From Diaphorobacter sp. HDW4A (GTDB lineage Bacteria; Pseudomonadota; Gammaproteobacteria; Burkholderiales; Burkholderiaceae_C), in the NCBI RefSeq assembly GCF_011305995.1, contig NZ_CP049910.1, positions 1,674,001 to 1,738,000 on the forward strand: a DNA stretch of 64,000 bases. The letters are read 5' to 3'. Position numbers and translations under genes: made by a program. This document shows, in pieces, positions 1 to 64,000 of this stretch. The notes beneath the pieces were generated by a model, which was given only the letters and a program-made list of their open reading frames with translations, did no database searches and was not told where the DNA came from. The first letter of the stretch is position 1; each line of letters opens with the position of its first letter.

Positions 1-1
1 T

Positions 2-556
2 GATCAGGTCGCGCAGCTCGGGCTGGCGCGAACCTTCCAGAGCACGGCGCTGTTCGACAAGGCCAGCGTGCTCGACAACCTCATCGTTGGGCATCGACTG
101 CGCACCCGTTCCAATCTGTGGGATGTGCTCTGGGGTTCTCACCGCCTGCAGGACGAGGAACGCATCTGTCGCGAAGAGGCGCGTGATGCGCTCGATTTCG
201 TGGGGCTCTCGAACATCAGCCACAGGCTCGCGGGCGACATCACACAGGAGCAGCGCAAGCGCGTCGCCATCGCACTCGCTTTGACCACCACGCCGCAGCT
301 GATGCTCCTCGACGAACCCGCAGGTGGGGTGAATCCGGAAGAGACGGGCGGCCTCGCCGAGCTGATCCGCAGGCTGGTGCGCCACGGCATCACGGTGGCG
401 CTGATCGAGCACAAGATGGGAATGATCATGAGCTTGGCCGACAAGATCATGGTGCTGAGCTACGGCATGCGCATCGCGGAGGGAACGCCCGAAGAGATCC
501 GTCGCGACCCGGCCGTGATCGATGCCTATCTGGGGAGCGAGCATGCTGAAGTTTGA
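2..556 (+). CDS. livG: Liv-type ABC transporter ATP-binding protein (LivG-like), 5' end outside window
   Basis: This is the C-terminal 184 residues of a branched-chain-amino-acid-type ABC ATPase that powers import at the inner membrane. The Q-loop (LARTFQ) lies at the edge of the window, so the Walker A motif is missing only because the window starts here. Walker B is LMLLDEP, followed by a D-loop region and the switch histidine in ALIEH. The C-terminus (AEGTPEEIRRDP..IDAYLG) is typical of LivG. The signature segment reads GDITQEQRK where LivG proteins usually have L(S/P)YG(D/Q)QRR, so the signature glycine appears to be replaced. It overlaps livF by 14 bases, which suggests translational coupling. 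The transported substrate cannot be read from sequence; the neighbouring acyl-CoA ligase hints at a carboxylic acid. Confidence 0.9.
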   Translation, partial: DQVAQLGLARTFQSTALFDKASVLDNLIVGHRLRTRSNLWDVLWGSHRLQDEERICREEARDALDFVGLSNISHRLAGDITQEQRKRVAIALALTTTPQLMLLDEPAGGVNPEETGGLAELIRRLVRHGITVALIEHKMGMIMSLADKIMVLSYGMRIAEGTPEEIRRDPAVIDAYLGSEHAEV

Positions 557-1250
557 GCGTGTATCACTGAAATACGGCGGCTTTCAGGCTCTGGACCGTG
601 TCAGTCTGAATGCCCGGATGGGTGAACTGGTCGTGTTGCTGGGGGCCAATGGGGCAGGCAAGAGTTCATTGTTTCTGACGGCGAGCGGGTTGGTTCCTGC
701 ATCGGCTGGTTCAATATCGTGGAAGGGGCAGGAGCTGCAGGGAAAGAAGCCGTCTGCCATCGTGCAGTCCGGGCTGGTGCAATGCCCCGAGGGGCGCAAG
801 CTGTTTGGCCAGATGAGCGTGCGCAAGAACCTTGAGCTTGGTGCCTATGTGCACCGCCACGATCCCGAGCCCGGCAGGCAGTTGCTGGAGCAGGTGTTTG
901 AGCTCTTTCCCATCCTCAAGGACAAGCAGCATGATCCCGCCGAATCGCTGTCGGGTGGCCAGCAGCAGATGGTCGCTATCGGCCGTGCGCTCATGAGTCG
1001 GCCCGAAGTGCTGCTGCTCGACGAGCCATCGCTGGGTCTTGCGCCACTCGTCATTCAGCAGATGTTCGGAATCATCCGGAAGATTAATCAGGCAGGAACC
1101 ACCGTACTGCTGGCCGAGCAGAACGCCTATGCGGCTTTGAAGATCGCTCATCGGGCCTATGTGATGGAAAGCGGCCGGATCGTGCGCGAAGGAAAACCCG
1201 CCGACATGCTCGCTGACGATTCCATCCGCAAGGCATACATCGGCGTCTGA
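543..1250 (+). CDS. livF: Liv-type ABC transporter ATP-binding protein (LivF-like)
   Basis: This is the second ATPase of the Liv-type importer, 235 residues, the normal LivF length. It has Walker A GANGAGKSS, the signature LSGGQQQM, Walker B VLLLDEPSLGLAP and the switch region LLAEQN. The start at 543 was chosen because a GGGGAG ribosome site ends about six bases before it and MLKFERVS is the usual LivF start; an upstream in-frame ATG at 522 has no such site. The gene overlaps the end of livG and is followed after 53 bases by the binding protein, so the three form one operon. The permease genes presumably lie upstream of the window. Confidence 0.92.
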   Translation: MLKFERVSLKYGGFQALDRVSLNARMGELVVLLGANGAGKSSLFLTASGLVPASAGSISWKGQELQGKKPSAIVQSGLVQCPEGRKLFGQMSVRKNLELGAYVHRHDPEPGRQLLEQVFELFPILKDKQHDPAESLSGGQQQMVAIGRALMSRPEVLLLDEPSLGLAPLVIQQMFGIIRKINQAGTTVLLAEQNAYAALKIAHRAYVMESGRIVREGKPADMLADDSIRKAYIGV

Positions 1251-1303
1251 TTTGAAGGCGCTGCGCACAGAGTTCCAATTCGAAACGAAAGAGGGAGGCT
1301 TCC

Positions 1304-2476
1304 ATGACATCAACAATTTGCCTGCGTTTGCCCGCGCCCACCGGGAGGGCCTCGATCATCGCGACATGCGCCGCACTGCTGGCATCCTGTGCATGGGCGC
1401 AGGACGTGGTGAAGATTGGCTTCAGCGGCCCGCTCTCGGGCGGTGCGGCGCAATATGGAAAGAACGCGCTCGATGGCATGCAGATGGCGGCCATGGAAAT
1501 CAATGCGTCGAATTTCGAGGTGGCGGGCAAGAAGACTCGGCTAGAGATCGTGCCGCTCGATGATCGCTACAACCCAGCGGACACCGGCGTCAACGCGCAG
1601 CGTCTGGTGCAGCAGTACAAGACGCCCGCGATTCTGGTGCCGCATTCGGGTGGCATCTTTGCGCTGCAGACCAGCAATGAGCGCAGCAACTTCATCGTGC
1701 TCGCCTACAGCTCGGTGCCGCAGATCACCGGGCGCGGCAACAAGCTCACGGTGCGCATTCCGCCCGACTTCACGACTTACATCGCGCCATATTCGCGATA
1801 CGTCATGCAGCGCTTCGGCAAGAAGGCGGCGCTGGTCGGTGCCGATTACGACTACGCCAAGGCCTGGGCTGCGGCCTTCAAGTCCGGCTGGGAAAAACTC
1901 GGCGGCACCGTGGTGGTGGAGAACCCCATGAGCTACAACCGTTCCGCCGATTTCTACAGCGGCGTGAGCAAGGCGCTCGCCGCCAAACCCGACGTGCTGC
2001 TGGTGGGCGGTGCGTCCGAGCCCACGGCGCTGGTCATCAAGCAAGCCCGCGAGATGGGGTTCAAGGGCGGCTTTGTAGTGATGGATCAGGCCAAGCTCGA
2101 CGAAATGGCGCGTGTGCTCGGGGGTGACTATGCGTTGCTTGAGGGGGCCATCGGCGTGGCGCCGGTGACCGAGGATGGCCGCAGCGGTGCCTTCGTGGAG
2201 CGATACAAGAAGCTCCACCCCGGCAAGATCCCTGGCTCGGAAGCGCAGTGGAACTATGTCGCCGTGTATGCCTTGGCCAAGGCCATGCAGCTCGCCGGAT
2301 CCACGAGCGACACCAAGGCTATCCGCGCGAAGTATGGCGAGGCCTACAAGCTGCTTCCACCGGACGTGAACCCTGGCATCGTGACGGGAGTGGACGCGCT
2401 GGGCAACAACATCACGACACAGCGCAACGTGGCGATCCAGAACGGCAAGCTGACGGCGATGAGTGCCGTGAACTGA
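1304..2476 (+). CDS. ABC transporter substrate-binding protein, Leu/Ile/Val-binding (type 1 periplasmic) family
   Basis: This 390-residue periplasmic binding protein belongs to the LivJ/LivK family. A signal peptide of about 33 residues ends in SCAWA-QD; the LASC within it also resembles a lipobox, so lipoprotein processing is possible. The mature protein begins with VKIGFSGPLSGGAAQYG, the family's usual ligand-binding start (amino acid, amide, urea or aromatic acid ligands). GAGGGAGG a few bases before the ATG is a strong ribosome site. It is last in the livG-livF operon and presumably delivers substrate to that importer. Several of these proteins in Comamonadaceae serve aromatic acids rather than amino acids. 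The adjacent acyl-CoA ligase fits that, but this is inference. Confidence 0.88.
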   Translation: MTSTICLRLPAPTGRASIIATCAALLASCAWAQDVVKIGFSGPLSGGAAQYGKNALDGMQMAAMEINASNFEVAGKKTRLEIVPLDDRYNPADTGVNAQRLVQQYKTPAILVPHSGGIFALQTSNERSNFIVLAYSSVPQITGRGNKLTVRIPPDFTTYIAPYSRYVMQRFGKKAALVGADYDYAKAWAAAFKSGWEKLGGTVVVENPMSYNRSADFYSGVSKALAAKPDVLLVGGASEPTALVIKQAREMGFKGGFVVMDQAKLDEMARVLGGDYALLEGAIGVAPVTEDGRSGAFVERYKKLHPGKIPGSEAQWNYVAVYALAKAMQLAGSTSDTKAIRAKYGEAYKLLPPDVNPGIVTGVDALGNNITTQRNVAIQNGKLTAMSAVN

Positions 2477-2516
2477 CAGCGGCGCGGGGCGGCTGCAGCA
2501 AAGTTGGCATGTCGAA

Positions 2517-4205
2517 TCAGGCTGCGGGCGTTTGATTCGGCACGAATTCCTGTTCTTGCAGTGCCCGCCATTGCACCTTGCCGGTGCCGGATTTCGGCAG
2601 CCTATCCACGAACTGCACGAGTCGCGGGCTCTTGTACGCGGCCATGTGTTCCCGGCTCCAGTCGATGATGTCCTGCTCTTCGACCTGTCCCTTGAACGCG
2701 TCGCGCAGCACCACGACGGCCTTCACGGTTTCGCCGCGCCGCGCATCGCGCGATCCGATCACGCAGACCTCTTGGATCGCGGGGTGGGCATAGATCAGCG
2801 CTTCCACCTCGGCGGGCCAGACCTTGTAACCCGAGGCATTGATCATCCGCTTGAGCCGGTCGACGAGATGGAAGTAGCCGTCCTCGTCGGTTCGCGCGAG
2901 ATCGCCGGTGCGCAGAAAGCGCTTGCCCTGCACGGTGACGAAGGCGCGCGCGGTGGCCTCGGGCTGACGCCAGTAGCCCTGCATGATCTGTGGGCCGTGC
3001 ACGATGATTTCGCCGGTCTCGCCCGGTGGCAGTTCCTGCAGCGTGTCGGGATCGACCACGCGGGCGTCGACGTCGAAGATCGGAATGCCGAGGCATTGCT
3101 TGAGCGGTCTTGACGGTGGGTTGATGTGCGTGGCCGCCATGGTCTCGGTCATGCCGTAGCCCTCGATGTAGTCTATGCCGCAGAGCGACTTGAGGCGCGC
3201 GGCCACCGCCTCGGGCATGGCCGCGCCGCCGCCGCTCAGGCGCTGTAGGCTGCAGAGGTCAAATTCGTCGAGGCGCGGGCTTGCGAGCAGGTCCACCACC
3301 ATTGAGACGATCAAGAGTGTGCTGGTCACCCGGTAACGCTCTATGAGCTGCGCGGCCACCTCGTGGTCCCAACGCGGAAGAATGACCATCGTGGCACCGA
3401 GATGCAGAATGGTGTTCATGCCTCCTTCCATGCCGGTGACGTGGAACATCGGCATCACCGAGAGCACGACGGCGTTCGGCCTCGTATCCATCCAGCGGGC
3501 GCTGGCTACCGTGTTGTACATCACACTGCGATGGGTGTGTATGCAGCCCTTGGGCTGCCCCGTGGTGCCTGATGTGTAGGGCATGACGGCCAGTTCATCG
3601 GGGCTGGCGGTGCATGGGCTGGGCCTGCGGTTGGCGGCAAGCGCATCGGTCCATGCGCTTGCGCTGGGGTGGAGGCCGGGTCGCTTGCTTTCGGTTAAGA
3701 AGGTCGGAATGTTCAGATCCGTTGCGCGGCTCAGGTAGTCGCTGTAGGTCGCCACCACGGCATGGTGAAGCAGTTCAGGCGCATCGGCATCCAGCAGTGG
3801 CAGCGCCTGCGTGAGCAGGTCTTGCGACAGGATGATGGTGCGTGCGCCAGCATCGCTCACATAGTGCCTGAGCTCTTCGGTGAGGTTCATCGGATTGACG
3901 GGTACGACCACGGCGTCGGCGCGGAGGATGGCGTGGTAGCCGATCACGAACTGTGGGCTGTTCTGCATGAACAGCAGCACGCGATCTCCGCGGTTCACGC
4001 CGCACGCGTGTTGCAGGTGACCGGCCATGCGCTCGACATCGTCCATCAACTGCGCATAGGTGATGGCCGAGTCGTAGAACACCATGGCGGGCTTGTCTGG
4101 ATACCGCTCGGCGGAGGCTTCAATGAGCGTTGCCAAATGCTGTTCGGGAACCTCGAGATGGCGTTCCAGATGCGCGGGCCAATGAGCGAAGTGGCGATCC
4201 GACAT
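2517..4205 (-). CDS. AMP-forming acyl-CoA ligase (fatty-acid/aromatic-acid CoA synthetase family)
   Basis: This 562-residue member of the ANL superfamily activates a carboxylic acid to its acyl-CoA via an acyl-adenylate. The P-loop YTSGTTGQPKG is near residue 209, the GYGMTET motif near 350, and the RTGD..DGYF hinge motif near 432, followed by DRLKRMINASGYKV. The catalytic lysine lies in KSGTGKVQ near 543. Length and motifs match medium/long-chain acyl-CoA ligases; the substrate is not predictable. It converges on the Liv-type transporter operon with a 40-base gap and follows the iclR-type gene by 54 bases on the same strand. A local uptake-and-activation unit under IclR control is likely. 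Confidence 0.9.
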   Translation of the reverse strand: MSDRHFAHWPAHLERHLEVPEQHLATLIEASAERYPDKPAMVFYDSAITYAQLMDDVERMAGHLQHACGVNRGDRVLLFMQNSPQFVIGYHAILRADAVVVPVNPMNLTEELRHYVSDAGARTIILSQDLLTQALPLLDADAPELLHHAVVATYSDYLSRATDLNIPTFLTESKRPGLHPSASAWTDALAANRRPSPCTASPDELAVMPYTSGTTGQPKGCIHTHRSVMYNTVASARWMDTRPNAVVLSVMPMFHVTGMEGGMNTILHLGATMVILPRWDHEVAAQLIERYRVTSTLLIVSMVVDLLASPRLDEFDLCSLQRLSGGGAAMPEAVAARLKSLCGIDYIEGYGMTETMAATHINPPSRPLKQCLGIPIFDVDARVVDPDTLQELPPGETGEIIVHGPQIMQGYWRQPEATARAFVTVQGKRFLRTGDLARTDEDGYFHLVDRLKRMINASGYKVWPAEVEALIYAHPAIQEVCVIGSRDARRGETVKAVVVLRDAFKGQVEEQDIIDWSREHMAAYKSPRLVQFVDRLPKSGTGKVQWRALQEQEFVPNQTPAA

Positions 4206-4259
4206 GGGCTTGTCTCCGTCGAGATTGATTGGTTCTGGTGCTCGTGTGTTCGCACGGTA

Positions 4260-5081
4260 TCACGGCTGACGGAAGCGGCTTTGCAGGCGTTGCACGACGC
4301 GCAGCAGCTCGGGTTGGGCGCGGTCGATCAGCACGCTGGGCGGCAGGTCATGGTGGGGGCCGCCGCAGCTCATTGCCATCAACGGAAGGCCGCGCCCCGG
4401 ATCGAAAGCCACGGCGATTCCGTTTACCTGTGGCATCCAGTCGCCGAATGAATGGCTGACGATGGACTGCGCTGCTTCGCCGCCTGCCGTACGCTCATCC
4501 GCTTGTGCGTGATTCAGCGATTGCCACTGCGCGGTTGCATGGTTTTGCAGATAGGCGATGGCCTCGTTGCGCTCATGTGCCGGGCACGCAGCGAGCCAGG
4601 CGCGGCCAATGGCTGTGGTCGCCAGTGGCACACGAGCGCCTGTCTCCAGCGTCTGCGCGCGGGGATGAGGCTTCGGGCTGGGGCAATGCTCGATGTAGAT
4701 CATCGTGTGCCGGTCGCGCGTGGCCAGTGCGACCTCAGACTGCGTGAATGCGGCCAGTCGCTGCATCAGCGGCCGGGCCTGTTGCCGGACGGCCAGGCCA
4801 AACAGCATGGCGCTGCCGAGCGCGAGGCTGGCGGAGCCCAATCGATATTTGTTCTCGCGCGGTACGTAGCGCAGATAGCCCAAGGCCGTCAGCGTGTAGG
4901 TCAGGCGCGATACTGTGGATTTGGGAAGCTGGCAGCGCCTGGCGATGTCGTGGTTGCCGAGTAGTTTGTCGCCGGAGCGAAAGCACGACAGCAGCTCAAG
5001 TCCACGAGAGAGCGCGGTGACATATCGGCGGTCGGATTGTGCGTCAACGGTGTGCTCCGAGTGGCTGGTCGGTTGCGGCAT
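4260..5081 (-). CDS. IclR family transcriptional regulator
   Basis: This 273-residue regulator has the IclR layout: a winged helix-turn-helix at about residues 20-80 (ALSRGLELLSCF, then LPKSTVSRLTYTLTALGYL) and a C-terminal effector-binding domain from about residue 95 (LGSASLALGSAM ... ARVPLATTAIGRAWLA). IclR proteins bind small carboxylates or aromatics and repress or activate adjacent catabolic genes. It lies directly upstream of the acyl-CoA ligase on the same strand and is its most likely local regulator. The N-terminal tail of about 18 residues is variable. Two palindromes lie in its 5' region (see 5108-5198). Confidence 0.88.
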   Translation of the reverse strand: MPQPTSHSEHTVDAQSDRRYVTALSRGLELLSCFRSGDKLLGNHDIARRCQLPKSTVSRLTYTLTALGYLRYVPRENKYRLGSASLALGSAMLFGLAVRQQARPLMQRLAAFTQSEVALATRDRHTMIYIEHCPSPKPHPRAQTLETGARVPLATTAIGRAWLAACPAHERNEAIAYLQNHATAQWQSLNHAQADERTAGGEAAQSIVSHSFGDWMPQVNGIAVAFDPGRGLPLMAMSCGGPHHDLPPSVLIDRAQPELLRVVQRLQSRFRQP

Positions 5082-5107
5082 AGCGGCTGGTCTCCATGCG
5101 ATGCGTT

Positions 5108-5198
5108 TGTTCGGTCATTCTGAACAGGCATGGCATGGATGACATTGCGCGGCATCCACGGGAACGCGATTGTGTTTGTTTCATCCGTTGAACGGATG
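5108..5198. promoter_or_regulatory. Two palindromes upstream of the iclR-type gene (candidate operators)
   Basis: In the 135-base gap before the regulator start, 5108-5126 is an interrupted inverted repeat (TGTTC, 9 bases, GAACA). 5182-5198 is a perfect palindrome around a central G (CATCCGTTGAACGGATG). Paired palindromes in front of an IclR-family gene are what autoregulation would look like. No consensus promoter was clear, so the link is inference. Confidence 0.35.
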
Positions 5199-5216
5199 TA
5201 GCTGACAGGACTTGGT

Positions 5217-5834
5217 TCAGATCACAGTACGCAGAGGGATCTGCGACATGTTGTTGCCTGCTTCCTGCACGAGCTTGCGCAGTAGCGCGTCGTGGTCGGT
5301 GTGGGCGGTGATCAGGTCCATCTGCCATTCGCCCATGAAGCCGGATTTGACGCTGGTTTCCAGAAAGCCCAGCATGCCGTCGTAGTAGCCGTCCACGTTG
5401 AGCAGGCCGATGGGCTTGTCGTGGTAGCCGAGCTGGCGCCAAGTCCAGATCTCGAACAGCTCCTCGAACGTGCCGATGCCGCCGGGAAGGGCGACGAAGG
5501 CGTCGCTGCGCTCGGCCATCATGGCCTTGCGCTCGTGCATGTTGTCGACGATGTGCAACTCGTCGCAGTGCTGGTTGGCCAGTTCCTTGTCAACGAGGGC
5601 CTTGGGAATCACGCCGACGACGCGCCCGCCCGCTTTGCGCGTGGCTTCGGCGACCGTACCCATCAGGCCGCTGCGGCCGCCGCCGTAGACAAGCTGTCCG
5701 CCATGCTCGCCGATCCAGGAGCCGACTTGGATGGCAGACTGGGTGAACGCGGGGTTCTCACCCGGGCGCGAGCCGAGATAGACGCAGATCGAGAACGCGG
5801 GGGCTGGTTTCTTGTTAGTGGATGGCATGGGCAA
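5217..5834 (-). CDS. LOG family protein (cytokinin riboside 5'-monophosphate phosphoribohydrolase-like)
   Basis: This 205-residue LOG (Lonely Guy)/TIGR00730 protein has both family motifs: GGGRSGLMG, and the catalytic PGGIGTFEELFE with its glutamates. Characterised members cleave ribose 5-phosphate from AMP-type nucleotides or nucleotide-derived cytokinins; the cellular role in bacteria is often unknown. The fold is a cytosolic Rossmann type and the length is normal. Its start overlaps the end of the diacylglycerol kinase gene by 20 bases, so the two are probably co-translated. Confidence 0.88.
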   Translation of the reverse strand: MPMPSTNKKPAPAFSICVYLGSRPGENPAFTQSAIQVGSWIGEHGGQLVYGGGRSGLMGTVAEATRKAGGRVVGVIPKALVDKELANQHCDELHIVDNMHERKAMMAERSDAFVALPGGIGTFEELFEIWTWRQLGYHDKPIGLLNVDGYYDGMLGFLETSVKSGFMGEWQMDLITAHTDHDALLRKLVQEAGNNMSQIPLRTVI

Positions 5835-6228
5835 ACCTTTGATAGAGTGCGGCGAGCCAGATGCCGCCGCACAGCAGCAGGGAGAGCAGCACAGCGGCGC
5901 TTCCCATGTCCTTCGCGCGCTTGGAAAGATCGTGCAACTCCGGGCCGATGCGGTCGATGGCCGCCTCGATGCCCGTGTTGAGCAACTCGACGATCAACAC
6001 CAGCAGCACGGAGCCGGCGAGCAGGGCGACCTCGATCCACGTGCTGCCGAGCCAGAAGGCTGCCGGAATCATGATGATCGCTAGGCAGGCCTCCGAGCGG
6101 AACGCCTTTTCACTCCAGCCCGCCTTGAGGCCTTGCATCGAATAGCCGAAAGCATGAATCCAGCGGTTGAGACCCGTGCGGGCCTTGTGTGGATGTGGAG
6201 CAGGCGAGGGCGGAAGTGGATGGGCCAT
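5815..6228 (-). CDS. dgkA: Diacylglycerol kinase (DgkA family)
   Basis: This small inner-membrane kinase phosphorylates diacylglycerol to phosphatidate when lipid head-group turnover releases it. The family signature is clear: VELLNTGIEAAIDR with the metal-binding glutamates, then LSKRAKDMGSAAVLLSLL. Three hydrophobic segments are visible (around AIIMIPAAFWLG, VALLAGSVLLVLIVELL and AAVLLSLLLCGGIWLAAL). The start at 6228 (137 residues) gives a near-standard length, beginning MAHPLPPSP. An in-frame ATG at 6309 would add 27 residues; neither has a good ribosome site, so the start is uncertain. The end overlaps the LOG gene. Confidence 0.87.
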   Translation of the reverse strand: MAHPLPPSPAPHPHKARTGLNRWIHAFGYSMQGLKAGWSEKAFRSEACLAIIMIPAAFWLGSTWIEVALLAGSVLLVLIVELLNTGIEAAIDRIGPELHDLSKRAKDMGSAAVLLSLLLCGGIWLAALYQRFAHAIH

Positions 6229-6389
6229 GGGGGCGGAAGCAAAGCGGAATTCAGCGAAAGGAAATCGTTGCGCGGGGCAAGAATGTGGGCGGATAGGACG
6301 TGCCGTCATTTAGCCAGACATCGTAGCGCAGTCTGGATGCTGCCGGGCCTGTGTGAACAACGGCTTAACAGAGCCTTCCGCTAAACGCG

Positions 6390-7022
6390 TCAGGACTTCG
6401 CGCTGCGATTGCGTGTCAGCGGTGCCGAATGGACGAGGCGCGTGCCCGCCCATGCGTCGTGCCAGAACTGGCGCTCGGGGTGAAAGCGGCTGAGCAGTGC
6501 CCAGATGGCGATCCAGCCACCGAGAATGACCAAGGCTTCGGCGGCGCTGAGCTTGGCTGCCCAACTGATGAGCAGCGGCGGCAGAAACCAGAGCCATGAC
6601 AGCACGTATCGCCTGAGCGCTCGCAGCTGGCTGATGGAGCGGCCTTGCGAATCGACCACGCGGATGTTCCAGGTCTTCATGGCGAGCGTCTGGCCCTTGG
6701 CCCAGAACCACACGAAGTAAATCCCGAAGATCACGAACAGAAATGCCTGCAGCTCGTGGCGGTTGTCGAGGGCGTTGCGGGTCTGGGTGAGGGCGCTGAA
6801 CAGATAGCCCGAGATGAACACTACGCCGAACATCAACATGCCTTCGTACAGCCAGCAGGCCATGCGACGACGCAGCGAAGGTGTCATGCCTTCCGAGTTG
6901 GGGGGCAGATCCGTCGGTGAGTCTGGGCGGGTGATGGGGCCAGGAGGAAGCGGAGAACTCATTCGGCGGACGGCGCTGGTGCGTGTTGACTGATTACTGA
7001 GGTGAATTGACCGAGGTGACAT
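6390..7022 (-). CDS. RDD family membrane protein
   Basis: This RDD-family membrane protein of up to 210 residues has the family arginine near the start of the first membrane helix (SLRRRMACWLYEGMLMFGVVF). Two further hydrophobic regions follow (LFVIFGIYFVWFW and VLSWLWFLPPLLISW), and the characteristic GQTLAMKTWNIRVV lies between them. RDD proteins are mostly uncharacterised; some are linked to ion or lipid transport. The start at 7022 overlaps the DUF3106 gene by 29 bases; ATG 6962 (190 residues) is an alternative. It is last in the sigma factor-DUF3619-DUF3106-RDD run on this strand. Confidence 0.82.
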   Translation of the reverse strand: MSPRSIHLSNQSTRTSAVRRMSSPLPPGPITRPDSPTDLPPNSEGMTPSLRRRMACWLYEGMLMFGVVFISGYLFSALTQTRNALDNRHELQAFLFVIFGIYFVWFWAKGQTLAMKTWNIRVVDSQGRSISQLRALRRYVLSWLWFLPPLLISWAAKLSAAEALVILGGWIAIWALLSRFHPERQFWHDAWAGTRLVHSAPLTRNRSAKS

Positions 7023-7860
7023 CCCGCAGATCCACCTTTTCCTCGGTGTCCGGGGCCGAGGCCGGGTTCAATGGTGGCAGGGGTTGTGCGGTTGCCGACG
7101 AGCCCTGAACCGGTGCTGTTTCGACCGTCATCGGGGTGCTGGGCAGCGGTGCCGCTGGCGGAGGAAACACATGCGGCACATGGTAGTCCGCCATAGGCGG
7201 GATCTTGGGCGGGTTGGGTTGATTTGGCGCAACAGTCGTAGCGGCCGGAATGCGTACCAGCTTCTTGGATGGGGGCGATTTGACCACTACGGCTGCGCCG
7301 AAGGGCTTTCGCGCGGCCTTGGAGGCGAGTTGTTTCTTCTCTTCCTCGCTCAGGGCTTGATAGGCCTCCCACTGTGCGAGTTTGTCGTCGGGCGACAGGC
7401 GATTGGTGGCGGCAAAGTTCAGACGGGCCTGGCTGCGCTGCTGCGCGCTGAGGTTGGCCCATTCGGTCATGCGGCTGAGCATCTTGGCCTGCTCCTGCTC
7501 GCTGAGGGAGTCGAAGTTCGACGCGAGTGTCAACCAGTGGCGCTTCTGGCCCTCCGTCAGCTGGTTCCAGCGTGTGGCCAGTGGCGAGAGGGCGTCTTTC
7601 TGGGAGCTCGAGAGTTCGCCCCACATGGGGCCACCCTGAGTGATGGGTGCTGGCGCACGAGCCGTGGTCGAGCTGGAGCGGATGTTGGAGCGCTTGGAGG
7701 GCAGGGCCTCATCCGGCGTCGAGATAGTGGGCGCGATGTCCAGATAGGTGACGGCTTTCCATGCGCCAAATGTCAGGCATGCCAAAGCCAGCAGCCCCGC
7801 GATGGCGGCTGCACGGCTTGGTTTGGAACGGTCGGGTACGTCTGGCGCCAATCTCTGCAT
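6994..7860 (-). CDS. DUF3106 domain-containing protein
   Basis: This 288-residue protein has one predicted membrane helix near the N-terminus (AAAIAGLLALACLTFGAW). A helical DUF3106 region follows at about residues 78-175, marked by repeated short motifs (LATRWNQLTEGQKRHWL, MLSRMTEWANLSAQQRSQAR). The C-terminal part is proline- and alanine-rich. The helical region resembles LTXXQ-type segments of envelope stress proteins, so a periplasmic coiled or helical role is plausible, but no function is established. It sits 26 bases after the DUF3619 gene in the sigma-factor run. Confidence 0.78.
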   Translation of the reverse strand: MQRLAPDVPDRSKPSRAAAIAGLLALACLTFGAWKAVTYLDIAPTISTPDEALPSKRSNIRSSSTTARAPAPITQGGPMWGELSSSQKDALSPLATRWNQLTEGQKRHWLTLASNFDSLSEQEQAKMLSRMTEWANLSAQQRSQARLNFAATNRLSPDDKLAQWEAYQALSEEEKKQLASKAARKPFGAAVVVKSPPSKKLVRIPAATTVAPNQPNPPKIPPMADYHVPHVFPPPAAPLPSTPMTVETAPVQGSSATAQPLPPLNPASAPDTEEKVDLRDVTSVNSPQ

Positions 7861-7886
7861 GCAAATCGGTGGTCAACCGATCAGGT

Positions 7887-8348
7887 TCAAGGTTTGTGTT
7901 GGGATGTTTTCAGGTATTGCAGAAAACCGGGGTCAGTATAGGCCTCTGGAGGCAGGTCATCGGTGAGAAGGGCAGCATCCACCTCGGCAATTTCATTCGC
8001 GCCGGCTTCATTCTGATTCACGCCCACGACAAACAGGCCCACGAGCAGTGCTGCGACAGGGATGGCCGACACCAGTGCACGCCACCAGTTGCCGCCTTCA
8101 CTGCCCCAGCCGCCACCCATGGTGGCCGTGTGACCGACTCCCAGAACGACGGGCTCGGCCACCACGGGACGTTGCGCCACGACGGCCGGACGCTTGCGCT
8201 TGTCCAGCGCCTGCATGCGGCCTGCGCGCAGTCGCTCAGCGATGTCGTAGGCAAGCTCGTTGCTACCTTGGTCGAGGCGGGCCACCACCCGAAGGGCGAA
8301 ACGGTCTGCCGCTGTGCTGTTCGAATTTTCAGAGATATGGCGGTTCAT
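7887..8348 (-). CDS. DUF3619 family membrane protein, possible anti-sigma partner
   Basis: This 153-residue protein has a charged cytosolic N-terminal half (AADRFALRVVARLDQGSNELAYDI) and one membrane helix (WWRALVSAIPVAALLVGLFVVG). A short acidic periplasmic tail follows. Its ATG overlaps the sigma factor stop codon as ATGA, so the two are translationally coupled, and this fixes the start at 8348. Cytosolic domain plus one membrane helix directly after an ECF-type sigma gene is the classic anti-sigma layout, but DUF3619 has no sequence motif that proves this. The role is inference from position and topology. Confidence 0.8.
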   Translation of the reverse strand: MNRHISENSNSTAADRFALRVVARLDQGSNELAYDIAERLRAGRMQALDKRKRPAVVAQRPVVAEPVVLGVGHTATMGGGWGSEGGNWWRALVSAIPVAALLVGLFVVGVNQNEAGANEIAEVDAALLTDDLPPEAYTDPGFLQYLKTSQHKP

Positions 8349-8917
8349 AGCTCGATTCCTTTTGCCTTCAGTGCCTTGCTCAGCGTTTGAATGGCGCGGA
8401 AGCAGTGCGTTTTGACGCTGCCCTCGGAGCAACCCATCGCTGCGGCCGTTTCTGCAACATCCATTTCCTCCCAGTAACGCATGAGAAAGGCTTCTCGTTG
8501 ACGCGCAGGCAACTCCTGTATCTCTTTTTCTATTTCATGGAAGATCTGCTTGCGACGGATCTGGTCTTCCGCGCTCTGGCTGCCTTCTCGCTGATCGCCC
8601 TCGATGGCGTAGTTCTCCAGCAGGTCAAAATCACCAGCGTCGTCACTCGAGCTTTCAAAGTCGCTGAGACTCGTGAACAAAGCGTTACGAGTTTTTTGTC
8701 GGCGGAACCAATCAAGCGTGCTGTTCGAGAGGATGCGCTGAAACAGCATCGGCAGCTCGTTGATGGGCTTATCCCCATAATGCTCGGCCAGTTTGATCAT
8801 GCTGTCCTGGACGATATCCAGTGCGGCCTCCTCATCGCGAACGTGATAGACCGTGCGCTTGAAAGCACGTTTGTCTACGCTCTTGAGGAAATCTGACAGT
8901 TCTTGTTCGGAGGCCAA
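8345..8917 (-). CDS. ECF-like RNA polymerase sigma factor (sigma-70 family)
   Basis: This sigma factor has about 190 residues. Region 2 is RDEEAALDIVQDSMIKLAEHYG followed by LFQRILSN..LDWFRRQKTRNALF. Region 4 is LPARQREAFLMRYWEEMDVAETAAA then GCSEGSVKTHCFRA, the helix-turn-helix that binds the -35 element. The open frame continues upstream to an ATG at 9043, but the family start (ASEQELSDFLKSV) corresponds to a TTG at 8917 or 8923, with GGGAC just before it. I chose TTG 8917; the start is uncertain. It is coupled to the DUF3619 gene and divergent from ilvB. Its regulon is unknown. Confidence 0.85.
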   Translation of the reverse strand: MASEQELSDFLKSVDKRAFKRTVYHVRDEEAALDIVQDSMIKLAEHYGDKPINELPMLFQRILSNSTLDWFRRQKTRNALFTSLSDFESSSDDAGDFDLLENYAIEGDQREGSQSAEDQIRRKQIFHEIEKEIQELPARQREAFLMRYWEEMDVAETAAAMGCSEGSVKTHCFRAIQTLSKALKAKGIEL

Positions 8918-9208
8918 AAGCAAAACTGTCCCGTAAGGGGACTGACTGGGCCAGCGCAATGAAGCGGGCCACTTGGTTGTTAATCCGGCGATTATGACAT
9001 CAGAGTAGTTTTTTTGAGCACTGGGCTGTGCGACGGCCCGCAAAGTGCAATAATGTGCACTGCAGCAAATAACGCAAACGGGTCCCGGTTCGGCGAAGAA
9101 CTCATGTCGCTCATGACCGAGGCCTCAAGTTCCAAGGCGGCTTCACAAGAGCTCGACCAAGGGGCACCCAAGGTTTTTCGTTAGAGAAATTCACAAAGGT
9201 TCATCATC

Positions 9209-10990
9209 ATGGAAATCTCCAAGGCCGAAATCTCGTCGGCAGCCGCAGCAGCCAGCGGCAACACCGGCACCCAGGAATTGATGGGCGCTGAAGTCCTCAT
9301 CAAATCCCTTCAGGCGGAAAACGTTCAGTACATCTGGGGCTATCCCGGCGGTGCGGTTCTCTATATCTACGATGCCCTGTACAAGCAGGACACCATGCAG
9401 CACGTGCTGGTGCGCCATGAACAGGCCGCCGTTCACGCAGCCGATGGCTATGCCCGCGCGACAGGTGATGTCGGCGTGGCGCTGGTGACCTCCGGCCCGG
9501 GCCTCACGAACGCTGTGACTGGCATCGCGACCGCGTACATGGACTCGATCCCCATGGTGATCATCTCCGGTCAGGTGCCCACGCCCGCCATTGGCCTCGA
9601 CGCATTCCAGGAATGCGATACGGTCGGTATCACACGCCCCATCGTCAAGCACAACTTCCTCGTGAAGGATGTGCGCGATCTGGCGATGACCATGAAGAAG
9701 GCCTTCCACATCGCGCGCACCGGTCGTCCCGGCCCCGTGGTGGTGGACATTCCAAAGGACGTCTCCTTCAAGAAGACCCCGTACAACGGCTATCCACAGA
9801 GTGTGGAAATGCGTTCGTACAACCCGGTCAAGAAGGGCCACGGAGGTCAGATCCGCAAGGCTCTTCAGCTGCTGCTGACGGCCAAGCGCCCCTATATCTA
9901 CACCGGCGGCGGTGTGCTGCTGGGCAATGCCTGCAACGAACTGCGCACGCTGGTCGACATGCTGGGCTACCCGGTCACCAACACGCTGATGGGGCTGGGC
10001 GCGTATCCCGCATCCGATCCGAAGTTCCTCGGCATGCTGGGCATGCACGGCACCATCGAAGCCAACAACGCGATGCAGAACTGCGACGTGCTGCTGGCGG
10101 TGGGCGCGCGCTTTGACGACCGCGTGATCGGCAACCCCAAGCACTTTGCGCAGAACGATCGCAAGATCATTCACATCGACATCGACCCGTCGAGCATCTC
10201 CAAGCGCGTGAAGGTGGATGTGCCGATCGTGGGCGACGTGAAGGATGTGCTGACCGAGCTGATCAACATGATCCGCGAAACCACGACCCGCGCCGAAGCC
10301 GGTGCGCTCGCGCAGTGGTGGAAGCAGATCGAAGCCTGGCGCAGCCGCGACTGCCTCGCCTACGACCGCGAGAACACCAGCGTGATCAAACCGCAGTACG
10401 TGGTGGACACGCTCTGGAACATGACCAAGGATGCTGATACCTACATCACGTCCGACGTGGGTCAGCACCAGATGTGGGCCGCGCAGTACTACCGCTTCGA
10501 CGAGCCACGTCGCTGGATCAACTCCGGCGGCCTCGGCACCATGGGCGTGGGCATTCCCTACGCCATGGGCATCAAGCTCGCCAAGCCCCAGTCCGAAGTG
10601 TTCTGCATCACCGGCGAAGGCTCGGTGCAGATGAACATCCAGGAACTCGCCACCTGCCTGCAGTACAACACGCCGATCAAGATCTGCGCACTGAACAACC
10701 GTTATCTTGGCATGGTGCGCCAGTGGCAGGAAATCGAGTACTCGGGCCGCTACAGCCACAGCTACATGGATTCGCTGCCCAACTTCGTGAAGCTGGCAGA
10801 GGCCTATGGTCACGTCGGCATGCTGATCGAGCGTCCTCAGGATGTGGAGCCCGCACTGCGCGAGGCCCGCAAGCTCAAGGACCGCACGGTGTTCATGGAC
10901 TTCCGTACCGACCCCACGGAGAACGTGTTCCCGATGGTGCAAGCCGGCAAGGGCATCACCGAGATGCTGCTGGGCGCGGAAGATCTGTAA
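9209..10990 (+). CDS. ilvB: Acetolactate synthase large (catalytic) subunit
   Basis: This 593-residue thiamine-diphosphate enzyme condenses two pyruvates to acetolactate, or pyruvate plus 2-oxobutyrate, in valine/isoleucine/leucine synthesis. The catalytic glutamate region is VRHEQAAVHAADGYARA near residue 70. FAD/TPP regions include GPGLTNAVTGIATAYMDSIP and, in the C-terminal third, GEGSVQMNIQEL...NNRYLGMVRQWQE. The GEG replaces the more common GDG of the TPP-binding motif. The first 25 residues are alanine/serine-rich and variable. The small subunit gene follows after 166 bases. The 165 bases upstream hold a 43-codon open frame (9053-9184) without branched-chain codon runs, which I did not annotate. 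Confidence 0.95.
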   Translation: MEISKAEISSAAAAASGNTGTQELMGAEVLIKSLQAENVQYIWGYPGGAVLYIYDALYKQDTMQHVLVRHEQAAVHAADGYARATGDVGVALVTSGPGLTNAVTGIATAYMDSIPMVIISGQVPTPAIGLDAFQECDTVGITRPIVKHNFLVKDVRDLAMTMKKAFHIARTGRPGPVVVDIPKDVSFKKTPYNGYPQSVEMRSYNPVKKGHGGQIRKALQLLLTAKRPYIYTGGGVLLGNACNELRTLVDMLGYPVTNTLMGLGAYPASDPKFLGMLGMHGTIEANNAMQNCDVLLAVGARFDDRVIGNPKHFAQNDRKIIHIDIDPSSISKRVKVDVPIVGDVKDVLTELINMIRETTTRAEAGALAQWWKQIEAWRSRDCLAYDRENTSVIKPQYVVDTLWNMTKDADTYITSDVGQHQMWAAQYYRFDEPRRWINSGGLGTMGVGIPYAMGIKLAKPQSEVFCITGEGSVQMNIQELATCLQYNTPIKICALNNRYLGMVRQWQEIEYSGRYSHSYMDSLPNFVKLAEAYGHVGMLIERPQDVEPALREARKLKDRTVFMDFRTDPTENVFPMVQAGKGITEMLLGAEDL

Positions 10991-11016
10991 GACTTTTCCA
11001 AGATCATCCATTCATA

Positions 11017-11082
11017 ATGCCGGGCTGCGGGGTAATCCCGCTCCCGGCCATCCATCGCCATTCGCGAGAATGGCTGCTTTTT
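11017..11082 (+). promoter_or_regulatory. Structured leader before ilvH: two hairpins, the second terminator-like, inside an overlapping upstream frame
   Basis: Hairpin 1 pairs GCCGGG (11019-11024) with CCCGGC (11043-11048) and inside it GCGGG with CCCGC. Hairpin 2 pairs GCCATTC (11057-11063) with GAATGGC (11068-11074) around a GCGA tetraloop, then TGC and five T. An ATG at 11017 opens a 47-codon frame that includes V-I-P-L-P-A-I codons over hairpin 1 and ends in ATGA overlap with the ilvH start. This looks like an attenuator or structured RNA element; a betaproteobacterial ilvH RNA motif is described in the structured-RNA literature, but I could not compare it. Confidence 0.55.
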
Positions 11083-11156
11083 GACGAATCTATTGCCTGC
11101 CGAGCTTGGTGTTTACCGACATCAGGGGAGGGTAGCGAAAAGAGGAATCGCGCATC

Positions 11157-11648
11157 ATGAAACACATCATTGCTGTCCTGCTGGAAAACGAACCCGGAGC
11201 CCTGTCTCGCGTGGTTGGCCTGTTTTCCGCGCGTGGCTACAACATCGAATCGCTGACCGTGGCGCCCACAGAGGACGCCTCGCTGTCGCGCATGACCATC
11301 CAGACGACGGGCTCGGAAGACGTGATCGAGCAGATCACCAAGCACCTGAACCGTCTGATTGAAGTCGTGAAGGTCGTTGACCTCACCGAAGGCTCCTACA
11401 CCGAGCGCGAGCTCATGATGGTGAAAGTGCGCGCGGTCGGCAAAGAGCGCGAAGAGATGAAGCGCATGGCCGACATCTTCCGCGGCCGCATCATCGACGT
11501 GACCGACAAGAGCTACACCGTCGAGCTGACGGGCGATCAAAGCAAGAACGATGCGTTCCTGCAGGCGATTGACCGCACAGCCATTCTCGAAACAGTGCGC
11601 ACTGGCGCCAGCGGCATTGGCCGGGGCGAGCGGATTCTGCGCGTGTAA
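11157..11648 (+). CDS. ilvH: Acetolactate synthase small (regulatory) subunit
   Basis: This 163-residue regulatory subunit binds valine and activates the catalytic subunit. The N-terminal ACT domain starts MKHIIAVLLENEPGALSRVVGLF and continues with YNIESLTVAPTED. The C-terminal ACT-like domain contains RELMMVKV and IFRGRIIDV, and the length is standard. The ATG overlaps the stop of the upstream leader frame (11017-11160), so its translation may depend on that frame. It works with IlvB; ilvC follows 112 bases later, making ilvB-ilvH-ilvC one probable operon. Confidence 0.94.
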   Translation: MKHIIAVLLENEPGALSRVVGLFSARGYNIESLTVAPTEDASLSRMTIQTTGSEDVIEQITKHLNRLIEVVKVVDLTEGSYTERELMMVKVRAVGKEREEMKRMADIFRGRIIDVTDKSYTVELTGDQSKNDAFLQAIDRTAILETVRTGASGIGRGERILRV

Positions 11649-11727
11649 TCGGCACGGGATTCACCCTCTCGAGCCAAACCACATGCAGAGTGTTTTTCGC
11701 TGCATTTCTTCTTCGTTTAGTTTTTAG

Positions 11728-12777
<1,050 letters not shown>

Positions 12778-12799
12778 TTCTTGCAATTGGTCTCCAATG

Positions 12800-12828
12800 A
12801 ACGCCCATTTTGGGGCGTTTGTTTTTTG
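12800..12828 (+). terminator. Rho-independent terminator after ilvC
   Basis: AACGCCC (12800-12806) pairs with GGGCGTT (12813-12819) across a six-base loop, followed by TTGTTTTTT. It lies 23 bases past the ilvC stop. Confidence 0.88.
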
Positions 12829-12852
12829 GGCTTTCGTTTGCTTGCCGCGGGG

Positions 12853-12989
12853 GCGAAGCCCGCGGCTTCGATGGCTGACCGCTTTGTGGCGGCCATACAG
12901 CCCCTCATGCTTTGTTGCAAAGCCTTGTCGTACGAGAGTACTGCCTGCGGTTTTGCGTCGCGCCTGAGGGGCTGTCTTGCCGTTGGGGT
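12853..12989 (+). repeat. Dispersed two-hairpin repeat, copy 1
   Basis: This is one of two related copies; the other is inverted at 57430-57570. Small hairpin: CGAAGCC-CGC-GGCTTCG (12854-12870). Large hairpin: outer stem ACAGCCCCTCA (12897-12907) with TGAGGGGCTGT (12965-12975); inner stem GCAAAGCC (12917-12924) with GGTTTTGC (12949-12956); apex GTAC-GAGA-GTAC (12930-12941). Both stems are kept in copy 2 by paired base changes. It occupies most of the gap between the ilvC terminator and the leuA leader; no protein-coding gene is seen here. Confidence 0.85.
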
Positions 12990-13045
12990 TTATTCGAAGG
13001 CCCTCTGTGCTGCTTTGGTCCGCTCCGGGATTCGGGGATCAGGGC

Positions 13046-13074
13046 TTCAAGCATCAAGCCTGTTGTGCTACATT
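13046..13074 (+). promoter_or_regulatory. Candidate leuA promoter with extended -10
   Basis: TGCTACATT (extended -10, hexamer 13069-13074) lies 17 bases after a weak -35-like TTCAAG (13046-13051). Transcription would start near 13081, only about two bases before the leader peptide ATG, which would make the leader mRNA nearly leaderless. This is predicted by eye. Confidence 0.4.
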
Positions 13075-13082
13075 GTTGGTCT

Positions 13083-13130
13083 ATGAAAACGTTGGCTCTC
13101 GCCCTAGCTCTACTGCCCACCGGGCTGTGA
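13083..13130 (+). CDS. leuL: leu operon leader peptide
   Basis: This is a 15-codon frame, MKTLALALALLPTGL, with six leucine codons (ttg, ctc, cta, cta, ctg, ctg). A stop codon and a terminator-like hairpin at 13160-13197 follow, ahead of leuA. Leucine-rich leader peptides control leu operons in proteobacteria by ribosome-stalling attenuation. The bases CGGGC over the last codons (13121-13125) can pair with GCCCG in the left arm of the terminator, giving the expected competing structure. There is no Shine-Dalgarno site, and the predicted transcript starts almost at the ATG. This is too short for homology and was identified from composition and position. Confidence 0.8.
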   Translation: MKTLALALALLPTGL

Positions 13131-13159
13131 TGTTGGCGCGCGAGCGAACTGTTCATCCG

Positions 13160-13197
13160 ATGGCCCGTATGCAAGCGCAGCGGGCCATTTGTTTTTT
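13160..13197 (+). terminator. leuA attenuator terminator
   Basis: ATGGCCCG (13160-13167) pairs with CGGGCCAT (13181-13188), followed by TTGTTTTTT. It lies between the leucine leader peptide and leuA, so read-through here would set leuA expression. The left arm can pair instead with CGGGC at 13121-13125. Confidence 0.82.
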
Positions 13198-13262
13198 GCG
13201 CTTGGAATACGGTTCTTTTCAATTGACCGAGCTGCATGGGTTGCAGCGCTCTGGAGACCTCG

Positions 13263-14801
13263 ATGACTGAAAAACTGATTATTTTTGACACTACGTTGCG
13301 TGATGGAGAGCAGTCGCCCGGCGCGTCGATGACCAAGGATGAAAAGCTGCGCATCGCCCGTCTGCTGGAGCGCCTGAAAGTCGACGTGATCGAGGCTGGT
13401 TTTGCAGCCAGCTCGAATGGCGATTTCGAGTGCATCCGCTCCATCGCCGGTGCGGTGAAGGACTCCACCATCTGCTCGCTCTCGCGTGCGAACGACCGCG
13501 ACATCGCGCGTTCGGCCGAGGCGCTGGCGGGTGCGAACCGCGCGCGCATCCATGTGTTCCTGGCCACCAGCCCGCTGCACATGGAAAAGAAATTGCGCAT
13601 GACGCCTGATCAGGTGTTTGAGCAGGCGGTCAGCTCGATCCGTTTTGCGCGCAATCTCTGCGGCGACATCGAATTCAGCGCGGAAGACGGCTACCGCAGC
13701 GATCCGGATTTCCTCTGCCGCGTGTTTGAGGCGGTGATCAAGGAAGGCGCAACCACCATCAACGTGCCCGACACCGTGGGCTACGCGATTCCCGAACTCT
13801 ACGGCGACTTCATCAAGAATCTGCGCGAACGCATTCCGAATGCGGACAAGGCAATCTGGTCCGTGCACTGCCACAACGACCTCGGCATGGCCGTGGCGAA
13901 CTCGCTGGCTGGTGTGAAGATCGGCGGCGCGCGTCAGGTAGAGTGCACGATCAACGGCTTGGGCGAGCGTGCTGGCAATTGCTCGCTCGAAGAAGTCGTG
14001 ATGGCGATTAAAACTCGCAAGGACTACTTCGGTCTCGATGTGAACATCGACACGCAGCACATCGTCGCCGCGAGCCGCATGGTCAGCCAGACCACCGGCT
14101 TCGTCGTGCAGCCGAACAAGGCGGTGGTCGGCGCCAATGCGTTCGCGCATGCATCCGGCATTCACCAGGACGGCGTGCTCAAGGCGCGTGATACCTACGA
14201 AATCATGCGTGCGGAAGACGTGGGTTGGGCGGCAAACAAGATCGTTCTGGGCAAGCTCTCGGGCCGCAACGCGTTCAAGCAACGCCTGCAGGAGCTGGGT
14301 GTTCAGATGGAGAGCGAAGGCGAGATCAATGCCGCGTTCACCCGATTCAAGGAACTGGCCGACCGCAAGAGCGACATCTTCGACGAGGACATCCTCGCGC
14401 TGGTAAGTGACGAACATGCGGCGACGCAAAAGGATTCCTTCGGTTTTGTCTCGCTTTCCCAACACAGCGAAACCGGCGAACGCCCTCACGCTAAAGTGGT
14501 CTTTACCGCTGAAGGCAAGGAAGTGCAGGGCGAATCCGACGGCAATGGCCCGGTCGATGCGTCGCTCAAGGCCATCGAATCTCACGTCAACAGCGGCGCG
14601 GAAATGGTGCTCTATTCGGTGAACGCGATCAGCGGTTCTACAGAGAGCCAGGGCGAGGTCACGGTGCGTCTTCAGAGCAACGGCCGCGTAGTCAACGGCG
14701 TGGGTGCGGACCCGGATATCGTCGTCGCGTCAGCCAAAGCCTATCTGAGCGCGTTGAATAAGTTACAAAGTAAATCGGAGCGAGTAGCCGCTCAAGGTTG
14801 A
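13263..14801 (+). CDS. leuA: 2-isopropylmalate synthase
   Basis: This 512-residue enzyme condenses acetyl-CoA with 2-oxoisovalerate, the first step of leucine synthesis. The TIM-barrel catalytic start is [17 protein letters not shown], the metal-binding HxH is in VHCHNDLG near residue 204, and [14 protein letters not shown] follows. The C-terminal third is the LeuA regulatory domain that binds leucine (from about residue 390). The start at 13263 has TGGAGA nine bases ahead; an in-frame upstream ATG at 13236 lies in the attenuator region and is unlikely. Expression is probably controlled by the upstream leader peptide and terminator. Substrate comes from IlvB/IlvH/IlvC. Confidence 0.95.
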
Positions 14802-14833
14802 GCCCGGTTTTATAATTAACTCACTTTCTTGAA

Positions 14834-14871
14834 GAGTCGCGTAAGGTCTTGATCTTGTGCGACTTTTTTTG
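14834..14871 (+). terminator. Rho-independent terminator after leuA
   Basis: AGTCGC (14834-14840 region) pairs with GCGACT (14859-14864), followed by a run of seven T. It is 33 bases past the leuA stop. Confidence 0.75.
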
Positions 14872-14914
14872 ATTGTGTACACTGAAACCGTTTATTGCCG
14901 CTTGGAGCATCTTG

Positions 14915-16048
14915 ATGCAAGCCCGAAACCGCATCGCCGCCCGTTTTCTCAGCGCCTTGGCTTTTGTAGCCTTGAGCGTCTCGTTAGCCGTGCCGACTGT
15001 GCACGCTGCCGAGAAAAAGAAAGCGGTTGCCGTCAAGAAACAGTCGGCTTCTTCGGGTGCCAAACGCCCAGTTGCGAAATCCACGGAAAAACAGACGCGC
15101 AAGACGGCAGAGGCCACGCGCGGCAAGTCGGGACGCGTGACCGCATCGCTCAGCAAGTCCAACCGCCTTTCTGCGCGCGGCGCAAAGGCCCCGGTGCGAA
15201 CTGTGGCCTACACGCCAGCACCTCAGTCCTTCGGTCAGATTGCGGGGCTGCATGACGTGCAAGATCCGCTGGCGCTGCAATCGAGCGTGGCGCTGGTGAT
15301 CGATCAAGACACCAAGGAAGTGCTGCTGAGCAAGAACGAGGGCGCCGTGCTGCCCATCGCGTCGCTCACCAAGCTCATGACAGGCCTGCTGGTTTCGGAA
15401 GCGCGCCTGGACATGAATGAGTCCATCACCATCACTCAAGATGATGTGGATACCGAAAAATTCAGTCGCTCGCGTCTGTCGGTCGGTACGACGCTCAGCC
15501 GCGGCGAATTGCTGCATCTGGCGTTGATGTCGAGTGAGAACCGCGCGGCACACGCACTGGGACGCACTTATCCGGGTGGTTTGGCGGTCTTTGTCGAGAA
15601 GATGAATTCCAAGGCACGTCAAATCGGCATGCGCTCCACGCACTATGTGGAGCCCACAGGACTGTCCAGCAGCAACCAGGCCAGCGCACGTGATCTGGCG
15701 CAACTGGTGAGCGTGGCTCACAACGATCCGCTGCTGCGCGAACTGACCACCTCGCCAAGCTACGAAGTAGAAATCGGCAGCCGCACCTTGCAATTCAACA
15801 ACACCAATCGCCTCGTCAAGAGCCCATCGTGGGACATCGGTCTGCAGAAGACGGGTTTCATCAACGAGGCGGGTCGCTGCCTCGTGATGCAGGCGCAAGT
15901 ATCTGGCCGAAAGCTGATCATGGTGTTCTTGGACTCCGCAGGCAAGTTCAGCCGCTTGGCCGATGCGGAACGCGTGCGCAACTGGGTAGAGCAGCGCTCG
16001 CATACGGGAGGCCATGTCATGGCAAGCTCCAATCACGGCGATAGCTGA
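14915..16048 (+). CDS. pbpG: D-alanyl-D-alanine endopeptidase / low-molecular-weight penicillin-binding protein (PbpG, PBP7 type)
   Basis: This 377-residue periplasmic serine peptidase acts on peptidoglycan cross-links. A signal peptide is visible (FLSALAFVALSVSLAVPTVHA-AE). A lysine/alanine-rich stretch of about 75 residues precedes the catalytic domain. The three penicillin-binding motifs are present: SxxK in ASLTKLMTG (near residue 148), SxN in SSENRA (near 205) and KTG in LQKTGF (near 310). The start at 14915 has GGAG seven bases ahead; an upstream TTG at 14873 was rejected. The basic N-terminal linker may bind the cell wall. Confidence 0.9.
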   Translation: MQARNRIAARFLSALAFVALSVSLAVPTVHAAEKKKAVAVKKQSASSGAKRPVAKSTEKQTRKTAEATRGKSGRVTASLSKSNRLSARGAKAPVRTVAYTPAPQSFGQIAGLHDVQDPLALQSSVALVIDQDTKEVLLSKNEGAVLPIASLTKLMTGLLVSEARLDMNESITITQDDVDTEKFSRSRLSVGTTLSRGELLHLALMSSENRAAHALGRTYPGGLAVFVEKMNSKARQIGMRSTHYVEPTGLSSSNQASARDLAQLVSVAHNDPLLRELTTSPSYEVEIGSRTLQFNNTNRLVKSPSWDIGLQKTGFINEAGRCLVMQAQVSGRKLIMVFLDSAGKFSRLADAERVRNWVEQRSHTGGHVMASSNHGDS

Positions 16049-16064
16049 TTCAATCTTGAGGCCC

Positions 16065-16097
16065 AGTAAAAAACCGCGCATTGCGCGGTTTTTTACT
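16065..16097. terminator. Bidirectional terminator between pbpG and the iclR-type gene
   Basis: A 15-base perfect inverted repeat, AGTAAAAAACCGCGC and its complement, surrounds a three-base loop. It gives a GC stem with a T tract on both strands and serves the two convergent genes. Confidence 0.92.
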
Positions 16098-16113
16098 TTT
16101 GCACAGACAGAAA

Positions 16114-16926
16114 TCAGTTCGTGATCGGCCCGTTGAACGCCGTGCGCTGGCCTTCGTTGAACCCAAGCGCCTGCGAGATTTCCTTGGCGGTGGTTTGCAG
16201 CTTGGGCAACCAGTTTTCGTCCAGACGATCAGCGGGGGCGGAAATGGACAGGCCGGCCACCAGTTGGCCCTGATCGTCGAACACGCCGGCTGCCATGCAG
16301 CGCACGCCGAGCTCGAGCTCTTCGTTGTCGCGGGCGATGCCGTACTGGCGGGCTTTGCCAAGCTCGCGCTCGAGGTTCGGCAGTTGCGTGATGCTGTTGC
16401 GCGTGTGCCCGGGCAGACCCGTGCGGGTGGCATAGGCGCGCACGCGTTGCGGGTCGTCGGCGGCGAGGAACAGCTTGCCGGTGGATGTGAGATGCAGTGG
16501 GGCGTGGCCGCCGATGGCGCGCACGACCTGCATGCCGGAGCGCTCGCTGTAGGCACGTTCGACATAGACGATTTCGTCGCCCTGACGCACGCTCAGGTTC
16601 ACGGGTTGCTGGATCAGCTTGTGCAGCAAGCGCATCGGTGCCATGGCCGCGTCGCGCACGGACAGGCGCGCCTTCACCAGATTGCCGAGTTCGAGCAGGC
16701 GCATGCCGAGTCGATAGCTGCCGGATTCCGGTCGATCCACGAAGCGACCAATCGTCAGGTCATTGAGGATGCGGTGCGTGGTCGAGGGGTGCAGGCCCGT
16801 TTTTTCGCTGATTTCCTTGAGTGAAATGGCCTCTTCACGAGAGGCCAGGACATCAATGAGCACAAACATGCGTTCCAGTACCTGGACGCTGGGCTTGGCG
16901 GGAGAGTCTGAGTAGTTCTTTTTCAT
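16114..16926 (-). CDS. IclR family transcriptional regulator
   Basis: This is a 270-residue IclR-type regulator. The winged helix-turn-helix spans about residues 12-75 (VQVLERMFVLIDVLA, then LHPSTTHRILNDLTIGRFV). The effector domain runs from about residue 90 to 255, with ARDNEELELGVRCMAAGVFDDQG, a typical IclR ligand-pocket stretch. No catabolic gene sits beside it; it lies between pbpG and nadB. Its target may be elsewhere, or it may be a global regulator like those found alone in Burkholderiales genomes. The effector is unknown. Confidence 0.88.
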   Translation of the reverse strand: MKKNYSDSPAKPSVQVLERMFVLIDVLASREEAISLKEISEKTGLHPSTTHRILNDLTIGRFVDRPESGSYRLGMRLLELGNLVKARLSVRDAAMAPMRLLHKLIQQPVNLSVRQGDEIVYVERAYSERSGMQVVRAIGGHAPLHLTSTGKLFLAADDPQRVRAYATRTGLPGHTRNSITQLPNLERELGKARQYGIARDNEELELGVRCMAAGVFDDQGQLVAGLSISAPADRLDENWLPKLQTTAKEISQALGFNEGQRTAFNGPITN

Positions 16927-17104
16927 AGCAAACCATGAGTCTCACGATGCGAGGCATTTTATCTTGTGAAATTGACGCGCAAGACGACAGTTTGCGGAAT
17001 AGCGTCATTTGCTATTTTTTGAGTAGCGTAACTTGTTGACTGCATTCACTAATATGAGTATTCAGTGATAACGCCAGTTGTTGCGAGCGATTGCGTGATT
17101 TGAT

Positions 17105-18646
17105 TCATGTCATTTCAGGCTCATGCTGCATGGATTCCTCACTGTTTTCGTCCGTTCGAGTATGTGCACCGCAGCTTCGCGTGCGCAGCAGTGCAGCATT
17201 CACGATCAGGCTGCAGGCTTCGAGGCGGTTGCTCAATGCGGGATCGCTGGTCCCCAACATCTTCTGCCAGGCATTGATCTGTCGTGCGGTCTGGCTGAGG
17301 CCCTGCTGGTTGCGGTGAATGCCAGCGCATTCCTCCATCAGCTGGGCCAACACCTGTGCAATGGGGGAGTGCTGCGCAAGGTCGAGCAGTGGCGATTGCA
17401 TGCTACGCATCAGCAATTTGGATTGCGCTGTGTCGTTGACGGGAGCCGACGTGGTGATCACTTGCGCTGCGCCGCGCCCCATCACCACGCATTCCAGCAG
17501 AGAGTTGCTCGCGAGTCGGTTGGCACCATGCAGTCCAGTGCAGGCCACTTCGCCCACGGCATACAAGTTGTGCAGATCTGTGCAGCCATTGATGGTGGCG
17601 CGCACACCACCGCATGCGTAGTGCGCGCAGGGTGCGACGGGAATGGGCTGCGTCGCGATGTCGATTCCATGGTCGGCGCACAACTGTGTCACGCCGGGGA
17701 AGTGTGCCGTCAGCCATTCGCGCGGCTGGTGTGTGATGTCCAGAAGTACATGAGCGAGACCGCTTTGCTGCATCTCCGCATGGATGGCGCGCGAGACGAT
17801 GTCGCGCGGCGCGAGCTCTGCGCGTGCGTCATGGCGCAGCATGAAGCGCTCGCCATTCGGCAGCCGCAGCAGCGCGCCTTCGCCACGCAGCGCTTCGGTG
17901 ATGAGCCCGGCAGCGCAGCCGTCGATTTGCAAGGCAGTGGGGTGAAACTGCACGAACTCCATGTCTTGCACACTGCAACCTGCGCGTGCGGCCATGGCGA
18001 CGCCGTCGCCGGTGGCAGGCCACGGATTGGTGCTGCGCGAGAACAACTGGCCGAGCCCGCCGGTGGCCAGCACGGTGTGGCCCGCAAGCCATGTCGTGAC
18101 CCGTCCATCAGGGAGGCGTACCCATGCGCCAAAACAGGTGCTCGCCGAATCGGTTTGCGAATGCAGCAGTTGGATCGCCGCATGCGACTCGTGGATGCGA
18201 ATGTGGGTGCGCGCACGGCAGGCACGCAGCAGCGCCTCGTGAACGGCGAGGCCGGTGCGATCTTTCACATGGGCGATGCGGCGTTGGCTATGTCCGCCTT
18301 CGCGCGTGAGGTGCAGGGTGCTGCCGTCGTCCTGCAGATCGAATGCCACGCCTTGCTCGATCAGCCAGGCGATGGCTGCGGGAGCCTGCGCGAGGATGTC
18401 GCGCACGGCATCCTTGTTGTTGATGTGCGCGCCCGCAATCAGCGTGTCGTTCACATGCACTTCGATGCTGTCCGCTGGATCGAGCACCGCTGCAATGCCG
18501 CCCTGGGCCCAGGCACTGGCACATTCGTGGACATTGCCTTTGCAGAGCATGTCGATCTGCAGATGCTCTGGCAACGAAAGCGCGGTCGCCATGGCGGCGA
18601 GACCTGCGCCAATGATCAGCACGTCGGTGGAGCGCGTGTCGTTCAT
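17105..18646 (-). CDS. nadB: L-aspartate oxidase
   Basis: This 513-residue FAD enzyme oxidises L-aspartate to iminoaspartate, the first step of de novo NAD synthesis. The FAD-binding Rossmann motif is DVLIIGAGLAAMATALS at the N-terminus. The substrate and catalytic motif TREGGHSQRRIAHVKDRTG is near residue 135, followed by HTVLATGGLGQLF and the HPTAL region. ACGGVRATINGCTDLHNLYAVGEVACTGLHGANRL is split across the family C-terminal FAD site. It starts 14 bases after nadA on the same strand, so the two enzymes that make quinolinate are co-transcribed. Confidence 0.95.
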   Translation of the reverse strand: MNDTRSTDVLIIGAGLAAMATALSLPEHLQIDMLCKGNVHECASAWAQGGIAAVLDPADSIEVHVNDTLIAGAHINNKDAVRDILAQAPAAIAWLIEQGVAFDLQDDGSTLHLTREGGHSQRRIAHVKDRTGLAVHEALLRACRARTHIRIHESHAAIQLLHSQTDSASTCFGAWVRLPDGRVTTWLAGHTVLATGGLGQLFSRSTNPWPATGDGVAMAARAGCSVQDMEFVQFHPTALQIDGCAAGLITEALRGEGALLRLPNGERFMLRHDARAELAPRDIVSRAIHAEMQQSGLAHVLLDITHQPREWLTAHFPGVTQLCADHGIDIATQPIPVAPCAHYACGGVRATINGCTDLHNLYAVGEVACTGLHGANRLASNSLLECVVMGRGAAQVITTSAPVNDTAQSKLLMRSMQSPLLDLAQHSPIAQVLAQLMEECAGIHRNQQGLSQTARQINAWQKMLGTSDPALSNRLEACSLIVNAALLRTRSCGAHTRTDENSEESMQHEPEMT

Positions 18647-18660
18647 GGTGATGTTTCCTT

Positions 18661-19788
18661 TCAGGCCGGGCCGTAGTGCTTGAACAATGCGCCGTCGCTG
18701 GCGAATTCGCCGCTTGCGCGCACGCGCTGTTTGGCGTCGGCGGCGAACTTCAGCATGCGTTCGATGGGCAGGCGTGCGGCTTGTGCCAATGTGGGGTCGA
18801 GTTCAATGGAGCCGACCTCCGATGTGAGCGCCTGTTCGATGCCCCCAAGGCTGTTCATCGCCATCCACGGACACATTGCGCAGCTCTTGCAGCTTGCGCC
18901 TTGTCCGGCGGTGGGGGCAGGCATGAAGTGCTTGTGCGGGTAGCGCTTTTGCATGTCGTGCAGGATGCCCTGATCGGTCGCAACGATGAAGCGGTCGGTG
19001 TCGAGACGACCGGCGGCGGTGATGAGCTGGGTGGTCGATCCCACGACATGCGCAAGCGCCGTGACCGACGCGGGGGATTCGGGGTGCACGAGGATTGCGG
19101 CCTCGGGGTACTCCTTGGAGAGCAGGGCCAACTCGTCGGCCTTGAACTCGTCGTGTACCACGCACGAGCCTTGCCAGAGCAGCATGTCCGCGCCGGTCTG
19201 CTGCTGGATGTAGGCGCCCAGATGGCGGTCGGGTGCCCAGAGGATTTTTTCGCCGCGCGCATGCAGGTGTGCAACGATCTCCTTGCCGACGGATGAGGTG
19301 ACGACCCAGTCCGCGCGTGCCTTCACCGCCGCGCTGGTGTTGGCGTAGACCACCACGGTGCGGTCGGGATGCTGGTCGCAGAAGCGGCTGAATTCGTCGG
19401 CCGGGCAGCCCAGATCGAGCGAGCAGGTGGCGTCGTCATCGGGCATGAGCACGGTCTTTTCGGGGCTCAGGATCTTGGCCGTCTCGCCCATGAAGCGCAC
19501 GCCCGCGACGACCAGCGTCGAGGCCGGATGCTCGGCGCCGAAGCGCGCCATCTCCAGCGAATCGCCGACACAGCCGCCGGTCTCGCGTGCTAGCTCCTGC
19601 AGCGCACCGTCTACGTAGTAATGCGCGACGATCACCGCATCGCGTTGCTTGAGCAGCTCGCGCACGCGCTGCTCGCTGCGCGCACGCTCTGCGGGGCCGG
19701 GGTCTGCCGGAACGCGCGCCCAAGCGTCCTTCAGGCCGCAGGTCGCGCCGGAATCCGGGTGGTCATATTGCACGGTGATGGTCTGCAT
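18661..19788 (-). CDS. nadA: Quinolinate synthase
   Basis: This 375-residue [4Fe-4S] enzyme condenses iminoaspartate from NadB with dihydroxyacetone phosphate to give quinolinate. The three cluster cysteines fit the family positions: one in [14 protein letters not shown], one in [11 protein letters not shown] and one in [13 protein letters not shown]. The [13 protein letters not shown] motif near residue 55 is also typical. It is the first gene of the nadA-nadB pair. A 15-base palindrome lies about 66 bases upstream of its start (19854-19868), so NAD-responsive repression is possible but not shown. Confidence 0.95.
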
Positions 19789-19853
19789 GTCTCGCTCCTA
19801 TGTGCCTGCGGCCCCATCGCGACTGGATGGGATTCGCTGAGTTGGCTGGATTA

Positions 19854-19868
19854 TGCTCAGTTTGAGCA
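19854..19868. promoter_or_regulatory. Palindromic candidate operator upstream of nadA
   Basis: TGCTCA-GTT-TGAGCA is a perfect 6-3-6 palindrome in the 256-base gap between nadA and the divergent ABC operon. NAD-synthesis genes are often controlled by dedicated repressors (NadQ, NrtR, NadR), but I cannot assign this site to one. A second palindrome, GGGTATACCC (19928-19937), lies closer to the ABC operon. Confidence 0.45.
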
Positions 19869-20044
19869 ATATTCGATGAAAATTTTTCCAATCCCTCTGC
19901 ACCATGTGGTCAGAAGTTTTGCATCGGGGGTATACCCGACCACTCGGTTGACTGATGGGCCGCATCAAAACTTGTGATTGGCCCCGTGCGACGGGCGCGG
20001 CTAGAGTCCGAACATCCCCCATCACCATCATCAGGAGACACGAC

Positions 20045-21397
20045 ATGCAGAAGAAGAACTGGGTGGCAGCGGCGACGGCAGTGGCTAAAACAGCAGCGGT
20101 CGCAACTGGCTGGATGTGCAGCGTCGGCATCGCGCAGGCCGGAACGGTGACTGTGCTCACCTCCTTCCCCAAGGAACTGACGAGCGCCTACCAGAAGGTG
20201 TTCGAGGCATCCAATCCCGGCATCAAGGTCGAAATCCTGAACAAGAACACAACGGCCTCCGTGGCCTATGTGCGCGAGCTGCCCGAGGGCCAGCGCCCCG
20301 ATGTGATGTGGGCGAGCGCACCCGATGCGTTCGAAGTGTTGGCGCGCGCCAAGCTGCTCACGCCCGCGCCCGAGACGGTGAACAAGAGCGCTCCTGCCAA
20401 GATTGGCAACTTCCCGCTCAATGACCCAGAGGGCATGTACTACGGCCAAGCGCTCGCGGGCTACGGCATCATGTGGAACACCCGCTACCTCAAGGCGCAC
20501 AAGCTCGAGGCACCCAAGGAGTGGAGCGATCTGACCCGGCCCGAATACTTCGGCCATGTGGCGATCTCGTCGCCCTCGCGCTCGGGCACCACGCAACTCA
20601 CGGTCGAGACGATTCTGCAGGGCGAGGGCTGGGAGAAGGGCTGGGGCCAGTTGCTTGAGATGATGGGCAACGCCGCAGCGGTGACCGACCGCAGCTTCGC
20701 GGTGCCGGACGGTGTGAATAACGGCCAGTTCGGCCTCGGTATCGTCATCGATTTCTTCGGGCTCGCGGGCAAGTATTCGGGCTTTCCGGTGGACTTCGTC
20801 TATCCGTCAATGACCGCCGTCGTGCCCGCTAACATCGCGCTGATCGCCGGCGCCAAGAATGCGGACGAGGCCAAGAAATTCATGACCTTCACCATGTCCA
20901 CTGCGGGCCAGCAATTGCTGTTCGACCCCAAGATCAGTCGCCTGCCGATCCTGCCCTACAGCACGCTCAAGGCCCCTGCAGGCTATCCCGTTCCGCAGGA
21001 AGTGGCCAAGCGTGCCAAGGTGCATTTCGACACCAACCTTGCCGAGTCGCGCTATCAGGTGGTGATCAACCTCTTCGACCAGATGGTGACCTTCCGCCTG
21101 AAGGAGTTGCAGGCCGCGACCAAGGCGATTCACGAGGCCGACAAGGCGCTCAAGGCCAAGCCGAATGCACAGGGCAAGGACTTGTTGTCGCAGGCGCGCT
21201 CGCTCGCGTTCTCGCCGCTGGTGGGCGCGTCGAATGCCGACGATCCGCAGTTTCTCGAACTCTTCAAGAAGAGCCGCCGCGACGTAGCGGTGGCCAAGGA
21301 GCTGACCGGTCTGGAGCAGATGTGGGCCGACAAGGCCAAGTCCAACTACGCTAAGGCGCTGCAGTTGGCTCAGCAGGCCAAGGGCATGGCCAAGTGA
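20045..21397 (+). CDS. ABC transporter substrate-binding protein, family 1 (iron/phosphonate/organic anion type), with C-terminal extension
   Basis: This 450-residue periplasmic binding protein has a signal peptide ending IAQA-GTVTV. The mature part starts with TVLTSFPKELTSAYQKVFEASNPG and has the family's RPDVMWASAPDAFEVL. The fold matches Fe3+-type and aminoethylphosphonate-type family 1 proteins of about 340 residues. From about residue 345 there is an extra helical, lysine/alanine-rich tail of roughly 100 residues not usual in the family. GGAGA stands 8 bases before the ATG; an upstream in-frame ATG at 19955 would spoil the signal peptide. It heads the binding protein-permease-ATPase operon. 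The ligand is unknown. Confidence 0.87.
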   Translation: MQKKNWVAAATAVAKTAAVATGWMCSVGIAQAGTVTVLTSFPKELTSAYQKVFEASNPGIKVEILNKNTTASVAYVRELPEGQRPDVMWASAPDAFEVLARAKLLTPAPETVNKSAPAKIGNFPLNDPEGMYYGQALAGYGIMWNTRYLKAHKLEAPKEWSDLTRPEYFGHVAISSPSRSGTTQLTVETILQGEGWEKGWGQLLEMMGNAAAVTDRSFAVPDGVNNGQFGLGIVIDFFGLAGKYSGFPVDFVYPSMTAVVPANIALIAGAKNADEAKKFMTFTMSTAGQQLLFDPKISRLPILPYSTLKAPAGYPVPQEVAKRAKVHFDTNLAESRYQVVINLFDQMVTFRLKELQAATKAIHEADKALKAKPNAQGKDLLSQARSLAFSPLVGASNADDPQFLELFKKSRRDVAVAKELTGLEQMWADKAKSNYAKALQLAQQAKGMAK

Positions 21398-21471
21398 GCG
21401 GGCAGGTTCTTTGATCCTCATTGTTCTTTGAGCGATGCGCCGCGGAGGCGGTGCATCGCGGGAGCTCCTTC

Positions 21472-23214
21472 ATGAGTGCACACATTTCGGCGCAGGGCCC
21501 GGCAGGAGATGCGCCCCGCGCGTCCACGCCTGCATCCGTCGCTTTCTCTGGCATAGGCCCGTGGATTGCCTTTATCCTGATCGGCATGTTCCTGCTGGCG
21601 TTTCTGATCATCCCGGTGTGCATGGTGATCTACACCGCCTTCGTCACCGAGACCGGCAGCCTCACCTTCGGGCATTTCGCCAACTTCTTCGGCCAGACGG
21701 TGTTCACCGAATCGTTCATCAACAGCGTTCTGGTGTCGCTTGCGAGCGCGTTTTTCTCGAGCCTGATCGCGGTGCCCCTCGCTTATCTGACGGTGCGCTT
21801 CGAGTTTCGCGGCGCGCTGCTGATCCAGACGCTGGGCGTGCTGCCGCTGATCATGCCGCCGTTCGTCGGTGCGGTGGCGCTGCAGCTGATCTTCGGGCGC
21901 AGCGGCTCGGTCAACCTGCTGCTCGACGAATGGTTCGGCTTCACCGTGCCCATCATGGACGGGCTCATCGGCGTGATCTTTGTGGAGAGCATCCACTATT
22001 TTCCATTCATCCTGCTGAACCTCGTTGCCGCCATGCGCAATATCGACGGTGCCATGGAAGAGTCTGCGCTCAACCTTGGCTCGCGCGGCTTCCGGCTGTT
22101 TCGCCGCATTATTTTTCCGCTGGCCATGCCGGGCTATCTGGCGGGGGCGGCGTTGGTGTTTGTGAAGGTGTTCGATGACCTTGGCACGCCGCTCGTCATG
22201 GGCGTGACCAACATGCTCGCGCCGCAGGCCTATCTGCGCATCACGTCCGTCGGCCTCGATGATCCCCTCGGCTATGTGATCAGCGTGATCATGATCGTGT
22301 TCTCCATTGCGGCGCTGTGGGCATCCGCGCGCCTCATGAAGGGCAAGGATTACGCCACGCTGCAAAAGGGCGGCAGCGCGCTGCAGAAACGCAGGCTCAG
22401 CGTCTGGGAGGCCGTCATCGCCTATGGCTGGATCGTGCTGGTGCTGTTGGTCGTGCTCGCGCCGCACTTCGGCATTCTGCTGATGTCCTTCGCCAAGGTC
22501 TGGAGCTTCTCGGTGCTGCCCGACAGCTACACGCTCGAGCACTACGCCACGGTCTTCAACGACTCGAGCAACATGATCGGCAACACGCTGCTGTATTGCC
22601 TGCTCTCGGCCACCATCGACGTGGTGATTGGCACGGCCATCGCCTACCTCATCCTGCGCACCAAACTGCCCGCGCGGCAGTGGCTAGACTACATGGCTTC
22701 CGTCGCGCTCGCGATTCCCGGGCTGGTGCTCGCCATCGGCTATCTGCGCCTGTTTCGTGACGTGAACCTGCCGTTCACCGACACGCCAGTGATCGCGTCG
22801 TGGGTCCTTATCATGCTGGCCTACGCCGTGCGGCGTCTGCCATACGCGCTGCGCTCGTGCATGGCGGCGCTGCAGCAGGTGCACATCTCGCTTGAAGAGG
22901 CTGCACAGAGTCTCGGTGCAGGGCGCATGAGCGTGATCCGCCGCGTGATGGTTCCGCTGATGGCGGGCGGCATCATGGCCGGTTTCGTCACCAGCTTCAT
23001 CACGGCGGCGGTGGAGCTGTCCGCCACCATCATGCTGGTTTCGCGCGAAAGCCAGGCGCCGATGAGTTACGGCATCTACCTCTACATGCAGAGTGTCTCC
23101 GGCCGTGGTCCGGGCGCGGCGCTCGGCGTGCTGGCGGTGATCGTCGTCGGTCTAGGCACCTATTTCTCGCACCGTTTCGTGGAGCGTTCGCGCGCCACGG
23201 TGCAGTCGATTTGA
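21472..23214 (+). CDS. ABC transporter permease, fused two-domain (iron/spermidine type)
   Basis: This 580-residue inner-membrane permease has two tandem transport domains in one chain, as in Fe3+ and some phosphonate importers. About twelve hydrophobic segments are visible, starting with IGPWIAFILIGMFLLAFLIIPVCM. An EAA-type loop that contacts the ATPase appears in each half: EESALNLGSRGFRLFRRIIFP and EEAAQSLGAGRMSVIRRVMVP. GGGAG seven bases ahead fixes the start at 21472. It sits 74 bases after the binding protein and 29 before the ATPase. Confidence 0.9.
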   Translation: MSAHISAQGPAGDAPRASTPASVAFSGIGPWIAFILIGMFLLAFLIIPVCMVIYTAFVTETGSLTFGHFANFFGQTVFTESFINSVLVSLASAFFSSLIAVPLAYLTVRFEFRGALLIQTLGVLPLIMPPFVGAVALQLIFGRSGSVNLLLDEWFGFTVPIMDGLIGVIFVESIHYFPFILLNLVAAMRNIDGAMEESALNLGSRGFRLFRRIIFPLAMPGYLAGAALVFVKVFDDLGTPLVMGVTNMLAPQAYLRITSVGLDDPLGYVISVIMIVFSIAALWASARLMKGKDYATLQKGGSALQKRRLSVWEAVIAYGWIVLVLLVVLAPHFGILLMSFAKVWSFSVLPDSYTLEHYATVFNDSSNMIGNTLLYCLLSATIDVVIGTAIAYLILRTKLPARQWLDYMASVALAIPGLVLAIGYLRLFRDVNLPFTDTPVIASWVLIMLAYAVRRLPYALRSCMAALQQVHISLEEAAQSLGAGRMSVIRRVMVPLMAGGIMAGFVTSFITAAVELSATIMLVSRESQAPMSYGIYLYMQSVSGRGPGAALGVLAVIVVGLGTYFSHRFVERSRATVQSI

Positions 23215-23243
23215 ACTGAACATTTCAAGAAGGATTGCCCGTC

Positions 23244-24335
<1,092 letters not shown>

Positions 24336-24403
24336 AATTTTTCTGCGCTCTACGGGAATTCCAGTAATCACTGGTTGCGCCCCGCTGCGTTAGGCTCGAT
24401 GGT

Positions 24404-25291
24404 ATGGAGATGTACCAGCTGCGCGCCTACGTGACCGCCGCCACGCTCGGCAGCGTGACGCGCACGGCCGAGACGCTGCATGTGACGCAGCCAGCCGTCA
24501 CCGCGCAGATCAAGGCGCTTGAAGAGGAGTTGGGTGTCGCCTTGTTCGACCGCAGGCCGGGCCGCATCAGCCTCACGCGCGCGGGCGAATCGCTGCTCGC
24601 CGATGCGCAGAAAGTGCTCGACGCCGCAGGCCATCTGCAGGGTCGCGCCAAGGAACTGCAGGGCGAGATCACCGGTCAGCTGATGATAGGTACCAGCACA
24701 GACCCCGATTCGCTGCGTCTCGGATCGCTGCTACGCGCGCTGGTCACCGCCTTGCCGCTTCTCGAAATCAAGACCCGCTATGGCCTCGCGCAGGAACTCT
24801 GCGAACAGGTGATGTCGGGCGGCATGCAGGGCGCCTTCTACATCGCCGCCAACATGCCGCGCGAACTCGAGGCGCTGGTCCTGCAGACACGCCACTACCG
24901 CATCGTCGCCCCTGCAGCCCTGCGCGCCGAAGTGCTCGGGGCGGGCTGGCGCGACATTGCCCAGCTTCCGTGGATCGCCACCCCGGTGCAGCACCATACC
25001 CAACAACTCCTGCTGTCCCTGTTTGCACGGCAGGGCTTGGCCCCGCACCAGATTCTCGAGGCCGACACCATGGCTGCTGGCGAAAGCCTCGTTCGTGCAG
25101 GTCTCGGGCTGACTTTGCTAAGAGAAGACAAGGCCATCGACCTGGCCGAGAAGAACGAACTCGTCATCTGGCCCCACGCACGCGTGCCCGCGCAACTGGG
25201 GTTCATTTATGCCCGGTCTGCGGAACATGACCCCGCATTGGTGGCGACGCTGTCACAGCTTCGACGGGTGTGGGGACTGATGGACAACTGA
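24404..25291 (+). CDS. LysR family transcriptional regulator
   Basis: This 295-residue LysR protein has the N-terminal helix-turn-helix YQLRAYVTAATLGSVTRTAETLHVTQPAVTAQIKALEEELG, split here across the recognition helix, and a substrate-binding effector domain after about residue 90 (GQLMIGTSTDPDSLRLGSLLRAL). It follows the ABC operon by 68 bases in the same direction and may regulate it. LysR genes are more often divergent from their targets, so this is inference. It converges on an iclR-type gene. Confidence 0.88.
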   Translation: MEMYQLRAYVTAATLGSVTRTAETLHVTQPAVTAQIKALEEELGVALFDRRPGRISLTRAGESLLADAQKVLDAAGHLQGRAKELQGEITGQLMIGTSTDPDSLRLGSLLRALVTALPLLEIKTRYGLAQELCEQVMSGGMQGAFYIAANMPRELEALVLQTRHYRIVAPAALRAEVLGAGWRDIAQLPWIATPVQHHTQQLLLSLFARQGLAPHQILEADTMAAGESLVRAGLGLTLLREDKAIDLAEKNELVIWPHARVPAQLGFIYARSAEHDPALVATLSQLRRVWGLMDN

Positions 25292-25357
25292 GCTTCGCCG
25301 GTTTTCCCGCGCAGGCCTCATCGAGACAAACACCGTGGGGGTGCTCAGCAGCCCAAA

Positions 25358-25385
25358 CCATGGCAGAGCTGTTGTGCAGCCATGG
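25358..25385. other. Inverted repeat between convergent lysR and iclR genes
   Basis: CCATGGC (25358-25364) and GCCATGG (25379-25385) form a 7-base stem without a T run. It may aid termination of either convergent gene. The rest of the 155-base gap shows nothing recognisable. Confidence 0.3.
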
Positions 25386-25446
25386 CACCAAGAGCATTCG
25401 TGTCAGGCCCTTGTTCACCAATCGCCTGACGCGTGCTAACGCGCAT

Positions 25447-26193
25447 TCAAGCAGGCTTGTCGTTCAGCGAGGCGCCAGCAGCAAGCCGCATTTCTGCCAG
25501 ATACGCTTCCTGGTTTTTGCGCATCCGCTCCAGTGGGCCGGCAATCGACAGCGCAACGGTCACATTGCCGATCTGCAGCGGAATGCCAAAGGCGAGCACG
25601 CCTTCATTGCCTTCTTCCTGAACGCTGTACCAACCGCGCTCGCGCTGTCCCTTGACGTTGTCTTCCAGCTCCATGGGATCCACGATGGTTTCGCTGGTCA
25701 CCTTGCGCATCGGTTTGAGGCGCAACTGTCGGCGCATTTCTTCGTCATCGAGACTGCCGAGCACGGCCTTGCCCAATGCCGATGCATGCAAGGCGATGCG
25801 CTCTCCGGGGCGCAGCACGTAGCGCAGATGGTGTCGACCTTCTGCCGTTGCCAGCACCTTGGCTGCGCCATCTTCCAGCATGGCGCAGAAGGCGGACTCG
25901 CCGGTCTTGTCGCTGAGCAGTTCCACCATCTCGAGAGTGGCCATGTACAGCGGGTCGTTGCGCGAGATGTCCAGCGCAATGGAGTAGAGCTTGCTGGTCG
26001 GATAAAAGCGCCGCGTCTTGGCGGTTCGCATCACGTAGCCGGCCTTCAGCATGGTGTGCAGCAGGTCTGAACAACTGCTGTCCGCCAGGTCCAGGAATCG
26101 GGCCACGTCGGATACGGACAACTCGCGCTTTTCACGAGCGAAGACTTCAAGAACGGCCAAGGTCCGGGCACATGCGGGTACGTCTGCGGGCAC
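25447..26193 (-). CDS. IclR family transcriptional regulator of catabolic module A
   Basis: This 248-residue IclR regulator has the helix-turn-helix at about residues 8-68 (ACARTLAVLEVFA, LADSSCSDLLHTMLKAGYVM) and an effector domain to the end (ERIALHASALGKAVLGSL). It is transcribed away from the large catabolic operon that begins at 26445. The shared 251-base gap holds three ACGA-N4-TCGT sites. One is 24 bases before this gene's start and two overlap the likely promoter of the operon. It probably represses both directions until a pathway acid or CoA ester binds. Confidence 0.9.
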   Translation of the reverse strand: MPADVPACARTLAVLEVFAREKRELSVSDVARFLDLADSSCSDLLHTMLKAGYVMRTAKTRRFYPTSKLYSIALDISRNDPLYMATLEMVELLSDKTGESAFCAMLEDGAAKVLATAEGRHHLRYVLRPGERIALHASALGKAVLGSLDDEEMRRQLRLKPMRKVTSETIVDPMELEDNVKGQRERGWYSVQEEGNEGVLAFGIPLQIGNVTVALSIAGPLERMRKNQEAYLAEMRLAAGASLNDKPA

Positions 26194-26216
26194 TCCGATT
26201 CCTTACTGAATAGATA

Positions 26217-26422
26217 ACGATAGGTCGTATTTTATTTCGAAATCATGTTCTAAATGATTGACTCCCTCCCGTGGGGTCGAACTGATGAATCCGTTTGAAA
26301 TCGGAAAATACCAGAATTTAAGGGATTTCCATGAGAAATGGTGGTATCCGCTCAATCTCGGTTGACATCGAAATGGTTGAACTTTAAATTACGACCAATC
26401 GTTAAATTAAACGAAATATCGT
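26217..26422. promoter_or_regulatory. Divergent control region with three ACGA-N4-TCGT operators and a sigma-70-type promoter
   Basis: Site 1 is at 26217-26228, site 2 at 26391-26402 and site 3 at 26411-26422; each is a palindrome ACGA-N4-TCGT. Sites 2 and 3 are 20 bases apart, about two helical turns. On the plus strand TTGACA (26362-26367) and TTAAAT (26384-26389) make a promoter whose start would fall in site 2. Site 1 is close to the start of the iclR gene. This is strongly AT-rich against the rest of the window. Confidence 0.6.
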
Positions 26423-26444
26423 TGAATAAAAATGAAGGAGCAAC

Positions 26445-27194
26445 ATGGAACTCAACCTCAAAGGGCGCGTGGCGCTGGTGACCGGATCTGGCAGCGGCAT
26501 CGGCCGGGATACGGTGTTCAAACTGGCGGAAGAAGGGTGCAGGATCGTCGTCTCGGACATCAATGTCGGCAGTGCGAATGAGACGGCCGAAGCACTGCGC
26601 GAGGCGGGGCACGAGGCGATTGCCGTGGCTTGCGATGTGACGCGTGAGGACGAGGTCGAACACCTCGTGGCGCAGGCGCGTTCCTTGGGCGGCGTGGACA
26701 TCCTCGTGAACAACGCGGGCATCGTGAAGGACGGCTACCTCACGAAGATGACCGAGCAGGCATGGGACAGTGTGGTGGACATCATCCTCAAGGGCGCATT
26801 TCTCTGCTCGCGTGCCGTGCTGCCGGAGATGATGGAGAAGAAGTGGGGCCGGGTGATCAACATCTCGTCGCGCTCCCTCTTTGGCAACCCCGGGCAGACC
26901 AACTACTCCGCAGGCAAGGCGGGGCTGGTGGGCTTTACCCGCGCGCTGGCTCAGGAGCAAGGCCGGTTCGGCGTGACGGTGAATGCTGTGGCACCGGGTT
27001 TCATCATGACCCCCGGCATGCGCAATCTGCCGCACTTTCCCAAGCTGCAGGAAGCGGCCACCGCCAAGGTGCCAGTGGGCTTTCTGGGCGAACCGCGCGA
27101 CATCTCCAATGCAGTCGCGTTTCTGGCTTCGGACGTGGCCCGCTACATCAGCGGCACCACGCTGTTCGTCACCGGTGGCCGCTATTCGGGCTGA
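26445..27194 (+). CDS. Short-chain dehydrogenase/reductase (FabG-like)
   Basis: This 249-residue classical SDR has the nucleotide motif TGSGSGIG at residue 12, NNAGIV near 89, and the catalytic serine in INISSRS. The catalytic YxxxK is in NYSAGKAGL near residue 155. Such enzymes interconvert 3-hydroxyacyl and 3-oxoacyl thioesters, or alcohols and ketones, with NAD(P)H. AAGGAG precedes the ATG by four bases. It is the first gene of module A, next to an acyl-CoA dehydrogenase and a MaoC hydratase, so a hydroxyacyl-CoA substrate is likely. Exact substrate and coenzyme are unknown. Confidence 0.9.
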   Translation: MELNLKGRVALVTGSGSGIGRDTVFKLAEEGCRIVVSDINVGSANETAEALREAGHEAIAVACDVTREDEVEHLVAQARSLGGVDILVNNAGIVKDGYLTKMTEQAWDSVVDIILKGAFLCSRAVLPEMMEKKWGRVINISSRSLFGNPGQTNYSAGKAGLVGFTRALAQEQGRFGVTVNAVAPGFIMTPGMRNLPHFPKLQEAATAKVPVGFLGEPRDISNAVAFLASDVARYISGTTLFVTGGRYSG

Positions 27195-27235
27195 CCGATT
27201 TTTCCTTCCCCTGTTTTCAAGCGAACTGAATCACC

Positions 27236-28381
27236 ATGAATTTTGATCTCACCTCCGAGCAGGTCGAACTGCGAGACCAGATACGCCGCTTCATGCAGCG
27301 CGAAGTCACGCCGCTCATCGAGAAAAGCGAAGCCGAACGCAAATTCCCGTTCGAGCTGTTTCCCAAACTCGCCGAGTTCGGCTACATCGGCGGCGTGCTG
27401 CCTGAGTCCGAGGGGGGCCTTGGCATCGACTATGTGACCTGGTCGATGATGTTCGAGCAGCTTGGCTACCATTGGTTGTCCTTGCGCACCATGATGAATT
27501 GCACCAACGTACCGCTGTTGATGCTGGCAAGCCGGGGAACGCCCGAGCAGAAGGAGAAGTACCTCAAGCCGCTCATCGAAGGCAAGCGCTCCATCTTCAC
27601 CGCGATCACCGAACCGAACGTGGGATCCAATCCGGCCGCCGTTCAGACGCGCGCGGACCTCAAGGGCGATCACTACGTCATCAGCGGACGCAAGCTGTGG
27701 ATCAGCAACGGTCTGTGGGGCGACATCGGCATCGTGGTTGCTCGCACCTACAGTCCGGACAGCGATGGCAAGCTCTCGCTTTTCATCGTGGATGCCAAGG
27801 AGTCGCCATTCGAGCGTCGCGCCGTCGAGACCATGGTGCTGCGCTGCACGGGTACGGCAGAACTGGGCTTTTACGACGTGAAGGTGCCGCGCGAGAATCT
27901 GCTGGGCGAAGAGGGCGAGGCCATGCGGGTCACGTTGGCGGGCCTGGATGCTGGGCGTCTGCACATTGCGCACGGTGCCGTGGGCGCGGCGCAGGCCGCG
28001 CTCGATCTGGCCACCGACTATGCGAAGAATCGCGTGCAGTTCGGCAAGCCCATCGGCAGCTTCCAGTTGGTGCAAAAGCACATTGTCGACATGACGATGC
28101 GGGTGAACGCGGCACGGGCCCTGTCCTATCAGGCCTCGTGCGCCATGCAGCAGGGCCGCGCGACGATGGAATGCGCCATCGCCAAGCTCTACGCGACCGA
28201 GGCCGCGCACGAGGTGGCCAACATGGCGCTGCAGGTGCATGGTGGCCAGGGTTATGCCGTGGGCTACCCCATCGAGCGCATCTTCCGTGACACCCGTGGC
28301 GGCACGATCCCCGAGGGCACGACGGAGATCCAGACGTTGATCATCGGACGCAGCCTGCTTGGCATGTCCGCTATCGCGTGA
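27236..28381 (+). CDS. Acyl-CoA dehydrogenase
   Basis: This 381-residue FAD enzyme introduces a 2,3-double bond into an acyl-CoA. FAD-binding and family motifs include FTAITEPNVGSNPAAV and the LQVHGGQGYAVGYPIERIFRD region. The catalytic base is in GTIPEGTTEIQ near the C-terminus. It begins 41 bases after the SDR and runs into the MaoC gene, so it belongs to the same operon. The product enoyl-CoA is presumably hydrated by that MaoC protein. Confidence 0.92.
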   Translation: MNFDLTSEQVELRDQIRRFMQREVTPLIEKSEAERKFPFELFPKLAEFGYIGGVLPESEGGLGIDYVTWSMMFEQLGYHWLSLRTMMNCTNVPLLMLASRGTPEQKEKYLKPLIEGKRSIFTAITEPNVGSNPAAVQTRADLKGDHYVISGRKLWISNGLWGDIGIVVARTYSPDSDGKLSLFIVDAKESPFERRAVETMVLRCTGTAELGFYDVKVPRENLLGEEGEAMRVTLAGLDAGRLHIAHGAVGAAQAALDLATDYAKNRVQFGKPIGSFQLVQKHIVDMTMRVNAARALSYQASCAMQQGRATMECAIAKLYATEAAHEVANMALQVHGGQGYAVGYPIERIFRDTRGGTIPEGTTEIQTLIIGRSLLGMSAIA

Positions 28382-28389
28382 GGAGTCCC

Positions 28390-28902
28390 ATGTCGCAATC
28401 GACCTTGATCGAAATGCCGGTAGCCGATCTGAATACGTTGACTCCAGGCGGCTACTTCTGGGAAGACCTTCCAGTCGGGTTCAAGTACCAGACCGCTTCG
28501 CGAACCATCACCGAGACCGACGTGGTCGCCTTTGCCACGTTGACTGGCGATCTGAATCGTGCCCATGTGGATGAGGAAGCCGCACGCAACGGCCCATTCG
28601 GACGACGCATCGCACACGGGCAACTGGTGGTGTCGTACATGGCGGGGCTCAATACGCGAACCGTCGTCAATCAGCTTCTCGAGCCCTCCATGCTCGCGCT
28701 GCTGGGCACAGAGTGCCGCTTTCTCAGGCCGACCTTCATCGGCGACACCATCACGGTGAATATCGAAGTTGTCGAGGCTCGTCCCTCGTCCAAGCCTGAT
28801 CGAGGGATCGTCAAGTTCCGGCGCAATGCGGTGTCGCAACGTGGCGAGGTGCTCGTCGAATGCATGGTGAGCATGATGTTCAAGCGCAAGGAGGTGAAAT
28901 GA
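28390..28902 (+). CDS. MaoC-family (R)-specific enoyl-CoA hydratase
   Basis: This 170-residue hot-dog-fold hydratase has the MaoC hydratase motif around TGDLNRAHVDEEAARNGPFGRRIAHGQLV, with the catalytic aspartate and histidine in DLNRAHVD. It adds water to an enoyl-CoA made by the preceding dehydrogenase. GAGGAG ends three bases before the chosen ATG at 28390; an upstream GTG at 28378 was rejected. The stop overlaps the next ATG (ATGA), so translation is coupled to the acyl-CoA ligase. Confidence 0.88.
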   Translation: MSQSTLIEMPVADLNTLTPGGYFWEDLPVGFKYQTASRTITETDVVAFATLTGDLNRAHVDEEAARNGPFGRRIAHGQLVVSYMAGLNTRTVVNQLLEPSMLALLGTECRFLRPTFIGDTITVNIEVVEARPSSKPDRGIVKFRRNAVSQRGEVLVECMVSMMFKRKEVK

Positions 28903-31052
28903 ATCTGGCCGATCAACCGAGTCTGTTTTCGGACCTGCATCTGTTGTTCAACCCGCGCTCCATTGCGTTGGTGGGCGCTTCCAGCCGCAGCGACAGCGTG
29001 GGCGGGCGCACGCTCGACAACCTGCTCGAGGTGTCCGAGCTGAAGGGGCCGCTCTATCTGGTCAATCCGACGAAGTCCGAAATCCGTGGCGTTCCCTGCT
29101 ACCCGTCGGTCAAGGATCTGCCCGAGGCGCCGGATGTCGCCATCGTCACCGTGCCCGCCCAGTCCGTCGTTCAGGCGCTGGAAGAGTGCGCCGAGAAGGG
29201 CACCCGCTTTGCCATCGTGCTGACCTCCGGGTTCGGTGAAACCGGCGAAGAGGGCAAGCGTGTCGAGCAACTCATGCGCGGCATCGCCGAGCGCAGCGGG
29301 ATGCGCATCTACGGACCGAACTGCCCCGGACTCAACAACATCAACGCGAAGCTGGGCATGTCGTTTTCACCGGCGTTTCGTCTCGACCTGACACCTGGCC
29401 CCATCGGCCTTGCGACGCAGGGCGGTGGATTGGGCCGCACGGTGATGCAGTCGATGGAACGCGGCATCGGCGTGGCCGCGTGGGCGTCGTCGGGCAATCA
29501 GGCGGATCTGGAGGTCAGCGACTTCATTCATTACATGGCCGATGCACCGGATGTGAAGGTGATCGTCACTGTCATCGAGGGTTTCAAGAGCGGCGAGAAA
29601 TTCGTCGCTGCGGTCCAGCATGCGGCAGCCAAAGGCAAGCCTGTGGTGGCGCTCAAAGTGGGCAAGTCGGAATACGGCATTCGCGCCGCGCAGTCGCACA
29701 CAGCCTCCATCACAGGGTCCGCCCAGATCAACAGCGTGGTGCTCAAGCAGCTCGGCGTGATCGAAGTGGATGACATGGACGAGCTGGTCGACACGGCGTG
29801 GCTGCTCGCTCGGCAGTTGCCCACGGGCAAGGAAAAGCTGGTCATCTATGGACCGTCGGGCGGTGCCGTCACGCTGGCTGCGGACAAGGTCGGCAGTGCC
29901 GGGTTGAAGCTCGCCGAATTCGAACAGGCCACCACCGAGAAGCTGAAGGCCGTGCTGCCGGATTACGCCGCCATCGGCAATCCGGTGGACGTGGGAACGG
30001 AAATCTTCACCAACTCGCGGCTCGTGGACGACACGCTTCAGGCCATCGTCGAAGACCCCGAGGTGGCGCTCGTGCTCTACACCTTTCCGCTCGACTACGG
30101 CAAGGTCATGCGCGAGAACGCGGAGAGCGCGATACGCGTGCAGGCTCACACGAACGTGCCGATTCTTCCCGCATGGATGAGTGATCGTCTCGGCGACGGT
30201 TATCACGCGCTGGTGAAGGCGGGGCTGGTTCCTTCTCGTTCGTTGAACAACGCGGTGCGTGCCATAGGGCACTGGATAGCGTGGGGTCGCTGGCTCAGGA
30301 ATCGCGATCCGGGCTTCACACCCTTGCCGGTGGGTGAGCCGTCGGCATCGGCACAAGACGTGCCCACCAGAACACTGACCGAAGCGCAAGGCAAGCAGCT
30401 CTTGTCCGATGCGGGAATCGCGTTCCTGCAGCGCGGCGTCGCGGCGGATGTGAATGCCGCAGTGCACATGGCAGATGCCATGGGCTACCCCGTCGTTGCC
30501 AAGATCGTGAGCCCGCAGATCGCGCACAAATCCGAGGTGGGCGGGGTCGCCATTGGCCTGAAGGACGCGCAGGCGGTGCGCTCGGCCTGCGAAGCCATCC
30601 TGATTTCCGTGAAGGCCAAGGCGCCACACGCGACCATCGACGGTCTGTTGATAGAACGCATGGCACCCGGTGGTGGCATGGAGGTCTTCATCGGCGTGCA
30701 GCGCGACGCGGTCTTCGGTCCCATTATGAGCTTCGGCCTCGGCGGTATCTATGTGGAGGTCTTCAAGGACATCAGCCGCCGCATGCTGCCGCTCACCCCC
30801 GCCAGTTGTGCGGACATGGTGCGCGAGGTGCAGTGCTTCCCATTGCTTGATGGAGCGCGCGGCAAACCGAAGTGCGATCTCGCCGCGCTGGAGGCGCTGC
30901 TGCTCAAAGTGTCGGACTTTGTGGTGAATCATCCGCAGGTGCAGGAAATCGACCTGAACCCCGTGTGGGTGGGACCGGAGGGCAGCGGTGCCATCCCGCT
31001 TGATGCGGTGGTGATCGTGGAAGCGTCTCTCAATAGTTCATCGGAGCAATAA
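28899..31052 (+). CDS. Acetate--CoA ligase (ADP-forming) family protein, fused alpha/beta
   Basis: This 717-residue protein belongs to the NDP-forming acyl-CoA synthetase superfamily. The N-terminal part has a CoA-binding Rossmann domain (PRSIALVGASSR) and ligase-CoA domains. The phospho-histidine is expected in AAQSHTASITGS. The C-terminal ATP-grasp domain from about residue 500 contains SEVGGVAIGL and GGGMEVFIGVQRD, ending in EIDLNPVWV. It makes or consumes an acyl-CoA with ATP/ADP instead of AMP. AGGAGG precedes the ATG, which overlaps the maoC stop. A homologous gene lies in module B (41784-43898). Confidence 0.9.
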   Translation: MNLADQPSLFSDLHLLFNPRSIALVGASSRSDSVGGRTLDNLLEVSELKGPLYLVNPTKSEIRGVPCYPSVKDLPEAPDVAIVTVPAQSVVQALEECAEKGTRFAIVLTSGFGETGEEGKRVEQLMRGIAERSGMRIYGPNCPGLNNINAKLGMSFSPAFRLDLTPGPIGLATQGGGLGRTVMQSMERGIGVAAWASSGNQADLEVSDFIHYMADAPDVKVIVTVIEGFKSGEKFVAAVQHAAAKGKPVVALKVGKSEYGIRAAQSHTASITGSAQINSVVLKQLGVIEVDDMDELVDTAWLLARQLPTGKEKLVIYGPSGGAVTLAADKVGSAGLKLAEFEQATTEKLKAVLPDYAAIGNPVDVGTEIFTNSRLVDDTLQAIVEDPEVALVLYTFPLDYGKVMRENAESAIRVQAHTNVPILPAWMSDRLGDGYHALVKAGLVPSRSLNNAVRAIGHWIAWGRWLRNRDPGFTPLPVGEPSASAQDVPTRTLTEAQGKQLLSDAGIAFLQRGVAADVNAAVHMADAMGYPVVAKIVSPQIAHKSEVGGVAIGLKDAQAVRSACEAILISVKAKAPHATIDGLLIERMAPGGGMEVFIGVQRDAVFGPIMSFGLGGIYVEVFKDISRRMLPLTPASCADMVREVQCFPLLDGARGKPKCDLAALEALLLKVSDFVVNHPQVQEIDLNPVWVGPEGSGAIPLDAVVIVEASLNSSSEQ

Positions 31053-31055
31053 AGC

Positions 31056-31841
31056 ATGGCAGTCAAAACAGAAATCGGCTACACGACGCCCGACGTCATC
31101 ACGGTGCGTGGCAAGAACCTTTCCACTGAAATTTTCGGCAAATTCGACTTTGTCGACATGATCTACTGGCTGAACTTCTCGCGCATGCCTGAGCCGCGCG
31201 AGAAGGCCATGGCCAACCTGATTCTGGTCGCTGCGGCAGACCACGGACTCACCCCCAGCGCGCTGTCTGCGCGGTTGACCTTTCTCGGCGCGCCCGAGTC
31301 GGTGCAGGGCGCCATCGCCTCCGGTTTGTTGGGAGCCGGTAGCCGCTTTCTTGGAACCGTGCAGAACGTGGCCGAGATGCTCAAGAAGGGCGCGGAGGAC
31401 CTCGAGACCTCTGCAGACGATGCCACCGTGGCGGCCTGCGCGCTCAGATTGGTGCGCACCCATCGTGAAACCCGCACTCCGATCTCCGGCCTCGGTCACA
31501 ACATCCATGTGCATGGCGATCCCCGCGTTCCGGTACTGCGTGACCTTTCCGAGCAGCATGGCTTCTACGGAAAGCACTGGCGCCTCGCGCTGGCGATTCC
31601 CGGGGCTCTGGAGCAGGAAGTGGGCAAGCGTCTTCCACTCAATGGTGCGGGCGCGCTCGGAGCGATCATCGCCGACATGGGCCTCGATGGAATCTTTGGG
31701 CGCGGCCTGATGCTGGTGGGGCGTGCAGCGGGTTTGGTCGCGCATGTACGCGAAGAGGCGGAGCACCCGACCGGACAGGAGCTTTGGGATCTGGTGCTCG
31801 ATCAGGATCCGCGCAACGTCAAAGCCAACCGGACGAAGTGA
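31056..31841 (+). CDS. Citryl-CoA lyase-like protein (citrate synthase superfamily)
   Basis: This 261-residue citrate-synthase-fold protein is much shorter than citrate synthase (about 430) and close to citryl-CoA lyases. A catalytic histidine lies in ISGLGHNIHVHGDPRVPVL, the counterpart of the GH..DPR motif in citrate synthases. The C-terminal part has NGAGALGAIIADMGLD in place of the usual NVDFYSG. The first citrate-synthase histidine seems to be missing (GLLGAGSRFLGT). The family splits citryl-CoA into acetyl-CoA and oxaloacetate. A retro-aldol/Claisen cleavage of a related 3-hydroxyacyl-CoA is the likely role. It starts three bases after the ligase. Confidence 0.82.
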   Translation: MAVKTEIGYTTPDVITVRGKNLSTEIFGKFDFVDMIYWLNFSRMPEPREKAMANLILVAAADHGLTPSALSARLTFLGAPESVQGAIASGLLGAGSRFLGTVQNVAEMLKKGAEDLETSADDATVAACALRLVRTHRETRTPISGLGHNIHVHGDPRVPVLRDLSEQHGFYGKHWRLALAIPGALEQEVGKRLPLNGAGALGAIIADMGLDGIFGRGLMLVGRAAGLVAHVREEAEHPTGQELWDLVLDQDPRNVKANRTK

Positions 31842-31846
31842 AGGCC

Positions 31847-32920
31847 ATGGCACCACTCAAAGGCATACGCATTCTGGATTTCACCGAACTGCTGCCGGGT
31901 CCCTTCCTGTCGCAAAATCTGGTGGAGTTGGGCGCGAGCGTGACCAAGGTCGAGCGGCCGCCGCATGGGGACAACGCCCGATTGATGGCGCCGGGCGTGT
32001 TCAATGCCGTCAATCGCGGCAAGGACTGCATTCGGATCGATTTGAAGTCGGAAGCTGGGCGTGCGCGGGTCGAGCTGATGCTTGGCGATGCGGACGTTTT
32101 GCTGGAGGCCTACCGCCCCAGCGTCATGAAACGGCTGGGGCTCGACTACGAGACGCTGAGCGCGCGCTTCCCGCGCTTGATCTATGCATCGCTCAGCGGC
32201 TATGGGCAGTCTGGCGTGCGGGCGCTGTGGCCTGGGCACGATCTCAACTATCAGGCCACCAGTGGCGCGCTGGCGCTATCCGGTCTTCCTGATGGCAGGC
32301 CGGAGCATGTGTTCGGTCTGCCGGTGGCCGATCTCTGTGGTTCGATGTACGGATTGAGTGCGGTGTTGGCCGCGCTCATCCAGCGTGGGCAAACCGGGCG
32401 CGGCCAGCATCTTGACATTGCGCTCGCGGACTGCCTCGCGCATTGGATGAATCCGCGTCTTGGCAGTTTTCAGGCGCAGGGGCTGAACACGCTTGCCGAG
32501 CAGCGCTGTGATGTGCTCGACAAGCCCGCCTACGGCGTCTTTCGATGCAGGGATGCGCAGGACATCACCATCTGCGCGCTGGAAGACCACTTCTGGCAGC
32601 GGCTGGTCGAGGTGCTTTCGCTCGATGCCTTTGCCGGGGCTGAATGGCTGGACTACGAGCATCGCGCCGCGAACGCGACAGCCATCCGCAAGCTTATGGC
32701 CGAGCGGGTGCTGCTGCGCGAAAGTGCCGAGCTGCACGATACGCTTGTCGCGGCAGACGTCCCGGTGATGCGACTGGTGACGCCTTCAGACCTGCTGCAG
32801 GCCAGCGCGAGGGCCGGGCGTTCTTTGCAGGCGCATGACGGCAGTGCCTTTGTCCGTTTTCCTGTCCAGCTCGACGGCATGGGCGCGGACATGGCTTCCA
32901 GTGGGGCGGGCAAGCCATGA
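31847..32920 (+). CDS. CaiB/BaiF family protein, alpha-methylacyl-CoA racemase-like
   Basis: This is a 357-residue class III CoA-transferase superfamily protein. The N-terminus IRILDFTELLPGPFLSQNL is typical. GHDLNY near residue 129 resembles the GHDINY of alpha-methylacyl-CoA racemases, where the histidine is catalytic, and VADLCGSMYGL near 158 resembles the catalytic aspartate segment. Racemase activity on a 2-branched acyl-CoA is therefore as likely as CoA transfer. The start lies five bases after the preceding stop, and the stop overlaps the next ATG as ATGA. Confidence 0.85.
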   Translation: MAPLKGIRILDFTELLPGPFLSQNLVELGASVTKVERPPHGDNARLMAPGVFNAVNRGKDCIRIDLKSEAGRARVELMLGDADVLLEAYRPSVMKRLGLDYETLSARFPRLIYASLSGYGQSGVRALWPGHDLNYQATSGALALSGLPDGRPEHVFGLPVADLCGSMYGLSAVLAALIQRGQTGRGQHLDIALADCLAHWMNPRLGSFQAQGLNTLAEQRCDVLDKPAYGVFRCRDAQDITICALEDHFWQRLVEVLSLDAFAGAEWLDYEHRAANATAIRKLMAERVLLRESAELHDTLVAADVPVMRLVTPSDLLQASARAGRSLQAHDGSAFVRFPVQLDGMGADMASSGAGKP

Positions 32921-34113
32921 ACACGACGCAATCCGCAATGTCTGCGAGTGCCTGCGGCATGTACCGCAATACCGTGCTGGAGCGGGTGGTGCACGGCCAG
33001 CCGTTCGAGCAGGCTGCGGTGACTGACGTGATCGCACGTGGCGTGAAGCGCGTCCTCGTGATCGCTTCGCCGCGTGCAAGTGATACGGCCACGCTGGCCA
33101 GTCTGGAGTCTGCGCTGGGCGGGCACCACGCCGCAAGCTTCTGCGGAGCCTTGCCGCATGCGCCCACCCAGTGTGTGATGGAGGGCGCTGCGCTGGCGCG
33201 GAGGTTGCGAGCGGATCATCTGATCGCCATCGGAGGCGGGTCGGTCATCGACACAGCCAAGGCGGTGGCATACGCATTGAGCGCGGGCGACACGAACCAT
33301 TCATCGGTGCTGCTCGATGCTCCCGACGCGGGCAGCGTCGACCCTGGATCGCGTCAATGGAATGCGAGCGAATGGCTGGGCGTCACTGCCATCCCGCAGA
33401 CGCTTTCGGCGGCGGAGTACACATGGTTTGCGGGAGTCTCCGACCCGGAGCGCAAGATCAAAAAGATCGTGGCTCACCCGGCCATGGCGCCGCGCACGGT
33501 GATTCTCGATCCGAGGCTGACGCTCGAGTTCGCTTTGCCCACATTCCTTGCAAGCGGCATCAAGGCCGTCGATCACGCTGTCGAGCGATTGACCGCATTG
33601 CACAGCCATCCCATATCGGATGCGCTGAGCATCCACGCCCTCGGGATGCTGCTCGCGTCATTGCCGGCGGTGCACTCCGCGCCCGGTGATCTGGAGGCAA
33701 GGCTGCAATGCCAACTGGCGTCATGGCTGTCGATTGCGGGTGGATCAGCCGGTGTGCGCACCGGCGCAAGCCATGCACTCGGGCATGTACTTGGCGCGCA
33801 TGCGGGGGTGGATCACGGACTCACGTCGTGCGCACTGCTTCCCTCGGTTCTGCGTTGGAATCTGACGCACAACCGGGCGCAGCAGGCACGCGTGCTGTCC
33901 GGACTGGGGCAGGGCGGTGATGTGCTTGCACCCCTCATCAGCCAGTGCATTGCGCGGCTGGGACTGCCAACGAGACTGCGCGATATCGGTGTTCCCAGCA
34001 GCGATCTGGCCGAGGTCGCTGAGAAGAGCCTGCACGATCCCGGAATGCGGCACAACCCCCGCCCGGTTCGCAGCGCCGCTGATGCGCTGGAAATTCTGGA
34101 GATGGCCTGGTAG
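32917..34113 (+). CDS. Iron-containing alcohol dehydrogenase family protein (maleylacetate reductase-like)
   Basis: This 398-residue group III alcohol dehydrogenase/maleylacetate reductase-type protein has the nucleotide motif IAIGGGSVIDTAKAV near residue 104. Metal-region histidines are in GASHALGHVLG and VDHGLTSCALLP. At the first metal-ligand position, where alcohol dehydrogenases have Asp (MDALTHAIE), this protein has IKAVDHAVE. The aspartate seems replaced by Lys, and maleylacetate reductases also deviate here. Coupled by ATGA to the CaiB-family gene. It likely reduces or oxidises a keto/hydroxy acid in module A; substrate unknown. Confidence 0.83.
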   Translation: MNTTQSAMSASACGMYRNTVLERVVHGQPFEQAAVTDVIARGVKRVLVIASPRASDTATLASLESALGGHHAASFCGALPHAPTQCVMEGAALARRLRADHLIAIGGGSVIDTAKAVAYALSAGDTNHSSVLLDAPDAGSVDPGSRQWNASEWLGVTAIPQTLSAAEYTWFAGVSDPERKIKKIVAHPAMAPRTVILDPRLTLEFALPTFLASGIKAVDHAVERLTALHSHPISDALSIHALGMLLASLPAVHSAPGDLEARLQCQLASWLSIAGGSAGVRTGASHALGHVLGAHAGVDHGLTSCALLPSVLRWNLTHNRAQQARVLSGLGQGGDVLAPLISQCIARLGLPTRLRDIGVPSSDLAEVAEKSLHDPGMRHNPRPVRSAADALEILEMAW

Positions 34114-34119
34114 CGATCA

Positions 34120-34143
34120 GACTGCCATAAAGAAGAGGCAGTC
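34120..34143 (+). other. Intercistronic hairpin before the Bug protein gene
   Basis: GACTGCC (34120-34126) pairs with GGCAGTC (34137-34143), without a T tract. It stands seven bases after the alcohol dehydrogenase stop. Such hairpins can protect or process mRNA, which would let the binding-protein gene be expressed differently from the enzymes. This is inference. Confidence 0.4.
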
Positions 34144-34181
34144 GGTCACAAGATTGAGTTCACTAAAAAGGAGACATTGAA

Positions 34182-35150
34182 ATGAAGAAGCTTGTTTACT
34201 CGGTGATGTGGATGGTGGGTTGCGGTTTGATGCAGACCGCCGGTGCCCAGAGCTATCCCGACCGACCCATCACGCTCGTCATCCCGTATACGGCCGCAGG
34301 CATCACGGACGCGTCGGGGCGACTGGTTGCCAAGAAGCTGTCGGAGCGGCTGGGTCAGCCCATCGTCATCGACAACCGACCGGGCGCGGGCGGTGCAGTC
34401 GGTGCCGAATACGCCGCGCGCGCCAAGCCGGATGGCTATACCCTGTTCATGGGCACGCGCGGTACGCAGGTGACCAACGCGATGACGCAGAAGGACGTGA
34501 AGATTCCACCGGCCAGCGATTTCGCTTCGGTCTACGGCTTCATTGATGCCGCGACCGTCATCGTGGTGAGGGCCGATGCTCCCTACAAGACGCTTCCCGA
34601 GCTCGTTGCATACGCCAAGGCCAACCCCGGCAAGCTGAGCTACGGCACAGCGGGCAACGGATCGGCGGCGAATCTCACGGGCGAGCTGTTTCAGGACATG
34701 GCCGGAATCCAGATGACCCACATTCCCTACCGCGGCAGCGCACCGGCTGTACAGGACCTGCTGGGCGGAGCCGTTCCCGTGGCATTCGACTACCCCGCAA
34801 CGACGGCAAGCTTCATCAAGTCGGGCCGACTCAGGGCGCTGGCCGTCGTCTACGGCGACCGCATCAAATCGCTGCCGGACGTGCCGACCACGGCGGAGGC
34901 GGGCGTGAAGGGCGCCGAATCGTCGAGTTGGATGGGCATTTTTGCGCCGGCCAAGACACCGAGGCCGATCATCGACCGTCTCAGCAAGGAAATGGGCGCG
35001 GTCATGCAGGACCCAGAGATTCAGCAAAAGATATCGGATTTGGGCGCGATCCCATTGCAGGCGGACAGCAAGGGACTGGACAAGTTGATCGATGAAGACC
35101 AACGCCGCTGGTCGGAAGTGCTCAAGCGCGTCACGATCAACTCGAACTGA
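34182..35150 (+). CDS. Bug-type tripartite tricarboxylate transporter substrate-binding protein (module A)
   Basis: This 322-residue periplasmic binding protein of the Bug/TctC family has a signal peptide of about 22 residues ending TAGA-QSYPDRPIT. The family start YPDRPITLVIPYTAAGITDASGR has AAGITD where most have AGGxxD. PGAGGAVGAEYAARAKPDGYTL and the C-terminal VPTTAEAG are typical. Ligands of this family are mostly carboxylates. No TctA/TctB membrane genes lie nearby, which is common for Bug proteins. GGAGA precedes the ATG. Position suggests it captures the module A substrate. Confidence 0.9.
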   Translation: MKKLVYSVMWMVGCGLMQTAGAQSYPDRPITLVIPYTAAGITDASGRLVAKKLSERLGQPIVIDNRPGAGGAVGAEYAARAKPDGYTLFMGTRGTQVTNAMTQKDVKIPPASDFASVYGFIDAATVIVVRADAPYKTLPELVAYAKANPGKLSYGTAGNGSAANLTGELFQDMAGIQMTHIPYRGSAPAVQDLLGGAVPVAFDYPATTASFIKSGRLRALAVVYGDRIKSLPDVPTTAEAGVKGAESSSWMGIFAPAKTPRPIIDRLSKEMGAVMQDPEIQQKISDLGAIPLQADSKGLDKLIDEDQRRWSEVLKRVTINSN

Positions 35151-35228
35151 CACCGCACTCCGGGCAGGACATGGGGCTGAAGCCACGTCTCCCGCGTTGG
35201 AGTGAAGAACACAGGAAGAAAGGGCATC

Positions 35229-35870
35229 ATGCTGTTCGACATGGAGACACTGGATCTCGCACGCAGCTACAAGCTGCTTTCTTCCACGATCGTGCCGAGG
35301 CCCATTGCCTGGGTGGTGAGTCAGGATGCGAACGGCGCGGTGAATGCCGCTCCTTATTCGTTGTTCAATTTCTTTGGCGGCCATCCACCCATCGTCTGCA
35401 TCGGAATGGGACAACCCAAGGGCAGGGACAAAGACAGCCTCGCCAATATCCGCGCTACTGGAGAGTTCGCCATTAACATGGTGACTGCCTCGCTCGCTCA
35501 GGCCATGAACACAACGGCCGTCCCGTTTCCGGCAGACGTGAACGAGCTGGAAAAAGCCGGTCTGGAGACTGCGCCCTGCACCAGGATAAAAGGCCGCAGA
35601 ATCGCGAGCAGCCCGCTGGCATTGGAATGCAGGCTTCAACAAATCATCGACGTGCAGCCCTCATCGGTGATCGTGGTGGCCGCCGTTCAGGCGGTGCACA
35701 TCGATGATGAATGCGTCAAGGACGCAGGGCGCTGCCACATTGACAGCGCGCGCTTTGCCGCCATCGGACGCATGGAGAGCCCGGGCTGGTACACCCGCAC
35801 GTCAGATCGTTTCGTGATGCAGCAACTGAGCGTGGAGCAATGGGAGGAACGTCAGGGGCCATCCAACTGA
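35229..35870 (+). CDS. Flavin reductase family protein
   Basis: This 213-residue FMN-binding split-barrel protein is related to flavin reductases and flavoprotein oxygenase partners. The family pattern is visible in SSTIVPRPIAWVVSQDANGAVNAAPYSLFNFFGGHPPIVCIG. It may supply reduced FMN or act as a small oxidoreductase. ATG 35229 with GGAAGAAAGGG upstream was preferred to GTG 35202. No flavin-dependent monooxygenase is beside it, so its partner, if any, is elsewhere. Confidence 0.82.
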   Translation: MLFDMETLDLARSYKLLSSTIVPRPIAWVVSQDANGAVNAAPYSLFNFFGGHPPIVCIGMGQPKGRDKDSLANIRATGEFAINMVTASLAQAMNTTAVPFPADVNELEKAGLETAPCTRIKGRRIASSPLALECRLQQIIDVQPSSVIVVAAVQAVHIDDECVKDAGRCHIDSARFAAIGRMESPGWYTRTSDRFVMQQLSVEQWEERQGPSN

Positions 35871-35881
35871 GCTGGATGGCC

Positions 35882-35929
35882 GCCATTGCCTCAGCCATTG
35901 CAGCCATTGCAGCCATTGCAGCCATCATT
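35882..35929 (+). repeat. Short tandem repeat, 9-base unit GCCATTGCA
   Basis: Three exact copies of GCCATTGCA (35894-35920) are flanked by diverged copies, GCCATTGCC at 35882 and GCCATCATT at 35921. It begins 12 bases after the flavin reductase stop and lies about 180 bases before the next start. A 9-base unit keeps frame. Confidence 0.8.
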
Positions 35930-36106
35930 GACGCGTGTTGAGGTTGCATCGGGGCACAGATGCATGTCTTGGGATTGGCGATGTCCTGTGACAAAAATCG
36001 TTCGTGAACGTTCTTCTTGTCCTTGGCATGTTTGCGTCCCGAGCGCATCATGTCATCAATGCTTCCCGGAAACTGGGAAACCCCAACGGTCCATCAAGGA
36101 GCTTCC

Positions 36107-36952
36107 ATGGGCTACCGTACTACAGCCGAAAAACGAGCCATCTTTCGTGAACTTCATCAGTCGGGTTGCTTCGTGCTTCCCAATCCATGGGATGCTGGCA
36201 GCGCCAGTGCGCTGGCAGGGCTGGGCTTCAAGGCCCTGGCTACTACGAGTTCGGGCTACGCCTGGTCTTGTGCGAGAGCGGATGGACAATTGTCGCTTGC
36301 TGAAACGCTGGCGCATCTGCGCTACATGGTTGAAGCGACAGAACTACCCGTCAACGCCGATTTCGAGAGCGGGTTCGCCGATACGGCGCAGGGAGTCGCC
36401 AGCAGTGTGCGCATGGCGGTGGAGACCGGAGTCGCTGGCATTTCCATCGAAGACTCGACCGGTGACCCGCAGTCGCCACTGCGAGGCGTTGCGGACGCTG
36501 TTGAGCGGATGAGGGCAGCGCGTGACGCCATTGACGCGTCAGGCGGAGACACCTTGCTGATCGGGCGCGCGGAGAACTTCATCGTGGGTCGCCCCGATCT
36601 CGACGACGTCATCATGCGACTGCAAGCCTATGCAACTGCTGGCGCCGACTGCCTGTATGCACCGGGGATCAAGACGCGCGAGCAAATCGCTGTTGTCGTC
36701 AAAGCAGTTGCGCCTAAGCCAGTCAACGTATTGATCGGTTGGGAAAGTGACCTGACCGTGCCGGAGCTTGCTGACCTCGGGGTGAGGCGCGTAAGTGTTG
36801 GCGGCGCATTGGCGCGTTCAGCGTGGGGTGGATTTCTGCGCGCGGCACGCACGATCATCGAGGATGGCAAGTTCGATGGTTTTGCAGGCGCGTCTTCTGG
36901 TGTTGAACTCAACACGCTTTTCGGCAAGCGCGAACAGGGCCCTCAACGGTGA
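36107..36952 (+). CDS. Isocitrate lyase/PEP mutase family protein
   Basis: This 281-residue TIM-barrel protein belongs to the ICL/PEPM superfamily, whose members break C-C or C-P bonds next to a carboxylate (methylisocitrate lyase, oxaloacetate decarboxylase). Family motifs are PNPWDAGSASALAGLGFKALATTSSG and the metal-binding region LPVNADFESGFAD. The catalytic KKCGH loop of isocitrate lyase is not present (GDPQSPLRG instead), so a true isocitrate lyase is unlikely. AAGGAG precedes ATG 36107; an in-frame start at 36017 was rejected. It may cleave a product of module A, but this is inference. Confidence 0.85.
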   Translation: MGYRTTAEKRAIFRELHQSGCFVLPNPWDAGSASALAGLGFKALATTSSGYAWSCARADGQLSLAETLAHLRYMVEATELPVNADFESGFADTAQGVASSVRMAVETGVAGISIEDSTGDPQSPLRGVADAVERMRAARDAIDASGGDTLLIGRAENFIVGRPDLDDVIMRLQAYATAGADCLYAPGIKTREQIAVVVKAVAPKPVNVLIGWESDLTVPELADLGVRRVSVGGALARSAWGGFLRAARTIIEDGKFDGFAGASSGVELNTLFGKREQGPQR

Positions 36953-37013
36953 TTGAGTCGACGGAAGTGAATACGACGATACGGCGAACGGGCCCGCGTC
37001 TAGCGGCGCGTCC

Positions 37014-37919
37014 CTACAGACGCTTGCAAAACTCCACCAGATGTTCGCGCAACCATCTGAGGCCCGCGTCGTGATCCGTGTTGGAGTGCCAGAGCAGGTA
37101 GACCGGAAACTTGGGAATGCGCAAAGGAACCGCATGTGCCTGGAGCCGGAAATTGTCCGCATAGAGCAGCGCCATGCGGCGCGGCAGCGTGGCGGCGAGG
37201 TGGCTGGTCTGCACAAGGATTGGCATGGAAAGGAAATGCGGCACAGTGACGGCGATCCTGCGGCTCTGCCCGCGTTTGGCGAGCGCGAGATCGATCATCG
37301 GGCGTGATGTGCCCTGGTGCGCAAGCACCACGTGGCGCAGCTGCAGATAAGTCTCCAGACTCAAGCGGTCACCGACCTCGGGGTGGTCTTTGCGCGTGAG
37401 GGTCAGCAGGGTTTCGGTCAGCACGCAGACGTTGCGCACGGCCAGGTCCTGCGTGGGGAAATAGTCGAGCGCCAGATCTACCTTGCCCTCGCGCAGATCG
37501 GTCAGCAGCTGTGGGCCGACCGAGGGGCGGATGCGGATGCGCAGACCCGGTGCGGTCTGCGACATCCAGTCGATGAAACTCGGCAGCACTACGGTCTCGC
37601 CATAGTCCTCGACGGCGATGACGAACTCGCGCTCGATGTGGGCGAAATCAAAATCCGGGTTGCCCTGTATGCCGCGCTCCAGCAGCGCCAGCGCCTGGCG
37701 CACCGGCTCTGCCAGCGTCTTGGCGCGCGCGGTGGGCACCATGCCTTCGGCGCTGCGCTCGAACAGGGGATCTTCCAAGCGCTCGCGCAGGCGCGCCATG
37801 GCGTTGCTGACGGTGGGCTGCGACAGATGCAGTCGCAGAGCCGCCTTGGACATGCTGCGTTCGGTGAACACCGCATCAAAGATTCGAAGCAAGTTCAGGT
37901 CCAGCGTTCGCAGGTTCAT
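37014..37919 (-). CDS. LysR family transcriptional regulator of module B
   Basis: This 301-residue LysR regulator starts MNLRTLDLNLLRIFDAVFTERSM, with the recognition helix in LHLSQPTVSNAMARLRE. The effector domain runs from about residue 90 to the end. It is divergent from the enoyl-CoA hydratase gene that opens module B, with a 102-base shared control region, the usual LysR layout for a directly regulated operon. ATG 37919 was chosen over an upstream in-frame ATG at 38099, which would lie inside the divergent gene. The effector is unknown. Confidence 0.9.
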   Translation of the reverse strand: MNLRTLDLNLLRIFDAVFTERSMSKAALRLHLSQPTVSNAMARLRERLEDPLFERSAEGMVPTARAKTLAEPVRQALALLERGIQGNPDFDFAHIEREFVIAVEDYGETVVLPSFIDWMSQTAPGLRIRIRPSVGPQLLTDLREGKVDLALDYFPTQDLAVRNVCVLTETLLTLTRKDHPEVGDRLSLETYLQLRHVVLAHQGTSRPMIDLALAKRGQSRRIAVTVPHFLSMPILVQTSHLAATLPRRMALLYADNFRLQAHAVPLRIPKFPVYLLWHSNTDHDAGLRWLREHLVEFCKRL

Positions 37920-38021
37920 TGGCACCACTATTTGATTCCAGAATATTGCGCATTCTTTATCTAAATTTGTGAAATGGACAAGAGCTTCGAATAATGAACG
38001 CATACCCCACAGGAGACCATG

Positions 38022-38813
38022 ATGACTGGAACGGGAGATGCGGAAAGACTGGTGTTGCTGGACCACCCAGCGCAAGGCGTGGCGCGGGTTACGCTCCATC
38101 GTCCTGAAGCGCGCAATGCGCTGAACACGCCGCTTCGATGCGAGCTAGATGACATGTTCCGTCAGTTGGAAACCGACGATTCAGTACGCTGCGTCATCGT
38201 GCGTGGCAGCCACGGACATTTCGCAGCCGGGGCGGATCTCAAGGAAGTCGCCGAGATGGGCCCACAGGCCGTGTCGCGCTTGCCGGTGCTGAAGACCTGG
38301 AAGGCGATTGCCGAACTGGGCAAGCCGCTCATTGCGGCCGTGAACGGCCCGGCGTTCGGTGGCGGTTGCGAGCTTGCGCAGCATGCCGACATCATTTTGG
38401 CGGCACGCAGTGCGCGCTTTGGTCAGCCCGAGGTGAACGTTGGAATCATGCCGGGTGGCGGTGCGACGCAGCGTTTGGTGCGTGCGTTGGGCTACTGGCG
38501 AGCGATGCATCTGATGCTTAGCGGCGATCCGATATCTGCAGATGAGGCCATGGAAGCCGGTTTGGTGAGCGAGGTCGTAGCTGACGAATCGCTGGATCAG
38601 CGTGCCGTCGATCTGGCTGCACAGATTGCATCGCGGCCGCCCATTGCGATACGGCTCATCAAGCAGGTGGCGCTGGCCGGTGCCGATGGGTCGCTGGCGG
38701 CAGGCCTTCTGCTGGAGCGGCGGGCGTTTGAGTCGCTGTTCGATACGCGAGACCAGAAGGAGGGCATGCGCGCGTTCGCCGAACGCCGCACGCCCGTGTT
38801 CACCGGTCAATGA
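38022..38813 (+). CDS. Enoyl-CoA hydratase/isomerase family protein
   Basis: This is a crotonase-fold protein of about 263 residues. The oxyanion-hole segment is HFAAGADLKE near residue 67 and the catalytic region is FGGGCELAQHADIILAARSARFGQPEVNVGIMPGGGATQRL, with a glutamate in QPE. The second glutamate of rat enoyl-CoA hydratase seems replaced (RAMHLM). GGAGA is five bases before ATG 38022; an adjacent ATG at 38019 is possible. It is the first gene of module B, divergent from the LysR gene. It hydrates or isomerises an enoyl-CoA, probably from the dehydrogenase at 40488. Confidence 0.9.
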   Translation: MTGTGDAERLVLLDHPAQGVARVTLHRPEARNALNTPLRCELDDMFRQLETDDSVRCVIVRGSHGHFAAGADLKEVAEMGPQAVSRLPVLKTWKAIAELGKPLIAAVNGPAFGGGCELAQHADIILAARSARFGQPEVNVGIMPGGGATQRLVRALGYWRAMHLMLSGDPISADEAMEAGLVSEVVADESLDQRAVDLAAQIASRPPIAIRLIKQVALAGADGSLAAGLLLERRAFESLFDTRDQKEGMRAFAERRTPVFTGQ

Positions 38814-38835
38814 ATTTCACACCACAGGAAGTCCA

Positions 38836-40053
38836 ATGAGCAGCAAAGATGATGTCGCGATTGTGGGCTACGGGCGCACGCCCTATAGCCGCGCCAAGCC
38901 GGGAGAGATGCAGTACACGGTGGATGAATACATCGCCTGGGCTGCAGAACTCGCTCTGCAGAAGGCGGGCATGAGCAAGGATGATTTCAACGATCAGGGG
39001 CTGGGCGTAGCGCATGCGGAAGCGGCGCACACGGTCAACTGGTCGGCGGCCACGGCGGAGAGTCTGGGCATCAGTCCACAGATTCTGCTGCGTGCGGATC
39101 AGGGCGGCGCGTCGGCATCGGCCATGCTGATCCGTGCGGCGGCGATGATTCGCGCCGGGGTAGTCGACCGGGTGCTGGTGGTGGGTGCGGACACGCCGCT
39201 CAACATCCCCTCGGCCGCACCGGGACTGCCGCTGTCGCCGGAGCGTACGCGCGGCACGTACTGGGATTTCCAAGGACCGTTCGGTGTGATGGGGGCCACG
39301 GCGCAGTTTGCGCTGGTGCTCACCCGCTACATGCACCAGTTCCCGGGTCTCAAGTTCGAGACGCTCGGAAAGATCGCCGCGAGCAATCGCTTTCATGCGT
39401 CGCTGCACCCCGGAGCGATTTACCGGCAGCCCATGACTGTGGGCGACTATATGGATTCGCGCATGCTGTCCGATCCGATCCGGCTGCTCGATTGCGTGCC
39501 CATCGTCAACGGTGGGCTGGCCTATATCGTCACCTCGGGCGAGACGGCGCGCAAGCTGACGGACCGGCCGGTGTGGCTGCGCGGATTTGGCGAGGCCAAT
39601 AACTACTACCACGGCAAGCGCACGCTGCCCGACATCACCACGACGGGCTTTGCGCGCTCGGCTCCGGCGGCGATGCAGATGGCCGGTGTGGGCCACGACG
39701 ATCTCGATTTCTTTCAGCCCTACGACGACTACCCGTTCATCTCGATGATGTCGATGGAGGACTGGGGCTTCTGCAAGAAGGGCGAGGGCGCGCGTTTTGT
39801 GGAGGAGCGAAACCTGCGCTTCGACGGTGATTTTCCACTGTCCACCGATGGCGGTCAGCTCTCGGGCGGGCAGCCCGGCGGAGCGATTGGCGGCTTCATG
39901 CCGCTGGTCGAGGCGGTCACCCAACTGCGTGGCGAAGCGGGCGAACGCCAAGTGAAGAACCCGCGGATGGGGGCGGTGTGCGGCTTTGGCGGCATTCCTT
40001 ATGGGCGTCCGGGCCGCAGTTGCGTGGCGCTGGTGCTCGGCAACGATGGCTAA
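38836..40053 (+). CDS. Thiolase-like protein lacking the catalytic cysteine (SCP2/lipid-transfer type; possible aldolase)
   Basis: This 405-residue thiolase-fold protein starts DDVAIVGYGRTPYSRAKPGEMQYT. At the position of the thiolase nucleophile (family NNNCSTGSSAL) it reads QGGASASAM, so the cysteine is absent. The later GHP motif reads SGGQPGGAIGGF, so that histidine is also absent. A cysteine remains in AVCGFGG. Such proteins next to a DUF35 partner include the Ltp2-type retro-aldolases of steroid side-chain breakdown. The next gene here is exactly such a DUF35 partner. AGGAAG is the ribosome site. Aldolase activity is inferred, not shown. Confidence 0.87.
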   Translation: MSSKDDVAIVGYGRTPYSRAKPGEMQYTVDEYIAWAAELALQKAGMSKDDFNDQGLGVAHAEAAHTVNWSAATAESLGISPQILLRADQGGASASAMLIRAAAMIRAGVVDRVLVVGADTPLNIPSAAPGLPLSPERTRGTYWDFQGPFGVMGATAQFALVLTRYMHQFPGLKFETLGKIAASNRFHASLHPGAIYRQPMTVGDYMDSRMLSDPIRLLDCVPIVNGGLAYIVTSGETARKLTDRPVWLRGFGEANNYYHGKRTLPDITTTGFARSAPAAMQMAGVGHDDLDFFQPYDDYPFISMMSMEDWGFCKKGEGARFVEERNLRFDGDFPLSTDGGQLSGGQPGGAIGGFMPLVEAVTQLRGEAGERQVKNPRMGAVCGFGGIPYGRPGRSCVALVLGNDG

Positions 40054-40068
40054 CAGGAGAAGCGCAAC

Positions 40069-40491
40069 ATGCTCGTATCAACAGAGAACAAGCCGCTGCC
40101 GGTCATCACCGATCAGACGCGTCCTTTCTGGACGGCAGCCAAGCAAGGCACGCTGGTTTTGCAGAAATGCCAGCGCTGTGCAACCTTCAACTTTCATCCC
40201 AAGCCCTGGTGCATTGAATGCGGCAGCAGAGAGTTGGTGTGGACGCCCGCTCAGCCCACGGGCACGGTGTATTCGTTCACGGTGTCGCGTTCCGTGGCGA
40301 TGAATCTGGCGGGATGGCAGAACGAGATTCCGCTCGTCATGTGCCTGATCGATCTGGATGATGGCGCGAGGCTCTACGGCCAGCTCACCGGTTGCGCGCC
40401 GGAGGCCGTGCGTGTCGGCATGCGCGTGGCGGTTCATTTCGAATCCATCAGCGATGACGCTGGCATTCCCAAATTCCACCCAGCACCATGA
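40069..40491 (+). CDS. Zn-ribbon/OB-fold (DUF35) partner of the thiolase-like protein
   Basis: This 140-residue protein has an N-terminal rubredoxin-like zinc ribbon with two Cys pairs (KCQRC and WCIEC) at about residues 37-60, followed by an OB-fold that includes [10 protein letters not shown] and RVAVHFE. DUF35 proteins form tight complexes with thiolase-like enzymes and are often needed for acyl-CoA binding and activity. It begins 15 bases after the thiolase-like gene with AGGAG ahead. Its stop overlaps the next ATG (ATGA), so the three genes are coupled. Confidence 0.9.
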
Positions 40492-41708
40492 ACTACGACG
40501 CCCCCGATACCGACACCCTGAACCGGGCCGCCATGCGCGATGTAGCGTTTGATTGGCAAGACCCGCTGGGGCTGGACGATCTGCTGACCGAAGAAGAACG
40601 CATGGTGCGTGACAGCGCGCGTCACTTTGCGCAGAAACGGTTGATGCCGCGCATTCTCCAAGCCAATCGCGATGAGAGCTTCGATCTGAGCGTGATGAAG
40701 GAATTGGCGGAGCTGGGCTTTCTGGGCGCGACCATCGAAGGCTTTGGCTGCGCTGGAATCAACTACGTGAGCTACGGGCTGATCGCGCGGGAGCTGGAAC
40801 GCGTGGACACGGCTTACCGCTCGGCCATGGGCGTGCAGAGCACGCTGTCGATGATGCCGATCTACCTGTACGGAAGCCAGAGCCAGCGCGAGAAATACCT
40901 GCCCGCGATGGCGCGTGCGGAGCTGCTTGGATGCTTTGGACTGACGGAGCCCGACCATGGTTCCGATCCGGGATCGATGGGCACGCGTGCGCGCAAGGTG
41001 GAGGGTGGATGGCGGCTCTCCGGCACCAAGACCTGGATCACCCATGCGCCCATCGCGGATCTCATGGTGGTCTGGGCCAAGGACGACGAGGGGCAGATTC
41101 GCGGCTTCATTCTGGAGCGGGGCATGGCGGGGCTTGCGACGTCAAAAATCGAGGGCAAGTTCTCGGTGCGCGCGTCCCCGACGGGGCAGATTCTGATGGA
41201 CGACGTGTTCGTCAAAAACGAGCAGTTGCTGCCGAACGCGCGCGGGCTGGCGGCGCCGTTTGCGTGTCTGAACAACGCACGGTTCGGCATCTGCTGGGGA
41301 GCGCTTGGTGCGGCCGAGTTCTGCTGGCAGGCGGCGCGCCAGTACGCCATCGATCGCAAGCAGTTCGGCAGGCCGTTGGCGGCCAACCAGCTGGTGCAAA
41401 AGAAGCTGGCCGACATGCAGACCGAGATCACGCTCGGCTTGCACGCTTGCCTGCGACTGAGCCGTCTGCGCGATGCGGGCAAGGCCAGTCCGGAGATGGT
41501 GTCGCTCATGAAGCGCAACTGCGCAGGCAAGGCGCTTGAGATCGCGCGCGTGGCGCGCGACATCCATGGCGGCAACGGCATCTCGGACGAGTTCCATGTG
41601 ATTCGTCATGTGATGAATCTCGAAACCGTGAACACGCTCGAGGGCACGCACGACATCCATGCTCTGGTGCTGGGGCGCGCGCAGACCGGCATATCGGCTT
41701 TCAACTGA
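40488..41708 (+). CDS. Acyl-CoA dehydrogenase, glutaryl-CoA dehydrogenase-like
   Basis: This 406-residue acyl-CoA dehydrogenase is closest in style to glutaryl-CoA dehydrogenases: [24 protein letters not shown] at the start, [38 protein letters not shown], and the end [17 protein letters not shown]. Glutaryl-CoA dehydrogenases oxidise and decarboxylate glutaryl-CoA; the catalytic base lies in LEGTHDIH. In this module the substrate may be a related dicarboxylyl-CoA. It is coupled to the DUF35 gene by ATGA and followed by the ADP-forming ligase. Confidence 0.9.
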
Positions 41709-41783
41709 TGTACGTCGCTACGTCGACTTCGTCAGCGGCATTGACAAAACATCCGCCACGCGCGGAGGAACAAGGGGCAAGAC

Positions 41784-43898
41784 ATGAACATGAATGAACT
41801 CGCACCGCGCAGACAGACGATCCAGCGGCTGCTGCAACCCGCGTCCATCGCCATCGTGGGGGCGTCTGAGGATCTGTCCAAGGTGAACGGCCGGCCGCTC
41901 AAGCACCTGCTGGACAAGGGATATGCGGGCAGGATTCTTCCGGTCAACCCCAAGTACCGTGACATCGAAGGACTGCCTTGCTATGCGCGGGTTGCAGACT
42001 TGCCGGATGGCGTGGACATGGCCATCATCGCCGTGCCCGCAAGCGAGGTGATCGCCCATGTGGAGGCCCTCGGGCAGTGCGGCGTGGCGGCGGCGGTGAT
42101 CTTCAGTTCCGGCTTTGGCGAAATGGGGGCCGAGGGCCGCGCCATGGAGGAGGCGCTCCAGCGCGCCGGTGAGCGTGCAGGCGTGCGGCTGCTCGGGCCG
42201 AACTGTCTGGGTTTCATCAACGCGTTCTCCAATGTGTACGCCACCTTCAGTCAGTATGCGGACGGTGACACCGGTGCTGGCCCCATTGCCTTCGTGACGC
42301 AGTCGGGCGCGTTCGGCACCGCCATTGCGGCGCTGGTGCGTCAGCGCGGGTTGGGTCTGGGTTATTTCATCAATACCGGCAATGAGGCCGATCTGAATTT
42401 CTCGGAGCTGATGCTGGCCGTCATCGAAGATCCACGCATCCGGGTGGCGGCAGGATATCTGGAAGGTGTGTCGGATGGCGAAGGGCTGGTGCGTCTGGCG
42501 CGGCGCTGCAGGGAGCTTGGCAAACCGCTGGTGCTCACCAAGGTGGGGCGACTGGGATCGGGCGCGCGCGCTGCCGCGTCGCACACCGGAGCGCTGGCGG
42601 TGGAGGACACCATCTTCGATTCCGTGATCCGACAATATGGCGTGCTGCGCGCCCGCAATGAAGAGCAGATGCTGGACATGCTCGAGGCGCTTGCGCAACC
42701 CCGCGTGTGCGCTGGCACGGGGCTGGGCATCGCTACGCAGTCGGGCGGTGCGGGCGTGATGATGGCGGACCGCGCCGAAGAGGTTGGGCTCGCCGTGCCG
42801 TCGCTCGGTGCGGCGACGCAGCAGCGTCTGGCACAGGTGATGCCGGCGTTCGGATCTGCCAACAATCCCGTGGATGTGACGGGCCAGTTTGTGGCCAGGC
42901 CCGAGCTGCTGTTGGAGTCCGTGGTGGCGCTCCTCGACGATCCGGAGGTCGACATCGGCATTGTCTGGCTGCAACTCATGACCGCGCATGTCGACAAATT
43001 GGTCACGATCTTTGCCGAGATTCAGGCGCGCACGACCAAGCCGTTCTTTGTTTGCTGGGTAGCTGCGCCAGCACATGCCTTGCAGCGCCTGCGCGAGCTG
43101 GGCATCGTGGTGTTCGGCGCGGGCGAACGGGCGGTCGAGGCGGCCGCTGCGCTGGCCCGCTATCACACGCATCGCGTCGGCAACGCGGAATCACAAGCAC
43201 CCATCCAGTTGCCAGGCCTTGAAGCGCGGTGGAAGCAGGGCATGGTGCCTTGTCTTGAAGCAACCGAGTGGCTGCAGGCGGCGGGAATTCCCATGGCCCC
43301 GGTGCATCTGGCACGGGATGCGGGCGAAGCGGTGAGCGCGTGGAAAGGCTTCACCGGCGCCGTCGCGCTCAAGATCGAATCACCCGACATCTCCCACAAG
43401 ACCGAAGTGGGCGGCGTGATCCTCAAGCTGAACGACGAGACTGCGGTACGCGACGCGATGGCGCAACTGCTGCGCAATGCCTCGCACCACGCGCCCGATG
43501 CGCGGGTGTCCGGCGCGCTGGTCCAACCCATGGTCGACGGCCATATCGAGCTGGTGATGGGCGTGCACCGCGACCCGGTCTTCGGCGCGATGGTGATGGT
43601 GGGGTTTGGCGGCGTGCTGGTTGAGGTGCTCAAGGACGTGGCCTTCCGCAAAGCACCGTTCGGGGTGGACGAGGGGTTGTCCATGCTGGCTGAACTGCGT
43701 CTTGCTGCCTTGTTGGATGGCGTGCGCGGACAGAGCGCCGTTGATCGCCGGGCCATCGCGCAGATGCTGGCCAATGTGTCGCAACTCGCGGCGACCGTTC
43801 CGCGCTTGGCCGAGCTGGATCTGAACCCGGTGCGCGTGGGCGCTGATGGACCCATTGCCGTGGACTGCGTGCTGGTGCTCAGCGAAGAGACCGCGTGA
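41784..43898 (+). CDS. Acetate--CoA ligase (ADP-forming) family protein, fused alpha/beta (module B)
   Basis: This 704-residue NDP-forming acyl-CoA synthetase parallels the module A gene at 28899. PASIAIVGASEDLSKVNGRPLKHLLDKG opens the CoA-binding domain. The phospho-histidine lies in AAASHTGALAVED. The C-terminal ATP-grasp domain contains TEVGGVILKL and ELDLNPVRV. It is 75 bases after the glutaryl-CoA-dehydrogenase-like gene. It would activate a carboxylate with ATP, or recover energy from an acyl-CoA. Two such genes within 13 kb suggest paralogous modules for related substrates. Confidence 0.9.
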   Translation: MNMNELAPRRQTIQRLLQPASIAIVGASEDLSKVNGRPLKHLLDKGYAGRILPVNPKYRDIEGLPCYARVADLPDGVDMAIIAVPASEVIAHVEALGQCGVAAAVIFSSGFGEMGAEGRAMEEALQRAGERAGVRLLGPNCLGFINAFSNVYATFSQYADGDTGAGPIAFVTQSGAFGTAIAALVRQRGLGLGYFINTGNEADLNFSELMLAVIEDPRIRVAAGYLEGVSDGEGLVRLARRCRELGKPLVLTKVGRLGSGARAAASHTGALAVEDTIFDSVIRQYGVLRARNEEQMLDMLEALAQPRVCAGTGLGIATQSGGAGVMMADRAEEVGLAVPSLGAATQQRLAQVMPAFGSANNPVDVTGQFVARPELLLESVVALLDDPEVDIGIVWLQLMTAHVDKLVTIFAEIQARTTKPFFVCWVAAPAHALQRLRELGIVVFGAGERAVEAAAALARYHTHRVGNAESQAPIQLPGLEARWKQGMVPCLEATEWLQAAGIPMAPVHLARDAGEAVSAWKGFTGAVALKIESPDISHKTEVGGVILKLNDETAVRDAMAQLLRNASHHAPDARVSGALVQPMVDGHIELVMGVHRDPVFGAMVMVGFGGVLVEVLKDVAFRKAPFGVDEGLSMLAELRLAALLDGVRGQSAVDRRAIAQMLANVSQLAATVPRLAELDLNPVRVGADGPIAVDCVLVLSEETA

Positions 43899-43976
43899 CG
43901 CGCAGGCACGTGAATGTCATCAGGGGAATCGTAGAGGCTTCGCTTTTTTCAATCACAACAGAGGAGACACGCCATC

Positions 43977-44984
43977 ATGCTGCAACACATTGAATTCTCC
44001 CGGCCCCTGCGTCGCGTATTGGGCCTGACGCTGCTGCTGGCCACCGGCATGGCTGGAGCGCAGGATCCATATCCCAATCGACCCATCACGCTGATCTCGC
44101 CGTTCAGCGCGGGCGGCGATGCTGATCTGGCAGCGCGCACCTACGCGGCGGCGGCGACCAAGGCGCTGGGGCAATCGGTCGTGGTCATGAACAAGACCGG
44201 TGCGAGCGGCGTGATCGGTTCCGCGCAGGTGGTGGCGGCCAAGCCCGATGGCTACACGCTGCTGCTTGCCCGCACAGGTTCTCAGGCCATCATGCCCGCC
44301 ATCATGCCGACGTCGACCAAGTACAAGTGGAACGACTACACCTTCATCGGCATGTTGGAACTCAATCCCTACGGCTGCGTGGTCAGCAACAACTCGCCAT
44401 ACAAGACTTTTTCCGATCTGACGGATGCCATGAAGAAGCAAGGCAAGAACCTGAACTTCGGCACGGCAGGCGTGCTCACGACCAACGACATGGGGCCGAG
44501 GCAACTTTTTCGCATGCTCAAGTTGACCGATCAGATCCCCACGCAGTTGCCATATAAGGGCACGGGCGAGGCGGTGACGTCGCTCCTGGCCGGGCAGACC
44601 CAGTTCTCTTGCGGAAGCCTCGGCACATTTCTCGCCCACATCAAGTCTGGCTCCCTGCGGGCACTGATGGTGACTACCGCCGAGCGACTGAACGAGTTGC
44701 CGCAGGTGCCTACCGCGCGCGAACTGGGCTTTGCCGAGATGGAGCAGGTCGTCGGCTGGAGTGCGGTCTTTGCACCAGCACAGCTTCCCGCCAACGTCAA
44801 GGACCGACTTGTTGCCGCCATGACCACCATCGCCGAAGATCCGCAGTGGCGGACGATGACGGCGCAGACCGGATCGCTGCCCTATATTCGCTCCCCTGAG
44901 CAGACCCGCGAGTTCGTGCAGAAGCAGTACGAGTTGTATCGATCACTGGGGGAGTCGTTGAACATCATCGATGCGAGCAATTGA
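43977..44984 (+). CDS. Bug-type tripartite tricarboxylate transporter substrate-binding protein (module B)
   Basis: This 335-residue Bug/TctC-family protein has a signal peptide of about 24 residues ending GMAGA-QDPYPNRP. The conserved segment PYPNRPITLISPFSAGGDADLAAR and the later GASGVIGSAQVVAAKPDGYTL are family marks. GAGGAGA precedes the ATG. It is the last gene of module B, mirroring the Bug gene of module A; again no membrane components lie nearby. It likely delivers a carboxylate to the module, but no ligand can be read. Confidence 0.9.
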   Translation: MLQHIEFSRPLRRVLGLTLLLATGMAGAQDPYPNRPITLISPFSAGGDADLAARTYAAAATKALGQSVVVMNKTGASGVIGSAQVVAAKPDGYTLLLARTGSQAIMPAIMPTSTKYKWNDYTFIGMLELNPYGCVVSNNSPYKTFSDLTDAMKKQGKNLNFGTAGVLTTNDMGPRQLFRMLKLTDQIPTQLPYKGTGEAVTSLLAGQTQFSCGSLGTFLAHIKSGSLRALMVTTAERLNELPQVPTARELGFAEMEQVVGWSAVFAPAQLPANVKDRLVAAMTTIAEDPQWRTMTAQTGSLPYIRSPEQTREFVQKQYELYRSLGESLNIIDASN

Positions 44985-45013
44985 TCGTCCCGAACTGTCA
45001 GATGCTTGGGCGG

Positions 45014-45030
45014 AATTCAGTCGCTGAATT
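45014..45030. other. Inverted repeat between module B and the lytic transglycosylase gene
   Basis: AATTCAG-TCG-CTGAATT is a perfect 7-3-7 hairpin in the 46-base gap between convergent genes. It lacks a T run, so it is a candidate weak terminator or mRNA end only. Confidence 0.4.
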
Positions 45031-46410
45031 TCAGGACGCTTTGTCCAGTAATTTCGCCAGCACATCCTTCGTCGGATACCCATCCGCTGGCAGTCCAATA
45101 CTTTTCTGAAACTCGCGCAGTCCGATGCGGGTGGCGGGGCCGGCTACGCCGTCGGGGGTGCCGGTCGCGAAGCCTTTGGCGTTGAGGGCTTCCTGCATGG
45201 ATTTGATTTCGGAGCGGGAGAGGGATTCCAGGTCTCTGGGCCAGGGGGAGGCGAGGCCTGAGCCGCCTTCGATCTGCTGGGCGATGAGGGCTACGGCGAG
45301 GGCGTAGTTGTTGGAGTTGTTGTACTTCAGCAGGGTGCGGAAGTTGTTGCCGACGAGGATGGCAGGGCCACGTACGCCTGCGGGGGTAATGATGGAGGCG
45401 TCGTCGAGGTTCGGCAGCGGCCCGCCCTCGAGGCTGCGCACGCCTTCGGCGGCCCAGGTGGAGGCGGGTTGGCTGAATTTGACTTCGGCACGGGCGAAGT
45501 CGAAATTGGCGGGCAGGCGGACTTCCGCGCCCCAGAGTTCGCCGGTCTTCCAGCCGGATTGGGCAAGGAAGTTGGCGGTGGAGTTGATCACGTCGGGGAT
45601 ACTACCCCAGATGTCGCGTTTGCCGTCGCCGTCGGCGTCGACCGCAAAGCGCTGGTAGGCCGATGGCAGGAACTGGGTGTGGCCCATGGCGCCGGCCCAG
45701 GAACCGAGCATCTGGGTGGCGGGAATGTCGCCTCGGTCGATGATCTTCAGGGCGATCAGCAGTTCGCGGCTGGCCCATTCGTAGCGGCGGCCGTCGTAGG
45801 CGAGGGTGGCGAGCGCGTCGACGGCGCGGAAGCTGCCGAAGTTCTTGCCGAAATTGCTCTCCATGCCCCAGATGGCGGCGATGACGGAGGAGGGCACGCC
45901 GTAGCGCTGCTCGGCAGCGTCGAAGGTGCGCTGGTACTTGCGGATCTGCGTTCTACCCTGGTCGATGCGCAGTTGCGAGACTGCGCCATCGAGGTAGGCC
46001 CATGGCGGGCGTGTGAATTCGGGTTGGGCGCGGTCGAGTTCGACGATGCGCGCAATGAACTGGGCGTTGCTCAGCGCAGCGCGGATGGTCTTCTCGGTGA
46101 TGCCAGCGTCGGCCGCTCGCAGCTCGAAGGACTTGAGCCACTGCCCGAAACTCTGGTTCTTGGCCGGGCCGGTGGGTGAGGGCAGCGGCGGTGCGGGCTC
46201 GATGGACGCGGGGGCGGAAGTCGATTCAGGCACCGGTGCAGGCGCAGGCGTCGGCGTTGGCGCGGGTTCAGCTGGGGCCGCTGCCGGTGGCGCCTTGCTG
46301 ACGGGGACCGAGACGGGTGGTTTGGGGGCGCTCTTGGGGGCCGATGTGCAGGCACCCAACAGAATGCTCAATGCCAGTGCACCGGCGGCAGGCTTGGCCA
46401 GTCGTTTCAT
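45031..46410 (-). CDS. Lytic murein transglycosylase (MltB family) with peptidoglycan-binding domain
   Basis: This 459-residue predicted lipoprotein cleaves glycan strands of peptidoglycan. The lipobox is LLGAC at the end of a short signal (GALALSILLGAC). A proline/alanine-rich linker of about 55 residues follows. The catalytic domain has the glutamate in IWGMESNFGK, and GSWAGAMGHTQFLPSAYQRFAVD is typical of MltB/SLT domain 3. A C-terminal peptidoglycan-binding domain 1 ends the protein (ALNAKGFATGTPDG, RIGLREFQKSIG). ATG 46410 was chosen because only it gives a lipobox at the right place; an upstream in-frame ATG at 46512 was rejected. Divergent from sbcB. Confidence 0.9.
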   Translation of the reverse strand: MKRLAKPAAGALALSILLGACTSAPKSAPKPPVSVPVSKAPPAAAPAEPAPTPTPAPAPVPESTSAPASIEPAPPLPSPTGPAKNQSFGQWLKSFELRAADAGITEKTIRAALSNAQFIARIVELDRAQPEFTRPPWAYLDGAVSQLRIDQGRTQIRKYQRTFDAAEQRYGVPSSVIAAIWGMESNFGKNFGSFRAVDALATLAYDGRRYEWASRELLIALKIIDRGDIPATQMLGSWAGAMGHTQFLPSAYQRFAVDADGDGKRDIWGSIPDVINSTANFLAQSGWKTGELWGAEVRLPANFDFARAEVKFSQPASTWAAEGVRSLEGGPLPNLDDASIITPAGVRGPAILVGNNFRTLLKYNNSNNYALAVALIAQQIEGGSGLASPWPRDLESLSRSEIKSMQEALNAKGFATGTPDGVAGPATRIGLREFQKSIGLPADGYPTKDVLAKLLDKAS

Positions 46411-46520
46411 ATTGAAAGTTTTTGTCTGGCGAGTTTCTGGGTAAATGACGTGCATTGGTCTATTGTGCAAGCTGCACGGGCATACTTGGGCCTGACCAGC
46501 CTTTGACTGCAATTTTTTAC

Positions 46521-47963
46521 ATGCACACTTTCCTCTGGCACGATTACGAAACCTTCGGTGCCGACACGCGCCGTGACCGTCCGGCGCAGTTTGCCGCCAT
46601 CCGCACCGATGCCGAACTCAACGAGATCGGCGAGCCGATGATGATCTACTGCAGGCCGTCTCCGGACTATCTGCCCGATCCGGTGTCGTGCCTGATCACC
46701 GGCATCACGCCGCAGCTCTGCCTCGAAAGAGGCCTGCCCGAGGCGGAATTTGCTGCACGCATCGAGGCCGAGATGGCGCTGCCCGGCACCATCGGCGTGG
46801 GCTACAACACCATCCGTTTTGACGACGAGATCACGCGCTTCATGTTCTGGCGCAATCTCATCGATCCGTATGCGCGCGAGTGGCAAAACCAGTGCGGGCG
46901 CTGGGATCTGCTCGATGTCGTGCGCATGACGCGCGCGCTGCGGCCTCAGGGCATCGAGTGGCCGACCAATGAGGAAGGGCAGGTGAGCTTCAAGCTCGAG
47001 TTGCTCGCAAAGGCCAACGGTCTGGTGCATGAAGCGGCGCACGATGCGCTCTCCGACGTGCGCGCGACGATTGCGCTGGCGCGGCTGATTCGCCAGCACC
47101 AGCCCAAGCTGTTTGACTATGCGCTGAGCCTGCACAAGAAGGACAAGGTGATTTCCGAACTGCGTCTGCCCGCGTCCATCGACCAGGCGCGGCCGTTTCT
47201 GCATGTCTCGGGCATGTTCCCGGCGGACCGAGGCTGTCTGGCGGTGATGTTCCCGATTGCCAGCCACCCGACCAACAAGAACGAGGTGCTGGCCTGGGAT
47301 CTGTCGCACGATCCGCGAGAGCTGGCCGATCTCGATGTGGAGACCATCCGCCTGCGCATGTTCAGCAAATCCGCCGACCTGCCCGAGGGCGTGACGCGCC
47401 TGCCGATCAAAACGGTGCACCTGAACAAGTCGCCGATGGTGGTGGGCAACGTGAACACGTTGACGCCCCAGATGGCCGAGCGCTGGGGCATTGATCTGGA
47501 CGCCGCCGCGCAGAACGCACTGAAGGCGCGCGAGCTGCCGGACATGAGCGCGATCTGGAAGGAGGTTTTCAAACGACCTCCGCAGGAGCCCTCGGACGTG
47601 GATCAGGATCTGTACGGCGGCTTTGTCGGCAACGAGGACCGACGTCGTTTGAACCATTTGCGCACGCTGTCTCCCTCCGAACTCGCGACGGCGCGCACCG
47701 GCTTTGACGATCCGCGTCTGGCCGAGATTCTCTGGCGCTACCGCGCACGCAATTTTCCCGAGACCTTGTCGCCCGAAGATCAGGAGCGCTGGGAGACGCT
47801 GCGTCACGACATGCTGGTGGACGGCGTGAGCGGCACGCGTACCTTCGATGCGCTGTTCGCGCAGCTCGACGAGCTGGGCGGCAACACCGAGAGCGAGCGT
47901 GATGCGGAGTTGCTTGAAGCGGTGTATGACTACGCCGAGTCGATCTCGCCCGATCTGGGCTGA
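46521..47963 (+). CDS. sbcB: Exodeoxyribonuclease I
   Basis: This 480-residue 3'-5' exonuclease on single-stranded DNA acts in recombination and mismatch repair. The DEDDh exonuclease domain begins FLWHDYETFGADTRRDRPAQFAAIRTD with the acidic pair in HDYET. GVGYNTIRFDDEITRFMFWRNLIDPY and HDALSDVRATIALA follow. The C-terminal SH3-like and helical regions are present, and length matches E. coli SbcB. ATG 46521 (MHTFLWHDYETFG) fits the family; an upstream in-frame start at 46455 was rejected. Sirtuin follows 40 bases later. Confidence 0.94.
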   Translation: MHTFLWHDYETFGADTRRDRPAQFAAIRTDAELNEIGEPMMIYCRPSPDYLPDPVSCLITGITPQLCLERGLPEAEFAARIEAEMALPGTIGVGYNTIRFDDEITRFMFWRNLIDPYAREWQNQCGRWDLLDVVRMTRALRPQGIEWPTNEEGQVSFKLELLAKANGLVHEAAHDALSDVRATIALARLIRQHQPKLFDYALSLHKKDKVISELRLPASIDQARPFLHVSGMFPADRGCLAVMFPIASHPTNKNEVLAWDLSHDPRELADLDVETIRLRMFSKSADLPEGVTRLPIKTVHLNKSPMVVGNVNTLTPQMAERWGIDLDAAAQNALKARELPDMSAIWKEVFKRPPQEPSDVDQDLYGGFVGNEDRRRLNHLRTLSPSELATARTGFDDPRLAEILWRYRARNFPETLSPEDQERWETLRHDMLVDGVSGTRTFDALFAQLDELGGNTESERDAELLEAVYDYAESISPDLG

Positions 47964-47982
47964 TCGCGAGGCGATTCCGGCA

Positions 47983-48006
47983 GACCGATAGACCGATAGA
48001 CCGATG
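47983..48006 (+). repeat. Short tandem repeat, 8-base unit GACCGATA, ending in the sirtuin start codon
   Basis: GACCGATA at 47983-47990 and 47991-47998 is followed by GACCGATG at 47999-48006, whose ATG is the sirtuin start. It fills the space where a ribosome site should be; no Shine-Dalgarno match is visible there. Confidence 0.75.
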
Positions 48007-48870
48007 AATCCCTCCGAATCGACCAAGGCGCAGCAGCCTGCCGAGGATGCGGGCGCGCAGCTCGCCGCATTCCTGCAGCGCCATCCCGGGCTCGTCGTGC
48101 TGACCGGCGCGGGCGTGAGCACCGCGAGCGGCATTCCCGACTACCGTGATCTCAAGGGACAGTGGAAGCGGCCACAGCCCGTCACCTATCAGGCCTTCAT
48201 GGGGGCAGAGCACACGCGCCAGCGCTACTGGGCGCGCAGTCTGGTGGGTTGGCGCACGTTTGGGCAAGCACGGCCCGGTGCGGCACACCATGCGCTGGCG
48301 CAGCTGGAGGAAGCGGGCTGGATCGATTTGCTGATCACCCAGAACGTCGACGGTTTGCATGAGGCCGCAGGCAGCCGCGCGGTGGTGGACTTGCATGGGC
48401 GGCTCGACACGGTGCGCTGCATGGAATGCGAGCGGCGGTTTTCGCGCGCGCAGTGGCAGGATGCGCTGGTGGACGCCAACCCCGGCTGGGCGCAACGCAC
48501 AGCGCTCTCGGCGCCCGATGGCGATGCCGATCTGGAGGCGGTGGATTTTTCGGACTTCGTGATTCCGCCGTGTCCGCATTGCGGCAGCCGTCTGCTCAAG
48601 CCCGATGTGGTGTTCTACGGCGAATCCGTGCCGCGTGAGCGGGTGGAACGCAGCCTGCGGGCTGTGCAACGGGCGCGCGGTGTGCTGGTGCTGGGCTCGT
48701 CGCTGATAGTCTATTCGGGCTACCGCTTCGTGCTGGCGGCCGAGGAGGCGGGTATCCCGGTGGCGGCGGTCAATCGCGGTACGACGCGCGGTGATACAGC
48801 ATTTGTGCTCAAGCTCGATGCCGATGTGGGTGAGACGCTGCGAGCTGCCGCATCCATCCTACAAGGCTGA
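48004..48870 (+). CDS. NAD-dependent protein deacylase (sirtuin, Sir2 family)
   Basis: This 288-residue sirtuin removes acyl groups from lysine using NAD+. NAD-binding motif GAGVSTASGIPDYRD is near residue 37, TQNVDGLH and the catalytic histidine in DLHGRLD near residue 132. The zinc-binding cysteines are in RCMECERRF and CPHCGSRL, then PDVVFYGESVP. The C-terminal GSSLIVYSGYRFV is the family's final NAD contact. Its start codon is the end of a three-copy 8-base tandem repeat. It follows sbcB by 40 bases in the same direction. Confidence 0.92.
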   Translation: MNPSESTKAQQPAEDAGAQLAAFLQRHPGLVVLTGAGVSTASGIPDYRDLKGQWKRPQPVTYQAFMGAEHTRQRYWARSLVGWRTFGQARPGAAHHALAQLEEAGWIDLLITQNVDGLHEAAGSRAVVDLHGRLDTVRCMECERRFSRAQWQDALVDANPGWAQRTALSAPDGDADLEAVDFSDFVIPPCPHCGSRLLKPDVVFYGESVPRERVERSLRAVQRARGVLVLGSSLIVYSGYRFVLAAEEAGIPVAAVNRGTTRGDTAFVLKLDADVGETLRAAASILQG

Positions 48871-48891
48871 ATCGCAAAGCTTGGTAGCCTT

Positions 48892-48915
48892 CGAATCCGA
48901 ATCCGAATCCGAATA
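48892..48915 (+). repeat. Short tandem repeat, 6-base unit CGAATC
   Basis: Three copies of CGAATC and one CGAATA lie 23 bases before the start of the AI-2E-family gene, in its leader. There is no Shine-Dalgarno site between the repeat and the ATG. Confidence 0.75.
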
Positions 48916-48938
48916 CAACACAAACAGCCCACACGACC

Positions 48939-51443
48939 ATGGTTGGTGAACAGAACAATCCGGCGGATGCTCCGTCAACAGCCCGCGCACGGACGCGTCG
49001 CGAGGGCGATACCAGTCGCCCTGCCATTGAGCGCTCGCCCAACCTGCACTCTGCCATCCGCGCCGCGTCGGGTGAACTGCCGATTGCCGGAATCCGCGTG
49101 TTTCTGAGCCTCGGCATCGCCGCGTTGGTGATTGCGGCGCTGTATTTCGGGCGCTCGGTGTTGGTGCCGCTGGCGCTGGCGGTACTCTTCAGCTTCGTGC
49201 TGAATCCGTTGGTGTCGGTGCTCAAACGCTGGGGCGTTCCCAAGATTCTGGCGGTGGTCAGCGTGGTGGCTGCGGCGCTGGTGGTGCTCGGTGTGGCGGG
49301 GCTCTTCGTCGGTAACGAGGTGCGCGGCCTCAGTGAACAACTGCCGTCTTACCAGTCGAACATCCGTGCCAAGCTGCGTGATCTGCGCACGCAGATCCGT
49401 GCACCTGGCATGTTCGAAGGGGCCAAGAAGACCTTCGATGTGGTACAGCGCGAGGTGGAGGCTGCGAATGCCGAATCTGCGCCCGCCAAACGTGGCCCGA
49501 CGGTGCAGAAGGTGCAGGTGGTACCGACCGAGAAATCCTCCATCGACCAGGCCAAGCTGGCGCTGGAAGGCGCGATGGGGCCGCTGTCGGATGCCGCGCT
49601 GGTGCTGGTGTTTGCGATCTTCATTCTGCTCGACCGTGAGGATCTGCGCGACCGCATGTTGCGCCTGTGGGGCCAGAACCTGCACCGCGCGACCGACGCA
49701 ATGGACGAGGCGGGGGAGCGCATCTCGCGCTACCTGAGCATGCAGCTGCTGGTGAATGTGAGCTACGGCATTCCGATGGCGGCTGGGCTCTGGTTGATCG
49801 GCGTGCCGGGCGCGCTGCTGTGGGGTGCGCTGGCCTCGGTAATGCGCTTCGTGCCTTATGTCGGGCCGATGATTTCGGCGGTATTTCCGTTGGCGCTGGC
49901 GTTTGCCGTTGATCCCGGCTGGCAACTGGTGCTGTGGACGCTGGCGCTGATCGTGGTGCTTGAGCTCATCAGCAACAACGTCATCGAGCCGTGGCTCTAC
50001 GGTTCGAGCACGGGGCTTTCGGCGATGTCGCTGATCGTCGCGGCGACCTTCTGGACGGCGATGTGGGGCCCCATCGGGTTGATCATGTCCACACCGCTCA
50101 CCGTGTGCCTGCTGGTGATCGGCAAGTACCTGCCGCAGCTCGCGTTTCTCGACATCCTGTTGGGCAGCCAGCCGGTGCTTGATGAGTCCACGCGCATCTA
50201 CCAGCGCCTGTTGGCCGACGACCCCGACGAGGCCAGCGAGATCAGTCTGCAGATCGTGCAGGACAAGGATGATTCGGTGCAGGCCTTCTATGGCAGCGCA
50301 GGCGTGGCCGTGTTGCGCATGGCGGTGGGTGACCATTCGCAGGCCGCGACGGCCGAACACCGGTTGCGCGTGGTCGACGGCATGGACGAGGTGCTCGACG
50401 AACTGGAGGAGCAGTACCCGTCGACCCGTCAGCCCGGTGTGCCGCGCGTGCTGAGCATGGGTGGCAAGTGGGAGATCGACCAGCTCGCTGCACGCATGGT
50501 GGCGCATTGCCTCGAGATCGACGGCTACGGCGTGCGTTGCGCGAGCAGCGACGTGCTCTCAAATAACTCCGCAGTAGAGCGTCCCCAGATATCGCGCGGC
50601 GATGTGGTCTGCGTGAGCTGGATGTCTACCGAGCCGCACGCTGCGGCGCGCAATCTGTGCCGCCGCATCCGCCGCGCTTGGCCGCATGCGCGCATCGTGC
50701 TGCTGCTGTGGAATCTGCCGCATCAGGAGCTTTCTCAGGATCAAATGAGCGATCAAGGCGCGAAGCTCGGCGCGGACGAAATCACCACCACGCTCGACGC
50801 TGCTGTGGGCGAGGTGCGCGCGCTGCTGGGAGACTCTGCCGCGCCGGCGTTCGAGCCCGCCCCGCTTCCGAAGAATGAGGAAAAGCGCCTCAAGGCGCTC
50901 GAGGCCAGCGGGGCGCTCGAGAGTGAGCATTTCAAGCAGATCAGCCAGCAGATCGCCAAGCGCGCGGCGGACATCTTCGATATTCCGCTGGCCGCTGTAG
51001 GACTGATCGACCGCACACAGGAACACATCGTCGCGATGTATGGTGGCCTGACCGACGACGACGCGCTGCCCGATGAAGTGCCGCGCCGCTTCGAGCATGC
51101 GCATGGCCGGAATGATGCGCTCGCTTCATTCGTGGTGGCCGACGATGAAATGCTGCAGGTCGTCGATCTCAAGCACGATCACCGCTTTGCGGGCAACGCC
51201 GCATTCAACAGCGTAGGCGTGCGCTTCTACGCGGCCGCTCCCATTCGCGACAAAGCGGGGCTAGTGCTTGGCGTGCTGTGCCTTGCAGACACAGCGCCGC
51301 GCGAACTCGACAAGCGCGAGTTGCGACTGTTGCAGGCCATGGCCAACGACGTGATGGAAGAATGGAAGGGCATCGAGTTGCCTGAGCCGGAAATCGAAGG
51401 GCCGGCCAACTCGGCCACCGTGGGGCAGGCCGTGCCGGATTGA
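48939..51443 (+). CDS. AI-2E family transporter fused to a cobalamin-binding-like domain and a GAF domain
   Basis: This 834-residue protein has an N-terminal AI-2E/UPF0118 membrane domain to about residue 415, with several helices (VFLSLGIAALVIAALYFG, VSVVAAALVVLGVAGLFVG, ALVLVFAIFILL) and MRFVPYVGPMIS. A cytosolic alpha/beta region at about residues 500-625 (VPRVLSMGGKWEIDQLAARMVAHCLEIDGYG, DVVCVSWMS) recalls B12-binding folds but has no DxHxxG. A GAF-like domain follows at about 655-815 (IFDIPLAAVGLIDR, GVRFYAAAPIRD). AI-2E proteins are usually about 350 residues. The role is unknown; a sensor-regulated transporter is suggested. It starts 68 bases after the sirtuin. Confidence 0.85.
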   Translation: MVGEQNNPADAPSTARARTRREGDTSRPAIERSPNLHSAIRAASGELPIAGIRVFLSLGIAALVIAALYFGRSVLVPLALAVLFSFVLNPLVSVLKRWGVPKILAVVSVVAAALVVLGVAGLFVGNEVRGLSEQLPSYQSNIRAKLRDLRTQIRAPGMFEGAKKTFDVVQREVEAANAESAPAKRGPTVQKVQVVPTEKSSIDQAKLALEGAMGPLSDAALVLVFAIFILLDREDLRDRMLRLWGQNLHRATDAMDEAGERISRYLSMQLLVNVSYGIPMAAGLWLIGVPGALLWGALASVMRFVPYVGPMISAVFPLALAFAVDPGWQLVLWTLALIVVLELISNNVIEPWLYGSSTGLSAMSLIVAATFWTAMWGPIGLIMSTPLTVCLLVIGKYLPQLAFLDILLGSQPVLDESTRIYQRLLADDPDEASEISLQIVQDKDDSVQAFYGSAGVAVLRMAVGDHSQAATAEHRLRVVDGMDEVLDELEEQYPSTRQPGVPRVLSMGGKWEIDQLAARMVAHCLEIDGYGVRCASSDVLSNNSAVERPQISRGDVVCVSWMSTEPHAAARNLCRRIRRAWPHARIVLLLWNLPHQELSQDQMSDQGAKLGADEITTTLDAAVGEVRALLGDSAAPAFEPAPLPKNEEKRLKALEASGALESEHFKQISQQIAKRAADIFDIPLAAVGLIDRTQEHIVAMYGGLTDDDALPDEVPRRFEHAHGRNDALASFVVADDEMLQVVDLKHDHRFAGNAAFNSVGVRFYAAAPIRDKAGLVLGVLCLADTAPRELDKRELRLLQAMANDVMEEWKGIELPEPEIEGPANSATVGQAVPD

Positions 51444-51444
51444 T

Positions 51445-52077
51445 TCAGCGCTGCGGCTCCTGCGCGAGCCATTCGTCCCGTGTGATGCGGTACAGGCAAT
51501 GCGGGCGAACCGGATGGCCCTCGGGTACGGCGGGGTGGTCGAAGTGGTCCTCAGGACGCGAATGCATGCCAAGGCGTTGCATCACAGCACGCGAGCGCAG
51601 ATTTTCACGCGATGTGAACGAGACGATCTCGGGCAGCTTGAGCGTCTCGAAGCCCGCACGCATCGCCAGTTGCGCCGCCTCGCTTGCCAAGCCTTTGCCC
51701 CAGAACGGCCGCGCGAGGCGCCAGCCGATTTCCACGCAAGGTGAAAAGGGCAGTTCAGCAATCGGCACATGTATGCCGACGAAGCCAATGAACTGCGGAT
51801 CGGCTCCGCCCGGCTGCAGCCAGTCCGTCGCCCAGAATCCCCAACCACGTTCCTCGATCAGCGCGCGCATGCGTGAGGCGTGCGCATCGCTCTGTTCGCG
51901 CGAGAGCAGGGCGGGGAAGTGGCGCATGACCTGCGGGTCACAGTTCAGCGCCCCAAACGGCTCGAAATCCGCCTTGGTCCATTGCCGCAGCCGCACGCGA
52001 TTCGTGCGCAGTTCACTCTCGGGGATGTGGACATGCGCGGGCAGATCGAACGGGAGTGCGGGCTGGGCTGGGGTCAC
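51445..52077 (-). CDS. GNAT family N-acetyltransferase (RimJ/RimL-like)
   Basis: This 210-residue acetyltransferase starts with the typical LRTNRVRLRQWTKADFEPFG. The acetyl-CoA-binding motif region is EIGWRLARPFWGKGLASEAAQLAMRAGFETL near residue 110-140, and later VMQRLGMH. Members acetylate protein N-termini or small amines. It lies 12 bases after upp on the same strand, so the two are probably co-transcribed. It meets the AI-2E gene with a one-base gap. The substrate is unknown. Confidence 0.9.
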   Translation of the reverse strand: MTPAQPALPFDLPAHVHIPESELRTNRVRLRQWTKADFEPFGALNCDPQVMRHFPALLSREQSDAHASRMRALIEERGWGFWATDWLQPGGADPQFIGFVGIHVPIAELPFSPCVEIGWRLARPFWGKGLASEAAQLAMRAGFETLKLPEIVSFTSRENLRSRAVMQRLGMHSRPEDHFDHPAVPEGHPVRPHCLYRITRDEWLAQEPQR

Positions 52078-52089
52078 TCTGGTTGGTGT

Positions 52090-52734
52090 TTACTTGGTGC
52101 CGAAGATGCGGTCGCCAGCGTCGCCCAGACCCGGCAGGATGTAGCCGTGGTCGTTGAGCTCGCGGTCGATGGCCGCGGTGAAGATCGGCACGTCGGGGTG
52201 GCTCTTTTGCATGGTTGCCACACCCTCGGGGGCGGCCAGCAGGCAGACGAACTTGATCGAGCGTGGGTTCAGCTTCTTGAGGCGATCCACGGCGGCGGCG
52301 GCGGAGTTGCCGGTGGCCAGCATCGGGTCGACCACGATGATGTCGCGCTCTTCCATCTCGGAAGGCATCTTGAAGTAGTACTCGACCGGCTGCAGTGTCT
52401 CGGGATCGCGGTACAGGCCGATGTGGCCGATGCGTGCGCCGGGAATCACGTTGAGCATGCCGTCAAGAAAACCGTTGCCAGCGCGCAGGATGGACACGAG
52501 CACCTGCTTCTTGCCATCGATCACCTTGCCGGTCATCTTCTCCATCGGGGTCTCGATCTCGAGATCCTGAAGTGGCATGTCGCGCGTGATTTCATAGGCC
52601 ATCAGCGTGCTCAGTTCGCCGAGCAGACGGCGGAAGCTGTTGGTGCTGGCGTCCTTCTTGCGCATCAGCGTGAGCTTGTGCTGGACGAGGGGGTGGGTGA
52701 TGACGGTGACTTTGGCGGTGTTGGTGGTGCTCAT
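52090..52734 (-). CDS. upp: Uracil phosphoribosyltransferase
   Basis: This 214-residue salvage enzyme makes UMP from uracil and PRPP. The N-terminal [27 protein letters not shown] and ISRDMP-like [17 protein letters not shown] are family marks. The PRPP-binding segment is [18 protein letters not shown] near residue 125, and the uracil-binding loop is near the C-terminus ([20 protein letters not shown]). It is followed by the GNAT gene on the same strand. Confidence 0.95.
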
Positions 52735-52863
52735 GGCTGTTTTTGTTTTTTGCGAAGTGAAATTCCGGAGATGAAGTCTGCCAGAAACCTAAGCCTGCTA
52801 TGGCCTCGGGGTGGAATTTCCGAGAGCCATTCGCTGGATTGTCAAGATCTTCAATTATCGCTC

Positions 52864-52880
52864 GCCCGAAAAGTTCGGGC
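52864..52880. other. Inverted repeat downstream of the dehydratase gene
   Basis: GCCCGAA (52864-52870) and TTCGGGC (52874-52880) form a 7-base stem around three bases, 14 bases past the dehydratase stop on the minus strand. No T run follows, so it is a weak terminator candidate. Confidence 0.4.
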
Positions 52881-52893
52881 TCCGCTTGTCGAA

Positions 52894-53865
52894 TCACTGA
52901 CCGCCAAGCAACTGCCCGTAGTTCGCCAGATCCACATTCCCGCCACTGATGATGAAGCCCACGCGCTTGCCCTTGAGGTCAATGCCGCTGTGCCGCGCGC
53001 CCGCCAGCGACAGCGCTCCGGTCGGCTCGACCACGATCTTCATGCGCTGCGCATAGAAGCGCATGCTCTCGACCAGCTGGGCGTCACTCGCGGTGACGAT
53101 GTCGGTCACGTCGCGGCGGATGATGGCAAAGGTGATGTCGCCCAGCGCCTGCGTCTGCGCGCCATCGGCGAGCGTCTTGGGCGTGTCGATCTTGACGATC
53201 TCACCCTTGCGCAGCGACTGCTGGGCGTCGTTGCCCGCCTCGGGCTCGACGCCGTAGACCTGGCATTGCGGCGCCAGCCCTTGGGCCGCCAGCAGCGTGC
53301 CGGACAGCAGACCGCCGCCGCCCAGCGGTGCGAAGAGGTAGTCCAGGTCGGGCACCTCCTGCAGCAACTCCAGCGCCGCCGTGCCCTGGCCAGCGATCAC
53401 ATGCGGATGGTTGTAGGGCGGCACCAACGTCATGCCGCGCTCGCTCGCGACCCGCTGGCTGATCGCCTCACGGTCCTCGGTGAAACGGTCGTAGGTGATG
53501 ACCTCGGCCCCATAGCCGCGCGTGGCGGCCAGTTTGGCCGCTGGTGCATCCTCGGGCATCACGATGGCCGCAGGCATGCCCAGAATCCGCGCCGACAGCG
53601 CAATCGCCTGCGCATGGTTACCGGAAGAGAACGCCAGCACACCGCGCCTTTTCTGCTCAGGCGTGAACTGCACCAGCGTGTTGTAGCCCCCGCGAAACTT
53701 GAACGCGCCCATGCGCTGCAGGTTCTCGCACTTGAAGAACAACTCAGCGCCCAGTAGCGCGTTGGCCGTGGTCGAGCGCATCACCGGCGTGCGGTGGGCA
53801 ACGCCCTGCAGCCGCTCGGCGGCGGCCACGACATCGGCAAAAGTGGGGAGGGCGGTGGTGGTCAT
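52894..53865 (-). CDS. Threonine/serine dehydratase family protein (fold-type II PLP enzyme)
   Basis: This 323-residue PLP enzyme has the lysine in MGAFKFRGGYN near residue 56, SSGNHAQAIALSA near 80 and the phosphate-binding loop PLGGGGLLSG near 180. There is no regulatory ACT domain, so it matches catabolic threonine dehydratases, serine racemases and threo-3-hydroxyaspartate dehydratases rather than biosynthetic IlvA. The reaction would be dehydration of a beta-hydroxy amino acid to a 2-oxo acid. It follows the GST gene by 36 bases on the same strand. Confidence 0.88.
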   Translation of the reverse strand: MTTTALPTFADVVAAAERLQGVAHRTPVMRSTTANALLGAELFFKCENLQRMGAFKFRGGYNTLVQFTPEQKRRGVLAFSSGNHAQAIALSARILGMPAAIVMPEDAPAAKLAATRGYGAEVITYDRFTEDREAISQRVASERGMTLVPPYNHPHVIAGQGTAALELLQEVPDLDYLFAPLGGGGLLSGTLLAAQGLAPQCQVYGVEPEAGNDAQQSLRKGEIVKIDTPKTLADGAQTQALGDITFAIIRRDVTDIVTASDAQLVESMRFYAQRMKIVVEPTGALSLAGARHSGIDLKGKRVGFIISGGNVDLANYGQLLGGQ

Positions 53866-53901
53866 CTGGCTTGGTTCCTTTATCTCTTCAACGATTTGTC
53901 T

Positions 53902-54606
53902 TCAGCGTTGGACCGTTGTTGCGTCCTGTCCGAACAGCACCTTTTTCGATGCTTCATCCACGGTTGGCCCGACGTTGATGGTCTGCGCCAGATCGTAAGT
54001 CCTGCGCGTGGCGGGCCGCGCCGCAATGCGTTCGAACCACGCCTTGAGATACGGAAAATTCGCCAGATCCTGCTGCTGACGCTCGTGCGGCACGATCCAC
54101 GGATAGCACGCCATGTCCGCAATCGAATACTCCACTCCCGCGATGAAGTCGCGCCCATCGCCCAGATGCTTGTCGAGCACGCCGTAGAGACGACTCGTCT
54201 CCTTCACGTAGCGCTCCATGGCATACGGAATCTTCTCAGGCGCGTACTGCACGAAATGGTGGTTCTGCCCGGCCATCGGCCCCAACCCGCCCATCTGCCA
54301 GAACAGCCACTGCAGCGCCTCGTTGCGCCCCCGCAGATCCGTGGGAATGAAACGCCTGGTCTTGTCCGCCAAATACAGCAGAATCGCCCCCGACTCAAAC
54401 AGCGGAACCGGCGTCCCGCCATCGGGAGGAGCTTGGTCAACGATTGCCGGAATGCGGTTGTTTGGCGCGATTTTTAGAAACTCCGGCGCAAACTGCTCGC
54501 CCTTGCCGATGTTGACGGGATGAATCCGGTAAGGCAAACCGGCTTCTTCAAGAAACAGCGTGATCTTGTGACCATTGGGGGTGGTCCAGTAATACAGATC
54601 GATCAT
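53902..54606 (-). CDS. Glutathione S-transferase family protein (YghU/YfcG-like)
   Basis: This 234-residue GST has the N-terminal thioredoxin-like domain DLYYWTTPNGHKITLFLEEAGLPYRIHPVNIGKGEQF, typical of YfcG/YghU disulfide reductase-type GSTs. The cis-proline segment is NNRIPAIVD and the ESGAILLYLADK helix follows. The C-terminal helical domain contains MACYPWIVPHE. It likely reduces small disulfides or conjugates with glutathione. ATG 54606 (MIDLYYW) was chosen; an upstream ATG at 54645 has no family match. Confidence 0.92.
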   Translation of the reverse strand: MIDLYYWTTPNGHKITLFLEEAGLPYRIHPVNIGKGEQFAPEFLKIAPNNRIPAIVDQAPPDGGTPVPLFESGAILLYLADKTRRFIPTDLRGRNEALQWLFWQMGGLGPMAGQNHHFVQYAPEKIPYAMERYVKETSRLYGVLDKHLGDGRDFIAGVEYSIADMACYPWIVPHERQQQDLANFPYLKAWFERIAARPATRRTYDLAQTINVGPTVDEASKKVLFGQDATTVQR

Positions 54607-54730
54607 GTCGGTGTCCGCAGCGATGAAGGAGAGCCTTTGTCGCACAGGGGGAAAGACATGTGTTGGCGGTGGGAATGAGGGCGGTATCCTCAGTCAGTTC
54701 TCCAGCGTCGAGGAATTGCGCATCTCGTTT

Positions 54731-54895
54731 CTATTCCTTGACCAGGTCGCGCAGAGCTGCGTTCAACCCGAAGACCATCCGCGCAAGTCGGTCGTAGTCG
54801 ACTTTGTCGGGTGTGTCTCGACTCGTGTGGCAGTGCGGATACCTGTAGGGTGCTGTATCCGTCACCATCAGCGCCGGGATACCTTCGTTCGTGAT
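54731..54895 (-). pseudogene. C-terminal remnant of an M28-family metallopeptidase gene
   Basis: On the minus strand 54 codons read NEGIPALMVTDTA ... YRYPH ... DTPDKVDYDRLARMVFGLNAALRDLVKE then stop. This matches the tail of M28 zinc aminopeptidases. Upstream the frame meets a stop and no metal-binding or N-terminal part is found, so the gene is decayed. The rest of the 433-base gap (54607-55039) holds no recognisable gene. Confidence 0.6.
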
Positions 54896-55039
54896 CGATC
54901 ACCACGATGAAGTCGACGACGTTTGCATGGGCGCTTCTCAAGAGGATCGCCAATTTGAGGTCATGCTGCTTGGCTCCAGAAATAGGGTGTCGAGAGGTGT
55001 TCCCTTGGTTGTCGTTGATGATGTGGCTGTGCAGGTGTG

Positions 55040-56323
55040 TCAGAACGAGGAGCGCAGCACGATGGCGTCATCCCGTTCCGGCCCGGTGGTGACCATGGCG
55101 ACGGGGATGCCCACCTCTGTCTGAATCGCTTCGATCAGCGCCTTCGCCTGCTTGGGCAAGTCGTCCCATGAGCGCAGGCCTTGGGTCGACTCTTTCCAGG
55201 TGTCGAAGCACTTGAAAACGGGTTGAAGTCGCTGCTGCGCGGCGTCGCTTGCGGGGATGTGGTCGATGATCTGGCCGTCGAGTTGGTAGCCGGTGCAGAT
55301 GCGGATTTCGTTGAGGCCGTCGAGCACGTCGAGCTTGGTCAGAGCGAGTTGGTCGATGCCTGCGACCTTGATGCTCTGGCGCAGTTGCACCGTGTCTAGC
55401 CAGCCGCAGCGGCGGGGGCGGCCGGTGTTGACGCCGTATTCGCGGCCGTGTGCGCGCAGGGCTTCGCCGAGTTCGCCTTCGAGTTCCGAGACGAAGGGGC
55501 CGCCGCCGACGCGGGTGGCGTAGACCTTGCTAACGCCGAGCACGGAGCCGATGCGCGATGGCGCGATGCCGGTGCCGCTGGCGGCACCTGCCGCGATGGT
55601 GGTGGAAGAGGTCACATAGGGGTAACTGCCCCAGTCGATGTCGAGCATCACGGCCTGCGAGCCTTCGAAGACGATGCGCTGGTTCTGTGTGTGTGCCTTG
55701 TCGAGCGTTTCCCAGACCCGGCGCACGAAGGGCAGGACCTGTGGCGCGAGTTGAAGCAGACCTTCAAGCATGGGGGCCTTCTCGAATGGGGTGAGGCCGA
55801 GTCCACGAAGCCAGGCGTTGTGGTGGGCGAGCAGCAGGTCGAGCTTGGCGCTGAGGCGCTCGGGGTCGGCGAGGTCGCAGAGGCGCAGACCACGGCGGCC
55901 GATCTTGTCCTCGTAGGCAGGACCGATGCCGCGCAGCGTGGTGCCGATGGCCGAGCCGGTGCGCAGTTGTTCCTGCGCGGCGTCGATGGCGCGGTGGATG
56001 GGGAGCACGAGCGTGGCGGTTTCGGCGATCTGCAGCACTTTGGGGGTGACCTGCAGGCCGCGTTCGGCGAGGCGGGCGATCTCGGCGAGCAGCGCCTCGG
56101 GATCGACGGCCACGCCGTTGCCGATGACGCCAAGCTTGCCGCGCACCACGCCGCTAGGGATCAGCGCGAGCTTGTAGGTCTTGCCGTTGACCACAAGGGT
56201 GTGACCCGCGTTGTGGCCGCCGTTGTAGCGGGCGACGATGTCGGCCTTCTCGGCCAGCCAGTCGACGATGCGGCCCTTGCCTTCATCGCCCCATTGAGCA
56301 CCTACGACCACGACATTGGACAT
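55040..56323 (-). CDS. purA: Adenylosuccinate synthetase
   Basis: This 427-residue GTP-dependent enzyme joins IMP and aspartate in AMP synthesis. The P-loop-like start is VVVGAQWGDEGKGRIVDWLAEKADIVARYNGGHNAGHT. The catalytic VRGKLGVIGNGVAVDPE region is near 80, and the GTP-binding C-terminal TKLDVLDGL is typical. GAGGAGG precedes ATG 56323, which gives the family start MSNVVVVGAQ; an upstream in-frame ATG at 56359 was rejected. It is divergent from a LysR gene. Confidence 0.96.
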   Translation of the reverse strand: MSNVVVVGAQWGDEGKGRIVDWLAEKADIVARYNGGHNAGHTLVVNGKTYKLALIPSGVVRGKLGVIGNGVAVDPEALLAEIARLAERGLQVTPKVLQIAETATLVLPIHRAIDAAQEQLRTGSAIGTTLRGIGPAYEDKIGRRGLRLCDLADPERLSAKLDLLLAHHNAWLRGLGLTPFEKAPMLEGLLQLAPQVLPFVRRVWETLDKAHTQNQRIVFEGSQAVMLDIDWGSYPYVTSSTTIAAGAASGTGIAPSRIGSVLGVSKVYATRVGGGPFVSELEGELGEALRAHGREYGVNTGRPRRCGWLDTVQLRQSIKVAGIDQLALTKLDVLDGLNEIRICTGYQLDGQIIDHIPASDAAQQRLQPVFKCFDTWKESTQGLRSWDDLPKQAKALIEAIQTEVGIPVAMVTTGPERDDAIVLRSSF

Positions 56324-56462
56324 GCGAAACCTCCTCGGTGAAAAAAGTGACATGTCCACGACATGTCGTCAGTACGGGGGTGAATGTATTGAATATCCAT
56401 CACGATGAAAATCGATTTAAACTCATCGAATATGTCAGTAAAACTCACAAGCAGGGCCTAGC

Positions 56463-57365
56463 GTGCCGCGTCGTCTGCCTCCATTGAATGCACTGCGTGC
56501 GTTCGAGGCCGCAGCGCGGCTCGAAAGCATGTCTGCGGCGGCGGACGAACTGTGCGTAACCCACGGCGCGGTGAGCCGGCAGGTCGGCCAGCTCGAACAC
56601 TGGCTCGGGCATGCGCTGTTCGCGCGGGTGGGGCGGCGCATTGCGCTCACCGAGGCGGGGCGCCTCTATTTGGCGGAAGTGGCGGCGGCGCTTGACCGCA
56701 TTGCGCTTGCGACGGACGAGCAGTTGAACCTCACGCGTCAGCAAGTCATCCGAGTGAACGCGCCAACCACCTTTGCGCTGCGCTGGCTGCTGCCGCAGCT
56801 CTCGGGGTTCCAACTAGCGTATCCGGCGGTGAAGGTGCGGCTGACCACCTCGGACGAGCCCATTGACCGGCTGCGCGAGGAGTTTGACGTGGCGATCCGG
56901 GGCAACGCGCAGCAGCCGCCCGCAGGATTGGTGGTGAAGGAATTTCTCTCCGAGGTGCGCCTGCCCGTGTGTGCCCCGCGCGTGCTGGATGCGAATCCGA
57001 TCCACGACGTGGCCGATCTGGCGCGCCACACCCTGCTGCACACCGCGACCTATCCAGGCCTCTGGAGTGAATGGCTGGCCGCCAGCGGCAACCCGCAATT
57101 GGCAAGCGTCAACGCGCTCCAGCTAGACCATTTCTACATGACGCTCCAGGCCGCCATCGACGGCCTCGGCATAGCCATGGGCCCGACCGCGCTCGTCGCG
57201 CTCGACATTGAAGAGGGCCGTCTCATCTTCCCATTCGACGGCCCGGCGCTCCCAGCCTGGCGCTATTCCAGCCATGTGCCCAGCGCAAGACTGGAAGATC
57301 CCGTCATCAAGGCGTTTGTGAGCTGGCTGCACGAACTAGGCAGCAAGTTCTCAAGAAGCGCGTAA
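56463..57365 (+). CDS. LysR family transcriptional regulator (GcvA-like)
   Basis: This 300-residue LysR protein has a GTG start. The helix-turn-helix begins LPPLNALRAFEAAARLESMSAAADELCVTHGAVSRQVGQLE, resembling GcvA-type regulators, with the effector domain after about residue 90. It is divergent from purA across 139 bases, which contain GATGA-N14-TCATC, a possible LysR-type site (56404-56427). There is no obvious catabolic target beside it. Confidence 0.87.
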   Translation: MPRRLPPLNALRAFEAAARLESMSAAADELCVTHGAVSRQVGQLEHWLGHALFARVGRRIALTEAGRLYLAEVAAALDRIALATDEQLNLTRQQVIRVNAPTTFALRWLLPQLSGFQLAYPAVKVRLTTSDEPIDRLREEFDVAIRGNAQQPPAGLVVKEFLSEVRLPVCAPRVLDANPIHDVADLARHTLLHTATYPGLWSEWLAASGNPQLASVNALQLDHFYMTLQAAIDGLGIAMGPTALVALDIEEGRLIFPFDGPALPAWRYSSHVPSARLEDPVIKAFVSWLHELGSKFSRSA

Positions 57366-57429
57366 AGAAAACGCGGCTGTTCGGACTTCGCACAGTGGGC
57401 CTGCGAAGCGCAGAGCGCCCCGATCACCC

Positions 57430-57570
57430 ACCCCAACGGCAAGACGGGCCCTCAGGCTAGGCGTCGAAGCCGCAGACAGTACTCTCGTACGGCAAGGCTT
57501 CGACAACAACGCATGAGGGCCCGTATTGCCGTCTCAAAACGAACAACCAATCGAAGCCGAAAGGCTTCGT
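57430..57570 (-). repeat. Dispersed two-hairpin repeat, copy 2 (inverted relative to copy 1)
   Basis: Read on the minus strand it aligns over about 140 bases with 12853-12989. Small hairpin: CGAAGCC-TTTC-GGCTTCG (57552-57569). Large hairpin: outer stem ACGGGCCCTCA (57444-57454) with TGAGGGCCCGT (57514-57524), continued by ACGGCAA/TTGCCGT; inner stem GTCGAAGCC/GGCTTCGAC; apex GTAC-GAGA-GTAC. It begins 19 bases past the HerA-like gene stop on the same strand and fills most of the gap between two convergent genes. Confidence 0.85.
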
Positions 57571-57588
57571 AGAACCAAAAGAGCGAAA

Positions 57589-59097
57589 CTACTTACGACC
57601 ACCCAGCAGACTGCCGAGAACACCGCGAAGCAACTGCTTGCCTAAGTTGGTCCCGACGGTACGGGCTGTCGACTTCGCCATGGTCTGCACGATGCCATCT
57701 TTTTTGCCACCGCGCGGGCCGGTGCTGCCGAACAGAATGGTATTGATCTCTCCCATGATCCCGCCGCCGTCGGCTTCCTGCACCGCCTTGTCCTTGATGA
57801 CCGCCGCATTCCCCGCCTGCTCACCCGCACGTCCGCGCAGCACTTCATAAGCCGATTCGCGATCCACGGTGGTGTCGTAAATACCGGCGACCAGTGAGCT
57901 GGCCATCAGCGCCTTGCGCTGTTCGGGCGTGATCGGGCCGATCTGGCTTCCGGGCGGAATCACATAGACGCGCTCGGTGGGCGTGGGGCGGCCCTTGGCG
58001 TCGAGAAAGCTGATGAGCGCCTCGCCGACGCCGACTTCAGTGATCGCGGCTTCGATGTCGAGGCCCGGATTGGGGCGCATGGTCGTGGCCGTGGCCTTGA
58101 CGGCCTTCTGGTCGCGCGGGGTGAAGGCACGCAGGGCGTGTTGCACGCGGTTGCCGAGCTGGGCGAGCACGGAATCGGGAATATCGAGCGGATTCTGCGT
58201 GACGAAATACACGCCTACGCCCTTGGAGCGCACGAGGCGCACGACGAGTTCGATGCGCTCAAGCAGCGCCTTGGGCGCTTCGTTGAACAGCAGATGGGCC
58301 TCGTCAAAGAAGAACACCAGCTTGGGCTTGTCGGGGTCGCCGATTTCGGGGAGCTGCTCGAACAGCTCGGACAGCATCCACAGCAGGAAGGTCGCGTACA
58401 GGCGCGGCGAGTTCATGAGCTTGTCGGCCGCGAGGATGTTGATCACCCCCTTGCCCGAGACGGTCTGCATGAAGTCCTGGATGTTGAGCATGGGCTCGCC
58501 GAAGAACTGGTCGCCGCCTTGCTGTTCGATCTGCAGCAGGCCGCGCTGGATGGCGCCGATGCTGGCCGAGCTGACGTTGCCGTACTCGGTGGTGAATTGC
58601 TTGGCGTTGTCACCCACGTAGGTGAGCATGGCGCGCAGGTCTTTGAGGTCGAGCAGCAGCATGCCGTTGTCGTCGGCGATCTTGAACACCAGATTGAGCA
58701 CGCCCATCTGCGTGTCGTTCAAGTCCAGCATGCGCCCGAGCAGCATAGGGCCCATGTCGGAGATGGTGGCGCGCACCGCATGGCCCTGCTGGCCGAACAC
58801 GTCCCACAGCGTGGTGGGGCAGGCGAGTGATTCGGGCGTAGGCAGGCCGCGCTCCTTGAGCGTGGCGGCCATCTTGTCGCCGATGTGGCCCGCCTGGCTG
58901 ATGCCAGTGAGGTCTCCCTTGACGTCAGAAAGGAACACCGGAACGCCGATTTTGGAAAATTCTTCCGCGAGCTTTTGCAGCGTGACCGACTTGCCGGTGC
59001 CGGTCGCGCCGGTGATCAGACCGTGGCGATTGGCGAGGCCAGGCAGCAGTTGGCACTGGACGGACGCGTGCTGGGCGATGATGAGTGGTTCAGCCAT
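57589..59097 (-). CDS. HerA-like ATPase (DUF853 / YjgR type helicase)
   Basis: This 502-residue HerA/FtsK-superfamily ATPase has Walker [12 protein letters not shown] near residue 30, Walker [13 protein letters not shown] near residue 260 and the arginine-finger-like region after it. The family start is [27 protein letters not shown], and it ends in a Gly-rich tail ([14 protein letters not shown]). YjgR-like proteins are widely conserved but their role is not established. It converges on a LysR gene; copy 2 of the dispersed repeat lies between them. It is divergent from yebC. Confidence 0.92.
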
Positions 59098-59176
59098 GGC
59101 AGTGATTGAGAAAGTAGGGAATCGAAGTCAAAAGTAAAATCGCGGACAGTAGATTATTAAATCAGAAGGACACCCT

Positions 59177-59896
59177 GTGGCAGGACACAGCAAATGGGCC
59201 AACATCCAGCACCGAAAAGGTCGTCAGGATGAGAAGCGCGGCAAGATCTGGACTCGTATCATTCGTGAAATCATGGTGGCGGCCCGTCAGGGCGGCGGCG
59301 ATGCTGATGCCAATCCGCGCCTGCGCTTGGCTATCGACAAGGCCAAGGCCGCCAATATGCCTGCGGACAACATCAAGCGCAACATCGACAAGGCGACCGG
59401 CAACCTTGAAGGCGTCACGTACGAAGAAATCCGTTATGAAGGCTACGGCATCGGCGGCGCGGCAATCATTGTTGACACAATGACCGATAATCACGTGCGC
59501 ACCGTCGCTGAAGTGCGTCATGCCTTCAGCAAATACGGTGGCAACATGGGCACCAATGGTTCGGTGTCGTTTCAATTCAAACATGTAGGCCAACTGATCT
59601 TCGCGCCGGGTACGGACGAGGACAAGGTCATGGAAGTGGCGCTCGAAGCCGGAGCCGAGGACGTGATCACCGATGAGGAAGGCGCGATTGAAGTGCTGAC
59701 CGCACCGGGCGACTTCGAAGCTGTGAAGAACGCGTTGCAGGCCGCAGGCCTTGTAGCCGATCTGGCGGACGTGACCATGCGCCCCGATGTGTCGATCGCC
59801 ATGGAGGGCGATGATGCAGCCCGTATGCAGAAATTGCTGGATGTTCTGGAAGATCTGGACGACGTACAAGAGGTCTATCACAACGCTGAGTTGTGA
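59177..59896 (+). CDS. yebC: YebC/PmpR family transcriptional regulator / translation factor
   Basis: This 239-residue YebC protein starts [23 protein letters not shown] with a GTG codon preceded by AGAAGGA. The [20 protein letters not shown] segment and the [18 protein letters not shown] motif are typical. YebC-family proteins have been described as DNA-binding regulators and recently as ribosome-associated factors that help at proline stretches. It heads the purD-hemF-rsfS-rlmH-maf run. Confidence 0.94.
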
Positions 59897-59914
59897 AGAG
59901 GCCAAGACAAGACA

Positions 59915-61201
59915 ATGAAAGTCCTCGTGATTGGTGGCGGCGGCCGAGAACACGCACTGGCCTGGAAGCTTGACGGCTCGCCCAAGGTCTCCAAGGTCTA
60001 TGTGGCGCCGGGCAACGGCGGCACAGCCTTGAACCCCGATTTTGTGAACGTGCCAATCAGCGATCCCGCTGAGCTGCGCGCGTGGGCGCAAAACGAGAAG
60101 ATCAGCCTGACCGTGGTCGGCCCGGAAGCACCGCTCGCCGCTGGCGTGGTGGACGAGTTCCGCGCGCATGGCATGCGGATCTTCGGCCCGACCAAGGCCG
60201 CTGCCCAGCTGGAAAGCTCGAAGGCCTTCTCTAAGGACTTCATGAAGCGCCACAGCATTCCAACGGCGGCGTATGAGACCTTCACCGATCCGGTGGCGGC
60301 CCATGCGTTCATCGACAAGCTCGGCGCCCCCATCGTGGTCAAGGCCGACGGTCTGGCCGCTGGCAAGGGCGTGGTCGTGGCCACGACCGTGCAGGAAGCG
60401 CACGACGCGGTCGACTTCATGCTGGTTGACAACAAATACGGTGTCTCGCACAACGAAGGCGGCGCACGCGTCGTGATCGAAGAATTCCTTGAGGGCGAAG
60501 AAGCCTCGTTCATCGTGCTGTGCGACGGCAAGAACGTGGCGGCACTTGCCACCAGCCAGGATCACAAGCGCCTGAAGGACGGCGATTTGGGCCCGAACAC
60601 CGGCGGCATGGGCGCGTATTCGCCCGCTCCGGTGGTCACGGCGGATGTGCACGCCCGTGCGATGCGCGAGATCATTCTGCCCACCGTGCGCGGTATGGAA
60701 AAGGACGGGATTCCGTATACCGGTTTCCTCTACGCCGGTCTGATGATCGACGCCAAGGGCCATCCGAAGACGCTGGAATTCAACTGCCGCATGGGCGATC
60801 CGGAAACCCAGCCGATCATGATGCGCCTGAAGAGCGATCTGGTGGACGTGCTGGCCGCAGCGGTCGATGGCAAGCTCGACCAGGTCGAACTGCAGTGGGA
60901 CCGTCGCACTGCGCTGGGCGTGGTGATTGCGGCCTACGGCTACCCCGAGGCACCGCGTAAGGGCGACGCGATCACCGGCCTGCCACAAGATGCGGAAGAT
61001 GCCATGGTGTTCCATGCCGGCACGGAACTCAAGGACGGCGTGCTGCGCACCAGCGGCGGTCGGGTGCTGTGCGTGACGGCACTGGCCGACAACGTCAAGC
61101 AGGCGCAGCAACGCGCCTACGACGTGGCGCGCGGCATCTATTTCGACGGCGCGCAATACCGCCGCGACATCGGTTACCGCGCCGTCAAGCAACATTCGTG
61201 A
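59915..61201 (+). CDS. purD: Phosphoribosylamine--glycine ligase
   Basis: This 428-residue ATP-grasp enzyme makes glycinamide ribonucleotide, the second step of purine synthesis. The N-terminal [18 protein letters not shown] is the family start. [18 protein letters not shown] is the ATP-binding loop near residue 140, and [15 protein letters not shown] and the C-terminal VDGKLDQ are typical. It follows yebC by 18 bases. The stop codon shares a base with the hemF start (TGATG), so hemF is coupled. Confidence 0.96.
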
Positions 61202-62166
61202 TGCAGCAACAGCAGGCAGCGACACCGCTCAATCCGGCCCACCGTGTGAGCCGGGTGCGTGACTACCTCGTGGGTCTGCAGGCGCGGATCACCGACGCGC
61301 TCGAGGCCATCGAAGGGCCGGTGGAGGCGGGCGGTGCCCGTTTTCTGGCCGACGCCTGGAGCAAGGGCCCCGAGGAACGTCTGCAGGGCAACGGCATCAC
61401 CAAGATCATGGAAGGCGGCCGCGTATTTGAGCGCGCGGGCTGCGGTTTCTCGCATGTGCGCGGGCCGCAACTGCCGCCATCGGCCACGCAGCACCGACCT
61501 GAACTGGCGGGTGCGCCGTTCGAAGCCATGGGTGTGTCGCTGGTGTTCCATCCGCGCAATCCCTATGTGCCGACCGTGCACATGAACGTGCGCATGATCG
61601 CCGCAGACCAGCCCGGTGCCGAGCCGGTGTGCTGGTTCGGCGGCGGTATGGATTTGACGCCGTACTACGGTTTCGACGACGATGCCGTGCACTTTCACAG
61701 CGCGTGTCGCGATGCATTGACGCCCTTTGGCGAGGGGCTTTATCCACGCTTCAAGGACTGGTGCGACGAGTATTTCTGCAACAGGCACCGCAGCGAACAG
61801 CGCGGTGTGGGCGGGGTCTTCTTCGACGACTTCTCGGAGCTCGGGTTCGAGCGCAGCTTCGAGATGCTGCAAAGTGTGGGTGACGCGTTTCTCCCGGCCT
61901 ATGAGCCCATCGTCGCGCGCCGTGTGAACACGCCGTATGGTGAGCGCGAACGCGACTTCCAGCTTTATCGACGTGGCCGTTATGTGGAGTTCAACCTCGT
62001 CTGGGACCGTGGCACGCACTTCGGCCTGCAGTCGGGTGGACGCACCGAATCCATCCTGCTGTCGATGCCGCCGCTCGTGAGCTGGTCGTATCAACGCAAG
62101 GACGAGGCGGGTTCGCCCGAAGAGCGATTGACCTCGCATTATTTGCAGCGGCGCCATTGGGTTTGA
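61201..62166 (+). CDS. hemF: Oxygen-dependent coproporphyrinogen III oxidase
   Basis: This 321-residue enzyme oxidatively decarboxylates coproporphyrinogen III to protoporphyrinogen IX in haem synthesis, using O2. Family blocks are [54 protein letters not shown] and [18 protein letters not shown], and the C-terminal [19 protein letters not shown] 61201 directly overlaps the purD stop. It is followed by a terminator-like hairpin at 62204. In related genomes nadD often follows here; it is not present. Confidence 0.96.
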
Positions 62167-62203
62167 GTGCCATTTCGGCCGATTGCCTATAATTTTTCAC
62201 AGC

Positions 62204-62240
62204 GGATGGCTCTGCGAAGCAGTTGCCATCCATTTTATTT
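62204..62240 (+). terminator. Terminator-like hairpin after hemF
   Basis: GGATGGC (62204-62210) pairs with GCCATCC (62225-62231), with an inner CTGC-GAA-GCAG hairpin, followed by a T-rich stretch. A TATAAT at 62188-62193 lies just upstream, so a transcript starting near 62200 could be very short. Terminator function is the simpler reading. Confidence 0.6.
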
Positions 62241-62344
62241 TTAAGTTTTTCGATTCCCACTGGGTTGCAGTCCTACTGCCATAAACACAGCGGGCGCGTT
62301 ATATTGAAAACTTCATCTTCCTTTGATTGATTGAAGACTGACTG

Positions 62345-63082
62345 ATGACTACTTCCCCCAAATCGGAAACCGCCGCAAAAAAAGACGTGACCAAGCTCCA
62401 GCGCGCCATCGTGGATGGACTGGAGGACGTCAAGGCGGTTGACATCCAGGTCTTCAACACCGAGGCGCTCTCGCCGCTGTTTGAGCGTGTGATCGTCGCG
62501 ACCGGTAATTCCAACCGACAGACCAAGGCGCTGGCCTCCAGCGTGCGCGACGCGGTGAAGGAAGCGGGCTTCAGCAAGCCACGCATCGAAGGCGAAGAAA
62601 ACGGCGAATGGATCATCGTGGACTGCGGCCAAGCCGTGGCGCACATCATGCAGCCCGCCATCCGCCAGTACTACCGCCTGGAAGAAATCTGGGGCGAAAC
62701 CCCAGTGCGCATGAAGCTTGGCGCTGCCAAGCCACGTCAGGTGACCGCGTCCGAAGACGCCAGCGCCGTAGGCAAGAAGAAGCCTGCACGCAAGACGGCA
62801 GCCGCCGCTCCCAAGGAAGTGGCAGCGCGCAAGCCCGGTGTGCCCAAGAAGGCTGCGCCCGTCAAAGCCGCTGTCAAGTCAGCGGCTAAGCCAGTCGCTA
62901 AACCAGCAGCCAAGCCTGCCGCCAAATCGGCAGCCGCCAAGAAGCCAGCGGTGAAGGCACCAGTCAAGGTCGTGAAGGTGAACGCACCTACCACGAGCAA
63001 GAAGGCATCGCCCGCAGCCAAGAAGCCAGCCGCCAAGAAGGCCGCACCGGCCCGCAAGGCGCCACCAGCACGCAAGGCCTGA
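62345..63082 (+). CDS. rsfS: Ribosome silencing factor RsfS with long Lys/Ala/Pro-rich tail
   Basis: Residues 1-120 form the RsfS/DUF143 domain (VTKLQRAIVDGLEDVKAVDIQVFNT, TGNSNRQTKALASSVRDAVKEAG, WIIVDCGQAVAHIM), which binds ribosomal protein L14 and blocks subunit joining. Residues from about 135 to 245 are a low-complexity lysine-, alanine- and proline-rich tail (for example KPAAKPAAKSAAAKK) like histone-H1-type or AlgP tails. RsfS is usually about 105-150 residues. The tail could add RNA or DNA binding. It is 178 bases after hemF; a terminator lies between. Confidence 0.93.
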   Translation: MTTSPKSETAAKKDVTKLQRAIVDGLEDVKAVDIQVFNTEALSPLFERVIVATGNSNRQTKALASSVRDAVKEAGFSKPRIEGEENGEWIIVDCGQAVAHIMQPAIRQYYRLEEIWGETPVRMKLGAAKPRQVTASEDASAVGKKKPARKTAAAAPKEVAARKPGVPKKAAPVKAAVKSAAKPVAKPAAKPAAKSAAAKKPAVKAPVKVVKVNAPTTSKKASPAAKKPAAKKAAPARKAPPARKA

Positions 63083-63107
63083 TTTCTGGCTGAGGCCCGG
63101 GCTCCAC

Positions 63108-63150
63108 AGAGGTCTGGCTGTGCCGTGCGCAGCGGACCTCTTTTGTTTTT
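63108..63150 (+). terminator. Rho-independent terminator-like hairpin after rsfS
   Basis: AGAGGTC (63108-63114) pairs with GACCTCT (63135-63141), followed by TTTGTTTTT. It lies 25 bases after the rsfS stop and 20 before rlmH, so it may partly separate the two. Confidence 0.6.
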
Positions 63151-63170
63151 GAAGACAGTAAGCGTTCATC

Positions 63171-63638
63171 ATGAAGCTATTGATCGTCGCCGTAGGCCAG
63201 CGCGTACCCGATTGGGCGCAGACGGCTTATGACGATTACGCCAAGCGTTTTCCGCACGAAATCAAGGTCGAACTCAAGGCGGTGAAGACCGAGCCGCGCG
63301 GCTCCAAGACGCTGGAAAACCTCTACGCCGCCGAGCGCGAACGCATCGAGGCCGCGATTCCGCGCGGCACGCGCATCGTCGCGCTGGACGAGCGCGGCAC
63401 CAATCTGACTACCAAGGCGCTCGCCCAGCGGCTGCAAGACTGGCAACTGAGCGGCGACGATGTCGCGCTGGTCATTGGCGGGCCGGACGGGCTTGACCCC
63501 GCGTTCCGCCAGGCCGCGCACGAGCGCATCCGCCTGTCCGACCTGACGCTGCCGCACGCCATGGTGCGGGTGCTGCTCATCGAGCAGTTGTACCGCGCAT
63601 GGTCGGTCAACGCTGGCCATCCGTATCATCGCGAGTAA
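63171..63638 (+). CDS. rlmH: 23S rRNA (pseudouridine-1915-N3)-methyltransferase
   Basis: This 155-residue SPOUT methyltransferase modifies pseudouridine 1915 of 23S rRNA in helix 69. The start [28 protein letters not shown] is typical. The knotted SAM-binding region is [19 protein letters not shown] and ends [20 protein letters not shown] with the YHRE terminus. It is in the usual order rsfS-rlmH-maf. Confidence 0.96.
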
Positions 63639-63667
63639 CCATCCACCCGATCTTTTTCGCCTTGCCC

Positions 63668-64000
63668 ATGCCCGACTTCATCTATCTCGCGTCCCAGAGT
63701 CCCCGCCGTCGCCAGTTGCTCGAACAGTTGGGCGTGCGCCATTCGCTGCTGCTGCCCAACGAGGGCGATGATCAGGAAGAAGATGCCGAGGCCATCGAGG
63801 CGGTGCTGCCCGGGGAACTTCCGCTGGACTACGTGGAGCGCGTGACCGGCTTGAAGCTCGACGCCGCCGTGGCGCGCCTCGAACGTCGTGGACTGGCGCA
63901 GGCACCGATTCTGTGCTCTGACACGACCGTGGCGCTGGGCCGCAAGATCTACGGTAAGCCCGACGATGCGGCCGATGCCAAGCGCATGCTCGGCGAGCTT
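63668..64000 (+). CDS. maf: Maf family nucleoside triphosphate pyrophosphatase (3' end outside window)
   Basis: This is the first 111 residues of a Maf protein, open to the window end. The start is FIYLASQSPRRRQLLEQLGV, the family motif ASxSPRR. The catalytic region CSDTTVALGRKIYGKP is near residue 84. Maf proteins hydrolyse non-canonical or dTTP/UTP-type nucleotides to limit misincorporation. It lies 29 bases after rlmH, the usual neighbour. The truncation is the window edge. Confidence 0.93.
   Translation, partial: MPDFIYLASQSPRRRQLLEQLGVRHSLLLPNEGDDQEEDAEAIEAVLPGELPLDYVERVTGLKLDAAVARLERRGLAQAPILCSDTTVALGRKIYGKPDDAADAKRMLGEL

Follow-up and report, generated by a model that had tools for sequence, protein, structure and literature searches.

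The window, that is, the whole 64-kb stretch of Diaphorobacter sp. HDW4A DNA that was analysed, contains two stretches of one element, located at 12853-12994 on the plus strand and at 57425-57570 on the minus strand. Copy 1 lies between ilvC upstream and a leuA-like gene downstream, and copy 2 is preceded by a HerA-like gene on the same strand and faces a convergent lysR-type gene. An ilvH RNA (RF02993, 84.7 bits) was also detected upstream of ilvC, at window positions 11083-11150. The features of the two copies are the following:

12877..12994, plus strand: core element of copy 1, matched by covariance model R1 with 120.9 bits and E 1.2e-28 (genome 1686877-1686994).
12854..12870, plus strand: optional 5′ small hairpin of copy 1 (CGAAGCC/GGCTTCG), read from the sequence.
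12888..12895, plus strand: 5′ side of the basal stem of copy 1 (partner 12977-12984), from the sequence and the covariation alignment.
12897..12907, plus strand: outer stem of copy 1, ACAGCCCCTCA (partner 12965-12975), from the sequence and the covariation alignment.
12918..12924, plus strand: inner stem of copy 1, CAAAGCC (proposed partner GGTTTTG, 12949-12955), from the sequence and the alignment; the DNA fold of this single copy prefers a different inner pairing.
12929..12950, plus strand: conserved apex of copy 1, CGTAC-GAGA-GTACTGCCTGCGG, from the apex pattern search.
57425..57544, minus strand: core element of copy 2, matched by model R1 with 139 bits and E 1.5e-33 (genome 1731425-1731544).
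57444..57454, minus strand: outer stem arm of copy 2 (partner 57514-57524), from the sequence, the alignment and the single-copy fold.
57470..57491, minus strand: conserved apex of copy 2, CGTAC-GAGA-GTACTGTCTGCGG, from the apex pattern search.
57552..57569, minus strand: optional 5′ small hairpin of copy 2, read from the sequence.

A preliminary description of this DNA had reported two copies in opposite orientation, each just 3′ of a same-strand gene (ilvC and the HerA-like gene) and with stems altered by paired changes. The copies were found at both places with the neighbours and stems as described, 95 of the 120 aligned core columns being identical between them. The extent of about 140 bases given at that time corresponds to a real repeat and falls short of the whole element, as the model core reaches position 12994 and a loosely conserved module is present 3′ of the cores in this genome. 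The small 5′ hairpin is an optional part, observed in 41 of 80 copies of the genome vs 5 of 80 control stretches. At a tolerance of three mismatches or fewer the apex pattern matched the window twice, vs no match in 100 dinucleotide shuffles. Folding of the window copies as single-stranded DNA resulted in z values of −3.6 for copy 1 and −7.9 for copy 2; the best fold of copy 2 was the pairing as proposed, and that of copy 1 kept the outer stem and the apex, with the inner part paired otherwise.

The element is one of about 80 dispersed copies in the Diaphorobacter genome. A search of the whole genome (6.76 Mb) identified 30 places with three mismatches or fewer (11 forward and 19 reverse, vs none in the control), and 82 of 84 loci reached E ≤ 1e-6 with the covariance model, leaving out antisense matches. 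Duplicate loci among L031-L060 were also dropped. These results exclude a repeat limited to the two copies of the window, a possibility that had been raised in the preliminary description. Model R1, built from 28 Diaphorobacter copies, gave 109 matches at E ≤ 0.01 among 150 candidates scored, many of them being weaker hits to the antisense strand of sites also matched in sense. No two cores were identical: the closest pair of the 73 compared was 96.6% alike, with a median of 74%. The strict pattern was present in all six genomes of the genus that were searched, including this one. Two copies, L007 and L015 (at approximately 1,168,430 and 4,400,880), were left out of model R1 on account of an inverted-repeat element of about 160 bp inserted within them, with ends GGGACCCTC; both carry it at the same CTAG-like position. 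In L251, the hairpin apex is interrupted by an unlike inverted-repeat element, about 170 bp long (approximately 8360-8540), the ortholog in genome G004 of the L036 site.

The overall shape of the element is one long bulged hairpin around the conserved apex TTGCCGTAC-NNNN-GTACTGTCTGCG. In the alignment of 28 Diaphorobacter copies 96.3% of 895 cells were paired, cells being sequences counted and not independent events; shuffles averaged 83.5% and none of 500 reached the observed value, and slid controls gave 31-47%. Changes on both sides were found in 16 of 32 pairs (111 cells), which supports the paired structure around a conserved apex given in the preliminary description. A diverse betaproteobacterial set was obtained by keeping 61 of 98 cores and dropping 37 as redundant; in it, 82.5% of 1092 cells were paired vs 27-49% in slid controls. 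Members have in common a core of about 65 nt that consists of the apex TTGCCGTAC-N4/5-GTACTGTCTGCG, a variable but paired inner stem, and an internal loop with unequal sides (5′ CGTYGTTG / 3′ CGCCTAG or CCTTG). Besides the stems, this asymmetric loop, the sequences flanking the apex and a T.C mismatch that is nearly invariant are fixed, and in several families the apex stem is present as a compensated variant, GTGC/GCAC. The Diaphorobacter copies possess the core hairpin with the apex and the GTTG/CCTAG loop, a feature of the Correia/BOX superfamily proposed below.

A scan of named genomes for 21 fixed apex bases revealed at least 119 stretches in many Betaproteobacteria as well as in Streptococcus and clostridial records, compared with an estimated chance expectation of about 0.1 match in the collection. 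A second covariance model, R2, was built from betaproteobacterial cores only. It matched 11 of 11 genomes chosen for carrying the motif, among them 7 of 7 streptococcal genomes with 8-120 matches each, numbers that are capped by the candidates scored and in which antisense matches may be included. In unselected samples, with at most 14 candidates scored per genome, R2 matched 15 of 299 Pseudomonadota (the Diaphorobacter genome included) and 3 of 299 Bacillota, one of these being a known centre; therefore, the distribution is patchy and chance matches of R2 are rare. The strict pattern was found in 22 of 200 genomes of the order Burkholderiales. When the 25-nt search motif was excluded and the flanks alone were compared with the betaproteobacterial profile, all 10 of the 10 streptococcal loci scored still fitted it (p 0.0002-0.014; an eleventh locus, L292, was unscored), as did one of four clostridial loci, the other three fitting at the apex only. 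Hairpins from clostridial MAGs (L079, L121, L135, L178 and L137) are short and have the apex motif in common, and the flanks of L079 and L137 do not fit the core profile.

Within the Pseudomonadota sample, ten matches to the beta-only model were found blind in G049, a Neisseriaceae-like genome of 1.8 Mb. The stretches of nine G049 elements contain 19 copies of GCCGTCTGAA, the Neisseria uptake word. Nine G049 copies are bounded, with one or few mismatches, by the Correia inverted repeats printed in the section of PMC5039591 used here; therefore, the beta-only model had found Correia elements without prior knowledge of them. The Correia core (CREE / nemis) is identical to window copy 2 in 53 of 70 aligned columns, and Correia elements resemble the Diaphorobacter family in the hairpin core, the apex, the asymmetric loop, the similar size and the high copy number, which exceeds 100 per genome according to the same paper. 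On the contrary, the Correia ends TATAGTGGATTAA were not seen in the Diaphorobacter family; its copies carry further modules 5′ and 3′ of the hairpin, and no TA duplication was found in them. The 26-29 bp Correia terminal repeat (tatagtggattaa), present in the G049 copies, was not seen in the flanks of 70 Diaphorobacter copies.

A similar relationship was observed with BOX, the core of S. mitis L109 being identical to window copy 2 in 46 of 66 columns. BOX also has long pairing arms, and a 3-bp TNA duplication as in several betaproteobacterial lineages; it differs in that the arms are unrelated and boxB modules were not seen in the Diaphorobacter family. In the mitis group, 15 of 16 rows, in which some loci appear twice, contained the 22-nt BOXA1R site with 2-3 mismatches, the sixteenth row being the sequence of clostridial L079. 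The boxA/boxC ends were not found in the Diaphorobacter family, and the BOXA1R site is present there only in part, the longest run in common with the primer being 11 nt in 27 copies. The part of Croucher et al. (PMC3049150) considered here describes boxA, boxB and boxC together with boxC-like repeats of S. suis, and states that no BOX was found in H. influenzae, N. meningitidis and S. aureus.

The BRE element, as presented in the excerpt of Hot et al. 2011 (PMC3110155) that we used, is about 90 bp long, dispersed and mostly intergenic, with hosts in Comamonadaceae, Alcaligenaceae and Rhodocyclaceae. Compared by this description alone, it fits the Diaphorobacter family in size, dispersal, intergenic sites and hosts, and it may be the same element; it probably belongs to the Correia/BOX superfamily. 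No convincing LexA motif was found beside copies at 14 loci of G098, a putative Bordetella. In the parts of PMC3049150, PMC5039591, PMC3110155 and PMC10969869 considered, BOX, Correia and BRE are described apart, and within the portion of the literature covered by our search no paper was found that joins Correia, BOX and the betaproteobacterial repeats. The preliminary description had recognised no named element at this locus; this holds, as far as searched, for the Diaphorobacter family itself and not for its core, which is that of Correia and BOX.

The core is common to the different lineages, and the outer arms are wholly different between them and resemble transposon ends. Copies of the Streptococcus sp. 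121 type (25, one of them from S. suis) are nearly identical, have sharp boundaries and include one tandem pair with a single TA in common; 23 of the 25 are flanked by TA at either end. A TA duplication was observed in 8 of 9 Correia copies of G049, one being unscored, and TA was likewise found in 4 of 8 copies of the GGACTT group and in 1 of 4 of the GAGGC group. Identical 3-mers bounded 7 of 11 BOX copies (six of them TNA), 12 of 19 copies of the TTCC group and 8 of 15 of the GAG group, some of the failures in these three sets being misplaced anchors, and all five Eleftheria copies showed TNA. The hallmarks of a MITE, terminal inverted repeats and a target duplication, are thus present in other lineages. 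In the Diaphorobacter family an offset scan, confounded by conserved sequence, found no target duplication or sharp end, and the comparison of two sites did not give a clean empty-site junction. Several betaproteobacterial copies begin at a stop codon. Because TNA includes TAA and TGA, insertion into a stop codon keeps a stop, and this helps explain the presence of copies at gene 3′ ends.

We consider it probable, at about 0.73, that the element belongs to a superfamily of non-autonomous DNA transposons (MITEs) with a conserved hairpin core that joins Correia, BOX and betaproteobacterial elements across phyla. This reading takes in the observed copy number, the covariation, the core in common, the duplications of other lineages and the gene 3′-end context. 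The lineage-specific arms would be the terminal inverted repeats on which a transposase encoded elsewhere works in trans, and insertion would duplicate TA or TNA. The core hairpin would be read as folded DNA, as suggested by the covariation, and the paired changes would reflect a DNA hairpin or cruciform formed during replication or transposition. Duplications of TA and TNA suggest a transposase of the DDE type. The support for such movement comes from the sister lineages only, and we infer transposition in trans and mobility of the Diaphorobacter copies. It has to be noted that the mixture of 2- and 3-bp duplications counts against the MITE reading, as it would require either two different transposase types or one type that has changed its duplication length. 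Correia and BOX are well-known repeats for typing and gene-control studies and have been treated as distinct families whose origin is unclear; with a core common to Pseudomonadota and Bacillota, harmless hosts can be used to test where they come from, how they move and in what fold, and a single model is able to find relatives in other genomes.

A search for ends in Cupriavidus NC_007974.2 and Eleftheria NZ_CP106952.1 yielded 15 and 10 ends, respectively, making 11 pairs and three single ends. All 11 pairs belong to elements, two single ends belong to elements whose other end has decayed, and the remaining one lies in an ORF of 327 aa without the core; no autonomous IS or transposase with matching ends was found in these two replicons. 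In five genomes PF13586 gave three weak matches, none above the cut-off, and neither the ends of S. thoraltensis nor the core were seen beside them. Clustering of 570 ORFs around 80 of the at least 119 loci revealed no common enzyme gene, and plasmid searches with four elements returned 0, 7, 0 and 1 records.

A broader proposal, doubtful although possible, is that a single ancient DNA-hairpin parasite underlies Correia, BOX, BRE and many repeats without a name, a parasite whose core would be recognised in its folded form by the same conserved partner everywhere (either a host factor or a transposase type in common) and whose ends would have been swapped to suit the transposase of each host. 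The same facts have also been considered from the opposite side, with the core as an independent functional module, a hairpin bound by a host protein, that several unrelated transposon families acquired. The occurrence of one core between ends that are unrelated in sequence and of either TA or TNA type is consistent with such a module, as is the finding that some clostridial elements have only the apex in common. However, these facts are equally explained if the elements descend from a common ancestor and their ends have drifted, and we know of no protein that binds the core; we regard acquisition of a module as unlikely.

Another explanation would deny the hairpin any role, the pairing resulting only from identical transposase ends or from slippage that copies one arm onto the other. 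The outer arms do resemble transposon ends, and long palindromes are prone to template switching. Two observations make this explanation improbable: the inner stem beside the apex covaries in the diverse betaproteobacterial set (74.5% of cells) though it is far from the ends, and the near-invariant T.C mismatch and the asymmetric loop persist where such correction would erase them.

The selected structure had been attributed in the preliminary description to either RNA or a cruciform, and most of the evidence points to DNA. In RNA, a change from G-C to A-U usually passes through a G-U intermediate. The Diaphorobacter copies showed 59 G-T, 43 A-C and 2161 Watson-Crick pairs among 2361 cells, a count that leaves out two basal G-T columns, and the diverse betaproteobacterial set showed 23 G-T, 36 A-C and 878 Watson-Crick pairs among 1092 cells. 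There was no excess of G-U on either strand in either set, vs 44 G-U and 0 A-C of 562 in a control of 26 tRNAs, which is rough because the tRNA finder favours standard pairs. According to crude gene calls, the context of 82 Diaphorobacter copies was convergent in 30 cases, codirectional in sense in 26, antisense in 21 and divergent in 5, with no orientation bias in the codirectional gaps. Since G-U is about as rare as A-C and orientation bias is absent, it is probably as DNA that the pairing is maintained, in a hairpin near gene 3′ ends, and folded DNA would be the working form.

On the RNA side, a small RNA or mRNA 3′-end element could be under selection and have spread as a mobile regulatory RNA. 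The strong covariation would suit it, and the GNRA tetraloops found in 24 of the 59 scored copies (of 80) in the Diaphorobacter genome speak against the DNA-level reading; GAGA alone accounts for 17 of these, and the enrichment may come partly from descent of GAGA-bearing copies. In the diverse set there is almost no constraint on the sequence of the apex loop, which is GNRA in 3 of 61 cores and thus not GNRA-like there. In the parts of the sources considered, the Bordetella BRE overlaps the detected small RNAs bprJ1/bprJ2 (PMC3110155), BOX elements are transcribed and RNA roles are reported or proposed for Correia and BOX (PMC3049150), and RNase III cleavage of nemis is named in the title of a reference. 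No Rfam match was found at the element, either in the window at the gathering threshold or in 10 loci at E ≤ 1. Weighed with the base-pair counts and the orientation data, these results leave a selected RNA quite improbable. A match to SpR20 (Rfam) in S. mitis L109 stands apart from the cores of that locus.

An origin as a REP/REPIN element that depends on a RAYT (Y1 transposase) for its movement is very unlikely: the elements are likewise dispersed intergenic palindromes, and each of the five genus genomes searched has one Y1_Tnp match, but this number is independent of copy number (one in the Diaphorobacter genome, which has about 82 copies, one each in G001 and G003, where the strict pattern matched 1 and 4 times, and none in G156, with 40 pattern matches), the duplications of the sister lineages are TA/TNA, and the conserved part is the apex, where REP/REPIN elements have a conserved foot motif. 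The link to a RAYT that the preliminary description had proposed to look for was not found, as none of the 12 Y1_Tnp loci fetched contained an element.

Several relatives showed particular locations or arrangements. In Rhodocyclales (L065, L164, L171 and L177) a relative with different arms was found just 3′ of ilvC, as copy 1 is in the window. In family f55 (L367, L368, L371, L372 and L404, from three genera), a copy is situated right after the pstB stop codon in five of five matching genomes, the distance from the stop codon to the apex motif being 37-40 nt in the four measured; this position within the phosphate transport operon is conserved, perhaps because of a kept function. Two longer copies of Cupriavidus metallidurans NC_007974.2 (L314 and L315) measure about 190 bp end to end and contain extra internal hairpins that recall boxB of BOX. 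Finally, Janthinobacterium sp. 344 (L125) harbours four tandem copies, 217-228 bp apart.
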